The position numbers and the translations under genes are program-made. Positions 1 to 39,364 of a stretch of 39,364 bases of DNA are shown in pieces. The stretch covers positions 1 through 39,364 of the IMG/VR virus record IMGVR_UViG_3300046507_000175. One strand, 5' to 3'. The notes under the pieces were generated by a model that saw nothing but the letters and a program-made list of their open reading frames with translations, was not told the DNA's origin and ran no database searches. The DNA is from a virus. Every line of letters starts with the position of its first letter. Position 1 is the stretch's first letter.

Positions 1-125
1 CGTGCGCGTGGTGGGCGAGGAAATCGTCATCAACGGCAAGGTCGAGCGCAAGGGCCACACGCGCAACATGAAAGACGGCCAGCGCATGTACAACTACATG
101 ACCTCGGCCAACGTCGAATACATCG
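1..125. repeat. Terminal direct repeat, left copy
   Basis: These 125 bases are identical to 39240-39364. The portal frame runs without interruption across the join. The repeat is therefore best read as the overlap left when a circular or circularly permuted genome was written as a linear contig. Headful-packaging phages such as P22 have circularly permuted ends, so the break point inside a gene need not be biological. Confidence 0.95.
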
Positions 126-1249
126 CGTTGCAGACCAAGACGCCATACGTCGCGCCGGCCGAAGCCATCGAAGGCTATGAGGATGAGTGGGCGAACGCGA
201 ACAAGGATAACAAGGCGTATCTGCCCTATAACAGCCGCGACGAGGAAGGCAATGAAATTACCCGCCCGCAGCGCGAGCAGCCGCCTGTAGGCGCTTCTGC
301 ATACCTGCAAGCCATGCAGACGGCGCAGCAGGAGTTGATGATGACCAGCGGCCAGTATCAGGAACAGTTCGGCGCGCCGTCGAACGCTGATGCTGGCGTT
401 GCCATTGCCGCGCGTCAGCGCCAGGGCGACAAGGCGACATATCACTTCATCGACAACGTTGCGCGCGCGATCCGCTACACCGGCCGCATCATGGTTGACC
501 TTATCCCGAAGATATACGACACGCAGCGCGTGGTGCGCATCGTTGGCGAGGACGGCTCTGAAGACTTCGCGCAGATCAATCCCGAGCAGCCGCACGCCGT
601 TGGCGACCAGCAGGGCAATGCGCAGCAGGCACCGGCCGATAACTCGAAGCTGAGCGCCGCGCAGGCCGCGCAACTGATCTACAACCCCGGCATCGGCCGC
701 TATGACGTGACGGTAGAAGTCGGCCCGAACTACGAAACGCGCCGTCAGGAAGCGTTCCATGCGCTGACACAGATCATGTCGCAGGATCAGGATCTAATGA
801 AGGTGGCCGGTGACCTGCTGTTCAAGGCCGCGGACTTCCCGATGGCCGATGAGGTCGCAGAGCGTCTGCACCGTACGATCCCGGCCGCAATCCTCGGCGA
901 AGGCCCGAGCCAGGCAGAGCAGGACATGGAAGGCAAGATGAAGCAGATGGGCGAGATGATCGAACATCAATCGGCCATGCTTCAGGAAGCGCAGCAGGGC
1001 AAGGAAGCCGATGAACTGCGCATCAAATCCTACGAGGCGGAAACGCGCCGCATGGCTGCACTCGGACAGCCTCTAGACCCGCAAGTCGTCGCGCACGTTG
1101 CAACACAGGTCGTGATGCAGATGATGCAGACCGGCTCGCCAGAGGGAAATCCTCCCTTGCCGCCCGACAGCGCGCAGCAGATTCAACCTCAACCTCAACC
1201 GCCTTCGGGCGGTTTTTCTTTGCCCGCTCAACCTTCACAGGGGGCCTAA
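2..1249 (+). CDS. Portal protein, C-terminal 415 residues (P22 gp1-like)
   Basis: This is the C-terminal part of the dodecameric portal through which DNA enters and leaves the head. The frame is the continuation of the one starting at 38323. Joined at the repeat, the protein is 721 aa, close to the 725 aa of P22 gp1. The apparent GTG start at base 2 is internal. Visible features are a helical, Gln/Met-rich segment near the C-terminus (MKQMGEMIEHQSAMLQEA) and a Pro/Gln-rich tail. The last 17 codons overlap a perfect terminator-like hairpin (1197-1219). The stop is directly followed by the ATG of the next gene. The identification rests on length, gene order next to the terminase, and the portal-like sequence. 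Confidence 0.88.
   Translation: MRVVGEEIVINGKVERKGHTRNMKDGQRMYNYMTSANVEYIALQTKTPYVAPAEAIEGYEDEWANANKDNKAYLPYNSRDEEGNEITRPQREQPPVGASAYLQAMQTAQQELMMTSGQYQEQFGAPSNADAGVAIAARQRQGDKATYHFIDNVARAIRYTGRIMVDLIPKIYDTQRVVRIVGEDGSEDFAQINPEQPHAVGDQQGNAQQAPADNSKLSAAQAAQLIYNPGIGRYDVTVEVGPNYETRRQEAFHALTQIMSQDQDLMKVAGDLLFKAADFPMADEVAERLHRTIPAAILGEGPSQAEQDMEGKMKQMGEMIEHQSAMLQEAQQGKEADELRIKSYEAETRRMAALGQPLDPQVVAHVATQVVMQMMQTGSPEGNPPLPPDSAQQIQPQPQPPSGGFSLPAQPSQGA
1197..1222 (+). terminator. Intrinsic-terminator-like hairpin inside the portal gene end
   Basis: AACCGCC (1197-1203), a TTCG tetraloop and GGCGGTT (1208-1214) form a perfect 7-bp stem. A T-rich run TTTTTCTTT (1213-1221) follows. It lies about 30 bp before the portal stop codon, so it is translated. 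Structurally it is a textbook intrinsic terminator; whether it acts while ribosomes cover it is unknown. Confidence 0.6.
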
Positions 1250-1558
1250 ATGCCCGGCTACATCGGAATTCTTCAGGACGCGTCGAACCTGACGCCCGTC
1301 AGCGCACTTTTCATCATCCGCCAGACATTGGCCCCGGCTTCGGTCGGCGCGAACACGGCAGCCGAGCAGACGTTCACGGTTCCCGGCCTGCTGGTCGGTG
1401 ATTCGGTGGACATCAACAAGCCATCGACGCAAGCCGGTCTGTCAATCGGCAATGTGCGCGTCTCCGCGGCGAACACGCTGGCGATCCAGTTCGTGAATAC
1501 GACCGCCGGCGCGATTGTGCCGACCAGCGAGACATACATCATCGGCGGTCAGCGCTAA
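1250..1558 (+). CDS. Small beta-rich virion-associated protein, unknown function
   Basis: 102 aa, beginning immediately after the portal stop (TAA then ATG). The sequence is rich in Val, Thr, Ala and Gly in alternating hydrophobic patterns (LLVGDSVDI, NTLAIQFVNT). It has no Cys, no signal peptide and no membrane segment, as expected for a small beta-sandwich virion protein. Proteins of this sort between portal and scaffold are often head decoration or portal-associated proteins. That role is inferred from position only. A terminator follows at 1582-1618. Confidence 0.7.
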   Translation: MPGYIGILQDASNLTPVSALFIIRQTLAPASVGANTAAEQTFTVPGLLVGDSVDINKPSTQAGLSIGNVRVSAANTLAIQFVNTTAGAIVPTSETYIIGGQR

Positions 1559-1581
1559 GACCCAGCAACACAGCTTTCCCG

Positions 1582-1618
1582 AAGGCCCGTTTCCGAAAGG
1601 AGCGGGCCTTTTTCTTTT
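1582..1618 (+). terminator. Intrinsic terminator after the 102-aa gene
   Basis: AGGCCCG (1583-1589) pairs with CGGGCCT (1603-1609) around a 13-base loop. TTTTTCTTTT follows. It separates the portal block from the scaffold and coat genes and could lower or tune read-through of late mRNA. Confidence 0.75.
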
Positions 1619-1665
1619 GGTCCGTACCGGTGCGGCATCACCGGGCTCAATCCTTGGATACGTCC

Positions 1666-2394
1666 ATGCAAACCGAAGAGAACGCTTCAACCGAAGTAAC
1701 CGAAACGCCTACGGCCTCCACGGAACAGGCGCAACAGCCCGCTGAAGTCGATCAGCCATCGGGCACTGATCAAACCGCACCGGCAGTCGAGCAGACGCAG
1801 CAGGACAAGCCCAAAAACGATTGGGTTCAACGCCGCATCGACCAGCTCACGCGGGAGAAACACGAGGAAAAACGGCAGCGTGAAGCGCTCGAAGCGCAGT
1901 TGCAGCAGTACCGGCAACCCGCAGAGACAACGCAGCAGCCCAGCCAGCGGCAGATGAGCGCCGATGACGTGCGGGCCGAAGCGAAGCGCCTCATCCAGCA
2001 GGAAAAGTTCGACGACGCCTGCAACAAGGTTTTCGATGCGGGCAAGACCGAATTCCCGGATTGGGATTCGTCGCTGCGGACGTTCCAGATGCTCGGCGGC
2101 GCATCGCCCGAGTTTCTTGAAGCGGTCACCGCGATGGATGCCGGCCACAAGGTGTTGCATCACCTCGGCCAGAACCCGGAAACCGCTGAACGCCTGCTGT
2201 CCCTTCCTCCGTTGCGCATGGCGCTTGAACTGGCCCGTCTCGAATCGACGGTCGGTCAGGCGAAACCCAAACCCGTTTCCAACGCCCCCGCACCGATCAA
2301 CCCGATCGGCGGACGGTCTGCGCCTGTCGAGCCCGAGGAATTTGCCTCAGCCGCAGAGCAGATCGCGTGGTGGAAGAAACACGGCTCCAAATGA
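1666..2394 (+). CDS. Scaffolding protein (P22 gp8-like role)
   Basis: 242 aa, immediately before the coat gene, where P22-type phages encode the internal scaffold that co-assembles with coat into the procapsid. The N-terminal 60 residues are acidic and Gln/Thr/Pro-rich (disordered). They are followed by a charged coiled-coil stretch around residues 55-85 (DQLTREKHEEKRQREALEAQ). The basic C-terminus ends in WWKKHGSK, like the positively charged coat-binding tail of P22 scaffold. P22 gp8 is 303 aa, so this one is short. ATG 1666 is chosen over an in-frame GTG at 1630, which would add residues encoded by leader sequence. The stop overlaps the coat gene's ribosome site. Confidence 0.75.
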   Translation: MQTEENASTEVTETPTASTEQAQQPAEVDQPSGTDQTAPAVEQTQQDKPKNDWVQRRIDQLTREKHEEKRQREALEAQLQQYRQPAETTQQPSQRQMSADDVRAEAKRLIQQEKFDDACNKVFDAGKTEFPDWDSSLRTFQMLGGASPEFLEAVTAMDAGHKVLHHLGQNPETAERLLSLPPLRMALELARLESTVGQAKPKPVSNAPAPINPIGGRSAPVEPEEFASAAEQIAWWKKHGSK

Positions 2395-2403
2395 GGCTGA
2401 AAA

Positions 2404-3606
2404 ATGGCTAATACCCTTCTCAATACCAGCAAGATCCTCGACAAGTCGTTGATGATCCTTGAAAACAACCTGGCTTTCTCGTCGCGTGTCAACAAGGAAT
2501 ACAGCGACGAATTTGCCATCAAGGGCGCCAAGGTCGGCTCGACCGTGAACGTCCGCAAGCCGGTTCGCTTCGTCGGTACGACCGGCCCCGCGCTGGCTGT
2601 CGAGAACGTGGTGGAAACCGTCGTGCCGGTGACGCTCGACACGCAGTTCCACGTTGACTTCACGTTCTCGTCGCAGGAACTGACGTTGAACATCGACGAC
2701 TTCGCTGAGCGCTATCTGGCTCCGGCGATGGCGACGATTGCCAACAAGATCGACTTCGATGGTCTCGGCCTGTACACCACGGTCGCCAATCAGGTCGGCA
2801 CCGCGGGAACCACGCCGAGCGACATCGCGACGCTGCTGGCCGCCGGTACGCGCCTCGATCAGGAAGCGACGCCGCGCGACGGTCAGCGCACGGTTGTTTG
2901 GGACCCGGCTGCGAACGGTTCGATGGTGAAGGCTGCCGCCGGCCTGTTCAACGCGCCGCAGAAGATCAGCGACCAGTACGCAAGCGGCATCTTCGTGCCG
3001 GCGCTGGGCTTTGACATCGGCATGGACCAGAACATCCGTCAGGCGACCGCGGGCACGCGCACCAACGGCACCGTATCGGGCGCTGGTCAAACGGGTAGCT
3101 CGCTGCTAGTGACCGGCCTCGGCGCTGCTGGCACGGTCGCGGCTGGCGATACCTTCACGATCGCTGGTGTGTTCGCGGTGAACCCGCAATCGCGCCAATC
3201 GACGCGCGTGCTGCGCCAGTTCACGGTGCTCACCGCGGCGACCGCTGATGGCTCCGGCAATGCAACGCTGTCGATCTTCCCGTCGATCAATACCGCGGCG
3301 TCGAACCAGCAGTATCAGACGGTATCGGCCGGCCCGGCAAACGCTGCTGTGGTGACGTGGGATGTTGCCGCAAGCACGCAGTACACCGTGAACCTCGCGT
3401 ACCACAAGAGCGCCTTCACGCTGGCTACGGCTGACCTGCAGATGCCGGAAGGCGTGGACTTCGCTGGCCGCCGCAATCACAAGGGCATCTCCATGCGGAT
3501 CGTGCGCCAGTACGCGATCGGTACGGACACGTTCCCTTGCCGTATTGATGTCCTTTATGGCTACCGACCGATTTATCCTGAACTTGCAACACGCATCGCA
3601 GGCTAG
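2404..3606 (+). CDS. Major capsid protein, P22 coat family (gp5-like)
   Basis: 400 aa (P22 gp5 has 430). The start MANTLLNTSKILDKSLMILE, the stretch KGAKVGSTVNVRKP and the later HVDFTFSSQELTL are typical of the P22 coat family, an HK97 fold with an inserted domain. It forms the icosahedral shell with help from the upstream scaffold. ATG 2404 has GAGG nine bases upstream, overlapping the scaffold stop. The middle region (about residues 220-330) is Ala/Gly/Thr-rich and fits the inserted or surface domain. A free-standing HNH endonuclease has entered directly downstream. Confidence 0.9.
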   Translation: MANTLLNTSKILDKSLMILENNLAFSSRVNKEYSDEFAIKGAKVGSTVNVRKPVRFVGTTGPALAVENVVETVVPVTLDTQFHVDFTFSSQELTLNIDDFAERYLAPAMATIANKIDFDGLGLYTTVANQVGTAGTTPSDIATLLAAGTRLDQEATPRDGQRTVVWDPAANGSMVKAAAGLFNAPQKISDQYASGIFVPALGFDIGMDQNIRQATAGTRTNGTVSGAGQTGSSLLVTGLGAAGTVAAGDTFTIAGVFAVNPQSRQSTRVLRQFTVLTAATADGSGNATLSIFPSINTAASNQQYQTVSAGPANAAVVTWDVAASTQYTVNLAYHKSAFTLATADLQMPEGVDFAGRRNHKGISMRIVRQYAIGTDTFPCRIDVLYGYRPIYPELATRIAG

Positions 3607-3630
3607 AGAGGCTGGAATTTAAGTTGTAAA

Positions 3631-3671
3631 CTCCTCGGGTTTGAGGCAAGATTAAGCCTCTACCTGAGGAG
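3631..3671 (+). promoter_or_regulatory. Long hairpin sequestering the HNH gene's ribosome site
   Basis: CTCCTCGGGT (3631-3640) pairs with ACCTGAGGAG (3662-3671): ten pairs with one G-U. An inner stem GAGGC (3643-3647)/GCCTC (3656-3660) lies inside it. The whole Shine-Dalgarno GAGGAG (3666-3671), six bases before ATG 3678, is in the stem. Long transcripts coming from the coat gene would therefore poorly initiate the endonuclease. Confidence 0.75.
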
Positions 3672-3677
3672 ATTTAA

Positions 3678-4280
3678 ATGGCTGAATGCTGCATCAAAGG
3701 CTGCGAGAAAGCGGCTAAATCGCGCGGGATGTGCAACACGCATTACGAGCGCTATAGGTTGGGGCGCAATGTTTCTCCGGATGCGCCGAAGCAATGGCAT
3801 GGTCTGAGTAACAAGGACCGATTCGAAAAGTATTTCAAGGTTGATGAATCGGGTTGCTGGCTCTGGCTAGGTTCGTTGAACAATAAAGGCTACGGTCAAT
3901 TCAATCTGAAGGGCGATCGGCCGGTCCCCGCACATCGCGCATCATGGTTTATCTACAAAGGTGAGATACCGGCAAATCCGGATAGTGCTTATCGGACGTT
4001 GTATGTGCTTCACCGTTGTGACAATCCGAAGTGCGTCAACCCTGAGCATCTTTTCCTTGGTTCTCAACAGGGGAACATGGACGACAAGATGCAGAAGGGG
4101 CGCCACGGATATGGTGTATCGCTTGGCGAGCAGCATGGAAATGCGCGCTTGACTGTTGAGATTGTCAGAGAGATCAGAGCGAGCAGTGAGTCGGATGCTG
4201 TCTTATCTGCGCGATACGGGATATCGCGACCGACGATATATGCCGCGCGCAAAGGATTGACATGGAAGCACGTCACCTGA
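3678..4280 (+). CDS. Free-standing HNH homing endonuclease
   Basis: 200 aa. Residues 4-30 form a Cys/His cluster (CCIKGCEKAAKSRGMCNTHY), probably a small zinc finger. Residues 55-145 carry an HNH_3-type nuclease with the core VLHRCDNPKCVNPEHLFLG (110-128) and the usual tail NMDDKMQKGR. Residues 155-200 form a helix-turn-helix resembling NUMOD-type DNA-binding modules (ARYGISRPTIYAARKGLTW). Such enzymes cut an allele lacking the insert and spread by repair. The gene sits between coat and tail genes, is less GC-rich than its neighbours, has its own terminator and has a structured leader, all signs of a mobile insertion. It has no role in virion assembly that can be inferred. Confidence 0.88.
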   Translation: MAECCIKGCEKAAKSRGMCNTHYERYRLGRNVSPDAPKQWHGLSNKDRFEKYFKVDESGCWLWLGSLNNKGYGQFNLKGDRPVPAHRASWFIYKGEIPANPDSAYRTLYVLHRCDNPKCVNPEHLFLGSQQGNMDDKMQKGRHGYGVSLGEQHGNARLTVEIVREIRASSESDAVLSARYGISRPTIYAARKGLTWKHVT

Positions 4281-4298
4281 AGCGCAAGACAAACAAGC

Positions 4299-4322
4299 GG
4301 GCCCACTTCGGTGGGCCTTTTT
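4299..4322 (+). terminator. Intrinsic terminator after the HNH gene
   Basis: GGCCCAC (4300-4306), TTCG loop, GTGGGCC (4311-4317), then TTTTT. It is a strong stem with a stable tetraloop. Together with the hairpin before the gene it brackets the homing endonuclease as a unit. Confidence 0.85.
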
Positions 4323-4338
4323 CATTTCTGGAGCCGAA

Positions 4339-4728
4339 ATGTTCGGAATCGCATGCGGTCCATATCTCACGCTGGAGATGCTAACGATGCCCTATGAATA
4401 CCAGGAGTTCCCGAAGTGGACGCGCAACGGCAAGCAGGAACGTCTTGTGCATTCGCGCGAGGAACTGGAAGCGCTCGGCGAAGGCTGGTCGGATGAGAAG
4501 CACAATCCGCCGAAGGTGCACATCGATGCCGACACGTTTCAGCACTATCCCAAGTGGGTCGGCGACAAGCTGGTGCATAGCACCGAGGAAGAAGCCGCGC
4601 TTGCGCCTGTCGAACCCGAGCAGAGCGACGAGCGCACGGCGCTGATCCAGATCGCCGATGAAAAGGGCGTGAAGATCGATAAGCGCTGGTCGAGCGACAA
4701 GATTCGCGCGGCGCTGGAGTCGGCATGA
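4339..4728 (+). CDS. Head-tail region protein with repeated PKW-LVHS motif
   Basis: 129 aa from ATG 4339, which has GGAG five bases upstream. ATG 4387 (MPYEYQEFPKW) is an equally sensible start and may match homologues better. The sequence holds two related units: FPKWTRNGKQERLVHSREELEAL, then YPKWVGDKLVHSTEEEAAL. The C-terminal 30 residues (IADEKGVKIDKRWSSDKIRAAL) look like a small SAP/Rho-N/HeH-type helical fold that often binds nucleic acid. It lies between coat and the gp4-like adaptor and overlaps the latter by 4 bp. Function is unknown; a minor structural role is likely from its position. Confidence 0.7.
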   Translation: MFGIACGPYLTLEMLTMPYEYQEFPKWTRNGKQERLVHSREELEALGEGWSDEKHNPPKVHIDADTFQHYPKWVGDKLVHSTEEEAALAPVEPEQSDERTALIQIADEKGVKIDKRWSSDKIRAALESA

Positions 4729-5444
4729 CGACCGCGGTCGATCTGATCACGCTCGCGCTGAAGGATATCGGCACGAATGGCATCGGTCAGTCCATCTCTG
4801 CCGAGGACACGGCCGACGCGCTGGCGACGCTGAACATGATGCTCGGCCAGTGGTCGGCTGAGCGGCTGAGCGTCTTTCACCTGATCGACACCGCGCACCA
4901 GGCGAACGGATCGGTTTCGTACACGGTAGGCCCCGGCGGCGACTTCAACATCGCGCGGCCGATCAAGATCAACGCGGCCTATGCGCGGCTCGCGAGCAGC
5001 GGCGCCGGCAGCGCGGTCGATTATCGGATCAGCATGATCGATGCGCGCGAGGACTACGCGCGCATCAGCCTGAAAACGCTGAATTCGTTCCCAGAATGGG
5101 CGTTTTACGACTCGGCGTTCCCGCTCGGCAACCTGTTTCTGTATCCGGTCCCGAATAGCAGCTACGAGCTGCACATCGTGACGATGGACACGCTGCCGCA
5201 GTTCTCGACGGCTGCGACTGTCGTCAACCTGCCGCCGCCGTACATGGCCGCGATCCGCTACAACCTGGCGATCTATCTCGCTTCGACGTACCAGCTTGAG
5301 CCGACGCCGTCACTGGTGCGCCTCGCGATGAACGCCAAGCGGGTAGTAAAGCGGATGAACGTGCAGATTCCGCAACTGACGATGCCACGCGGCCTAATGT
5401 CGAAGTCGCGCTACAACATCTACAGCGACACGGACGGCAACTGA
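4725..5444 (+). CDS. Head-to-tail adaptor / DNA stabilisation protein, P22 gp4-like
   Basis: 239 aa. The N-terminus (MTTAVDLITLALKDIGTNG followed by ATLNMMLGQWSAE) matches the gp4/adaptor family. This helical protein binds under the portal ring and closes it after packaging. P22 gp4 is 166 aa, so this member is longer, mainly in a beta-rich middle part. It overlaps the preceding gene by ATGA and is joined by TGATG to the gp10-like gene, the same adjacency as in P22 (4 then 10). Confidence 0.85.
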   Translation: MTTAVDLITLALKDIGTNGIGQSISAEDTADALATLNMMLGQWSAERLSVFHLIDTAHQANGSVSYTVGPGGDFNIARPIKINAAYARLASSGAGSAVDYRISMIDAREDYARISLKTLNSFPEWAFYDSAFPLGNLFLYPVPNSSYELHIVTMDTLPQFSTAATVVNLPPPYMAAIRYNLAIYLASTYQLEPTPSLVRLAMNAKRVVKRMNVQIPQLTMPRGLMSKSRYNIYSDTDGN

Positions 5445-6868
5445 TGCGCGTTCCGCTCACCACCGGCGCGTACCAGACGCGCAGCGTGATCGCCGAGGCC
5501 CAGCGTTCCATAAATTTATTTGCGGAACAGAACCCGCAGGATGCGCCGTGCCCGTTCACCTATTACCCGACGCCGGGCCTCACGCTCGTCTCGACGCCGC
5601 CGGTCGCCGGCGAGTCGCGCGGCATCTACACCGCGAGCAACGGCAATCGGTATGAGGTTGTAGGCGAAAACGTCTATGCGGTGAGCGCGACGAACGTCTA
5701 TTCACAACTCGGCACGCTCGCATCGACGGGCGCCCCGGTGTCGATGGTCGATAACGGAACGGATATGTTCATCGTGGACGGCACGACGAGCGGCTTTACC
5801 GTGAAGATCGCGACGAACATCATGTCGCCGGTGACCGATCCGGCCTTCCTCGGGGCAGATAAGGTCGATTTCGTTGATGGGTTTTTCCTGTTCAATAGTC
5901 CCGGCACGCCGCAGTTCTATATCTCGCTGTTCGACGGCATTACGTTTGATCCGCTCGACATTGCGTCGAAATCAACCTATTCCGACAATCTGGTGACGCT
6001 AGCGGTGATGCACCGCGAGGTGTGGCTGTTCGGTGCACTGACTACCGAGGTCTGGTACAACACCGGCGCATCTGACTTCACCTTTGGCCGCATGCCGGGC
6101 GTGTTCATCGAGCATGGGTGCGCGGCGAAGCATTCGGTCGCCAAGATCGATCTGGCGCTGTTCTGGCTCGGCCAGGATCTGCAAGGCCAGAATGTCGTGT
6201 TCGCGGGTCGCAACTACAGCGCTGAGCGCATCTCGACGCACTCCATCGAGCAGGCTCTAGCTGGCTATTCGCGGGTGGATGACGCGATCGGATTTTCATA
6301 CCAGCAGGGCGGCCACGCCTTCTACGTGCTGACGTTCCCGACTGCAAATGCCACGTGGTGCTTTGACGTGGTGACCGGCCAATGGCACGAGCGCGCGTTT
6401 CTGGAAGCCGATGGCACGCTCAGCCGGCACCGCATGAACTGCCATTCGTTCAATGGCGGCCGGAATCTGGTCGGCGACTGGCAGACGGGCCAGGTCTACA
6501 TGCTCGACCAGAACGCCTACACGGACAACGGCGCGACGATCGAATATATCCGGGCCTTCCCGCACATCCTCGGCGCAGATGGAAACCGCGTGCTGTTCCG
6601 TCAGTTCATCGCGGACATGGAGGTCGGTAACGGCCTGCCTGACGACTCGGCACCGCCAGAAATCCGGCTGCGCTGGTCTGATGACCGCGGGCGCAGCTGG
6701 GGCAATTACGTGCAGGGATCGCTCGGCAAGGTCGGCGAATACCTGACCTCTATCCAGTATCAGCGGCTCGGTTACGCGCGTGATCGGGTGTTCGAACTGT
6801 CATGGTCCGCACCGGTCAAGACCGCATTGAATGGCGCATGGGTGGACGTGTCGAGGGCGCGCACGTGA
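5444..6868 (+). CDS. Tail hub / DNA stabilisation protein, P22 gp10-like
   Basis: 474 aa, almost exactly the length of P22 gp10 (472). It begins MRVPLTTGAYQTRSVIAEAQ, then RSINLFAEQNPQDAPCPFTY, the hallmark of this family. Repeating beta units (VVGENVYAVS, MFIVDGTTSGFTVKI, EVWLFGALTTEVWYNTGA) follow the beta-propeller pattern expected of the hub that bridges adaptor and tail needle and binds tailspikes. It starts at the TGATG junction with the adaptor gene. Its stop overlaps the GTG of the next gene. Confidence 0.88.
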   Translation: MRVPLTTGAYQTRSVIAEAQRSINLFAEQNPQDAPCPFTYYPTPGLTLVSTPPVAGESRGIYTASNGNRYEVVGENVYAVSATNVYSQLGTLASTGAPVSMVDNGTDMFIVDGTTSGFTVKIATNIMSPVTDPAFLGADKVDFVDGFFLFNSPGTPQFYISLFDGITFDPLDIASKSTYSDNLVTLAVMHREVWLFGALTTEVWYNTGASDFTFGRMPGVFIEHGCAAKHSVAKIDLALFWLGQDLQGQNVVFAGRNYSAERISTHSIEQALAGYSRVDDAIGFSYQQGGHAFYVLTFPTANATWCFDVVTGQWHERAFLEADGTLSRHRMNCHSFNGGRNLVGDWQTGQVYMLDQNAYTDNGATIEYIRAFPHILGADGNRVLFRQFIADMEVGNGLPDDSAPPEIRLRWSDDRGRSWGNYVQGSLGKVGEYLTSIQYQRLGYARDRVFELSWSAPVKTALNGAWVDVSRART

Positions 6869-7332
6869 GCACTCCAAACGGATCGACGAATACGAATATC
6901 CCGAATCCAGGCGTTCCGTTTCTTGATCAGACCGGGCGAATCACACAGGTCTGGTGGGCATTCCTGCTGGCGATCTTCCAGCGCACCGGCGGCGGTGGCA
7001 CGCCCACGCCACCAGCGCAGACCGATTTCACGCCACTCATTGAAGCGCTGGTTCCGGTGCCGTTCGCATTCCCTGATAACCCGCCTGATGCCGTCGCGGT
7101 GCCGACGTTCATCAACGATCCGGTCGAAGACATCTTCGCATCCGGCGTTGGCTTCACTCCCGGCGTGACAACGGTCCTGACGCTCTCGAAGGTCTATGCG
7201 ACGAAAGCCTCCGTGCTGGTGCATTTCGACGGCACGTTTCAGGCAACCGACCAGTACAGCGTGTCAGGCAGCACGATCACATTCACGTCGCCGATTCCGG
7301 TCGGGACATCAAACGTCTACGCGCGAGGCTAG
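6865..7332 (+). CDS. Tail-associated protein sharing a module with the tailspike
   Basis: 155 aa from GTG 6865, overlapping the gp10-like stop (GTGA). Residues 1-50 contain NPGVPFLDQTGRITQVWWAF, typical of short phage proteins next to tail genes, and a Gly/Pro linker. Residues 88-155 form a beta module (GFTPGVTTVLTL, FDGTFQATDQ, ITFTSPIPVG) that aligns without gaps to tailspike residues 97-165, about half identical by eye. In P22 this slot holds the gp26 tail needle, but no long coiled coil is visible here. A needle, plug or adaptor role is inference. Confidence 0.7.
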   Translation: MSTPNGSTNTNIPNPGVPFLDQTGRITQVWWAFLLAIFQRTGGGGTPTPPAQTDFTPLIEALVPVPFAFPDNPPDAVAVPTFINDPVEDIFASGVGFTPGVTTVLTLSKVYATKASVLVHFDGTFQATDQYSVSGSTITFTSPIPVGTSNVYARG

Positions 7333-7335
7333 AGC

Positions 7336-7668
7336 ATGACGACCAAATACCGCGAAATGGTGGCGGGGCAGACCCTTACTGCCAGTCCCGTTTCGTACTA
7401 CACGACGCCCGGCGGAACCTCTGGCGCAATCCACGCGGGCAGCATCTGCAACCCGACCGGCGCAGTGGTGACGGTGAATATCTACAAGGTGCCGACTGGT
7501 AATACGGCCGGCTCGCCAACGAAGATCGCCAGCAAGACTGTCGGCGCCGGCGCGACCATCGCGGTCCCGGAAATCGTGAATCACAAGATGGAGCCCGGCA
7601 CGCAGCTTTTCGCCGATGGCCTCGCCTGCACGCTGAATATCAGCGGTATTGAATTCGTCCAGAGCTAA
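7336..7668 (+). CDS. Small beta-rich virion protein
   Basis: 110 aa. Contains TTPGGTSGAIHAGSICNPTG, then VVTVNIYKVPTGNTAG and alternating hydrophobic strands, a pattern common in small immunoglobulin-like or jelly-roll virion proteins. No signal peptide or membrane segment. It starts 3 bases after the previous stop and ends directly against the ATG of the oxygenase gene, so it is part of the same late transcript. Role unknown. Confidence 0.65.
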   Translation: MTTKYREMVAGQTLTASPVSYYTTPGGTSGAIHAGSICNPTGAVVTVNIYKVPTGNTAGSPTKIASKTVGAGATIAVPEIVNHKMEPGTQLFADGLACTLNISGIEFVQS

Positions 7669-8250
7669 ATGAAAAACTTCCACTTCCTCGCAAGCGGCGT
7701 CGATGTCAATCCGCTGATGCTCGCGATCCGCCGCCGGCCCGATCTCTGGAAAGAGGACACGTTCCTTCGCCACTACCCGCAGGGGCCATTCGGCGAGACC
7801 GAGACGATCATGCTGCGCTTTCCTGAGAAGGTCGAAGGGCTGACTGAGGAACAGATCGAGCTGTACAAGCAGAACCAGCTTGCCGGCTATGACCAGTATG
7901 AGGCGATCGACTATCCCGCATACAAGGTGCTGCATGAGGCGCGCCCGCTTGTCATGAACCTGATGGCGCGCGTCGGCGGTGAGCGATTGGGCCGCGTGAT
8001 GATCAACAAAATTGTCCCTGGCGGCCGGATCTTCCCGCATGCCGACACGCCCGAACAGACGCGCTATTACACGCGCTTTCACATCGTGCTGCACGGGTTG
8101 CCGGGCGCGGTCCTGAAGGCTGGCGATGAGCAGATCAACATGCTGACTGGCGAATGTTTCTGGTTCGATAACAGCCAGGTGCATTCGGTGGAAAACAACT
8201 CCGCTGATGAGCGCGTATCGATGGTTGTCGATATTAGGACCTCGCGATGA
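7669..8250 (+). CDS. Aspartyl/asparaginyl beta-hydroxylase-like 2OG-Fe(II) oxygenase
   Basis: 193 aa. Residues 105-190 carry the double-stranded beta-helix signature of the Asp/Asn beta-hydroxylase family. H124-x-D126 (FPHADTP) and H172 (SQVHSVEN) would bind iron, and R182 in ERVSMVVDIR would hold 2-oxoglutarate. All expected metal and co-substrate residues are present. The family hydroxylates amino-acid side chains or free substrates; the target here is unknown. It is embedded in the virion block and overlaps the GNAT-like gene by ATGA, so a virion or host protein may be modified late in infection (inference). Confidence 0.8.
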   Translation: MKNFHFLASGVDVNPLMLAIRRRPDLWKEDTFLRHYPQGPFGETETIMLRFPEKVEGLTEEQIELYKQNQLAGYDQYEAIDYPAYKVLHEARPLVMNLMARVGGERLGRVMINKIVPGGRIFPHADTPEQTRYYTRFHIVLHGLPGAVLKAGDEQINMLTGECFWFDNSQVHSVENNSADERVSMVVDIRTSR

Positions 8251-8705
8251 TCACTTTCACCATTGAGCCGTTTTCGAGCGTCTACGCCGAATTGCTGCCG
8301 CTGCTGTGCGCGCATTACGGCGAAATCTCGACGCACAAGGATCACGGCGTGCCGCTCGACCCGGTCGTCGAGGTCTACCGTGCGCGTGAACTCGATGGCT
8401 CGCTGCTGATGGTGATCGGGCGCGAGCGGGGCGAAATCGTCGCCTACTTCGTGTGCTTCATCGCGCCGGGCCTGCATTACCGCGACTGCCTGACTTGCTC
8501 GCCGGACATCTTCTTTGTGCGCGAGGACAAACGGACTGGTCTGGCCGGCGTGCGCATGTTCCGCTTCGTCGAAAAGGAACTGAAGCGCCGGGGCGTGAAG
8601 CGCTGGGCGGTCGGCAGCAAGGTGCAACACGATGCGTCGGCGCTGTTCAAGTTTCTCGACTTCGAGCCCGTCGAAACGACTTACGAAAAATGGCTGGGGG
8701 ATTAA
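8247..8705 (+). CDS. GNAT-like acetyltransferase, virion-block type
   Basis: 152 aa. The pattern of an N-terminal strand-helix, a central strand EIVAYFVCFIAPGLHY, the sequence DIFFVREDKRTGLAGVRMFR and a final KFLDFEPVETTYEKWLG fits the GNAT fold. The segment REDKRTGLAGVRM stands where the acetyl-CoA pyrophosphate loop occurs, though the R/Q-x-x-G-x-G/A motif is degenerate. T7 gp13 and related podovirus proteins are GNAT-like and influence virion assembly. Enzyme activity is uncertain. It overlaps the oxygenase gene, and the ejection gene follows two bases later. Confidence 0.7.
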   Translation: MITFTIEPFSSVYAELLPLLCAHYGEISTHKDHGVPLDPVVEVYRARELDGSLLMVIGRERGEIVAYFVCFIAPGLHYRDCLTCSPDIFFVREDKRTGLAGVRMFRFVEKELKRRGVKRWAVGSKVQHDASALFKFLDFEPVETTYEKWLGD

Positions 8706-8707
8706 TC

Positions 8708-9457
8708 ATGGTCGCAGCAGCGGTAGTGGGCGCAGCAGCTATCGGCGCAGTTGGATCGAGCGTGGCCGCCAATGCGTCAAAGAGCGCGGCGAACACGCAG
8801 GCACAGGCGGCCGAAGATGCAGCCCATCTGCAGAACGATCAGTGGAACCAGACGCAGGCGAATCTTCAGCCATACATGGACCTGGGGTCCAGTTACATCA
8901 ATCCACTCAAGGATGCATTATCGAATCCGATGCTGACGCAGCAGTTCAGCGCGCCAACGGCGGCACAGGCGCAGCAGACCCCAGGGTATCAGTTCACGCA
9001 GACGCAGGGACTGAAGGCAGTCCAGAACAGCGCCGCCGCGCGCGGTCTGGGTGTATCTGGCGCTGCCATGAAGGGCGCTGCATCCTATGCAACCGGCCTC
9101 GCTGATTCGACCTACAACGATGTGTTCAACCGCGCGCTCACCACGTTCAACACGAACTACAGCAGCGCGGCGAACAACGTCAACCGGTTGCAGAGCGTTG
9201 TGGCAAGCGGTCAGAACGCGGCGGCAACGAATGGATCACTTGGCGCGGCGGCGGTCGGCAACATTGGCAACACACTGACCAGCGGCGCCAATGCTCAGGC
9301 GGCCGGGACGATTGGATCCGCTAATGCCATTAGCTCTGGGCTTAATGGGATCGGCAGCAATGCCTTGACCTATGGTCTGATGACCAACAACGCAAGCAGC
9401 GCCGCGCCGGCCGCTTCTGCCGCAGCAGGCAGCAATCAGTATGGCTTCACGGTCTGA
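8708..9457 (+). CDS. Ejection / DNA transfer protein, P22 gp7-like position
   Basis: 249 aa. It begins with a small-residue hydrophobic segment (MVAAAVVGAAAIGAVGSSVA) followed by Ala/Gln/Asn-rich low-complexity helix (SKSAANTQAQAAEDAAHLQ). This is typical of podovirus internal proteins that leave the head with the DNA and cross the cell envelope. Being first of three consecutive ejection-like genes, it matches gp7 of P22 (229 aa). The C-terminal 80 residues are Ala/Gly/Ser-rich. ATG 8708 is preferred to upstream in-frame starts because those lie within the GNAT-like gene. Confidence 0.75.
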   Translation: MVAAAVVGAAAIGAVGSSVAANASKSAANTQAQAAEDAAHLQNDQWNQTQANLQPYMDLGSSYINPLKDALSNPMLTQQFSAPTAAQAQQTPGYQFTQTQGLKAVQNSAAARGLGVSGAAMKGAASYATGLADSTYNDVFNRALTTFNTNYSSAANNVNRLQSVVASGQNAAATNGSLGAAAVGNIGNTLTSGANAQAAGTIGSANAISSGLNGIGSNALTYGLMTNNASSAAPAASAAAGSNQYGFTV

Positions 9458-9464
9458 GGAAAAA

Positions 9465-10973
9465 ATGCCCATCGATCCCAGCATCGCATTAAACGCAAAC
9501 GCCCCGAAGCCGATCAATCCGTTGCAGCAAGCGCTATCTGTCGCGCAGTTCCGCGCGCTCAATGCCAGCGGCCTCGCGCAGCAACAGCAACTCGATGCGA
9601 ACCGCGCCACCTCCGCCGCCTACCAGCAGGCCACTGACCCGACGACCGGCCAGGTGGACAACAACAAGCTCGTCGGCATCCTGAGCCAGGATCCTGCCGC
9701 CGCATACAACCTGCCGCAGGTGATTCAGGGCATCAACACGCAGAAGCAGCAGCAACAGACACTACAAACCGGCCAGCTCGATCAGTCGATCAAGGCGCAA
9801 AGCAGTCTGCGCCAAGGGCTCGGCAGTTTGCTTACGAAGCCCGATCTCTCGGCGCAGGACGTGCAGGGATTCGCGACGACGCAATTGCAGGCCGGCGCGA
9901 TCACGCCTCAGGTATATCAGGCTGAAATTCAGTCGATGCCGCAAGACCCGCAACAGCTTCGCCAGTGGGTATCTCAGCACTACATGTCAGCGCTTTCTGG
10001 CGAGACCCAGCTTCACGCGATGCTGCCGCAATATGCGCAGATCAACACTGGCCCGGCAACTGTCGCCGTGAACCAGAACCCGATGGCAGCGGGCGGCGGC
10101 GTTGGCACGGTCGGCTACACGGTGCAGAACGGGCTTTCTCCGTCCGATGCGGCGAGCCCGGTCACGGTCAATGCGAACGGTCAGCCGACGATGATCACGA
10201 AGGGGCAGTTTGCGGGTGCACAGGGCGGCGCTCCGGCGCCTTCCGGTCAAGGTGGCGCGCCCGGCGCTGCCGGCACCGCTCCGGCACTCCCCGGCCAGCT
10301 TCCCGGCGGCGGTTTCTCTGCTGCACCGCCGATGGGCGCGCAGGGCATCGGAGATGCGGCCGGCACGCGGTATAGCAATCTGCAACAGGCCGCGAGCCAG
10401 GCGAAGCCGCTAATGCAGACGTATGACCTCGCCAGCAATGCCATTAACGGCGCCATCGCGGCGGGCAAGGGCTCTGCGCCTATCGCATCTGCCGGCGGTG
10501 TCGTTCAGACCATCCTCGGGGCGCTCGGTCAGAATCCGACCGGCGATTCTGTCAAGGATTACCAGCTCGCCACGAACTATCTGAACAGCGCCGCCGATCA
10601 GGCCGCGTCGTCGCTCGGTCTCTCGGGCAGCGATTCGCGCCTCGCCGCGGCGAAGGCCGGCCAGCCCGATCCGCACAACATGAACCTGCCTGCGCTTCAG
10701 GATTCGATTGCGCATGTGAAGGGTTTGCAACAGGCCGTGCTCGACCGCTCGAATGCGACGACGAATTTCCTCGCGCAGAACGGCAACAACACCAGCCAGC
10801 TGCCGCAGTTCGAGACGAAGTGGAATCAGGCGTTTAACCCTGACGTGTCCTATGTCCGCTCGCTCGGCGACCCGGCTGCGCAGCAGGCCGCCATGCAGAA
10901 GCTGAAGCAGCAGGGCAAGCTTCAGCAGTGGACGAAGGATTACACGGCCATGAAGGCACTCGGGGCATTCTGA
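9465..10973 (+). CDS. Ejection / DNA transfer protein, P22 gp20-like position
   Basis: 502 aa, very rich in Gln, Ala and Gly. N-terminal helices carry long Gln runs (LAQQQQLDANRA, INTQKQQQQTLQ), a Gly/Pro/Ala linker spans about residues 255-300, and a helical C-terminus follows. P22 gp20 is 471 aa and has comparable composition and position. These proteins are packed in the head and form part of the conduit for DNA. Start ATG 9465 has AGGA eight bases upstream. The stop overlaps the next start (TGATG). Confidence 0.75.
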   Translation: MPIDPSIALNANAPKPINPLQQALSVAQFRALNASGLAQQQQLDANRATSAAYQQATDPTTGQVDNNKLVGILSQDPAAAYNLPQVIQGINTQKQQQQTLQTGQLDQSIKAQSSLRQGLGSLLTKPDLSAQDVQGFATTQLQAGAITPQVYQAEIQSMPQDPQQLRQWVSQHYMSALSGETQLHAMLPQYAQINTGPATVAVNQNPMAAGGGVGTVGYTVQNGLSPSDAASPVTVNANGQPTMITKGQFAGAQGGAPAPSGQGGAPGAAGTAPALPGQLPGGGFSAAPPMGAQGIGDAAGTRYSNLQQAASQAKPLMQTYDLASNAINGAIAAGKGSAPIASAGGVVQTILGALGQNPTGDSVKDYQLATNYLNSAADQAASSLGLSGSDSRLAAAKAGQPDPHNMNLPALQDSIAHVKGLQQAVLDRSNATTNFLAQNGNNTSQLPQFETKWNQAFNPDVSYVRSLGDPAAQQAAMQKLKQQGKLQQWTKDYTAMKALGAF

Positions 10974-13849
10974 TGCCGAACGTCCAAGGGTTCATCCAGC
11001 AATATGCGCCGGTCGCGGCAGATGTCGGCCAGCGGATCGGCGTCGCGCCCGATGTGCTGCTAGGGCAATGGGGACTTGAAACCGGGTGGGGCAAGTCGGT
11101 CATCCCCGGCACGAACAACCTCGGCAACATCAAGGGTCCTGGCGTCGCCGCGACGGACAACCAGACCGGCTCGAATGACCAGTATCGCGCGTATTCGAGT
11201 CCGCAGGCGTTCGGCAACGACTTCGCGAACCTGATCAGCAGCAACTACAAGGGAGCCGTTGGAACGGGCTCTGATGCGTCCGCATACGGCAAAGCGCTGA
11301 AGGCTGGCGGCTATGCCACAGATGGCAACTATGCGAACAAGCTGTCGGGCGCGGTCGGAATGGTGAGGAAATTCGGGGACGCGGTTGCATCGGCTCTGTC
11401 GGACTCGGCGAATGCCGCCGAACTCAGTCCGCAGCAGATGGGCGCGCCCGTAATCTCGGCTACTGGACAACAGATCATGCCGCAAGCAACGAAGCAGCCG
11501 GCCACCGCGCCGAAGTCAGCGCCGCCGGCTTCCACTGGCGATCCCTTGCTGGATATGGCGAACGGCGTCATGGCAGGGTCTGCAACGGCTTCGCCCGCGC
11601 CGGCGGCTCCCACTGCATCAGCACAGCCCGCGCAGGCCGCTGATGACCCGTTGCTCGCGATGGCAAATAGCGTGCTGTCAGCAAAGGATGCGGCGAAGCC
11701 CGCCGCACAACCTGCACAGCCGGCGAAGCCCGCGCAGGCCGGTGCGGCTCCGGTGACGGTGGGCAACGCCATCGGCGCGACGCTTGAACCGATCGCCACG
11801 CTTGCAACCGGCGCGATTGCAACGCCGATCAGCACCGTCGCGCGCCTCGGCGCCGCTGCATTACCGGGTGTGTCGTTCGACCGTGCAAAGCAGATCGGCG
11901 AATCGGTGCAGAACGCGCTTACCTATCACCCGCAGACGGCCGGCGGCCAGCAGGCCAATACGGACATCGGGCGTGTGGCGAGCAATGCGCTCGGCGTCAT
12001 CACGAACAGCGCACCCGTCAAGGCGCTGACGAACGCCTATCAGCAGAATTTCGTGCAGAACCAGTCGCCGCTGATGGGCACCATCAACGATCTCGTGCCG
12101 AGCGCGACCGCGCAGATCGTTGCGCCAGCGATTGCGGGACGCTTGAACAGTCTGGTCAAGTCGATCGGCCGCGCTGACGTTCCCGCGCCTACGCCGGGCA
12201 GCATCGAGCTTGCCAACCGCGGCGTCGGCCCGGTTCCGCAGGGACTGCCGCAGTCGCCCGTTGAGCGTCTTCCCGTCTCGCCGGCCGCCAACGATCTCTC
12301 CCCGATCCTCAAGCCGGATCAGCCGCAAGTCGCGCCAGTCCCCGCCGCGAACATCGCGCGCGCGCCGGCCGCCAATGAGGCTGTCGGCATCAACCAGGCA
12401 GCCGTAAATGACGCCGCCGGCGGCCGCCCTAATCTGCCGCAGGCGCCAACCCCGCAGGCTGTAGGCGCTGGCGCGGCGGCCAATGACGCGAGCAAGGCCA
12501 CGCCAGCCCCGGCGCCGCAAGCTCCCGCCGAAGTGCCGCACTTTGACGACTCGGCGCCGTCTACCGTCAAAGCTAGCCTCGCACCTGACCAGCAGCAAAA
12601 GAACCTCGACCTGATGCGTGAGGTCGGCCTGACAGAGACGCGGCCTAGCGCGATCTCCGGCGACAAGTTCACGGCCGGCAACGAGTTTCAGCTTTCGAAA
12701 TCGGACACGCCGCAAGGTGAGGTGCTGCGCGCGCAGTTCGCCAAGGAAAAGACTGCACTCGACAACTATTCGCAGCAGATCGCGCAGGACACTGGCGCGC
12801 GCGGCGCGTCGCCGGAAGAGGTCGGCCAGATCATTCGCCAGCCGCTGCAAGGCTTGAACGACTACTACGACAACGCGGTGAAGGGCGTCTATCAGGCTGC
12901 CGACCAGCGCGCGGCCGGGATCGCCGGCATCGATGCGGATTCATTCAAGTCGATGATGGACACGCGGTCGAACTTCGCCGGCAAGTCGGAAAATGGCTCC
13001 CTTGGGCGCGGCATCAATGCCTATCTGAAAGAGCAGGGCATCCGCAACGCCGACGGCACATTCAACCCGATGACCGCGAAGCAGGCTGAAGGTGTGCGCC
13101 AGTACATCAACGGCCAGTGGTCGCCGCAGAATTCAGGGCTGATCGGCAAGATCAAGGAATCGCTCGATACCGATGTGGCGAAGTCGGCCGGCGACGACGT
13201 TTATGCGCAGGCCCGTGCGCTGCATGCCGAGCGCAAGAACGTCCTGGACAACCCCAAAGGGATTTCCTCGCTGCTCAACGAGGAAGGGCCAAACGGCATC
13301 AATCAGATGGTCCCGGATGAGAAGGTCGGCCAGAAACTCACTTCGATGCCGGTCGGCCAGCTTCGGCACATCGTCGAGACGCTTAAAGGCGTGCCCACCG
13401 AGCTACAGCCGGCCGCGCAGCAGGCGATTTCAGAGATGAAGGGTGTCTTTGCCGACGCGGTGAACAAGGCCGGCCAGGGTGCGGAATGGAACGCGGCGAA
13501 AGTGACGAAGCAGCTAAACGATCAGCGCTCGCGCATGGGTCTGCTGTTCGATGACGGCGAAATGAGCCAGTTCCGCACGCTCAACGATGCCGGCCATGTC
13601 CTGCAAAAGCCGACTGCCTACCCGGGCGCCGCAGTGCAGGGGCACAACCTGTTGCAGAAAGCCGTGATCTGGGCACCGACTGCGGCGACAACAGCCGCGG
13701 CATCTGCACTGTATGGGCCGCTCGGTGCAGCTGTTGCTGGCCCGGCAGGCGCAGCGCTCACACGAAAGGCAACCGAGTTCGTCAACCGGCGCTCCGCCAA
13801 CAAGCTACTTGATTCGTTTTCGAATCCAAAGGTCGATTGGAAGCAGTAA
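10973..13849 (+). CDS. Large ejection protein with N-terminal FlgJ/GH73-like muramidase (gp16 position)
   Basis: 958 aa, much longer than P22 gp16 (609). Residues 5-95 resemble FlgJ-type glucosaminidases (GH73): VLLGQWGLETGWG with E36 as probable catalytic acid, then NNLGNIKG, then a Tyr/Ala-rich segment YRAYSSPQAFGNDFANLI. This would cut peptidoglycan as DNA enters. Residues 150-260 and 430-560 are Ala/Pro-rich linkers. The C-terminal third is helical. Near the end an apolar stretch (APTAATTAAASALYGPLGAA) could contact membrane. It fuses wall cutting and ejection roles. The 3' end overlaps an opposite-strand gene by 45 bp. Confidence 0.82.
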   Translation: MPNVQGFIQQYAPVAADVGQRIGVAPDVLLGQWGLETGWGKSVIPGTNNLGNIKGPGVAATDNQTGSNDQYRAYSSPQAFGNDFANLISSNYKGAVGTGSDASAYGKALKAGGYATDGNYANKLSGAVGMVRKFGDAVASALSDSANAAELSPQQMGAPVISATGQQIMPQATKQPATAPKSAPPASTGDPLLDMANGVMAGSATASPAPAAPTASAQPAQAADDPLLAMANSVLSAKDAAKPAAQPAQPAKPAQAGAAPVTVGNAIGATLEPIATLATGAIATPISTVARLGAAALPGVSFDRAKQIGESVQNALTYHPQTAGGQQANTDIGRVASNALGVITNSAPVKALTNAYQQNFVQNQSPLMGTINDLVPSATAQIVAPAIAGRLNSLVKSIGRADVPAPTPGSIELANRGVGPVPQGLPQSPVERLPVSPAANDLSPILKPDQPQVAPVPAANIARAPAANEAVGINQAAVNDAAGGRPNLPQAPTPQAVGAGAAANDASKATPAPAPQAPAEVPHFDDSAPSTVKASLAPDQQQKNLDLMREVGLTETRPSAISGDKFTAGNEFQLSKSDTPQGEVLRAQFAKEKTALDNYSQQIAQDTGARGASPEEVGQIIRQPLQGLNDYYDNAVKGVYQAADQRAAGIAGIDADSFKSMMDTRSNFAGKSENGSLGRGINAYLKEQGIRNADGTFNPMTAKQAEGVRQYINGQWSPQNSGLIGKIKESLDTDVAKSAGDDVYAQARALHAERKNVLDNPKGISSLLNEEGPNGINQMVPDEKVGQKLTSMPVGQLRHIVETLKGVPTELQPAAQQAISEMKGVFADAVNKAGQGAEWNAAKVTKQLNDQRSRMGLLFDDGEMSQFRTLNDAGHVLQKPTAYPGAAVQGHNLLQKAVIWAPTAATTAAASALYGPLGAAVAGPAGAALTRKATEFVNRRSANKLLDSFSNPKVDWKQ

Positions 13850-14002
13850 CGGAAAGAAGAGATAGACGGCCCAATGGTAAGGCTTCGGTTCTTCGTATCC
13901 CCGCGCAGTTTTGAGCTTTTCCTCATCGATCACGAACGCTGAACCGCGCTTTTTACCAGTGACCGCAATCACGTTTCCAAGCCGGTCAAGTATTTCGAAC
14001 AT
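13805..14002 (-). CDS. Small leftward membrane protein, moron-like
   Basis: 65 aa, on the strand opposite to all surrounding late genes. It begins MFEILDRLGNVIAVTGKKRG and has a C-terminal membrane segment (AVYLFFPLLLPIDLWI) with a basic tail. ATG 14002 has a good Shine-Dalgarno (GGAG seven bases upstream). A perfect TATAAT (14044-14039, leftward) lies upstream. It ends within the 3' end of the ejection gene. An independently promoted, reversed gene between late genes is the usual form of a moron expressed in lysogens. Function unknown; superinfection exclusion or an envelope change is speculation. Confidence 0.65.
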   Translation of the reverse strand: MFEILDRLGNVIAVTGKKRGSAFVIDEEKLKTARGYEEPKPYHWAVYLFFPLLLPIDLWIRKRIK

Positions 14003-14013
14003 GTAGTTCTCCG

Positions 14014-14037
14014 AGCCCTCCCCGTGAGGGCTTTTTT
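14014..14037 (+). terminator. Intrinsic terminator after the ejection genes
   Basis: GCCCTC (14015-14020), loop CCCGT, GAGGGC (14026-14031), then TTTTTT. First of two tandem hairpins before the tailspike. The sequence also lies in the 5' leader of the leftward gene. Confidence 0.8.
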
Positions 14038-14038
14038 C

Positions 14039-14044
14039 ATTATA
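14039..14044 (-). promoter_or_regulatory. Candidate -10 box for the leftward moron-like gene
   Basis: Read leftward, 14044-14039 is TATAAT, a perfect -10 box, 37 bp before the ATG at 14002. No good -35 is visible at 16-18 bp because a terminator hairpin occupies that place. Support is moderate. Confidence 0.4.
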
Positions 14045-14069
14045 GGCCACCCAAAGAGGTGGCCTTTTT
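14044..14069 (+). terminator. Second tandem terminator before the tailspike
   Basis: AGGCCACC (14044-14051), loop CAAAGA, GGTGGCCT (14058-14065), then T-tract to 14069. It is 15 bp before the tailspike ATG, so tailspike expression must rely on read-through or an antiterminated polymerase. Confidence 0.8.
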
Positions 14070-14083
14070 GCTTTGAGGCCCAC

Positions 14084-16093
14084 ATGCAAATCCTGCCGAA
14101 TGCAAAAAGTCAGTTCATCGACTCTGCTGGGCAACCGCTCGCCAGCGGCACAGTCGGATTCTACTTTCCCGGCACGCTGAACCCGAAGCCGACGTTTCAG
14201 GACTCGCTAGGCACCATCGCCAACACGAATCCGGTCCAACTCGACAGCCGTGGCCAGGCTCTCATATGGGGTACGGGCGTCTATCGGCAGATCGTCCAGG
14301 ATGCATCGGGCGTCACGATCTGGGATCAGATCACCGAAGATCCTAATGGCGGCCTGACCGGAAACCTGACCGACGATCTGTTTGTGGCCGGCACTGATTT
14401 CACGCCCGGCACGACGACGCAGCTCACGCTGACGGCCGGGCCTGGTGCGCTTCAAAACATGTGGGTGTATTTCGACGGAACCTATCAGGCCGATAACCAG
14501 ATGTCGCTGGCCGGAACGACGCTGACGTTCAATTCGCCAATCCCGGTTGGTGTGAGTCTGGTAACCGTCAAGATCGGGACAACGATCGCCATCGGTACGC
14601 CAAGCATAGGCTCGGTCGTTGACGCATCTGTTGCGGCCAATGCGAACATCGATAGCTCGAAACTCTCCTTTCTTCAGGCTGGTTCTCCTGCTGTTCGCCG
14701 CACGGTTCAATCCCGATTGCGCGACACGCTGAGCGTGAAAGACTTCGGCGTCGTCGGCGATGGCACGACAGACGATACGGCCAAGATCAATGCCGCGCTC
14801 GCCTATGTGGCCACCGCGGGCGGTACGCTGTTCTTCCCCCAAGGCAACTACCTCGTCACTGGCACGGGTCTGTTGCTCGATCAGAGCGCACTCGTCGATT
14901 CAGATCTGAAGCACGTCTGCATTTCCGGCGCCGGTGAGGGCGCGACGCAGATCACCTATACGGGCACCGGAACGGCGTTCAGCTATCTCGGTGCACAGCC
15001 GAACGGCATGAACTCCTATCTGACGCTGGAGAACATGCGGTTCCTCGGAACCAGCCAGACGAATCTAAGCATTGGCATTTCGATGAACCTAGTTTCGACG
15101 ATGGTCATGCGCAACGTTGCGACGCGCGTCTTTGGGACGGGATTTGTCGGAACGGACATCCTGCAAAGCGGATTCTATGACTGCGCATTCGCAGTCTGCG
15201 GCGGCGGCATCAACATGAATTTCGGCGTGTTCTCACCGCCGAATGCAGTTCTTTTCTGCAACTGCGAGATCATCGGCAACCTGAACTTTGGGGCGCTGAT
15301 TGGGTGCTGCACGACCGTCAAGTTTCTCGGCGGCGCCGTGCAGAACAATGGCAAAACTGGCACGGCGACATTCCGTTACGGCGTCGCCATCATCACGGAT
15401 AACGGCGCGGTCGGCCTCAATGGTGCGCTCGCCGCATCGTTCGATTCGGTCTATTTCGAAGATAACGCGTTCGAAGCAGATGTCTGGTTTCAGGCCGGCG
15501 GCAGCACTGATGGATCGACGGCACTGACAGTCACGAACTGCACGTTCAACCGCCTCACCAACGTCGCAAACCAGTTCGTCAATTCCAATATCCGGGTCGA
15601 TGTCAGCACGCCATTCAAGACGAAGCTCGTCGTCATCGGAAATGGATTCATGGGGTTCGGCACATACGTTCCGAATGCCCTGACGCCCTACATCTTCGTC
15701 AGTGACCCATTCGGCGCCGCAATGGATACGGTCGATTACGGGAATCTGTACGGATCGAACATCGAGAAGCCGACGTTTTTGGGTCCGGTAAAGGCTGACA
15801 AGTTCACGATCTCTGCGGCCACGACGTTTGCCGGATCAACTGCCGCGACGACCTACGTCTACAACACTGCCAGCGTCGTGCGCAACAGCATCGGTAACTA
15901 CACGGTCAACTTCCAGAAAAACAGCCCTATCGCCAATTACCCGGTCAGCATCGCGCATAACGGGGGCGGCGTTTATCAGGTGGCAAGCGTCAATACCGGC
16001 TCCTTCAGTTTCATAACCAAGGATGTATCCGGTGCACTGACTGACCCGAGCTATGTGTCCGCGATGGCATTCGGCGGTGGCGACGTGGTTTAA
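14084..16093 (+). CDS. Tailspike protein with head-binding and beta-helix domains
   Basis: 669 aa, nearly the length of P22 gp9 (667). Residues 1-95 form a head-binding domain (MQILPNAKSQFIDSAGQPLA then GTVGFYFPGTLNPKPTFQD), which attaches the trimer to the tail. Residues 97-165 are the beta module shared with the 155-aa protein at 6865. Residues 217-240 (SVKDFGVVGDGTTDDTAKI) open a pectate-lyase-superfamily right-handed beta-helix, which usually binds or cleaves surface polysaccharide. The C-terminal 100 residues should hold the trimerising end. It determines host range. ATG 14084 follows the second terminator; upstream in-frame starts would lie in the terminators. Confidence 0.9.
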   Translation: MQILPNAKSQFIDSAGQPLASGTVGFYFPGTLNPKPTFQDSLGTIANTNPVQLDSRGQALIWGTGVYRQIVQDASGVTIWDQITEDPNGGLTGNLTDDLFVAGTDFTPGTTTQLTLTAGPGALQNMWVYFDGTYQADNQMSLAGTTLTFNSPIPVGVSLVTVKIGTTIAIGTPSIGSVVDASVAANANIDSSKLSFLQAGSPAVRRTVQSRLRDTLSVKDFGVVGDGTTDDTAKINAALAYVATAGGTLFFPQGNYLVTGTGLLLDQSALVDSDLKHVCISGAGEGATQITYTGTGTAFSYLGAQPNGMNSYLTLENMRFLGTSQTNLSIGISMNLVSTMVMRNVATRVFGTGFVGTDILQSGFYDCAFAVCGGGINMNFGVFSPPNAVLFCNCEIIGNLNFGALIGCCTTVKFLGGAVQNNGKTGTATFRYGVAIITDNGAVGLNGALAASFDSVYFEDNAFEADVWFQAGGSTDGSTALTVTNCTFNRLTNVANQFVNSNIRVDVSTPFKTKLVVIGNGFMGFGTYVPNALTPYIFVSDPFGAAMDTVDYGNLYGSNIEKPTFLGPVKADKFTISAATTFAGSTAATTYVYNTASVVRNSIGNYTVNFQKNSPIANYPVSIAHNGGGVYQVASVNTGSFSFITKDVSGALTDPSYVSAMAFGGGDVV

Positions 16094-16126
16094 CTAAAAA
16101 TGATTCAGACCAGAACGGGGAATTAC

Positions 16127-16300
16127 ATGAAAGAGATCGCAGCGAGCGCTGTAAAGGCCGTTCCCCCGATCGGGGCGAACTGGTGGTTATGGCTGCAAAG
16201 CCATGACATCAACTGGTACGTCGCTGCTTCGACGATCGTCTATATCGGCTTGCAGGGCTTCTACCTGATCCGCAATAACGGGCAAAGAGGTGGCGAATGA
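16127..16300 (+). CDS. Small single-span membrane protein, putative holin
   Basis: 57 aa from ATG 16127, with GGGG nine bases upstream; ATG 16100 lacks a ribosome site. One hydrophobic segment (VAASTIVYIGLQGFYLI) follows a Trp-rich stretch (ANWWLWLQSHDINWY), and the tail is charged. It overlaps the endolysin by ATGA, the usual place for a holin or a holin-like protein that times lysis. With a single membrane segment it would be a class III-type holin or an accessory protein. A second holin candidate follows the endolysin. Confidence 0.65.
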   Translation: MKEIAASAVKAVPPIGANWWLWLQSHDINWYVAASTIVYIGLQGFYLIRNNGQRGGE

Positions 16301-16779
16301 GCAGCTTCGATGAAGCATTCACGGCGCTTATCGGAAACGAGGGCGGATATTCGAATAACCCGGCCGACCCAGGCGGTGAAACGATGTGGGGCGTCACGGC
16401 CCGCGTCGCGCGCGGCTGGGGCTATACCAGCGACATGAAGGATCTGCCGCTCGATACTGCGAAGGCGATCGCGAAAAAGTTCTATTGGGATCCGTACCAG
16501 TGCGATCAGTTCGACCCGCGCGTTGGATTCCAGGTATTCGACGCGGCTTACAACGGTGGCAAGCCGGCGCAATGGTTGCAGCAGGCCGTGGGCGTCACTG
16601 CTGACGGCGTGATTGGCGCCATCACCACGGCAGCCGTGCGAGCGGCCGATCCGCTGAAGATCGTGATCCTGTTCAATGCCTCGCGCCTGCTCTATTACAC
16701 GAGCCTGGGCACGTTCGAAACGTTCGGAAAGGGCTGGTCGAATCGTATCGCCAATAATCTACGGAGGGCTGCATCATGA
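16297..16779 (+). CDS. Endolysin, glycoside hydrolase family 108
   Basis: 160 aa. The N-terminal motif EGGYSNNPADPGGETMWGVT (residues 15-34) is the family 108 signature, with E15 the catalytic acid. The C-terminal half (GVTADGVIGAITTAAV) matches the associated peptidoglycan-binding segment. It cuts the glycan strands of murein for lysis. No signal peptide or signal-anchor is present, so export needs a holin. It overlaps both neighbouring genes by 4 bp, forming a compact lysis cassette. Confidence 0.92.
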   Translation: MSSFDEAFTALIGNEGGYSNNPADPGGETMWGVTARVARGWGYTSDMKDLPLDTAKAIAKKFYWDPYQCDQFDPRVGFQVFDAAYNGGKPAQWLQQAVGVTADGVIGAITTAAVRAADPLKIVILFNASRLLYYTSLGTFETFGKGWSNRIANNLRRAAS

Positions 16780-17339
16780 GTGCATGGACAAGCGCGCTAA
16801 ACGTCGTCAAGACGCTCGCGCCGACGATTGGCACAGCTCTAGGCGGCCCGCTCGTTGGCGGAGCAATCAGCGCATTGGAAAGCGTGTTCGGCATCACGCC
16901 ACAACCTAATGCATCGACCGATGATCGTCAGTCCGCACTTGCCGAGGCGATCAGCGGCGCGACTCCAGAGCAATTGGCAGCCATCCGCGCGAAGGATCAG
17001 GATTACGCGCTCGCCATGGCTCAAGCCGGCTTCAAGAATACCGAGACGCTGGCGTCGCTCGCCGTGCAGGACCGGGCCAGCGCGCGGGCCATGCAGATCA
17101 GCACCAAGAGCGTGACGGCGCCGTTTCTCGCCGTGTTCGTGACACTCGGATTCTTCGGTTGCCTTGGGCTGATGATGTTCTACCCGATCCAGAAGGAGGC
17201 ACACGATGCTCTCATGCTGATGCTCGGCGCGCTCGGCGCGTCGTGGTCGGCAGTCGTTGCCTACTACTTCGGTAGCAGCCAGTCGAGTGATAGGAAAACG
17301 GAGCTGCTCGCGCAATCGACGCCGGGGGCGCCGCAATGA
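16776..17339 (+). CDS. GTA_holin_3TM-like membrane protein, second holin candidate
   Basis: 187 aa. The N-terminus is an Ala/Gly-rich hydrophobic stretch (TIGTALGGPLVGGAISALES). Two clear membrane segments are SVTAPFLAVFVTLGFFGCLG with LMMFYPI (about 110-136) and ALMLMLGALGASWSAVVAYY (about 142-161). The ending YFGSSQSSDRKTELLAQ is the familiar close of the '3TM holin' family first described in gene transfer agents. It overlaps the endolysin and the following gene by 4 bp each. It may be the true holin, with the small upstream protein as antiholin, or the reverse. Confidence 0.75.
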   Translation: MSAWTSALNVVKTLAPTIGTALGGPLVGGAISALESVFGITPQPNASTDDRQSALAEAISGATPEQLAAIRAKDQDYALAMAQAGFKNTETLASLAVQDRASARAMQISTKSVTAPFLAVFVTLGFFGCLGLMMFYPIQKEAHDALMLMLGALGASWSAVVAYYFGSSQSSDRKTELLAQSTPGAPQ

Positions 17340-17578
17340 AGACGCTCGGAAACTATCTGCTGAACATCCTGAAGTGGATCGACATCGGCGTGAATGTGAT
17401 TTTCCTGTTCGGCGCGAGCAACGAAACAATCAGTGAACGTTCGGCCAAGGCCCGCAACGCTGGCCGCAAGTGGGGCTGCATTTTATGCGGTTTGCTTGAC
17501 AAGGTGAATCCGGGCCATTGCGACAACGCTCTCACGTCAACCATCGGCGGTGACGCCATCATTCCAGACGGAAAATAA
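17336..17578 (+). CDS. Conserved small protein of the lysis region
   Basis: 80 aa. An amphipathic-to-hydrophobic N-terminus (LNILKWIDIGVNVIFLFG) is followed by a basic patch (SERSAKARNAGRKWG) and a Cys-containing motif CILCGLLDKVNPGHC. Proteins with this 'C..C..LD...PGHC' ending are common after endolysin genes in prophages of Gram-negative bacteria; their function is not known to me. It overlaps the holin-like gene by ATGA. No recognisable Rz/Rz1 spanin pair exists in this cassette, so a disruptase role is possible but unsupported. Confidence 0.7.
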   Translation: MKTLGNYLLNILKWIDIGVNVIFLFGASNETISERSAKARNAGRKWGCILCGLLDKVNPGHCDNALTSTIGGDAIIPDGK

Positions 17579-17580
17579 TC

Positions 17581-18402
17581 ATGAAACGACTTCTCACCCT
17601 TCTGGCGCTCACGTGCGCAACTGTTGCTGCATTCGGCGCAACGCTGAACCCGATTCAACTGCTGAACCCGACCGGCTCGACCAGCGGTCAGGCGATCGTC
17701 TCGACTGGCGCATCGAGCGCGCCGGCATGGGGCAATGTCACCGTAACTGCGCTCGCCGCTCAGGCAGCCAATACGGTCGTCGCAAACGTCACCGCATCGA
17801 GCGCGTCGCCTACCGCCTTCGCAATGCCGAGTTGCAGCACTTCGACCAGCGCACTTCAGTACACCAGCGGCACCGGTTTTACCTGCTTCGCTGGCTCCGC
17901 ACCACTAGCATCCCCGACCTTCACCGGTACTGTCACGACCGCAGCGCTCACGGCAACGGGCCTGATTTCTCCATCCAGCACGGTCGGCATCAAGGGCACC
18001 GCGACGAACGATAGCGCGCAGGCTGGCAGCATCGGCGAGTATCTGACCGGCACGACTTCAGGCACATCGCTGACATCTGGTGCCGCCGGAAACTGCGCGA
18101 GCGTGAGCCTCACGGCCGGCGATTGGGACGTATCTGGCGTCGTTCGATTCGTCGCAACTTCAGCTACCGCGATCGGCAATTTCCAGAGCGGCATCACCGC
18201 GACCTCGGCAACCTTTGGCGGCCTAGGTACGCAAACGACACTCCAGACCTCATGGACGGCCGGCGCGGCCATCGACGAAGTGCCGACGCCCGTTGTCCGT
18301 CAGTCGCTTGCGTCCACCACAACCGTGTTCATCGTTGCGCTGTCTTCGTTCGGTGGCACGATGACGTGCAACGGTTTCATCCGCGCTCGCCGCGTTCGCT
18401 AA
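17581..18402 (+). CDS. Secreted tail-fibre-like protein with signal peptide
   Basis: 273 aa. The first 20 residues (MKRLLTLLALTCATVAAFGA) form a clear Sec signal peptide with likely cleavage after AFGA. The rest resembles tail-fibre and spike C-terminal regions: LQYTSGTGFTCFAGSAPLAS and PTFTGTVTT, then CASVSLTAGDWDVSGVVRF and a final NGFIRARRVR. Four Cys in the mature part could pair in the periplasm. A virion protein needs no signal peptide, so this product probably acts at or outside the envelope. It lies after lysis genes and next to attP. Role unknown; see findings. Confidence 0.72.
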   Translation: MKRLLTLLALTCATVAAFGATLNPIQLLNPTGSTSGQAIVSTGASSAPAWGNVTVTALAAQAANTVVANVTASSASPTAFAMPSCSTSTSALQYTSGTGFTCFAGSAPLASPTFTGTVTTAALTATGLISPSSTVGIKGTATNDSAQAGSIGEYLTGTTSGTSLTSGAAGNCASVSLTAGDWDVSGVVRFVATSATAIGNFQSGITATSATFGGLGTQTTLQTSWTAGAAIDEVPTPVVRQSLASTTTVFIVALSSFGGTMTCNGFIRARRVR

Positions 18403-18568
18403 ATCCGAACCGCTTCATCTCGCCGAGCGGCATCGGGGCATGTCCCTGATTGCTGTTCTGGCGATCCTTTGAATCGATGCCATTTGCATGAATCTTGTCG
18501 TGGTCCGCGCAAACCCGCGCGATTTCGGCATCAAGGTCAATATGCTGGTCATGGCGTATTTTTTTCAT
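18377..18568 (-). CDS. Small leftward gene next to attP, unknown function
   Basis: 63 aa, beginning MKKIRHDQHIDLDAEIARVC, with a C-terminal half rich in polar and Met/Gly/Pro residues. The N-terminal 'IDLDAEIA..' resembles short phage proteins that usually continue into a membrane segment; here no such segment is present, so it may be a divergent or degraded copy. GGGG lies eight bases before the ATG. It converges with the secreted-protein gene, overlapping it by 26 bp. A strong leftward promoter is found at 18730-18757. Confidence 0.5.
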   Translation of the reverse strand: MKKIRHDQHIDLDAEIARVCADHDKIHANGIDSKDRQNSNQGHAPMPLGEMKRFGFSERGERG

Positions 18569-18656
18569 GGTGATACCCCGGTTGATCGTCAGACAAATTG
18601 GTATGGGCGCAGTCTACAACAAGATTCGGTAAGGCAGTCCATTGCCTATCGCACGT

Positions 18657-18676
18657 GAGTCCCCAAAAATTCCCCA
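18657..18676 (+). repeat. Direct repeat, left arm-type site
   Basis: GAGTCCCCAAAAATTCCCCA, matching 18850-18869 at 19 of 20 positions, 193 bp apart. It lies on the far side of the putative core from the integrase gene. Confidence 0.75.
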
Positions 18677-18729
18677 CCGAAAAATCGTCCAAGACTAGAA
18701 GGGGATGACGAGTCCGGCCTCACGCACCA

Positions 18730-18757
18730 ATAATAGTATATACAAATCCCCTGTCAA
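18730..18757 (-). promoter_or_regulatory. Strong leftward sigma-70 promoter in attP region
   Basis: Leftward TTGACA (18757-18752), 16-bp spacer, TATTAT (18735-18730). Predicted start is near 18723, facing the 63-aa gene whose ATG is at 18568. The putative attP core lies between this promoter and that gene. Confidence 0.6.
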
Positions 18758-18849
18758 GGTAGATTTGCGTAGAAACAAGGGGTTAGCGATTATCTTCGGT
18801 TTACCCCTACTCCCCATATTCCCCACCAAACACCGCAAGTTGTAGAATC

Positions 18850-18869
18850 GAGTCCCCAAACATTCCCCA
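18850..18869 (+). repeat. Direct repeat, right arm-type site
   Basis: GAGTCCCCAAACATTCCCCA, 15 bp before the integrase GTG. A further GACTCCCCA follows at 18873-18881. Integrase binding here could repress its own transcription (inference). Confidence 0.75.
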
Positions 18870-18883
18870 AGGGACTCCCCACA

Positions 18884-19927
18884 GTGGCCTCCATCACTGC
18901 CTATAAAGACGGCTGGCGCGCCCAGATCTACGTTCATGGGGAGCGCGACTCCCAGACATTCCGCACGCAGCGCGAGGCCAAGACATGGGCTGCAACGCGC
19001 GAGCATGAGATCCGCGAGCAGAACAAAAAGCGGCCGGCGTCGCGCCATACCCTGCGCCAGATGCTGGAGCGCTACGACGCGGAAATCATCCCCACAAAGC
19101 GCGGCTCCCGGCCCGAGTCTTTGCGCCTGCGCGCCTTCCTGCGCAACTTTCCCGAACTGGCGAGCAAGACGCTTGATGAAGTTCGTACGCCTGACCTAGC
19201 GGCATGGCGCGACGCTCGGCTCAAGGGGTTCGTGGGGAACGATGGGAAGAAAGTCGAGCGCGTGGGGATTGCGTCTGTTCAGCGCGACATCAGTTGGATG
19301 CGCAATGCGTTCAACATAGCGCGCCGCGAATGGCACTGGCTGGATGCAAGTCCGTTCGAAGGTTTCAGGCATCCGTCCGACCCGCCGCCGCGAGATAGGC
19401 GCGTCTCGCCGAAAGAGGTGAAATTGATCTGCCGGTGGCTTGGCTATCGGTCGGGAGAAGTGCCGCGCTCGCTGAGTCAGGAAGCTGCGCTCGCGTTCCT
19501 CATTGCGATCCGGTCGGCCATGCGCGCCGGCGAGATACTGAGCCTTGGGGAAAAGACGCTCGACATGCGGCGTCGCGTGGCGCGCGTGCCGCACAAGACT
19601 CAACACCTTACCGGCCGCCCGCGTGAGATCCCACTGACACGCCAGGCTATTCGCCTACTGCGTCCGGTAGCAGACCGCGAGAAGTGTTTCAGGATCTCGT
19701 CATCCTCCCTAGATGTCTTATTCCGGCGGGCGCGAGATCGCCTGGCTGAGTCGGTTCCATCGATTACCGACCTACATTTCCACGACTCGCGCGCCGAAGC
19801 ACTGACGCGGCTGTCAAGAAAGGTAGACGTGATGACCTTGGCGAAGATCAGCGGCCACGCTGACCTGAAGATTCTCATGTCGACGTATTATCGCGAATCT
19901 GCCGAGGACATTGCCGCACGCCTTTAG
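18884..19927 (+). CDS. int: Tyrosine-family site-specific integrase
   Basis: 347 aa from GTG 18884. Residues 1-60 form an arm-binding-type domain (MASITAYKDGWRAQIYVHGE). A core-binding SAM-like domain covers about 60-165, and the catalytic domain about 175-345. Catalytic residues are visible: R214 (SAMRAGEIL), K238 (PHKTQ), H300-x-x-R303 (HDSR), H325 (SGHAD) and nucleophile Y335 or Y336 (MSTYYRES). It recombines phage attP with host attB. Unlike lambda int it reads rightward, away from attP and into the end of the leftward operon. It converges with the excisionase-like gene, overlapping by 4 bp. Confidence 0.93.
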   Translation: MASITAYKDGWRAQIYVHGERDSQTFRTQREAKTWAATREHEIREQNKKRPASRHTLRQMLERYDAEIIPTKRGSRPESLRLRAFLRNFPELASKTLDEVRTPDLAAWRDARLKGFVGNDGKKVERVGIASVQRDISWMRNAFNIARREWHWLDASPFEGFRHPSDPPPRDRRVSPKEVKLICRWLGYRSGEVPRSLSQEAALAFLIAIRSAMRAGEILSLGEKTLDMRRRVARVPHKTQHLTGRPREIPLTRQAIRLLRPVADREKCFRISSSSLDVLFRRARDRLAESVPSITDLHFHDSRAEALTRLSRKVDVMTLAKISGHADLKILMSTYYRESAEDIAARL

Positions 19928-20133
19928 CTCGGCCGCAACGCCTTGTCAACTTGCTCGATGGGAATCAGGCCGCATTTGTTCAGCTTGAACTGGCCGGCGC
20001 GAAGCATCTTGCTCACGGTCCATCGGCTTAGCCCCAGCATTTCGGCCGCTTGGCCGATTGTCACCTGGGCCGGTCGCGGCCGGCGCGCCTCATAAAACTC
20101 GAACGCCCGTTCCAACATTTCGATTTCGCTCAT
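19924..20133 (-). CDS. Helix-turn-helix excisionase-like protein
   Basis: 69 aa from ATG 20133, with GGTGGG about three to eight bases upstream; longer forms upstream lack support. After a helical N-terminus, VTIGQAAEMLGLSRWTVSKM with FKLNKCGLIPIEQVDKAL forms a MerR/AlpA-type winged helix as in many phage excisionases and 'helix-turn-helix domain' directionality factors. It is the last gene of the leftward operon, convergent with int. That placement suits a PL-expressed excisionase. It could alternatively be a general regulator. Confidence 0.7.
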   Translation of the reverse strand: MSEIEMLERAFEFYEARRPRPAQVTIGQAAEMLGLSRWTVSKMLRAGQFKLNKCGLIPIEQVDKALRPS

Positions 20134-20170
20134 TTCCCACCCCAAGCTGTTCTTGATTCGATAACCCTGA

Positions 20171-20467
20171 TCACGTCTCTGTGGCTCCAGCAAGGGCGCG
20201 GATAGCGTTCTCGCAGTCTTCGATGGCGCGTTCGTACACCATGTCGCCATGAGTCTCTGTAGGGTCTTCCAGGCGTTCGCCGTGAACTGCTCCCCAGCAT
20301 TCCTCCAGCGCCGCGCGGCGGGATGCTTGCAGCGATGCCTCAAGCTCAGCGATACGGGCGTTTGCTACTTCGATAGCGTTGGCGGCTTCCTCGCAGATAG
20401 GCTCTGGCTCGCCGTAAAGCGCCGCGAATACTCGCGCATTGCGCAGGCGGTGGATTAAGTTGCTCAT
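20171..20467 (-). CDS. Early phage protein, unknown function
   Basis: 98 aa from ATG 20467, overlapping the preceding 706-aa gene by ATGA. It has a helical, coiled-coil-like middle (AIEVANARIAELEASLQASR) and a C-terminus rich in acidic residues (MVYERAIEDCENAIRALAG). The layout resembles the short Ea22/Ead-type accessory proteins of lambdoid phages. No enzymatic motif is visible. Confidence 0.65.
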   Translation of the reverse strand: MSNLIHRLRNARVFAALYGEPEPICEEAANAIEVANARIAELEASLQASRRAALEECWGAVHGERLEDPTETHGDMVYERAIEDCENAIRALAGATET

Positions 20468-22584
20468 TCTGTCTCTCCGCTTGCCGGACGCGCGGCGTAG
20501 TCGGTGACATAGCAATGTTCGCCAGCATGACCGAGCGGCGAACAGCAGCGAAGCCAGTCATACTCGCCCCTCTTCCGGCTATTGCACGTCAGCGCCCGCG
20601 TCTGCTCCACTGGTTGCGGCCTGTACAACGAGCCGTCCTTGGCAACCTTTTTCCCATAGTTGTTGCCCCGTCCCGTCAGCGGTTCTTTGCCGTTTTTACG
20701 AAGGGAGCTATCAACCATCTGGTCGTATTCCTCGCCAGTCTCAAACAGCCCGCGTTCAATCGCGCTTTCACGGCACAACTGATACCTGTGTGCGTCATCC
20801 GATTGCGCAGTCTGTTCTGCAGGTTGCGCCGTCGCGGCAAGCATGGCGCGAAGGCGCGCTACATGCTCCGTCCTGTCGGTGCGGTCGGAACTGCCGATAT
20901 AGCCGATGGCCAACCGCAGTGTGTCGCAATCTTCTTCGGTGGCGGCTTCCAACTTGACGCGGCGCATGCGTTCAGCAATTGCCGCGTCTTTCCATGTGGC
21001 GAACCCATCAGGGCCTTTATGCTCGGTAATGAGCTTGCGGATGAATGCCGCGGCATCGACGCAATCGTCAAAGTCGGGGTCACTTGATGACAGGCGATTG
21101 ATAATGCGGTCAGCTTCTGCATTACCTGTATCGATCGACTGCGCCGCCCGCTCATCGTCCAGCACCACGGCAGTCGGATTTGTTTCGCACTGGCTGCATC
21201 CGAGCTTTGCGCAAGCGATTGCCTCCCATGCCGCGCTTTCAAGCGTCGGATAGGTGGCTACGTCCCAGCACGCCGGATAGTGCAATGCACGCGCGATACG
21301 CTCGCGGACCTCAACCGGCTCCCCCGATTGCGCTGGCGCGGCAGCGTGGCGCATGCCAGCGGCGATGATCGCGGCCCATACAGGCTCGTACCAACCGTCA
21401 AAGGCGTCAGATTCGGAATAGTCGCCGCCTACATGGTTCTGCATGGCGAAGTCGGCCTCGTCGCGCATATGCTCGGTCATTATCTTCGGCACCAGCACGA
21501 ACCCTTCCGGCGCGGCAGGCTTGCTTGCTCCCTTGTCGTGAGGGGCGGCGAGAATCGTTTCAAGGGCCGCAATTGTCGCATCAAGCTTGCCCCAATAATC
21601 GCTATCGCCAGCCTTCACATCCTGGAGAATCTGGAGTGCAGATTCGATGACATCGATTTCCAGAACGGGCTTAGCAGCCGCAACACGTTTCATTCGCTCA
21701 GCGATCGCTGCATCCTTCCACGTAGCAAAGCCATCGGGGCCTTTATGCTCGGCGACCAACTTGCGAATGAGCGCTGCTGCGTTGGTGCAATCCTCAAAAT
21801 CCGGATCGCTCGACATAAGTCGTCCTAGTATTTGATCGGCCTCAGCATTACCCGTGTCTGCTTCTGTAAAGCAACTGCACTTGTGGGGCCAGCACCTTCC
21901 ACAATTGCCATCCGTCGTGTCCGGCTCCACCGATTGCGCTGGCGCGGCAGGGAGCGGCAGATCGACGCCGTCGAGTTGCCATACCTCGGTGCGCAGCCGA
22001 TGCTCGATTTCCTCGCAGGCCAGATCGAAGACTGATTCGGCTTGCGTCGGGATTGCATCGGCAGACTTCGCGAAACCTTGTTTCCGCACAGTTGCGACGA
22101 TATGCAGAGCGCGCTGCTGCTCAAGGGCAACGGCGAGATCGATAACGTCATCCGATGGCGCGGCAGTCTTGCATACTGTGCACTCACTGCGCCATTCGCC
22201 GTCGATCGAATGAACGTCGCCAGTGTTATCGCAATACTCGCATCGCTCGGCTAGCGCAGCAAGTTTCGATATGGAGGCGGTATAGAGAAGTTGTGCAGCC
22301 TGCTCTACGATTGCCTTAGTCCCGATGGATGTGTTCGACCAATCGCAGGCGCGTAGTGCATCGGCAGTACGCCTAGCTTCAATGCCTTGGCTGGAAGCCG
22401 TCTCAAGCTCTGCTTGCTTGCGTCCGATCTTCCAGAATGGTGCGAGCCAGTGATCATCACTCGGCGGCTGGTTCGTGTTCTGGTATCCGAAGGCAATTGC
22501 GCCATCGATGGCATCACACGTCAGCTTGCGTTCAAGCTGGATCTGCTCGGAAGTCATGCTTTTGCGGATTTCGTGGTCGTTCAT
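20464..22584 (-). CDS. Very long Ead/Ea22-like modular protein with internal duplication
   Basis: 706 aa from ATG 22584 (GGGAAGAAT just upstream); the longer frame to 22896 would run into the neighbouring gene. It is a string of modules normally found in separate short phage proteins: an N-terminal QNTNQPPSDDHWLAPFWK segment, a Cys motif CEYCDNTGD with CTVCKTAAP, a second Cys cluster CGRCWPHKCSC, a segment PEGFVLVPKIM followed by GWYEPVWAAIIAAGM typical of Ea22 relatives, and a C-terminal RCCSPLGHAGEHC. A 56-residue unit (NAEAD..RL..SDPDF to AAIAERM+RV) occurs twice. No catalytic site is recognised. Probably an early accessory protein. Confidence 0.7.
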   Translation of the reverse strand: MNDHEIRKSMTSEQIQLERKLTCDAIDGAIAFGYQNTNQPPSDDHWLAPFWKIGRKQAELETASSQGIEARRTADALRACDWSNTSIGTKAIVEQAAQLLYTASISKLAALAERCEYCDNTGDVHSIDGEWRSECTVCKTAAPSDDVIDLAVALEQQRALHIVATVRKQGFAKSADAIPTQAESVFDLACEEIEHRLRTEVWQLDGVDLPLPAAPAQSVEPDTTDGNCGRCWPHKCSCFTEADTGNAEADQILGRLMSSDPDFEDCTNAAALIRKLVAEHKGPDGFATWKDAAIAERMKRVAAAKPVLEIDVIESALQILQDVKAGDSDYWGKLDATIAALETILAAPHDKGASKPAAPEGFVLVPKIMTEHMRDEADFAMQNHVGGDYSESDAFDGWYEPVWAAIIAAGMRHAAAPAQSGEPVEVRERIARALHYPACWDVATYPTLESAAWEAIACAKLGCSQCETNPTAVVLDDERAAQSIDTGNAEADRIINRLSSSDPDFDDCVDAAAFIRKLITEHKGPDGFATWKDAAIAERMRRVKLEAATEEDCDTLRLAIGYIGSSDRTDRTEHVARLRAMLAATAQPAEQTAQSDDAHRYQLCRESAIERGLFETGEEYDQMVDSSLRKNGKEPLTGRGNNYGKKVAKDGSLYRPQPVEQTRALTCNSRKRGEYDWLRCCSPLGHAGEHCYVTDYAARPASGETE
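20957..21132 (-). repeat. Intragenic duplicated module, copy 2
   Basis: 176 bases encoding the second copy of the SDPDF...FATWKDAAIAERM unit. It pairs with 21683-21858 without gaps. The proteins agree at 45 of 56 positions, while many third codon positions differ, which suggests an old duplication under protein-level selection. Confidence 0.8.
21683..21858 (-). repeat. Intragenic duplicated module, copy 1
   Basis: First copy (N-terminal side) of the unit repeated at 20957-21132. The flanking Asp-Thr-Gly is also shared. Confidence 0.8.
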
Positions 22585-22724
22585 ATTCTTCCCGGCTTCG
22601 GGCCTGTTGGGGATGGCCATTTGCACTCTGTTGGGATGGTTCAAGGCCTGCTCTTTCAGGCAGGGACCAGACCCACAACCGACAGAGCAGTGAATATCGC
22701 TAATTGCGCAAACTCGAACGGCGC

Positions 22725-23594
22725 TCACGATCCCAGCTCTCCGCCAGATGCAGCGGCACCGGTGGGCATGATTTCCCACTCGTGGCCGTTCTCGGTGATG
22801 TTGAAAATGCGGATCGTCGCGGTGGGAATGCGCTTTGCCAGTTGCAGCTTCAATTCGAGTTCGCCGTTGGCCAGCGGCTCTACATCGACGGGCCACGCGT
22901 TACTGACCTCGTTTTCGACTGCATCGTCGATCGTATGGAAAAACGTCTCGCTGTCGTCATCCGGCCAGACCATATCGGCATCGTCGGCAGTCAGTTGCGT
23001 CTCTGCCATCGCGGGAGCGTGGGTAGCGGCGAGAGGTTTGGCGAGACGTTCGATTACCTCATCAATGAGTCTGCGTTGCTCATGGCTGCGGGCATCCTGC
23101 CACGCACTGCTGTTTCCATAAGCTGCCCGCGTCTCTGCATCCTTTCGTACGTCGGCAGACAAATCTTCGTAGCGGACGTAACGCGCACGCTTCAAGAGCG
23201 AAACAATCTCTCCGTGCACTTCAGTCAGCGCCAAAGTCGCGCCCTCTGTCTGCGGAGTGGTGGCGAGAGTGGCTTCGGCGCGCTCAAGTCGCTCGATCAG
23301 CGCCAGCACGTTCGAAGGCATCGCCGCGCGGAGGTAAGATTCAGCCGCGCCGTGGGCATTGCCGATCCCGTAGAACTGCACGCCGATAGCCGTGCCGTCG
23401 TAGTTACAGAAGTCGGCCTCAAGCTCGACATGCCCTTCACCACCGCATGCTGGGCATTCGACGTGGCTTCCATCTTCAAATCGGTCAATCGACTCGGCAC
23501 TATCAATGTCCTGCGGCGTCGCGGCCAGCGCGGCGGCTTTCAGCGCTTCGATTTTCTCGTCGCTCAGCGGCACTGCCTCTGTATTCGTGCTCAT
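22725..23594 (-). CDS. Ead/Ea22-like early protein
   Basis: 289 aa from ATG 23594. Residues 45-65 have a zinc-ribbon-like CPACGGEGHVELE. The segment FYGIGNAHGAAESYLRAAM, followed by PSNVLALIERLERAEATL, is the recurrent core of Ea22-like proteins of lambdoid phages. The C-terminal third is acidic and beta-rich (ELELKLQLAKRIPTATIRIF). Ea22 proteins are early, non-essential and of unknown function. A 140-bp gap separates it from the next gene of the operon. Confidence 0.75.
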   Translation of the reverse strand: MSTNTEAVPLSDEKIEALKAAALAATPQDIDSAESIDRFEDGSHVECPACGGEGHVELEADFCNYDGTAIGVQFYGIGNAHGAAESYLRAAMPSNVLALIERLERAEATLATTPQTEGATLALTEVHGEIVSLLKRARYVRYEDLSADVRKDAETRAAYGNSSAWQDARSHEQRRLIDEVIERLAKPLAATHAPAMAETQLTADDADMVWPDDDSETFFHTIDDAVENEVSNAWPVDVEPLANGELELKLQLAKRIPTATIRIFNITENGHEWEIMPTGAAASGGELGS

Positions 23595-23640
23595 ATCTAC
23601 TCCCTATAGTTCGATTGCTTCGCGCGCTGCGCGGATTGGG

Positions 23641-24234
23641 TTAGGCGACTTGTTCGGCCGGCACACGGCAGCGGCGTGCAACTTCGACTAGCCACTGAGC
23701 CAGTTGGATCGGCGTGTGTTCCCGCATGGAGTCGGGGATTTCGGGGCGAGACTGCCGCTTGATTCCTTTCCGATGCAGGCTAGACGCAACCACGTATTCA
23801 GCCTTTCCGAGCTTCATCGGCATTGCGGGCACGTCAGCCGGCGAGCAACCGACGATGTAAAGCAGCGTGGATTTCTCGGCTAGATGCCCGAACCAATGCT
23901 GATGAATCGGGAGGGTCCACCCGCCGAATTCATCCGGCGCCGCGATCGTGCCGAGCTGCTGGTCATCCCACAAACGCGATCCTGACGGATGCTCAAGCAC
24001 GCCACCGAATTCACGAATCTGCGCAACAGCCCAGCGAGCCAGATCTTTTTCATCTGGCCGCGGCTTAGCCATGTGAGCGAGGCGACCCCACGCGCGGCAC
24101 GGCGGATGTGCGACGATGGATGAGCCGCCTGGCCAGTTGCGTGCATCGCGCTCGATGTCCCACACGTCGCAACCCGGCAGCGTCTTGTAGACGCTATCCT
24201 TGCGTGCGAAAAGCACCGCGATTGGATTGCTCAT
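23641..24234 (-). CDS. Conserved phage protein with HPPCRAWG motif
   Basis: 197 aa from ATG 24234, which has a strong GAGGAA site. It starts MSNPIAVLFARKDSVYKTLP followed by GCDVWDIERDARNWPGG, then VAHPPCRAWGRLAH, a Pro-Pro-Cys motif reminiscent of the catalytic loop of cytosine-C5 methyltransferases. However, no AdoMet-binding glycine-rich motif is present and the protein is short. Related proteins are widespread in phages of proteobacteria and are sometimes labelled methyltransferases. I would leave the function open: a nucleotide- or DNA-modifying enzyme is possible. Confidence 0.65.
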   Translation of the reverse strand: MSNPIAVLFARKDSVYKTLPGCDVWDIERDARNWPGGSSIVAHPPCRAWGRLAHMAKPRPDEKDLARWAVAQIREFGGVLEHPSGSRLWDDQQLGTIAAPDEFGGWTLPIHQHWFGHLAEKSTLLYIVGCSPADVPAMPMKLGKAEYVVASSLHRKGIKRQSRPEIPDSMREHTPIQLAQWLVEVARRCRVPAEQVA

Positions 24235-24276
24235 AATTTCCTCTTCGCGCAGCCACTGCGCGGCGTATGGGGTGGT

Positions 24277-24304
24277 ATAAAAAGTGGGGCCAATGCTGCG
24301 CCCC
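24277..24304 (-). terminator. Possible terminator after ninB (leftward)
   Basis: Read leftward: GGGGC (24304-24300), 9-base loop, GCCCC (24290-24286), then ACTTTTTATA. The stem is short. It lies in the 112-bp gap between NinB and the HPPCRAWG gene and could attenuate the distal part of the operon. Confidence 0.4.
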
Positions 24305-24346
24305 TTCAAACGCCGCCGCGCGGATCACCACGCGGTTTTCGGGGGT

Positions 24347-24733
24347 TCAAACTTCGAGGAATTCGACGCCAAGCACTTGCACGGCGTGGACTTCGATGCG
24401 CTGGACAAAATTGGCGAACGTTTCCTTGTTCATCTGCGCGGTACTCATCGCCACCAAACCGGCCGGCCCTTCATGCTTGGGCGCGAACATGTCCTTGTAG
24501 AACTCGTGCCACACGTCGCGCGAGAACCGCTTGCCGTCGATCTCTGCCTGCTCGGATATGTCGTCGAGCATTGCCCAATAGCGCGCGTTGGCCTGCGTCG
24601 AGCGCTTGGCCTGATACGCATCAACGGTGACAACCAGCGGCTGGCCGATCCGCGCCTGCTCGGCGGCGTTCTGTTTAACGAAATCCCACATTGCTTTTGC
24701 GTGGGCTGCTTCGCGGAGAATGAAGGTCGGCAT
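24347..24733 (-). CDS. ninB: NinB-like recombination protein
   Basis: 128 aa from ATG 24733. The motifs NARYWAMLDDISEQ and GKRFSRDVWHEFYKDMF are typical of NinB (lambda Orf), which binds single-stranded DNA and SSB and helps load the annealing protein in place of RecFOR. Its place next to the exonuclease and ERF completes a recombination set. The start is 8 bases after the exonuclease stop. Confidence 0.88.
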   Translation of the reverse strand: MPTFILREAAHAKAMWDFVKQNAAEQARIGQPLVVTVDAYQAKRSTQANARYWAMLDDISEQAEIDGKRFSRDVWHEFYKDMFAPKHEGPAGLVAMSTAQMNKETFANFVQRIEVHAVQVLGVEFLEV

Positions 24734-24740
24734 CGTTACC

Positions 24741-25508
24741 TCAGGCAGCTTTCTTGCGGAGCGCGAACTCGTATTCGCTGACGAACATCGAAAATTCGAG
24801 AAGATCCAATTCCATCTTTTCAATGAAATCGTCGTCACGCTGAACTTCGACCATCGTGAATTGCTTGTCGGCCGCCGTGAGAGCCGGGCAGTACAGGCCG
24901 ACATGCCACCACTTACGACCGCACAGCCACATGCAGCCTTGCGCCTGTTCTCGCACGTCCGTGATATCGCCTTCCAGCAGGATCGGACGCAGTTTGTCCG
25001 GAGCGAGAAAGCACTTGTATTCACTGCCGCCGTCCGGGTCGATCAATCCGTCTGCGCTGGCACCGAAAAGGCCGTCATCAGTCGTCACGAAACCTGCGCG
25101 CTCGACCAACAAGCCGGTCTGCGCTTCATGCTCCATGCGAGCCTCAGGCTCCAGTTCGTGACCGCGCTTCATGCTCCACGTCTCGAAACCTTCATCGAGC
25201 GGAGTACCGCTGATGCGCTCAATTGCCAATCGGAACGCGTAGTCTTTCGATGCGTCCGACCAATCGCCGATCTTCTCGCCGGCCAGTGCGCGTTTGATAA
25301 TGTCGGAACTCGGAACGACTTTGTATCCGGCCTGGTCGGCTGCCGCCTTGGCTGCCATGCCGCCGCGATGCAATTCGACGAACTGAGCCTGACGCTCATC
25401 AAGGCATCCGACCTTCTTGCGCACTGTCGAAAACATGCTGGCCGTGATGCAGCCGGCGCGCGCTGCATGCCATTCGGGTGACCCTTGATCGCATTGGATG
25501 ATTTTCAC
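24741..25508 (-). CDS. YqaJ/lambda-exo-family 5'-3' exonuclease
   Basis: 255 aa. The start SPEWHAARAGCITASMF (residues 10-26) is the family's opening motif. The nuclease core includes HELEPEAR (117-124), D153 in ASADG and E163-x-K165 in SEYKC, the PD-(D/E)XK catalytic set. It resects double-strand ends to give 3' overhangs for the ERF protein. An extra helical segment at about residues 36-78 (ERQAQFVELHRGGMAAKAAA) interrupts the usual layout and could be a small DNA-binding insert. ATG 25508 overlaps the ERF stop by 4 bp. Confidence 0.9.
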   Translation of the reverse strand: MKIIQCDQGSPEWHAARAGCITASMFSTVRKKVGCLDERQAQFVELHRGGMAAKAAADQAGYKVVPSSDIIKRALAGEKIGDWSDASKDYAFRLAIERISGTPLDEGFETWSMKRGHELEPEARMEHEAQTGLLVERAGFVTTDDGLFGASADGLIDPDGGSEYKCFLAPDKLRPILLEGDITDVREQAQGCMWLCGRKWWHVGLYCPALTAADKQFTMVEVQRDDDFIEKMELDLLEFSMFVSEYEFALRKKAA

Positions 25509-26323
25509 TTTGCCTCCGCTGCTTTGAAGTCGGCTATCTTGCTTTCGACGGCGTGCTTCACTTCGATGTGCGCAGCAGTGTCTTTGGTAGCCCGAATCTC
25601 AGGCGCGGCCTGCGCCCAAAGACCGCGGACCTCCTTCTCTGTTTTCGAGCCCCGGATATTGTTCAGCCACTTCTCGACGAGCGCTTGAACGTCATCAGCG
25701 CGACCTGCGCCGCGACCGTCGTCGTCCGGTGCGTCACGCGTTGCCAGACCGACTGCCGCCAGAAGCGAATGACGCTCAAGATACGTTTTGGTGGAAATCA
25801 TGGCCTGAATATTGTTCTTTCCGCCCGATTGATCTAAACCGGCTTCGAGGCACGTTTCCTCGCTGTAGCCCTGGCGATGCGTGATAACGCATGTGATGGA
25901 AATGATTCCGCCTTCCGAGCGCGCTGGCGTCCACTTGTGGCTAAAGCCGTGTTCGGCAAGTGCAGCTACGACCTTCTCGACCACGTTGCCGATCGTCGCA
26001 TGGTCATAGGCCGTTACGCCTTTGTCCGTGCGGAATTCGACGTGCTTGTCCTTATAGATCGTCGGCGGATTGAGCTTGAAGTCGGCCATTGCCTGCGCAA
26101 ACGCCTTGCGGGCCTCATTCGCTTCCCACTTGATCTGCATGTCCATCAGGCGCTCAAGGCGGTCGAGATCGGCTCCGCTTTCGAGTGCATAGCGCACCAG
26201 ATCAGCAGGCGTCGCGATGGCCGATACAACGGCTTTCGGTTGCTGAACCACGGGCACCGATCGCGGCGCCACTTCTTCCTCGACCACGCTGAAGTCGGTC
26301 GGCTGTTCCAAAACTCGTGACAT
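25505..26323 (-). CDS. erf: ERF-family single-strand annealing protein
   Basis: 272 aa from ATG 26323 (GAGGA eight bases upstream). After a disordered N-terminus, KWEANEARKAFAQAMADFKL, KHVEFRTDKGVTAYDHATIG and ITCVITHRQGYSEE are characteristic of the ERF superfamily. In P22, Erf circularises the incoming, terminally redundant DNA and anneals recombination intermediates. That fits a circularly permuted genome. The C-terminus is helical and charged. It is translationally coupled to the exonuclease. Confidence 0.9.
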   Translation of the reverse strand: MSRVLEQPTDFSVVEEEVAPRSVPVVQQPKAVVSAIATPADLVRYALESGADLDRLERLMDMQIKWEANEARKAFAQAMADFKLNPPTIYKDKHVEFRTDKGVTAYDHATIGNVVEKVVAALAEHGFSHKWTPARSEGGIISITCVITHRQGYSEETCLEAGLDQSGGKNNIQAMISTKTYLERHSLLAAVGLATRDAPDDDGRGAGRADDVQALVEKWLNNIRGSKTEKEVRGLWAQAAPEIRATKDTAAHIEVKHAVESKIADFKAAEAK

Positions 26324-26370
26324 TGCTTGTTCCTCGTATGCAAAAAGTGTTTCGGCCGCGAGACAATCGC

Positions 26371-26478
26371 TCACACCAGACTCCGTTTCACAGCCATAAC
26401 CACGAACGCCGCAATCAGCCCTAGAACAATCGCCGTCTTCGGGCGCGCGTCTAGCCAGGTGTTGAAAGAGCGGATCAT
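26371..26478 (-). CDS. 35-aa single-span membrane protein
   Basis: ATG 26478 overlaps the stop of the 128-aa gene by ATGA. The product has a basic N-terminus (MIRSFNTWLDARPK), one membrane segment (TAIVLGLIAAFVVMAV) and a KRSLV tail. This is too short for ordinary gene finders. The coupling and clear membrane topology argue that it is real. Function unknown. Confidence 0.55.
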   Translation of the reverse strand: MIRSFNTWLDARPKTAIVLGLIAAFVVMAVKRSLV

Positions 26479-26861
26479 TGCGCGCCTCGTTTGTTTGCTG
26501 CACGCCCGATTGCGCCGATCGCACGCTTTGTCACTCCAAGCGCTTTCTTTGCGGCCTTCCGCTCAAGCACAAACTCGTATGCTTTCAGGCAACACGCGCA
26601 GTTTTCGAAGAGGTATTCGCGAATCTCCGAATCACTCATCCACATGGCGTAACCTTCGTCGTTCTTATCTGGCGTGAACGCGTCTTTCAGATGAGTCACG
26701 TCGTCGTGTTCGCCGTACTGCATGCCGTCCTCGGCAACACCGCAAGTCCCGCGAACGCCTTTGCAGTAGTGAAGCGCACCCGATATCAGCTTCGTAATCT
26801 CTTTGATTTCAGAGTTGAGGCGCGCATAGTCGGCGCATGCCTTGAGTGCTTTGTCGCTCAT
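26475..26861 (-). CDS. Early phage protein with Cys-rich segments
   Basis: 128 aa from ATG 26861 (AAGGGG upstream). Cys at CKGVRGTC and a CACC near residue 90 could bind metal. The C-terminus is basic and helical (RKAAKKALGVTKRAIGAIGR), suggesting nucleic-acid contact. The frame is overlapped at both ends by very small membrane-protein genes (ATGA junctions), so it belongs to a tight operon. No known family is recognised. Confidence 0.65.
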   Translation of the reverse strand: MSDKALKACADYARLNSEIKEITKLISGALHYCKGVRGTCGVAEDGMQYGEHDDVTHLKDAFTPDKNDEGYAMWMSDSEIREYLFENCACCLKAYEFVLERKAAKKALGVTKRAIGAIGRAANKRGAQ

Positions 26862-26941
26862 GCGATTCCCCTTGCAGCGCAGTAGCCGAGAAATATTCCG
26901 AAGGCGACAACCACCGCCCAATCCGCGAGGCGCGTCAGCAT
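26858..26941 (-). CDS. 27-aa membrane peptide
   Basis: ATG 26941 lies 7 bp inside the end of the 66-aa gene, and its TGA overlaps the ATG of the 128-aa gene. The product MLTRLADWAVVVAFGIFLGY plus a short CAARGIA tail is nearly all membrane segment. Coupling at both ends supports translation; confirmation would need peptide or ribosome data. Confidence 0.45.
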   Translation of the reverse strand: MLTRLADWAVVVAFGIFLGYCAARGIA

Positions 26942-27135
26942 GTCGGCCTCGCTGCCCAGAAAGTAACGATCATCGCGACCACGCATCCCGCAGCGATCAG
27001 CGACACAAGCAGCGCGTACGCGTGGTCAAGGCTGCGTAGGTCGGCTTCGGTGAACTGGCGTACGGGCTCGCGACGGATGCCGAGCACGCGGCGGAGAATG
27101 CGGCCAGTGAGGCGGTGGAGCAGATAGCGGCTCAC
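26935..27135 (-). CDS. 66-aa membrane protein
   Basis: Starts at GTG 27135 with GAGG eight bases upstream. A very basic N-terminal half (RYLLHRLTGRILRRVLGIRR) precedes a single C-terminal membrane segment (LLVSLIAAGCVVAMIVTFWA). This is a tail-anchored layout with a positively charged cytoplasmic part. It starts 8 bases after the Ea10-like stop. Function unknown. Confidence 0.6.
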   Translation of the reverse strand: MSRYLLHRLTGRILRRVLGIRREPVRQFTEADLRSLDHAYALLVSLIAAGCVVAMIVTFWAARPTC

Positions 27136-27143
27136 GTTAGGCC

Positions 27144-27473
27144 TCAGAACGGAATGTCGGACGCGGATTCTGCTTCCGTCATAGTGGTCGGCTTGTTCTC
27201 GATCGCCAGCAGAGATTGGATTTCCCGATTGATCTCCATGACTTTCCCGTTGAACTCGCGGCTCAGCTTTTCCTTCTCGCGCTCCAAGTTGGCGACCAAA
27301 GAGGGGCGAATATCGAAGCCATCAGGAACTTCAATTTCGATGTCTTGCTCACCGATGAGCGCTAAAGAGCGGCTGCTTGTGTCGGCCATATTGAATGGGT
27401 AGATTGCATACTTCACTTCGAGATCCCAAGGTTCCTTCTCTGCGTGAACGAAACACTTAACAGTCACTTTCAT
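27144..27473 (-). CDS. Ea10-like protein ending in an SSB-type tip
   Basis: 109 aa from ATG 27473. The pattern VKCFVHAEKEPWDLE, then DIEIEVPDGFDIRPSLVANL and a C-terminal coiled coil REKEKLSREFNGKVMEINRE belongs to the family of lambda Ea10, which has been annotated as a single-strand DNA-binding protein. The last residues, SDIPF, match the conserved acidic tip (D-D-I-P-F) with which bacterial SSB recruits repair and replication proteins. This supports a role at single-stranded DNA, or competition with host SSB. It lies in the recombination operon. Confidence 0.72.
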   Translation of the reverse strand: MKVTVKCFVHAEKEPWDLEVKYAIYPFNMADTSSRSLALIGEQDIEIEVPDGFDIRPSLVANLEREKEKLSREFNGKVMEINREIQSLLAIENKPTTMTEAESASDIPF

Positions 27474-27474
27474 G

Positions 27475-27768
27475 TCAGTCCCCTTGCGCCAGCCGGCGCT
27501 TAACAATGATTTGCTTCGCCTGATCCAGCAGCGCAAGCAGCGTGTGCGAGTCGTCGCGCGCCAGAGCCAGCATGAAAACTTCGCGCTGCGGCCCGGTAAA
27601 TTCGCAGCACTCTTCGAGCAAGTCGCTGAAGTCCACCGCATCAGCGATTGCATTGCGGCGATCCTCTGCGGCGCAAGCGGCGTTGTCGCGCTTTTCGAGT
27701 TCGCGGTCCCACAACCAGTCAGCAGTACGCAACATGCGGCTGCCGGATACGAGAGAAGGTGTGCTCAT
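27475..27768 (-). CDS. Early phage protein, unknown function
   Basis: 97 aa from ATG 27768 (GGAG well placed). Mostly helical: LRTADWLWDRELEKRDNAAC and a C-terminal LLALLDQAKQIIVKRRLAQG. It overlaps the 61-aa gene by ATGA and stops one base before the Ea10-like ATG. No motif is recognised. Confidence 0.65.
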   Translation of the reverse strand: MSTPSLVSGSRMLRTADWLWDRELEKRDNAACAAEDRRNAIADAVDFSDLLEECCEFTGPQREVFMLALARDDSHTLLALLDQAKQIIVKRRLAQGD

Positions 27769-27950
27769 TTCAACTCCTCAAAGCCGAAGTCGAAGCGTTC
27801 CATCGCCCAATCCTCGGCGTGCTTTTGTTTTTCATCCTCGGACATCGAATTCCATTCTTCTTCCGTGTATCCGAAGTCTTCGATATCGAACGTTTCGGAG
27901 CGCTCGCTATGGATATTGGCGTTGTTGTCGCACCAGAATTTGATCTTCAC
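27765..27950 (-). CDS. Small acidic early protein
   Basis: 61 aa from GTG 27950 (TGAGG upstream). Starts MKIKFWCDNNANIHSERSET and continues with the acidic EEEWNSMSEDEKQKHAEDWA. Short proteins with this 'MKIK.W...W...ERFD.G' layout recur in proteobacterial phages, but their role is unknown. High acidity could mean DNA mimicry or binding to a basic host protein; that is a guess. Confidence 0.65.
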   Translation of the reverse strand: MKIKFWCDNNANIHSERSETFDIEDFGYTEEEWNSMSEDEKQKHAEDWAMERFDFGFEELK

Positions 27951-27957
27951 GGATGCC

Positions 27958-28116
27958 TCACTGAATGCAGATGCGGGCGTAATCGACTTCCTGCGCGATC
28001 TTCCACACGCGAAGGAGCGGGTTCGACTGCCACGGATTCACGCACACCACTTCCATCATCTTCGTGGCGAACAGAACGATCTCGTGGTGCAGCTTGGATT
28101 CGAAGGGCTTGCTCAT
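27958..28116 (-). CDS. 52-aa early protein
   Basis: Starts at ATG 28116 with GAGG about nine bases upstream and ends 7 bases before the next GTG. Sequence begins MSKPFESKLHHEIVLFATKM and ends YARICIQ. It has no membrane segment and looks like a small folded helical protein. Function unknown. Confidence 0.6.
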   Translation of the reverse strand: MSKPFESKLHHEIVLFATKMMEVVCVNPWQSNPLLRVWKIAQEVDYARICIQ

Positions 28117-28124
28117 GGCGCGCC

Positions 28125-28265
28125 TCACTTCTCTTTAACTTCGATGCCGAGCAACTTGGCGAACGCGTAAAAGGCGTCTTCCTGCTTTTGCGTGCCGAGT
28201 TGGTGGACGAGTAGGCCGGCCGCTTTCGCGGCCTCCCATATTTGGTCTTTGGTGAGAGCCGGCAT
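28125..28265 (-). CDS. 46-aa early protein
   Basis: ATG 28265 lies two bases after the stop of the 44-aa gene. The product (MPALTKDQIWEAAKAAGLLV, ending FAKLLGIEVKEK) is helical and resembles short phage proteins of unknown role. Translation is probably coupled to the upstream gene. Confidence 0.6.
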   Translation of the reverse strand: MPALTKDQIWEAAKAAGLLVHQLGTQKQEDAFYAFAKLLGIEVKEK

Positions 28266-28267
28266 GA

Positions 28268-28402
28268 TCAGACCCAGATCCCGCCGCCGATATGGCGCTG
28301 TGTGAAGGTGCGATACCCGTTGCCAACCCAGCAGCGCAGATCGCGCCATTCGTTTCCGTCTTGTCCGATCCACGTTGCGATCACTTCGTCTTTGCGGTTC
28401 AT
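28268..28402 (-). CDS. 44-aa first gene of the leftward operon
   Basis: ATG 28402, with GAGGT eight bases upstream, about 41 bases after the predicted PL start. Sequence MNRKDEVIATWIGQDGNEWR, ending RHIGGGIWV. It occupies the place of N in lambdoid phages but lacks the arginine-rich N-terminus of known N proteins. Function unknown. Confidence 0.6.
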   Translation of the reverse strand: MNRKDEVIATWIGQDGNEWRDLRCWVGNGYRTFTQRHIGGGIWV

Positions 28403-28449
28403 CTCAGTTACCTCGAATCAGTGTTGGTTTCGGGTGGTGCATGAGTAAG

Positions 28450-28478
28450 ATAATAGGAAAACTCGTTGAACTTGGCAA
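28450..28478 (-). promoter_or_regulatory. PL early leftward promoter
   Basis: Read leftward: TTGCCA (28478-28473), 17-bp spacer, TATTAT (28455-28450). The spacer contains the operator AACGAGTTTTCCT. Predicted start near 28443. It drives the recombination and accessory operon down to 19924. Confidence 0.85.
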
Positions 28479-28492
28479 TAGGAAAACTCGTA
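28455..28492. promoter_or_regulatory. OL operators, two sites 25 bp apart
   Basis: AGGAAAACTCGTT at 28455-28467 and AGGAAAACTCGTA at 28480-28492. Both are preceded by AAT. The first lies inside the PL spacer; the second just upstream of the -35. A weaker AGGAAAGCAAG occurs at 28532. The same sequence, inverted, makes up the right operators. Confidence 0.85.
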
Positions 28493-28535
28493 TCTACGAG
28501 TAAAATTTTGCTATTGGATTAATAGTGCGATAGGA

Positions 28536-28563
28536 AAGCAAGAAACCCGACAAATTATCGGGC
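28536..28563 (-). terminator. Terminator of the repressor transcript
   Basis: Read leftward: CCCGA (28562-28558), 7-base loop, TCGGG (28550-28546), then TTTCTTGC. It would stop the lysogenic transcript before it enters PL. The stem is short, so efficiency is uncertain. Confidence 0.5.
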
Positions 28564-28645
28564 GTCTTGCAGATGAGCGTGTGGGTGTGGGGAGCCGGGA
28601 GGAGGTGGGAGCGCTAGGTGTTCTGCGCAGGCCCCGAATTTTGTA

Positions 28646-28825
28646 TTAGATTGCTTCGATGCTGGTGAGGCGTTGCGCCACCGCCAGACAGTACGACAGT
28701 TGCTTCAAACGGTCCTTCAGTGCTTCACAGTTCCGGCAGCTCGGAACCTCGCAATCGTTTGCATCTGGAGGCTGCAAAAAGGAGGGAACCTCAATTCCCT
28801 CGTCTGTGTTGTTGGTCAAATCCAT
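28646..28825 (-). CDS. Small Cys-containing gene downstream of the repressor (rex position)
   Basis: 59 aa from ATG 28825, about 104 bp after the repressor stop, same strand. GGGGTG lies ten bases upstream. Acidic N-terminus MDLTNNTDEGIEVPSFLQPP, then CEVPSCRNCEALKDRLKQL, whose Cys spacing could bind zinc, followed by a helix. Being in the repressor transcript it should be made in lysogens, as lambda rexAB are. No similarity to Rex is seen; an exclusion role is inference. Confidence 0.55.
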   Translation of the reverse strand: MDLTNNTDEGIEVPSFLQPPDANDCEVPSCRNCEALKDRLKQLSYCLAVAQRLTSIEAI

Positions 28826-28928
28826 GGTTTCAAACACCCCGCGATGAAAGGGAAAAATTGCCTGGCACGGCCCTGTGCCAGTCAAATATTCATCCTACAA
28901 ACCAGTATTTGAAAGATGGGGTAAATAC

Positions 28929-29333
28929 TTACAAATTTTTGCCGTTATTCGGGGTTGGCCCTTTGTTTGCGCGTTGCTGCCTAGCCATCTCTTCGGCGAT
29001 TGCCTGCTGGATGAATTCTTTCGTTTCCGGCGACACGCCGTAATCTCTATTACGGTCCTGATCGCAATTCCGGTACAGCTCGCGCACCTGATCGGCCAGT
29101 ACGGGGCTGATGTCGTCGATCTTGACCCCCAGCACCTTGGCGAACTGACCGACGGCATACAGGTTCAGTTTGGCCTTTCCCTTCAGGTACAGATTCACGT
29201 TCCCCTGAGTGCCCATGTCGTACTCGACGCCGAACTTCTCCTGCGTCATTCCTTCCGGGCGCTTCTCACTCCATAGGCGGTCTAGACGCTTAGCGTCGTC
29301 TATCTGCCATTGCGTTAGTTTCTGTTTGACCAT
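28929..29333 (-). CDS. CI-like repressor without peptidase domain
   Basis: 134 aa. Helix-turn-helix of the Cro/C1 type at about residues 25-75: MTQEKFGVEYDMGTQGNVNL followed by YLKGKAKLNLYAVGQFAKVL. The second half is helical and charged, perhaps for dimerisation. There is no LexA/CI-type S24 autocleavage domain (no Ala-Gly cleavage site, no Ser/Lys dyad). Transcription is leftward from a PRM-like promoter whose start coincides with ATG 29333; no Shine-Dalgarno is present. It is the best candidate for binding the AACGAGTTTTCCT operators and maintaining lysogeny. Confidence 0.75.
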   Translation of the reverse strand: MVKQKLTQWQIDDAKRLDRLWSEKRPEGMTQEKFGVEYDMGTQGNVNLYLKGKAKLNLYAVGQFAKVLGVKIDDISPVLADQVRELYRNCDQDRNRDYGVSPETKEFIQQAIAEEMARQQRANKGPTPNNGKNL

Positions 29334-29339
29334 GGCTGA

Positions 29340-29367
29340 ACTATAGATTTCCTAGTGATAGCCGCAA
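29340..29367 (-). promoter_or_regulatory. PRM-like repressor promoter, leaderless
   Basis: Read leftward: weak -35 TTGCGG (29367-29362), 16-bp spacer, TATAGT (29345-29340). Six bases later comes the A of the repressor ATG (29333), the expected +1. The poor -35 abutting an operator is typical of an activator-dependent PRM. Confidence 0.65.
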
Positions 29368-29403
29368 CGAGTTTTCCTGTTGACAAACAGAATGAGTTTT
29401 CCT
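29341..29403. promoter_or_regulatory. OR operators, three sites phased at 25 bp
   Basis: CTATAGATTTCCT (29341-29353), AACGAGTTTTCCT (29366-29378) and AATGAGTTTTCCT (29391-29403) start exactly 25 bp apart. The third lies in the PR spacer, the second upstream of both -35 boxes, and the first, the weakest match, over the PRM -10. This corresponds in function to OR1, OR2 and OR3. Confidence 0.8.
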
Positions 29404-29408
29404 AGTAT
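29380..29408 (+). promoter_or_regulatory. PR early rightward promoter, leaderless
   Basis: TTGACA (29380-29385), 17-bp spacer, TAGTAT (29403-29408). The predicted +1 (29415/29416) falls on the ATG of the Cro-like gene. The apparent longer ORF beginning TTG at 29380 is the -35 box. Confidence 0.85.
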
Positions 29409-29415
29409 GTTCACT

Positions 29416-29739
29416 ATGAAACTCGCCGACTACCTCGCCAAGCACTCCATCAGCCAAATCGCGCTGGCCCATCGCCTCGGTGTGAGTCAGGGCCGCGTGT
29501 GGCAGTGGCTCAATGGAGAAAAGGTTACTCCGAAGTATTGCCCGGAGATCGAAAAGTGGAGCAATCGCGAAGTCACCTGCGAAGAACTCAACGATTCGGT
29601 CAACTGGAAATACGTTCGCGAGTCCGCCCAATCGATCGCAGATAGCGACATCGTCGAGCGCGCCAAGGCATCGGATGACGCTCAACCGCCTGTCGGCGGA
29701 ACAAATCGAAAGCGCAAAGAAGCCCGCATCACGGGCTAA
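29416..29739 (+). CDS. Cro/YdaS-like helix-turn-helix regulator
   Basis: 107 aa from ATG 29416. MKLADYLAKHSISQIALAHR, then LGVSQGRVWQWLNGEKVTPK, is a YdaS/Cro-family helix-turn-helix. It is followed by PEIEKWSNREVTCEEL, as usual in this family, and a disordered basic C-terminus (GGTNRKRKEARITG). It is the first rightward gene, divergent from the repressor, and should compete for the same operators to favour lysis. No ribosome site precedes the start, which fits a leaderless transcript from PR. A terminator follows. Confidence 0.85.
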   Translation: MKLADYLAKHSISQIALAHRLGVSQGRVWQWLNGEKVTPKYCPEIEKWSNREVTCEELNDSVNWKYVRESAQSIADSDIVERAKASDDAQPPVGGTNRKRKEARITG

Positions 29740-29794
29740 GTATTCAGCAGTACGGATGGGACCGGTGTTCGAAGTAGTGAGCATTTAAGAATCC

Positions 29795-29823
29795 AATGGC
29801 GTTGATGTACTGACGCCATTTTT
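29795..29823 (+). terminator. tR1-like terminator between Cro-like and CII-like genes
   Basis: AATGGCGT (29795-29802), 10-base loop, ACGCCATT (29813-29820), ending in TTTTT to 29823. The stem is a perfect 8 bp. Its place matches lambda tR1 and implies regulated read-through into the replication operon. Confidence 0.85.
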
Positions 29824-29864
29824 AACCGGGTGCATTGATAACCGGTGAATTGGGGCGATAACAC

Positions 29865-30236
29865 ATGGCATCTCCGAATATCAAAGGTAATCAGATGCAA
29901 CTCGACTTTGAACCGGGCCTCGTTGAGCGCTACGGCAGCCTGAAGGATTGCGTAGCTACTGGCGTCTACCAGCGCGGCCTGAAGCGCATAGCGATCGATC
30001 TCGATCAAGCTCCCAGCAATCTCAGCGTGCAGCTCTCAGAAGACGGTTCCCGGCATTTCTCCATCGACTCGTTCGAAAAGTACCTGGAGAAGACCGGCGA
30101 CATGTCTCCCATCTATTACCTGATCGAGAAGTTCCTGGCCGACAAGGCGAACGGTAAGGCCGCGGCACTGGAGCAGATCCAAGCGCTCGGCCCGCAGATG
30201 ATCGAGCTTCTGCGCAAGGCAGGTATTGCCGCATGA
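29865..30236 (+). CDS. CII-like / Phage_CP76-type regulator
   Basis: 123 aa. ATG 29865 (GGGG upstream) or ATG 29895 (MQLDFEPGLVERYG, with AGGT upstream) may be the start. The sequence DCVATGVYQRGLKRIAIDLD, then QAPSNLSVQLSEDGSRHFSI and EKYLEKTGDMSPIYYLIEKF, follows the layout of CII-type regulators of P2/186-like and Burkholderia prophages: a helix-turn-helix that reads an operator and a helical tail. Its position after tR1 matches cII. It would promote repressor or integrase synthesis at the lysogeny decision; that role is inferred. Confidence 0.65.
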   Translation: MASPNIKGNQMQLDFEPGLVERYGSLKDCVATGVYQRGLKRIAIDLDQAPSNLSVQLSEDGSRHFSIDSFEKYLEKTGDMSPIYYLIEKFLADKANGKAAALEQIQALGPQMIELLRKAGIAA

Positions 30237-30412
30237 ACGTCGACTCCCTTCTATTCGATCTGGAAATGGCAAACCGGCGCCTTCCAGCTGAGCCGAGCGA
30301 TTCCGAAGAAATCGACAGCAATGAGCTGGACGAGTGGAAATCGATTCGCTCTCATCTGCCGGTACTTATCCAACTTGTACGCGAGGTGAAAAATGGAAAA
30401 AAAGTCGATTAA
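30233..30412 (+). CDS. 59-aa early protein
   Basis: ATG 30233 overlaps the previous stop by ATGA. Product MNVDSLLFDLEMANRRLPAE continues acidic (PSDSEEIDSNELDEWKSIRS) and ends in a helix. The 3' end overlaps the next gene by 20 bp in another frame. Function unknown. Confidence 0.6.
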   Translation: MNVDSLLFDLEMANRRLPAEPSDSEEIDSNELDEWKSIRSHLPVLIQLVREVKNGKKVD

Positions 30413-30650
30413 GACTGAAGTCCAGATCGAGGCTGAAAAGAAAGAAGCTGAAGCCCTGATTGTCGAGATCAGCCAGTGCATCAATAAGGTGCCGAAGTCA
30501 GTTCTGGCTGGCTCCGTCCAGTCTGCACGCTCCTGGAAGGAAAACGCTTTCAAGGCGATGAAGCTGGCAGACAGCAAGCAGCCGAAGCTGGAGGCGCTGC
30601 GCTCCGCAGTGCAGGCCCTGCGCGTATTCGACAAGGCGAAAGCAGCATGA
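30393..30650 (+). CDS. 85-aa helical early protein
   Basis: Begins MEKKSIKTEVQIEAEKKEAE; highly charged, predicted all-helical, with KVPKSVLAGSVQSARSWKEN in the middle. It starts within the previous gene and ends in ATGA coupling with a 25-aa membrane peptide. No known family is recognised. Confidence 0.65.
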   Translation: MEKKSIKTEVQIEAEKKEAEALIVEISQCINKVPKSVLAGSVQSARSWKENAFKAMKLADSKQPKLEALRSAVQALRVFDKAKAA

Positions 30651-30724
30651 CCGCCGATCTGATTTCCCTCTACATGCTCGGCCTCATTGCCCTCTGCGGA
30701 ATCGGATGCTGGAAGCTGTTTTAG
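30647..30724 (+). CDS. 25-aa membrane peptide
   Basis: ATG 30647 overlaps the previous stop. Product MTADLISLYMLGLIALCGIG plus CWKLF is essentially one membrane segment. It ends 16 bases before the replication gene. Its reality rests on coupling and composition only. Confidence 0.45.
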   Translation: MTADLISLYMLGLIALCGIGCWKLF

Positions 30725-30740
30725 TCTGGAGGTTGTGGTG

Positions 30741-31439
30741 ATGCCGTCATACAGGATCAAGGACTGGAACAAATTCCAGCACTTCAAGGATCGTAAGCCG
30801 CCTTGGGTGAAGTTGTACCGGGACATCCTGGACGACATGGAATGGCATGAGTTGGACCCTCAGGCAGCGAAAGCGTTGGTGATGTTCTGGTTGATAGCGA
30901 GCGAGACGGATGGATGTCTTCCTGATACCAAAAAGCTAGCTTTCCGCCTTAGGACTACTGAAAACGACGTAAAGAAGGTGATATCGCAGCTTTCTCACTG
31001 GCTGGAGCAAGTTGATATCGGAGTGATATCAAGCCGATATCAAGATGATCCTCTAGAGACAGAGACAGAGACAGAGACAGAGGAAGAGAGAGAGGCAGAG
31101 CTTAATGCGCCGAGCGAAAAAATTTCGCTCAACGCAGCAGGAAGATGGGACGCAATACCGGAACTTTTGCTGGCGACATGGAAGGAAGCCTATCCAGCCC
31201 TTAGCCTGGATGCGGAGCTCTCGAAAGCTGCCGCTTGGATCATCGCCAATCCGAAGAACAAAAAATCGAACTATGCGCGGTTCCTGACGAACTGGTTGAC
31301 CAGAGCTCAGGACAAGGCTCCAGCCCAGCGTACGGGACAACCCCGCGGGCAGAGTTGGTCGGAAAAAAACGAAGAAGTGATCGCACAGCTAACCGGCAGG
31401 AACCGATATGAACCAGATGACCGAACCATCGATGTATGA
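30741..31439 (+). CDS. Replication initiator, O-like
   Basis: 232 aa from ATG 30741 (GGAGG upstream). The N-terminus YRIKDWNKFQHFKDRKPPWV, then KLYRDILDDMEW and ALVMFWLIASETDGCLPDT, is the winged-helix start shared by phage replisome organisers and O-like initiators. The middle is a low-complexity acidic stretch (ETETETETEEEREAE) encoded by a hexanucleotide repeat. The C-terminal part (AYPALSLDAELSKAAAWIIA) is helical. It should bind the origin and, with the P-like protein encoded next, recruit host DnaB helicase. Candidate iterons lie inside its own gene, as in lambda. Confidence 0.8.
   Translation: MPSYRIKDWNKFQHFKDRKPPWVKLYRDILDDMEWHELDPQAAKALVMFWLIASETDGCLPDTKKLAFRLRTTENDVKKVISQLSHWLEQVDIGVISSRYQDDPLETETETETEEEREAELNAPSEKISLNAAGRWDAIPELLLATWKEAYPALSLDAELSKAAAWIIANPKNKKSNYARFLTNWLTRAQDKAPAQRTGQPRGQSWSEKNEEVIAQLTGRNRYEPDDRTIDV
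30980..31041. other. Candidate replication origin: GATATC iterons
   Basis: GATATC occurs at 30980-30985, 31014-31019, 31025-31030 and 31036-31041. The last three are exactly 11 bp apart, so they face the same side of the helix. They sit in the middle of the O-like gene, the place of the lambda origin. A purine-rich repeat follows. Confidence 0.5.
31055..31102 (+). repeat. AGAGAC hexanucleotide repeat and purine-rich tract
   Basis: Four perfect AGAGAC units (31055-31078) are followed by a purine-rich run to 31102. It encodes the Glu-Thr-rich linker of the O-like protein. Unit changes of 6 bp keep the frame. The strand asymmetry could ease melting next to the GATATC iterons. Confidence 0.75.
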
Positions 31440-32025
31440 GCGGCCGGAGCGCCCTGAGTGGCCTGTGAACGCTCTTTCCCGTCGCTCGATCGAAGCGCTG
31501 TTCTCGAAGATGACCGCGTTCTACGGCGACAAGTTCGCAATGATGTGGCGCGGCGCGAAACTCGACGAGGTACAGAAAGCTTGGGCGATCGAGCTGGCGA
31601 AGCTGTCGCGCGAGCAACTGAAGGCCGGTAGCGAGTCAATGACCGCGCTGCCGAAACCTCCGACGCTGCCGGAGTTCATTGCGCTCTGCAAGCAGGCCCG
31701 TCTCGAGCAGGCTGCATTCCAGACGCCGAGGCTTGAGCATGTAGCGCCGGCCGATCAGAAGGTGATCGACGCCAACCTCGCGCAGATCAAGCGGTTCAGC
31801 AAGCCCAAGCGCATGTCTGGCAATCCTGGCTGGGCGTACGACTTCATGATCCGCGGCGCTGCACTGAACGCACAGCAGACGTCTGTCGAAGTGCTGAAAA
31901 GCTGCCGTGAGGCAATTCTGTCGGCAGTCGGCCGGGAATATCCGAGGACTCAGGAAGGCGAGCGTGCGGTCAAGTGCGCCGAGATCCTGCGCAATGTGGT
32001 CAAGGAAAGCATGGGGGTGCAGTGA
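31408..32025 (+). CDS. Replication protein P-like helicase loader
   Basis: 205 aa from ATG 31408 (AGGAACC upstream); it overlaps the O-like gene by 32 bp. ALFSKMTAFYGDKFAMMWRG, then LDEVQKAWAIELAKLSREQL and KPPTLPEFIALCKQARLEQ, match the lambda P family. That family binds DnaB and delivers it to the origin complex. No Walker A motif is present, so it is P-like and not DnaC-like. It is coupled (TGATG) to the next gene. Confidence 0.85.
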   Translation: MNQMTEPSMYERPERPEWPVNALSRRSIEALFSKMTAFYGDKFAMMWRGAKLDEVQKAWAIELAKLSREQLKAGSESMTALPKPPTLPEFIALCKQARLEQAAFQTPRLEHVAPADQKVIDANLAQIKRFSKPKRMSGNPGWAYDFMIRGAALNAQQTSVEVLKSCREAILSAVGREYPRTQEGERAVKCAEILRNVVKESMGVQ

Positions 32026-32867
32026 TGGCAAAGCCCAAGACAAAAATCAACGAGATCGTCGCGCTGATCGAGAAATACGGCCCGATATCTCCGAACCGTC
32101 TGACCGAGATCACCGGCGACTTCCGCCAGTCGATCGACAAGTACATGCGCGAGGCGCATCAGCTTGAACTTGTGCATGTTGCCGCTTTCGGTCCTAGCCC
32201 GTTCGGCGGGAATCGCACTGTCAAGCTTTACGCAGCCGGAAAGGGAATCGACGCGCAGCGGCCCGGCGCCGCAAAGAAACAGCCCAAAGCAAAGAAGCCT
32301 GTTGATGAGGCATCACGCCGTTGTAAGAAATACTCACGGGCTGAAAAACGCATCATCCGCGAGATCAAGGAGAGCGGTAAATCTGTCAAGTCGCAAATGC
32401 ACCGCTTACCGGGCCGTACCTTCTGGGGCGTTCAGTTCGCCGTTGCCAACCTCAAAGGAAAAAAGAAGAGTGGAATAGGGTCATGGGTTTGGGCGTCCGT
32501 CCTGACCGTCTTGCGAGACGAAGCGAACATTTCAGCGCGCGACCTCAGCGCGCGAATCGGATGCACAGCCAGGCAGATGAGGACTGTGCTGAACGAAAAC
32601 CGAGGCTGCGGAGTTTTCATCTCTGGATGGGAAATGCATTGCCGCACGCTCTCGGCCACGTGGAGTTTAGGTGATCAGGCAGACGTTCCGAAGCCTTCAT
32701 TGCAGACGATCGAAGAGAAGCGCGAGAAACGGCGTGCGCGAGATCGGCGATGTGCGGACAGAAAACAGGTCAACCCGTTCTCGACTGCGCTGGGTCTGAT
32801 CCGCGCGCCGAACGTCGGCACCGGCCGCGTGTACCAGCACGACATGAGCGATCGGGCGGCAGCATGA
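32025..32867 (+). CDS. Putative DNA-binding winged-helix protein
   Basis: 280 aa from ATG 32025 at a TGATG junction. Residues 5-50 (INEIVALIEKYGPISPNRLT) form a helix-turn-helix typical of 'replacing' winged-helix domains. A very basic linker follows (KKQPKAKKPVDEASRRCKKY). A second helix-turn-helix is seen around residue 165-190 (LTVLRDEANISARDLSARIG). The C-terminus is Arg-rich (EEKREKRRARDRRC). Two DNA-binding domains in the replication block suggest a regulatory or replication-accessory role. Specific function unknown. Confidence 0.6.
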   Translation: MAKPKTKINEIVALIEKYGPISPNRLTEITGDFRQSIDKYMREAHQLELVHVAAFGPSPFGGNRTVKLYAAGKGIDAQRPGAAKKQPKAKKPVDEASRRCKKYSRAEKRIIREIKESGKSVKSQMHRLPGRTFWGVQFAVANLKGKKKSGIGSWVWASVLTVLRDEANISARDLSARIGCTARQMRTVLNENRGCGVFISGWEMHCRTLSATWSLGDQADVPKPSLQTIEEKREKRRARDRRCADRKQVNPFSTALGLIRAPNVGTGRVYQHDMSDRAAA

Positions 32868-33145
32868 CCCGCGCCGAGTCTAAATACTTGGGCAAGGTGG
32901 CGCGCCTCGGCTGCGCCTGTTGCCAGTTGCTGGGCGTCGGCGAGGAAGACACACCGGTCGAGATCCATCACCCGCGCGAAGGTCAGGGAATGGCTCAGCG
33001 GGCTCCGCACTGGCTTGCCATTCCGCTCTGTGTGCCGTGCCATCGCGGGGACAGAGGCGTCCATGGGGATCGGTCGATTCTGCGGCAGATCAAGTGCACG
33101 GAGATCGAATTGTTGGCTTGGGTAATTTCACGGATGAATGGGTGA
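32864..33145 (+). CDS. Ref-like RecA-dependent HNH nuclease
   Basis: 93 aa from ATG 32864 (ATGA overlap). KYLGKVARLGCACCQLLGVG, then PVEIHHPREGQGMAQRAPHW and LCVPCHRGDRGVHGD, give the Cys/His pattern (C17, C19/20, H35-H36, C56, C59-H60) of the P1 Ref family, whose members cut DNA at RecA-promoted D-loops. P1 Ref is longer (186 aa) with a disordered N-terminus absent here. Found in the nin region of many lambdoid-type phages, where it may assist recombination. Confidence 0.78.
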   Translation: MTRAESKYLGKVARLGCACCQLLGVGEEDTPVEIHHPREGQGMAQRAPHWLAIPLCVPCHRGDRGVHGDRSILRQIKCTEIELLAWVISRMNG

Positions 33146-33149
33146 GGGG

Positions 33150-33362
33150 ATGAACGTTAAACCTGGCCAAATTTGGCGCGAAGTAGACACGCGTTTTTCA
33201 CGCTACGTGCTGATCGTGAGCGTGTTCGAAGACGGGAAAAGAGTTGTGATGCATACGGTGAACGAACGCACGCACGAGAAAGCAGGCCCGACAACAAAGG
33301 CCAGCATGGCGCGGTTCACGGGAAAGCACGGCGGCTATGAGCTAGTGAAGGAGTCCGCATGA
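33150..33362 (+). CDS. Small phage protein with SH3/KOW-like fold pattern
   Basis: 70 aa from ATG 33150. MNVKPGQIWREVDTRFSRYV, then LIVSVFEDGKRVVMHTVNER, is a beta-rich pattern like small 'transcription elongation-like' barrels, and the K/R content fits RNA or DNA contact. It is coupled by ATGA to the next gene. Function unknown. Confidence 0.6.
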   Translation: MNVKPGQIWREVDTRFSRYVLIVSVFEDGKRVVMHTVNERTHEKAGPTTKASMARFTGKHGGYELVKESA

Positions 33363-33586
33363 CCTCCACTATCGCGCGCGAGGTGACGGAGTGGTATCCG
33401 GCTGACGCTAAGCCGGTTCATGTCGGCGTGTACGAGACGAGTTTTGACGGAATCCCCGGGTTCAGCGAATGGAGCGGCATTCATTGGGGGAACCAATATG
33501 AGTCTCCAGACAGGGCGAAAGGTCGTTCGCATTTCGTCGGATTTCAGAAAAAGATCTGGCGTGGCCTGCTGAGCCCGGCATGCTGA
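33359..33586 (+). CDS. Conserved small phage protein, unknown function
   Basis: 75 aa with VTEWYPADAKPVHVGVYETS, then WSGIHWGNQYESPD and KKIWRGL, a Trp-rich layout seen in many proteobacterial phages ('..W.PA..KPVHVGVYE...W.G..'). It overlaps the RuvC-like gene by 7 bp and the previous gene by ATGA. No function is known to me. Confidence 0.65.
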   Translation: MTSTIAREVTEWYPADAKPVHVGVYETSFDGIPGFSEWSGIHWGNQYESPDRAKGRSHFVGFQKKIWRGLLSPAC

Positions 33587-34086
33587 TAGCAATTGATCCG
33601 GGCATCTCTGGCGCGCTCGCTTTCTTCGGACCATCCGATCGCGTCTCCGTCCACGACATGCCCATTCGCCTGAAGCAGACCGTCAGCAAGGTCAAGAACG
33701 AGATCGACCCGACCGCGCTGCAACGGCTGCTTCGTGAGCGCGTGCCGGCCGATGAGAAAGGCCTGGTCGTCATGGAGTCGATGAACGCATTCATGGGCAG
33801 CGGCGAGAAGCGCGTCGGCTCGATGGCGTCTCAGGCATCACTAGCCGCAACCAAGGCTGTGATCTGCGCTGTATGTGAGCTTAGCGGCTTCGATATGGCC
33901 TTTGTGAGCCCTCGCGAATGGCAACGGGCGTTCGGTATCAAGGCGACGTCCAGCGAGACCACAAAACAGCAATCGTTGCGTCTGGCTCGGTCGCTGTTCG
34001 GTATTGAGTACTGCCCGCTGGCGAAACACGATGGACGTTCGGATGCGCTTTTGATCGGGCGATATGCCCAAGGAAACTTGATATGA
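33580..34086 (+). CDS. RuvC-like Holliday junction resolvase
   Basis: 168 aa. RNase H-fold motifs: LIAIDPGISGALAFF with D6, VVMESM with E66, and KHDGRSDALLIGRYA with D151/D155, which together form the metal site. It likely resolves branched DNA before packaging, the job done by RusA/Rap-type proteins in other phages. The length is close to bacterial RuvC (173 aa). It is embedded in a chain of overlapping small genes (7 bp upstream, ATGA downstream). Confidence 0.85.
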   Translation: MLIAIDPGISGALAFFGPSDRVSVHDMPIRLKQTVSKVKNEIDPTALQRLLRERVPADEKGLVVMESMNAFMGSGEKRVGSMASQASLAATKAVICAVCELSGFDMAFVSPREWQRAFGIKATSSETTKQQSLRLARSLFGIEYCPLAKHDGRSDALLIGRYAQGNLI

Positions 34087-34253
34087 GAGATTTCACGATG
34101 AAAGATTTACTGATCGAGCTGCTTCTATGCGCGCTCGAAATATGGCTGCTGTCGATCGGCGGAGTGATTGGCGTGATCGGCGAGATCCTGACGATACCGG
34201 GGCGGCTGTTGTCGTGGATCGGGTCGTTGATTGTTCGCCTGGCGCCGAGGTGA
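34083..34253 (+). CDS. 56-aa membrane protein
   Basis: ATG 34083 overlaps the RuvC-like stop by ATGA. Product begins MRDFTMKDLLIELLLCALEI and is almost continuously hydrophobic (WLLSIGGVIGVIGEILTIPG) with a basic end (VRLAPR). It probably inserts as one long or two short membrane helices. Unknown function. Confidence 0.6.
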   Translation: MRDFTMKDLLIELLLCALEIWLLSIGGVIGVIGEILTIPGRLLSWIGSLIVRLAPR

Positions 34254-34255
34254 GT

Positions 34256-34627
34256 ATGTGCTATTCGGATCCTCGCAAATCGCTCGCCCTAGCACGCGAG
34301 CGCCTGACGCCCGAGCAGTGGGCGAAGTTCGAGCGCGAGTTCGACGACTTCTGCGTGGTGCAGGGGCTTGCGGATGCGCGCGGAGTAGGTGTGGCCGCGT
34401 TCGATTGGGCCAAGTGGGCGTTCTACTGCGCGCGGCCGCGTCCTGAGCCCGCACTGACTGCGCAATGCATTGCCGCTAATCGGCTTGCTGATTCGTATCC
34501 CCAGTTGCCGTACACCAAGCGCGCGCTCGCCGCCCACTACGAGCGCATCGCCATCGCCATGATGACCGACGAGCAGGCTGAGGCGAGTCTGGAGCGCTGG
34601 CGCGGCGTTAAGGGAGAGGAAGAATGA
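34256..34627 (+). CDS. Nin-region protein, unknown function
   Basis: 123 aa from ATG 34256. MCYSDPRKSLALARERLTPE, then FDWAKWAFYCARPRPEPALT, an N-terminal helical part and many aromatic residues. It ends in ATGA coupling with a membrane-protein gene. No recognised domain. Confidence 0.6.
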   Translation: MCYSDPRKSLALARERLTPEQWAKFEREFDDFCVVQGLADARGVGVAAFDWAKWAFYCARPRPEPALTAQCIAANRLADSYPQLPYTKRALAAHYERIAIAMMTDEQAEASLERWRGVKGEEE

Positions 34628-34764
34628 GATTGCCGATGGTCATTTTTATTGCAACCTTCATCCTGATCGTCGGAGGCTCAATCGCTTATGAGCGAATGCT
34701 CTGGAACGAATGCCGAACCGATCATTCGTGGTTCTACTGTGTCCGCATCTTGGGAGCTAAATGA
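34624..34764 (+). CDS. 46-aa membrane protein with W-x-EC motif
   Basis: ATG 34624 overlaps the previous stop. One membrane segment (MVIFIATFILIVGGSIAY) is followed by a short tail ERMLWNECRTDHSWFYCVRI with two Cys. The 'W.EC...HS..YC' tail is recurrent in small phage proteins of nin-like regions. If the tail is periplasmic the Cys could pair. Function unknown. Confidence 0.6.
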   Translation: MRLPMVIFIATFILIVGGSIAYERMLWNECRTDHSWFYCVRILGAK

Positions 34765-34958
34765 TGGCATCGCCCTACAAACCCATGTCAGGCCGCCCCT
34801 CGCGCATGAACTGCGAGACGCCCGAAGCGCAGTCGGTCAGCGGCAAGCGCGGCGGTCTCAAGAAGCTCGACGCGAACCAGATCGAGGCGCTGTGGGACGA
34901 AACTCAGGCGATGACGCGGGCAACGTTCTACTGGAAGGCGCCGGAGGTAGCGAAGTGA
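34761..34958 (+). CDS. 65-aa basic protein, unknown function
   Basis: ATG 34761 (or 34764) overlaps the previous stop. Begins MMASPYKPMSGRPSRMNCET, Pro/Arg/Ser-rich, then a helix QIEALWDETQAMTRATFYWK. It is coupled by GTGA to the next peptide gene. Confidence 0.55.
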   Translation: MMASPYKPMSGRPSRMNCETPEAQSVSGKRGGLKKLDANQIEALWDETQAMTRATFYWKAPEVAK

Positions 34959-35047
34959 AGACTCTTGTAAACATCGCCTACGTCATATTCATCATTGGAT
35001 CCTACGAGTTCGGGCAGTGGATCTTCCGTCACATTTTCTGGCATTAA
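34955..35047 (+). CDS. 30-aa membrane peptide
   Basis: GTG 34955 overlaps the previous stop. Product VKTLVNIAYVIFIIGSYEFG plus QWIFRHIFWH is one membrane segment with aromatic and His residues at the end. Its reality rests on coupling and composition. Confidence 0.4.
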   Translation: MKTLVNIAYVIFIIGSYEFGQWIFRHIFWH

Positions 35048-35061
35048 CCCTAGGAGCAAAA

Positions 35062-35298
35062 GTGAAGCTCTGCAAAGACTGCAAGCATTATTCGCCAGCT
35101 GGGTATGCCGGGTGGTTAGCCGCTTGGCCGGCAACCTGTAATGCACAAGATCGACGTGACCCTGTAACTGGCGAGCCGCGTATTACCGGGATATGCCAAT
35201 ACCTTAGGGAGCCGGCAGGAGAATGTGGTCCGGATGCAAAGTGGTTCGACCCGGCTAATCTTGACGGCCGACTAGCAATGCTGCCGCAGGGGGAATGA
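35062..35298 (+). CDS. Small Cys-rich (zinc-binding) phage protein
   Basis: 78 aa from GTG 35062 (TAGGAG upstream). Starts VKLCKDCKHYSPAGYAGWLA; further Cys at residues 27, 46 and 55 (ATCNAQD, GICQYL, GECGPD). The 'CKDCKHY...C...D.VTG...C..R....CG' layout is common in phages and probably binds one zinc. Role unknown. ATGA junction with the next gene. Confidence 0.68.
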   Translation: MKLCKDCKHYSPAGYAGWLAAWPATCNAQDRRDPVTGEPRITGICQYLREPAGECGPDAKWFDPANLDGRLAMLPQGE

Positions 35299-35702
35299 TG
35301 GACAAGATCGATGAGTTGTTGCTCGACTGGTTCGAATGGAACCAGAACTATTCGCCATCGCTAGGGTATGGCAAAGCGGAGCCGGCTTGTCGGGATTTCA
35401 GGATCAGTCGCCAATGGATGGATTTCGATGATTTGAACGCCGAGGTTGAATGGAACCTAAAGGCAGCGACCGGGAAGGTATTGGAGCCGATGATTCATGC
35501 GCTTGAAACCCGATATCGGATAGCCATCAATACGGCCATGAGAAATTTCCAGGCTGGCTATGCGGTATGGGGTAATCCGCGCTATCCTGACGCACAAGCC
35601 GACGACTACTCTCAAGCGAAGGCTATCCTTTGCCCGAAATTGGCAGCAATCGGACTGATAGAAAAAGACGCTTGTAAACAAGAAAGATTTGCTTTAGCAT
35701 AA
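35295..35702 (+). CDS. Last gene of rightward early operon; possible late regulator
   Basis: 135 aa. LLLDWFEWNQNYSPSLGYGK, then ACRDFRISRQWMDFDDLNAE and EPMIHALETRYRIAINTAMR, a helical protein type found at the promoter-distal end of early operons in phages of Burkholderia and relatives. In lambdoid phages that place belongs to the Q antiterminator. No zinc finger or known Q motif is seen, so antitermination is inferred from position only. A strong terminator follows. Confidence 0.6.
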   Translation: MMDKIDELLLDWFEWNQNYSPSLGYGKAEPACRDFRISRQWMDFDDLNAEVEWNLKAATGKVLEPMIHALETRYRIAINTAMRNFQAGYAVWGNPRYPDAQADDYSQAKAILCPKLAAIGLIEKDACKQERFALA

Positions 35703-35737
35703 TGGTGTGGGGGAAAGTTGCCTCCGAAATTTCTCAA

Positions 35738-35770
35738 AGCCCTGCTCAGTTCGCGCTGAGTGGGGCTTTT
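35738..35770 (+). terminator. Strong terminator ending the rightward early operon
   Basis: AGCCC (35738-35742) with GGGCT (35763-35767), and CTCAG (35745-35749) with CTGAG (35756-35760), separated by a TG/TG internal loop. TTTT follows. A late antiterminator would have to read through this if late transcription begins upstream. Confidence 0.85.
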
Positions 35771-36038
35771 CCGTTTACGGCCAGTCACGCGGCGGCCGGC
35801 GCCGCAGAGTACTCCTGGACTGGCCTCGTTTTTAGAGTGAAGTGTAATTGGGCACACCGCAGGTAACCAATCCAGCGCTGGAGCCGGAGTCGATGCCGGC
35901 CTCTCTTTTTCTTCCGCAGGGCGTGAGTGCGATAACCGCGTCAGTTGCAGACGAGGCGTAAGCTGAAAGTCTCCGCCGGCTTGCCGGAACTCTATTCGGC
36001 GCGGGCTGCGACAACCTTCAACCTTTGGAGCACATCAC
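35771..36038. other. Intergenic region with palindrome and second hairpin
   Basis: No convincing gene. It contains a perfect 12-bp palindrome TCCAGCGCTGGA (35871-35882). Next comes a hairpin GAGCCGG (35881-35887)/CCGGCCTC (35896-35903, one bulged C) followed by TCTTTTTC, a weaker rightward terminator. Late promoter or antiterminator-loading sites are expected here, but none can be read with confidence. Confidence 0.5.
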
Positions 36039-36344
36039 ATGGAATCGCTTAAAGATTGTCAATTCGATTTAGGTATGGCACTTCACTTCCTGAAGGCGGG
36101 CGGGCGTATTTGCCGCGCTGGATGGAATGGCAAAGGCATGTTCGTCTATCTCGTTCCGGCTGCTTCATATCCGGTTCAAACGGGTGCAGCGAAAGCGCAC
36201 TTCGGCGAAGGATCGATGGTGCCGTATAACGCATACCTCGCGCTCAAAGGCGCTGACAATACAGTCAGCACATGGGCGCCGAGCGTAAGTGATTGTCTCG
36301 CGGAAGACTGGTTCTTAGTTCCCGTTGATGGAGAGAAGCAATGA
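36039..36344 (+). CDS. DUF2829 / Tad2-like anti-Thoeris protein
   Basis: 101 aa from ATG 36039 (GGAG upstream). FDLGMALHFLKAGGRICRAG, then WNGKGMFVYLVPA, YNAYLALKGADNTVSTWAPS and DCLAEDWFLV, carry the DUF2829 signature (GWNGKGM, W..S..D.LAEDW). Tad2 proteins of this family form tetramers that sequester the cyclic ADP-ribose-type signal made by the Thoeris TIR sensor, which blocks abortive infection; some also bind cyclic dinucleotides. It sits in an accessory slot between the early terminator and terminase, a usual place for anti-defence genes. Family call firm, function by homology. Confidence 0.82.
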   Translation: MESLKDCQFDLGMALHFLKAGGRICRAGWNGKGMFVYLVPAASYPVQTGAAKAHFGEGSMVPYNAYLALKGADNTVSTWAPSVSDCLAEDWFLVPVDGEKQ

Positions 36345-36706
36345 GCGATCCCGTCGCAGAAGCAGCAGCACAATTGGCCGCAGCACCGAGCGAACCTGTT
36401 ACCGGAAATGTGCTGGTCAATGAGACGCCGGTGGTTGACGCGCCGGTTGTGGAGGCTGGCACGCCCGCAATGGGGGAGATCGCTGCGGCACCTGTGGAAG
36501 CCGCACCCGTCGATACTTCCGCTACGACCTCTGTCCCCGCTGTGGAATCGGTCGCGACTCCGGACGCCGCTGAACTCCCGCGCGAATCGCACCTGATGCT
36601 GCTAGAACACAAGCTCGCCGCGATGCACGCCAAGTTCAAGACGGGCGAGCGGATCGTGATCGACGAGTTCGAGCAGATCCTTGCGCATATCCGGGCTGTT
36701 CTCTAA
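36341..36706 (+). CDS. Ala/Pro/Val-rich protein with helical C-terminus
   Basis: 121 aa, overlapping the Tad2-like gene by ATGA. Residues 1-78 are low-complexity (Ala, Val, Pro, Glu), probably disordered. Residues 80-121 (HLMLLEHKLAAMHAKFKTGE then RIVIDEFEQILAHIRAVL) form a coiled-coil-like pair of helices. Cotranscription with the Tad2-like gene suggests a linked task, but nothing specific can be claimed. Confidence 0.6.
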   Translation: MSDPVAEAAAQLAAAPSEPVTGNVLVNETPVVDAPVVEAGTPAMGEIAAAPVEAAPVDTSATTSVPAVESVATPDAAELPRESHLMLLEHKLAAMHAKFKTGERIVIDEFEQILAHIRAVL

Positions 36707-36727
36707 AGTAGATGAGAATAGATCGCA

Positions 36728-36979
36728 ATGGCTAAGGGCGTAAAGACGGGCGGCCGCACGAAGGGCACGCCCAACAAAACGACCGTCGCCGTGAAGGAAG
36801 CGTTCAAGCTTGCATTCGACAATCTAGGCGGCGTTGATGCGCTGGTGACATGGGCGGCGGATAACCAGACCCAGTTCTATCAGCTCTATTCGAAGCTGAT
36901 CCCCACTGAAGTTGAGGTGGCGGGCAAAGACGGTGGCCCGATCGTCGTTGCCGCATCGCCGCTCGACGAGCGCCTGTGA
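36728..36979 (+). CDS. Small terminase subunit-like protein
   Basis: 83 aa. MAKGVKTGGRTKGTPNKTTV is the basic N-terminus shared by many short proteins annotated next to large terminases. A helical AVKEAFKLAFDNLGGVDALV and QTQFYQLYSKLIPTEVEV follow. It overlaps the large terminase by ATGA. It is much shorter than P22 gp3 (162 aa), so it may be a minimal DNA-recognition subunit. Confidence 0.7.
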   Translation: MAKGVKTGGRTKGTPNKTTVAVKEAFKLAFDNLGGVDALVTWAADNQTQFYQLYSKLIPTEVEVAGKDGGPIVVAASPLDERL

Positions 36980-38322
36980 AGCTCAACCCGAAGCAGGAAG
37001 CCGCCCAGCATGTTCTGGCCGGCGACGCGACGCATATCATGCTGTTCGGTGGCTCGCGGTCTGGCAAGACATTCCTGCTGGTGCGCAACGTCGTCATGCG
37101 CGCACTCAAGGCGCCGGCTAGCCGCCATCTGATCGTTCGCTTCCGCTTCAACCACGTCAAGAATTCGATTGTGCTGGACACCTTCCCGAAGGTGATGCGG
37201 CTCGCGTTCCCGGGCGTCAAGTACATGCTGTCCAAAACGGACTGGTACGCCGAGTTTGAGAATGGTGCGCAGCTCTGGTTCGGCGGCCTGGACGACAAGG
37301 AACGCACCGAGAAGATCCTCGGGCAGGAATACGTGACGATCTACCTGAACGAATGCTCGCAGATCCCGTTTGGCTCGGTCGGTATCGCCATAACGCGTCT
37401 TGCGCAGAAGGTCGAGCAGGTCATCAAGGGTGGCGTCAGTGGCCTGATGAAGCCGCGCATGTATTACGACTGCAATCCGCCGAGTAAAGCGCATTGGGCC
37501 TATCAGGTGTTCGTGCAGAAGCGCGACCCGGACACGCGGGTGCCGTTGGCGCGCGGCGAGGACTATGCGTATTTCCAGATCAACCCGCAAGACAACGCCG
37601 AAAACCTTTCTGAAGGCTATCTCGACACGCTGAAATCGTTGAGTGCGCGGCTTCAGAAGCGCTTTCTCAAGGGCGAGTTTGCGGATGCGACGCCGAACCA
37701 GCTATTTGCCGACGAGACGATCGACAAATGGCGCCACATGGACGGCGCTTTGCCTGACATGGTGCGCGTGGTGGTGGGCGTCGATCCGAGCGGTTCGGGC
37801 GATGCGGACAATGCGGACAACGACGCCATTGGCATCTGCGTTGGCGGTCTTGGCATCGATGGCAACGCCTATCTGCTTGAGGACTGCACGGTCAAGGCTG
37901 GCCCGGCGACGTGGGGCAAGATCGCGGCGGATGCATACGACCGGCACGCGGCCGATGTTGTCGTTGGCGAGACCAATTACGGCGGCGCCATGGTCCAGCA
38001 CGTGATCCAGACGGCACGGCCACGCACGCATTACAAGCAGGTCACGGCGACGCGCGGCAAAGCAGTGCGGGCCGAGCCGTTCTCCGCGCTGTACGAGCAG
38101 GGCAAGGTGCGCCATGTCGGCGACTTCCGCCCGCTTGAGGACGAGCTGACCGCTTTCAGCACTGTCGGCTACATGGGCGAGCAGTCGCCGAACCGCGCCG
38201 ACGCATGGATCTGGGTGTTGACCGAACTGTTCCCGGGCCTCGTACGGGCTCCGAAGAAAGAAGCGAAAGCTAAACCGAGAAACAGACACGCCGGCACGTC
38301 CGGCACGGGATGGATGGGCTAA
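36976..38322 (+). CDS. Terminase large subunit
   Basis: 448 aa (P22 gp2 has 499). ATPase: Walker A GGSRSGKT at residues 25-32, Walker B YVTIYLNE at 119-126. Nuclease: VVVGVDPSGSGDADN with D270 as first metal ligand, then VVVGETNYGG and a C-terminal acidic residue near NRADAWIWVL. It pumps DNA into the procapsid through the portal and cuts when the head is full. GTG 36976 overlaps the small subunit by 4 bp. Its stop is directly followed by the portal ATG. Confidence 0.95.
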   Translation: MKLNPKQEAAQHVLAGDATHIMLFGGSRSGKTFLLVRNVVMRALKAPASRHLIVRFRFNHVKNSIVLDTFPKVMRLAFPGVKYMLSKTDWYAEFENGAQLWFGGLDDKERTEKILGQEYVTIYLNECSQIPFGSVGIAITRLAQKVEQVIKGGVSGLMKPRMYYDCNPPSKAHWAYQVFVQKRDPDTRVPLARGEDYAYFQINPQDNAENLSEGYLDTLKSLSARLQKRFLKGEFADATPNQLFADETIDKWRHMDGALPDMVRVVVGVDPSGSGDADNADNDAIGICVGGLGIDGNAYLLEDCTVKAGPATWGKIAADAYDRHAADVVVGETNYGGAMVQHVIQTARPRTHYKQVTATRGKAVRAEPFSALYEQGKVRHVGDFRPLEDELTAFSTVGYMGEQSPNRADAWIWVLTELFPGLVRAPKKEAKAKPRNRHAGTSGTGWMG

Positions 38323-39364
38323 ATGGCGCGCAAACGCAAATCCGACGATGCTGAAGCGAGCGGGCTGGACCCGATCGTCAAGGAAGCCAAGGAGCGCTTC
38401 GCCCGTTGTGAGGATGCCGAGAGCGAGTTCCGTAAGCTGTTCGTCGAGGACATGAAGTTCGCCAATGGCGACCCGGACAACAACTGGCAGTGGCCCGACC
38501 AGATCCGCCAGTCGCGCGACGGCGATCAGCGCCCGTGCCTGACGATAAACAAGGTGCGCCAGCACAATCTCCAGATCATCAACGACGCGAAGCAGAACAA
38601 GCCGAGCATCAAGACGCTGCCGATCGACGGTCAGGCTGACGTGCAGATCGCCAAGATCCTCGACGGCATCATGCGCCACATCGAGTACAACTCGCACGCC
38701 GAGATTGCATACGACACGGCGACCGAGTTCGCGGTCCAGGGTGGCCTGGGCTACTGGCGCGTGGTCACCGACTATGCGCACGACGGCTCGTTCGAGCAGG
38801 AAATATTTATCCGCCGGGTGAAAGACCCGCTGTCGGTCGTGATCGATTGCGACATTCAGTCTGCTGACGGCGCCGACGCCAAGTTCGGCTTCGTGTTCGA
38901 AGACGTCCCGAAGGACGAATACGAGGCGCAATATCCCGAAGCAGACCCGGCCTGCGTTACATTCCCGATGGAAGCAACCGGCGATCCATGGCTCGACAAG
39001 GATCACGTTCGCGTGTGTGAGTACTTCCGCCGTGCCGAGAAGAAAGACATGCTGATCAATCATCCGGTCAAGGGACCGATGAAGCTGTCGGCGGTGGATG
39101 ACGCGGACGAGCGCAAGTCTCTGCTGACTGACGACAGCGTGAAGAAACGCGAGATCACTGAGCCCCATTTCGAGTGGTTCAAGATCGCCGGTGACAAGAT
39201 CATCGACCGCAAGGAGTGGCCGGGTCGCTATCTGCCGATCGTGCGCGTGGTGGGCGAGGAAATCGTCATCAACGGCAAGGTCGAGCGCAAGGGCCACACG
39301 CGCAACATGAAAGACGGCCAGCGCATGTACAACTACATGACCTCGGCCAACGTCGAATACATCG
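38323..39364 (+). CDS. Portal protein, N-terminal part (P22 gp1-like), runs off the window
   Basis: Begins MARKRKSDDAEASGLDPIVK directly after the terminase stop. Typical P22-portal segments follow, such as DPDNNWQWPDQIRQSRDGDQ, then RPCLTINKVRQHNLQIINDA and a stretch rich in YDTATEFAVQGGLGYWRV. There is no stop before 39364. The frame is the same as that of bases 2-1249 across the repeat, giving 721 aa in all. It forms the ring at the head vertex for packaging, tail attachment and ejection. Confidence 0.93.
   Translation, partial: MARKRKSDDAEASGLDPIVKEAKERFARCEDAESEFRKLFVEDMKFANGDPDNNWQWPDQIRQSRDGDQRPCLTINKVRQHNLQIINDAKQNKPSIKTLPIDGQADVQIAKILDGIMRHIEYNSHAEIAYDTATEFAVQGGLGYWRVVTDYAHDGSFEQEIFIRRVKDPLSVVIDCDIQSADGADAKFGFVFEDVPKDEYEAQYPEADPACVTFPMEATGDPWLDKDHVRVCEYFRRAEKKDMLINHPVKGPMKLSAVDDADERKSLLTDDSVKKREITEPHFEWFKIAGDKIIDRKEWPGRYLPIVRVVGEEIVINGKVERKGHTRNMKDGQRMYNYMTSANVEYI
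39240..39364. repeat. Terminal direct repeat, right copy
   Basis: Exact copy of bases 1-125. Removing one copy gives a unit length of about 39,239 bp. Confidence 0.95.

Follow-up and report, generated by a model that had tools for sequence, protein, structure and literature searches.

The two clusters of short repeats that flank the repressor operon of this phage are best read as an operator pair of the lambda OL/OR type, as their sequence supports. Very probably they form a lambdoid set at which a repressor dimer would shut PL and PR and may aid PRM, and whose sites a Cro protein would read as well.

Phage record and immunity region

The DNA analyzed, hereafter the window, is the IMG/VR virus record IMGVR_UViG_3300046507_000175 (39,364 bases). 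It encodes portal, coat, terminase, integrase, Erf, NinB, CII-like, O-like and P-like proteins, a gene set that identifies a temperate lambdoid phage. The nearest bacterial locus belongs to a Burkholderiales metagenome-assembled genome, and the host is a Burkholderiales-type bacterium. A DNA search of phage records with the immunity region returned no match. Reading leftward from PR, the PR/OR/PRM region is followed by the gene for a 134-aa repressor, a 59-aa ORF, a terminator-like hairpin and PL/OL (Table 1), and the CII-, O- and P-like genes are located downstream of cro. Pfam revealed no antirepressor gene among the early ORFs scanned, which make up part of the ORFs. Elsewhere, the window encodes a Tad2-like (anti-Thoeris) domain protein (PF11195, 77 bits; 36039-36344, plus strand) and a RecA-dependent nuclease-like protein (PF16786; 32750-33145, plus strand).

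Table 1. Features of the immunity region, in window coordinates
Feature	Positions	Strand	Description	Basis
PL	28450-28478	-	-35 TTGCCA (28473-28478), 17-bp spacer, -10 TATTAT (28450-28455)	
OL1	28451-28467	-	AACGAGTTTTCCTATTA; 17-bp frame, overlaps PL -10 by 5 bp	
OL2	28476-28492	-	TACGAGTTTTCCTATTG; overlaps PL -35 by 3 bp, as lambda OL2	
Inverted repeat	28511-28533	-	CTATCG-N11-CAATAG, upstream of OL2	conserved
Terminator-like hairpin	28545-28563	-	end of repressor operon, just upstream of PL	
59-aa ORF	28646-28825	-	in repressor operon, between repressor and PL	
Repressor	28929-29333	-	134 aa, CI-like; lambda CI DNA-binding domain, without peptidase domain	
Putative PRM	29340-29367	-	-35 TTGCGG (29362-29367), 16-bp spacer, -10 TATAGT (29340-29345)	sequence and relatives
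OR3 (candidate)	29341-29357	+	CTATAGATTTCCTAGTG; divergent, over PRM -10	
OR2	29366-29382	+	AACGAGTTTTCCTGTTG; overlaps PR -35 by 3 bp and PRM -35 by 2 bp	
PR	29380-29408	+	-35 TTGACA (29380-29385), 17-bp spacer, -10 TAGTAT (29403-29408)	
OR1	29391-29407	+	AATGAGTTTTCCTAGTA; fills PR spacer, overlaps -10 by 5 bp	
Cro	29416-29739	+	107 aa, YdaS-type (PF15943); ATG 7 nt after PR -10	
CII-like activator	29865-30236	+	phrog_101	

Repeated sites at PL and PR

The 13-mer AACGAGTTTTCCT occurs exactly at 28455-28467 (minus strand) and 29366-29378 (plus strand), and with one mismatch at 28480-28492 (minus) and 29391-29403 (plus); no other position in the window matches it at zero or one mismatch. Within each pair the step is exactly 25 bp, at PL on the minus strand and at PR on the plus strand, and all four main sites share one orientation relative to transcription. 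The 10-mer GAGTTTTCCT is the sole 10-mer of the window with two separate short tandem pairs, a pattern that appeared in none of 300 dinucleotide shuffles of the window. In a matrix scan, with a matrix trained partly on the four main sites themselves, these sites scored 26-30 bits, the next window match 11.3 bits and the shuffled maxima 9-18 bits. The same scan detected no third site of this motif in the left cluster and, apart from those at the promoters, no other strong site anywhere in the window. The third right-hand site at 29341, CTATAGATTTCCT, matches AACGAGTTTTCCT at only 8 of 13 bases; its position and its conservation in relatives support it as a real, though divergent and weak, OR3. 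An earlier note on this DNA had counted the 13-bp sequence or close variants twice at the left and three times at the right, with neighbouring sites 25 bp apart. The four near-identical sites and their exact spacing stand, and the third right-hand site is no close variant. As a general signal across IMG/VR, a 25-bp period was rejected, given that tandem AGTTTTCCT pairs showed no general peak at 25; all 25-bp AGTTTTCCT pairs among the records listed came from this phage family, so the motif is family-specific.

Promoter and operator geometry

A consensus promoter scan of positions 28300-29500 returned two matches only, PL and PR, and missed the putative PRM. The PL and PR spacers are 17 bp in the window, in its relatives and in lambda. 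When the sites were taken as 17-mers and compared with the annotated lambda operators, the centre of OL2 and OR2 was located 6 bp before the -35 box, with a 3-bp overlap, both at lambda PR and PL and in all relatives compared. For OL1 and OR1 the centre lies 4 bp ahead of the -10 box and the overlap is 5 bases, against 5 bp and 4 bases in lambda, and this 1-bp shift at the -10 box accounts for the step of 25 instead of 24 (lambda OL1-OL2 24, OR1-OR2 24, OR2-OR3 23). The step thus follows from each site being tied to a promoter hexamer with a 17-bp spacer, and no separate ruler is involved. In the related lineage L017 the PRM spacer is 18 bp rather than 16 and the OR2-OR3 distance 27 bp rather than 25; since both shift, it is the PRM -10 box, not a 25-bp ruler, that sets the place of OR3. 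The 25-bp phase of the earlier note therefore holds for both main pairs, but not as a free-standing period. Its other geometric proposals agree with what we found: one copy sits at the end of the 17-bp spacer in both PL and PR, with OL1 and OR1 reaching into the -10 box, and the likeness to OR1-OR3 of lambda is upheld by the base-pair geometry against annotated lambda operators, by the CI-like repressor and by the clusters kept in relatives. OR2 is centred at about -41 of PRM.

The repressor ATG lies 6 nt past the PRM -10 box and the cro ATG 7 nt past that of PR (window 29333 and 29416), so both messages are probably leaderless. The two divergent genes begin 6-7 nt past their -10 boxes in L016, L017, L018, L019 and L142 as well, and in YdaS-type phages further removed cro also looks leaderless. 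Upstream of cro, L018-L026 contain different sites, GCATTTGC/GCAAATGC, whose placement relative to the -35 and -10 boxes is by eye the same. The distant YdaS-type phages L018-L019 encode a full-length CI of 267-269 aa.

Repressor and Cro

Over 86 residues the repressor shares 36% identity with the DNA-binding domain of lambda CI (E 5e-15), a profile search agrees, and Foldseek ranks N-terminal domain structures of lambda CI highest for its model (mean pLDDT 75, good over residues 11-80). The N-terminal five-helix DNA-binding domain of the lambda CI family is present, while the C-terminal S24/LexA-type peptidase domain is absent from the repressor and its relatives, and about 45 low-confidence residues stand where the cooperativity domain of lambda would be. 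The length is 134 aa in L014, L016 and L017 as well, and 123 aa in L142. On our analysis the protein is one that would work like CI yet is not a full-length CI. In the phage records, no described phage had this repressor at more than ~40% identity, and a literature query on Burkholderia operators gave no paper on it.

Cro, the first gene of PR and divergent from the repressor, matches PF15943 with 64 bits (cut-off 30). Its structure matches are the YdaS structures of CP-933P, it is 36% identical to Rac YdaS, and it has no detectable similarity to lambda Cro. The switch is thus a mosaic of regulators, in which a repressor domain of lambda type is set against a YdaS-type Cro. The C-terminal tail of Cro, ASDDAQPPVG (window 29670-29705), is common to proteins with very different DNA-binding halves (L018-L037). 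What is conserved is the peptide, as the underlying DNA varies at synonymous sites; this variation rules out nutR-like boxA/boxB elements hidden in the tail.

Lambda CI contacts the operator A at position 2 through Gln33 and Gln44. The aligned residues of the repressor, Q31 and Q43, are invariant, and the second base is A in both halves of all 16 main sites. Both proteins, the repressor (Q31/Q43) and Cro (Q14/Q25), have one Gln close to the beginning of helix 2 and another close to that of helix 3.

Upstream of OL2 lies an inverted repeat, also present in L014 (3097-3120), L016 (3087-3110), L017 (3132-3155) and L142 (3809-3832), with the consensus CTATCR-N11/12-YRATAG across lineages. It begins 59-60 bp from the start of OL1 in five of five lineages despite diverged flanks, against a chance expectation of 0.05 per window. 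An RNA stem is unlikely, as its pairs are broken in the window and in L016. The neighbouring 59-aa ORF contains a conserved C-x2-C ... RL-x2-LSYCLAVA pattern, is present in all lineages and gave no family match.

The repeated sites could belong to the repressor only, with Cro acting elsewhere, for example at this inverted repeat, which sits at a nearly fixed distance from PL. L016 fits such a division: there the left half of all four sites has C/TAAG instead of CGAG, and repressor helix 3 changes with it (TQGNVN to SQANVG), with the Cro recognition helix VSQGRVWQW unchanged. L142, however, mixes both operator variants with an unchanged TQGNVN helix, so covariation gives no proof of which protein binds. 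Two further points speak against separate sites: the Gln pair of the repressor is also found in Cro, and in CP-933P the footprints of PaaR2 overlap those of YdaS. We consider this division unlikely.

Symmetry of the sites

Across the 16 main sites of four lineages ten columns are invariant. About an odd 17-bp centre, complementarity holds for three of the four invariant column pairs (positions A2, A5 and G6 in both halves), which gives a symmetric core A-N2-AG-N5-CT-N2-T; every other centre yields at most two such pairs, and the even 16-bp frame AACGAG-N4-CCTATT yields one. OR3 keeps the core except for the left-half A2 in all four lineages. Each site contains 3-4 symmetric base pairs of 8, compared to 4-6 for the lambda operators by the same counting, with lambda sequences consistent with the lambda record used for the geometry. 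A plain identity-based scan gave no single best centre, so the odd 17-bp frame is suggestive, rather than proven, as the true frame. The sites had been described in the earlier note as only weakly palindromic and unusual in this respect. Their symmetry is indeed below that of lambda, but the apparent asymmetry probably arises mainly from reading them in the even frame, and the odd frame has a symmetric core.

Four main sites that point the same way, are weakly symmetric and span ~13 bp could also suggest asymmetric operators to which repressor monomers bind in a single orientation, as with the 13-bp stoperators of cluster A mycobacteriophages, and one-orientation sites do exist in L5-like phages. 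Cluster A stoperators are many one-orientation sites away from promoters; the window, in contrast, has no more than four or five, each of them at a promoter, and no further strong ones. Together with invariant columns that pair symmetrically about one odd centre and a repressor with a dimer-type lambda CI domain, this makes monomer binding very improbable.

Conservation in related phages

Close relatives, whose repressor is 96% identical, keep the four sites with both 25-bp steps, and in three other lineages, with repressors 80, 78 and 70% identical and Cro ~73-76% identical where measured, the four sites, the steps and both promoters are all retained. These elements were found in L014, L016, L017 and L142. 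Mean pairwise identity among the window, L016, L017 and L142 is 0.89 for the OL sites and 0.92 for the OR sites, against 0.39 for both flanks. Loss of the 13-mer and its 25-bp step in related phages had been set beforehand as one refuting outcome, and both are conserved while the flanks diverged. Although every site overlaps a -35 or -10 box, it is extremely improbable that the repeats are promoter sequence conserved for RNA polymerase and no operators, because the site parts outside the hexamers are as conserved (0.87 for OL, 0.92 for OR) as the hexamers themselves (0.89-0.96), unlike the flanks, and OR3 keeps its core on the opposite side of PRM.

Comparison with known switches and proposed mechanism

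Lambda and this phage share two clusters flanking the repressor operon, with repeated 17-bp sites at PL and PR, site 1 over the 17-bp spacer and the -10 box, site 2 overlapping the -35 box by 3 bp at both promoters, a repressor message that here too is probably leaderless and a related repressor DNA-binding domain (36% identical). The window is no full copy of lambda. It has a step of 25 instead of 24, another half-site sequence, three right-hand sites (the third divergent) and two left-hand sites where lambda has three per cluster, a repressor without the peptidase/cooperativity domain and a Cro that is no lambda Cro.

The closest studied system is PaaR2-YdaS-YdaT of CP-933P from E. coli O157:H7, which likewise has a YdaS-type Cro, a short repressor free of the peptidase motif and, as is probable here, a leaderless repressor gene. 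There YdaS is a demonstrated Cro that shares operators with PaaR2, the footprints of the two proteins overlap at PRM, PR and PL, YdaS acts first on PRM, and paaR2 is leaderless (PMC8630535). Its PL carries similar operators, and the repeats are partly asymmetric, as here (PMC8630535). CP-933P differs in its operator sequences and in having ParE/PaaA genes in place of the 59-aa Cys-containing ORF. PaaR2, without a peptidase motif, is unreactive to mitomycin C (PMC8630535), and this caveat about inducibility should apply to the present phage too. The RacR-YdaS-YdaT module of Rac also sets a YdaS-type Cro (36%) against a short repressor (158 aa), but no kinship of the present repressor to RacR was detected; RacR works with four inverted repeats and assembles into octamers (PMC11014345).

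For the lambda-type reading we take binding, order of binding and activation from lambda and CP-933P. A dimer of the 134-aa repressor would bind the 17-bp pseudo-palindromes OL1 and OL2 and OR1 and OR2, cover the -35 and -10 boxes and switch off PL and PR; at OR2 it would be placed to help its own transcription, as in lambda. The YdaS-type Cro would read the same sites, lower PRM activity via OR3 and, once more abundant, that of PL and PR as well.

Tentatively, a peptidase-free CI domain and a YdaS-type Cro might share operators of lambda geometry in a switch that has no RecA-cleavage trigger and takes a third input, for example the 59-aa protein or a factor bound to the inverted repeat. The phage adds a clean new case to a known type of switch; less usual are the regulator mosaic, the 59-aa ORF conserved across lineages and the inverted repeat whose distance from PL hardly varies. 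Its repressor is a small natural example of DNA binding and induction uncoupled from the peptidase domain. The promoter-operator geometry of lambda persists in phages of another bacterial order and, since operator sequence, Cro family and the C-terminal half of the repressor have all been exchanged, geometry and not sequence is the conserved part of the switch.
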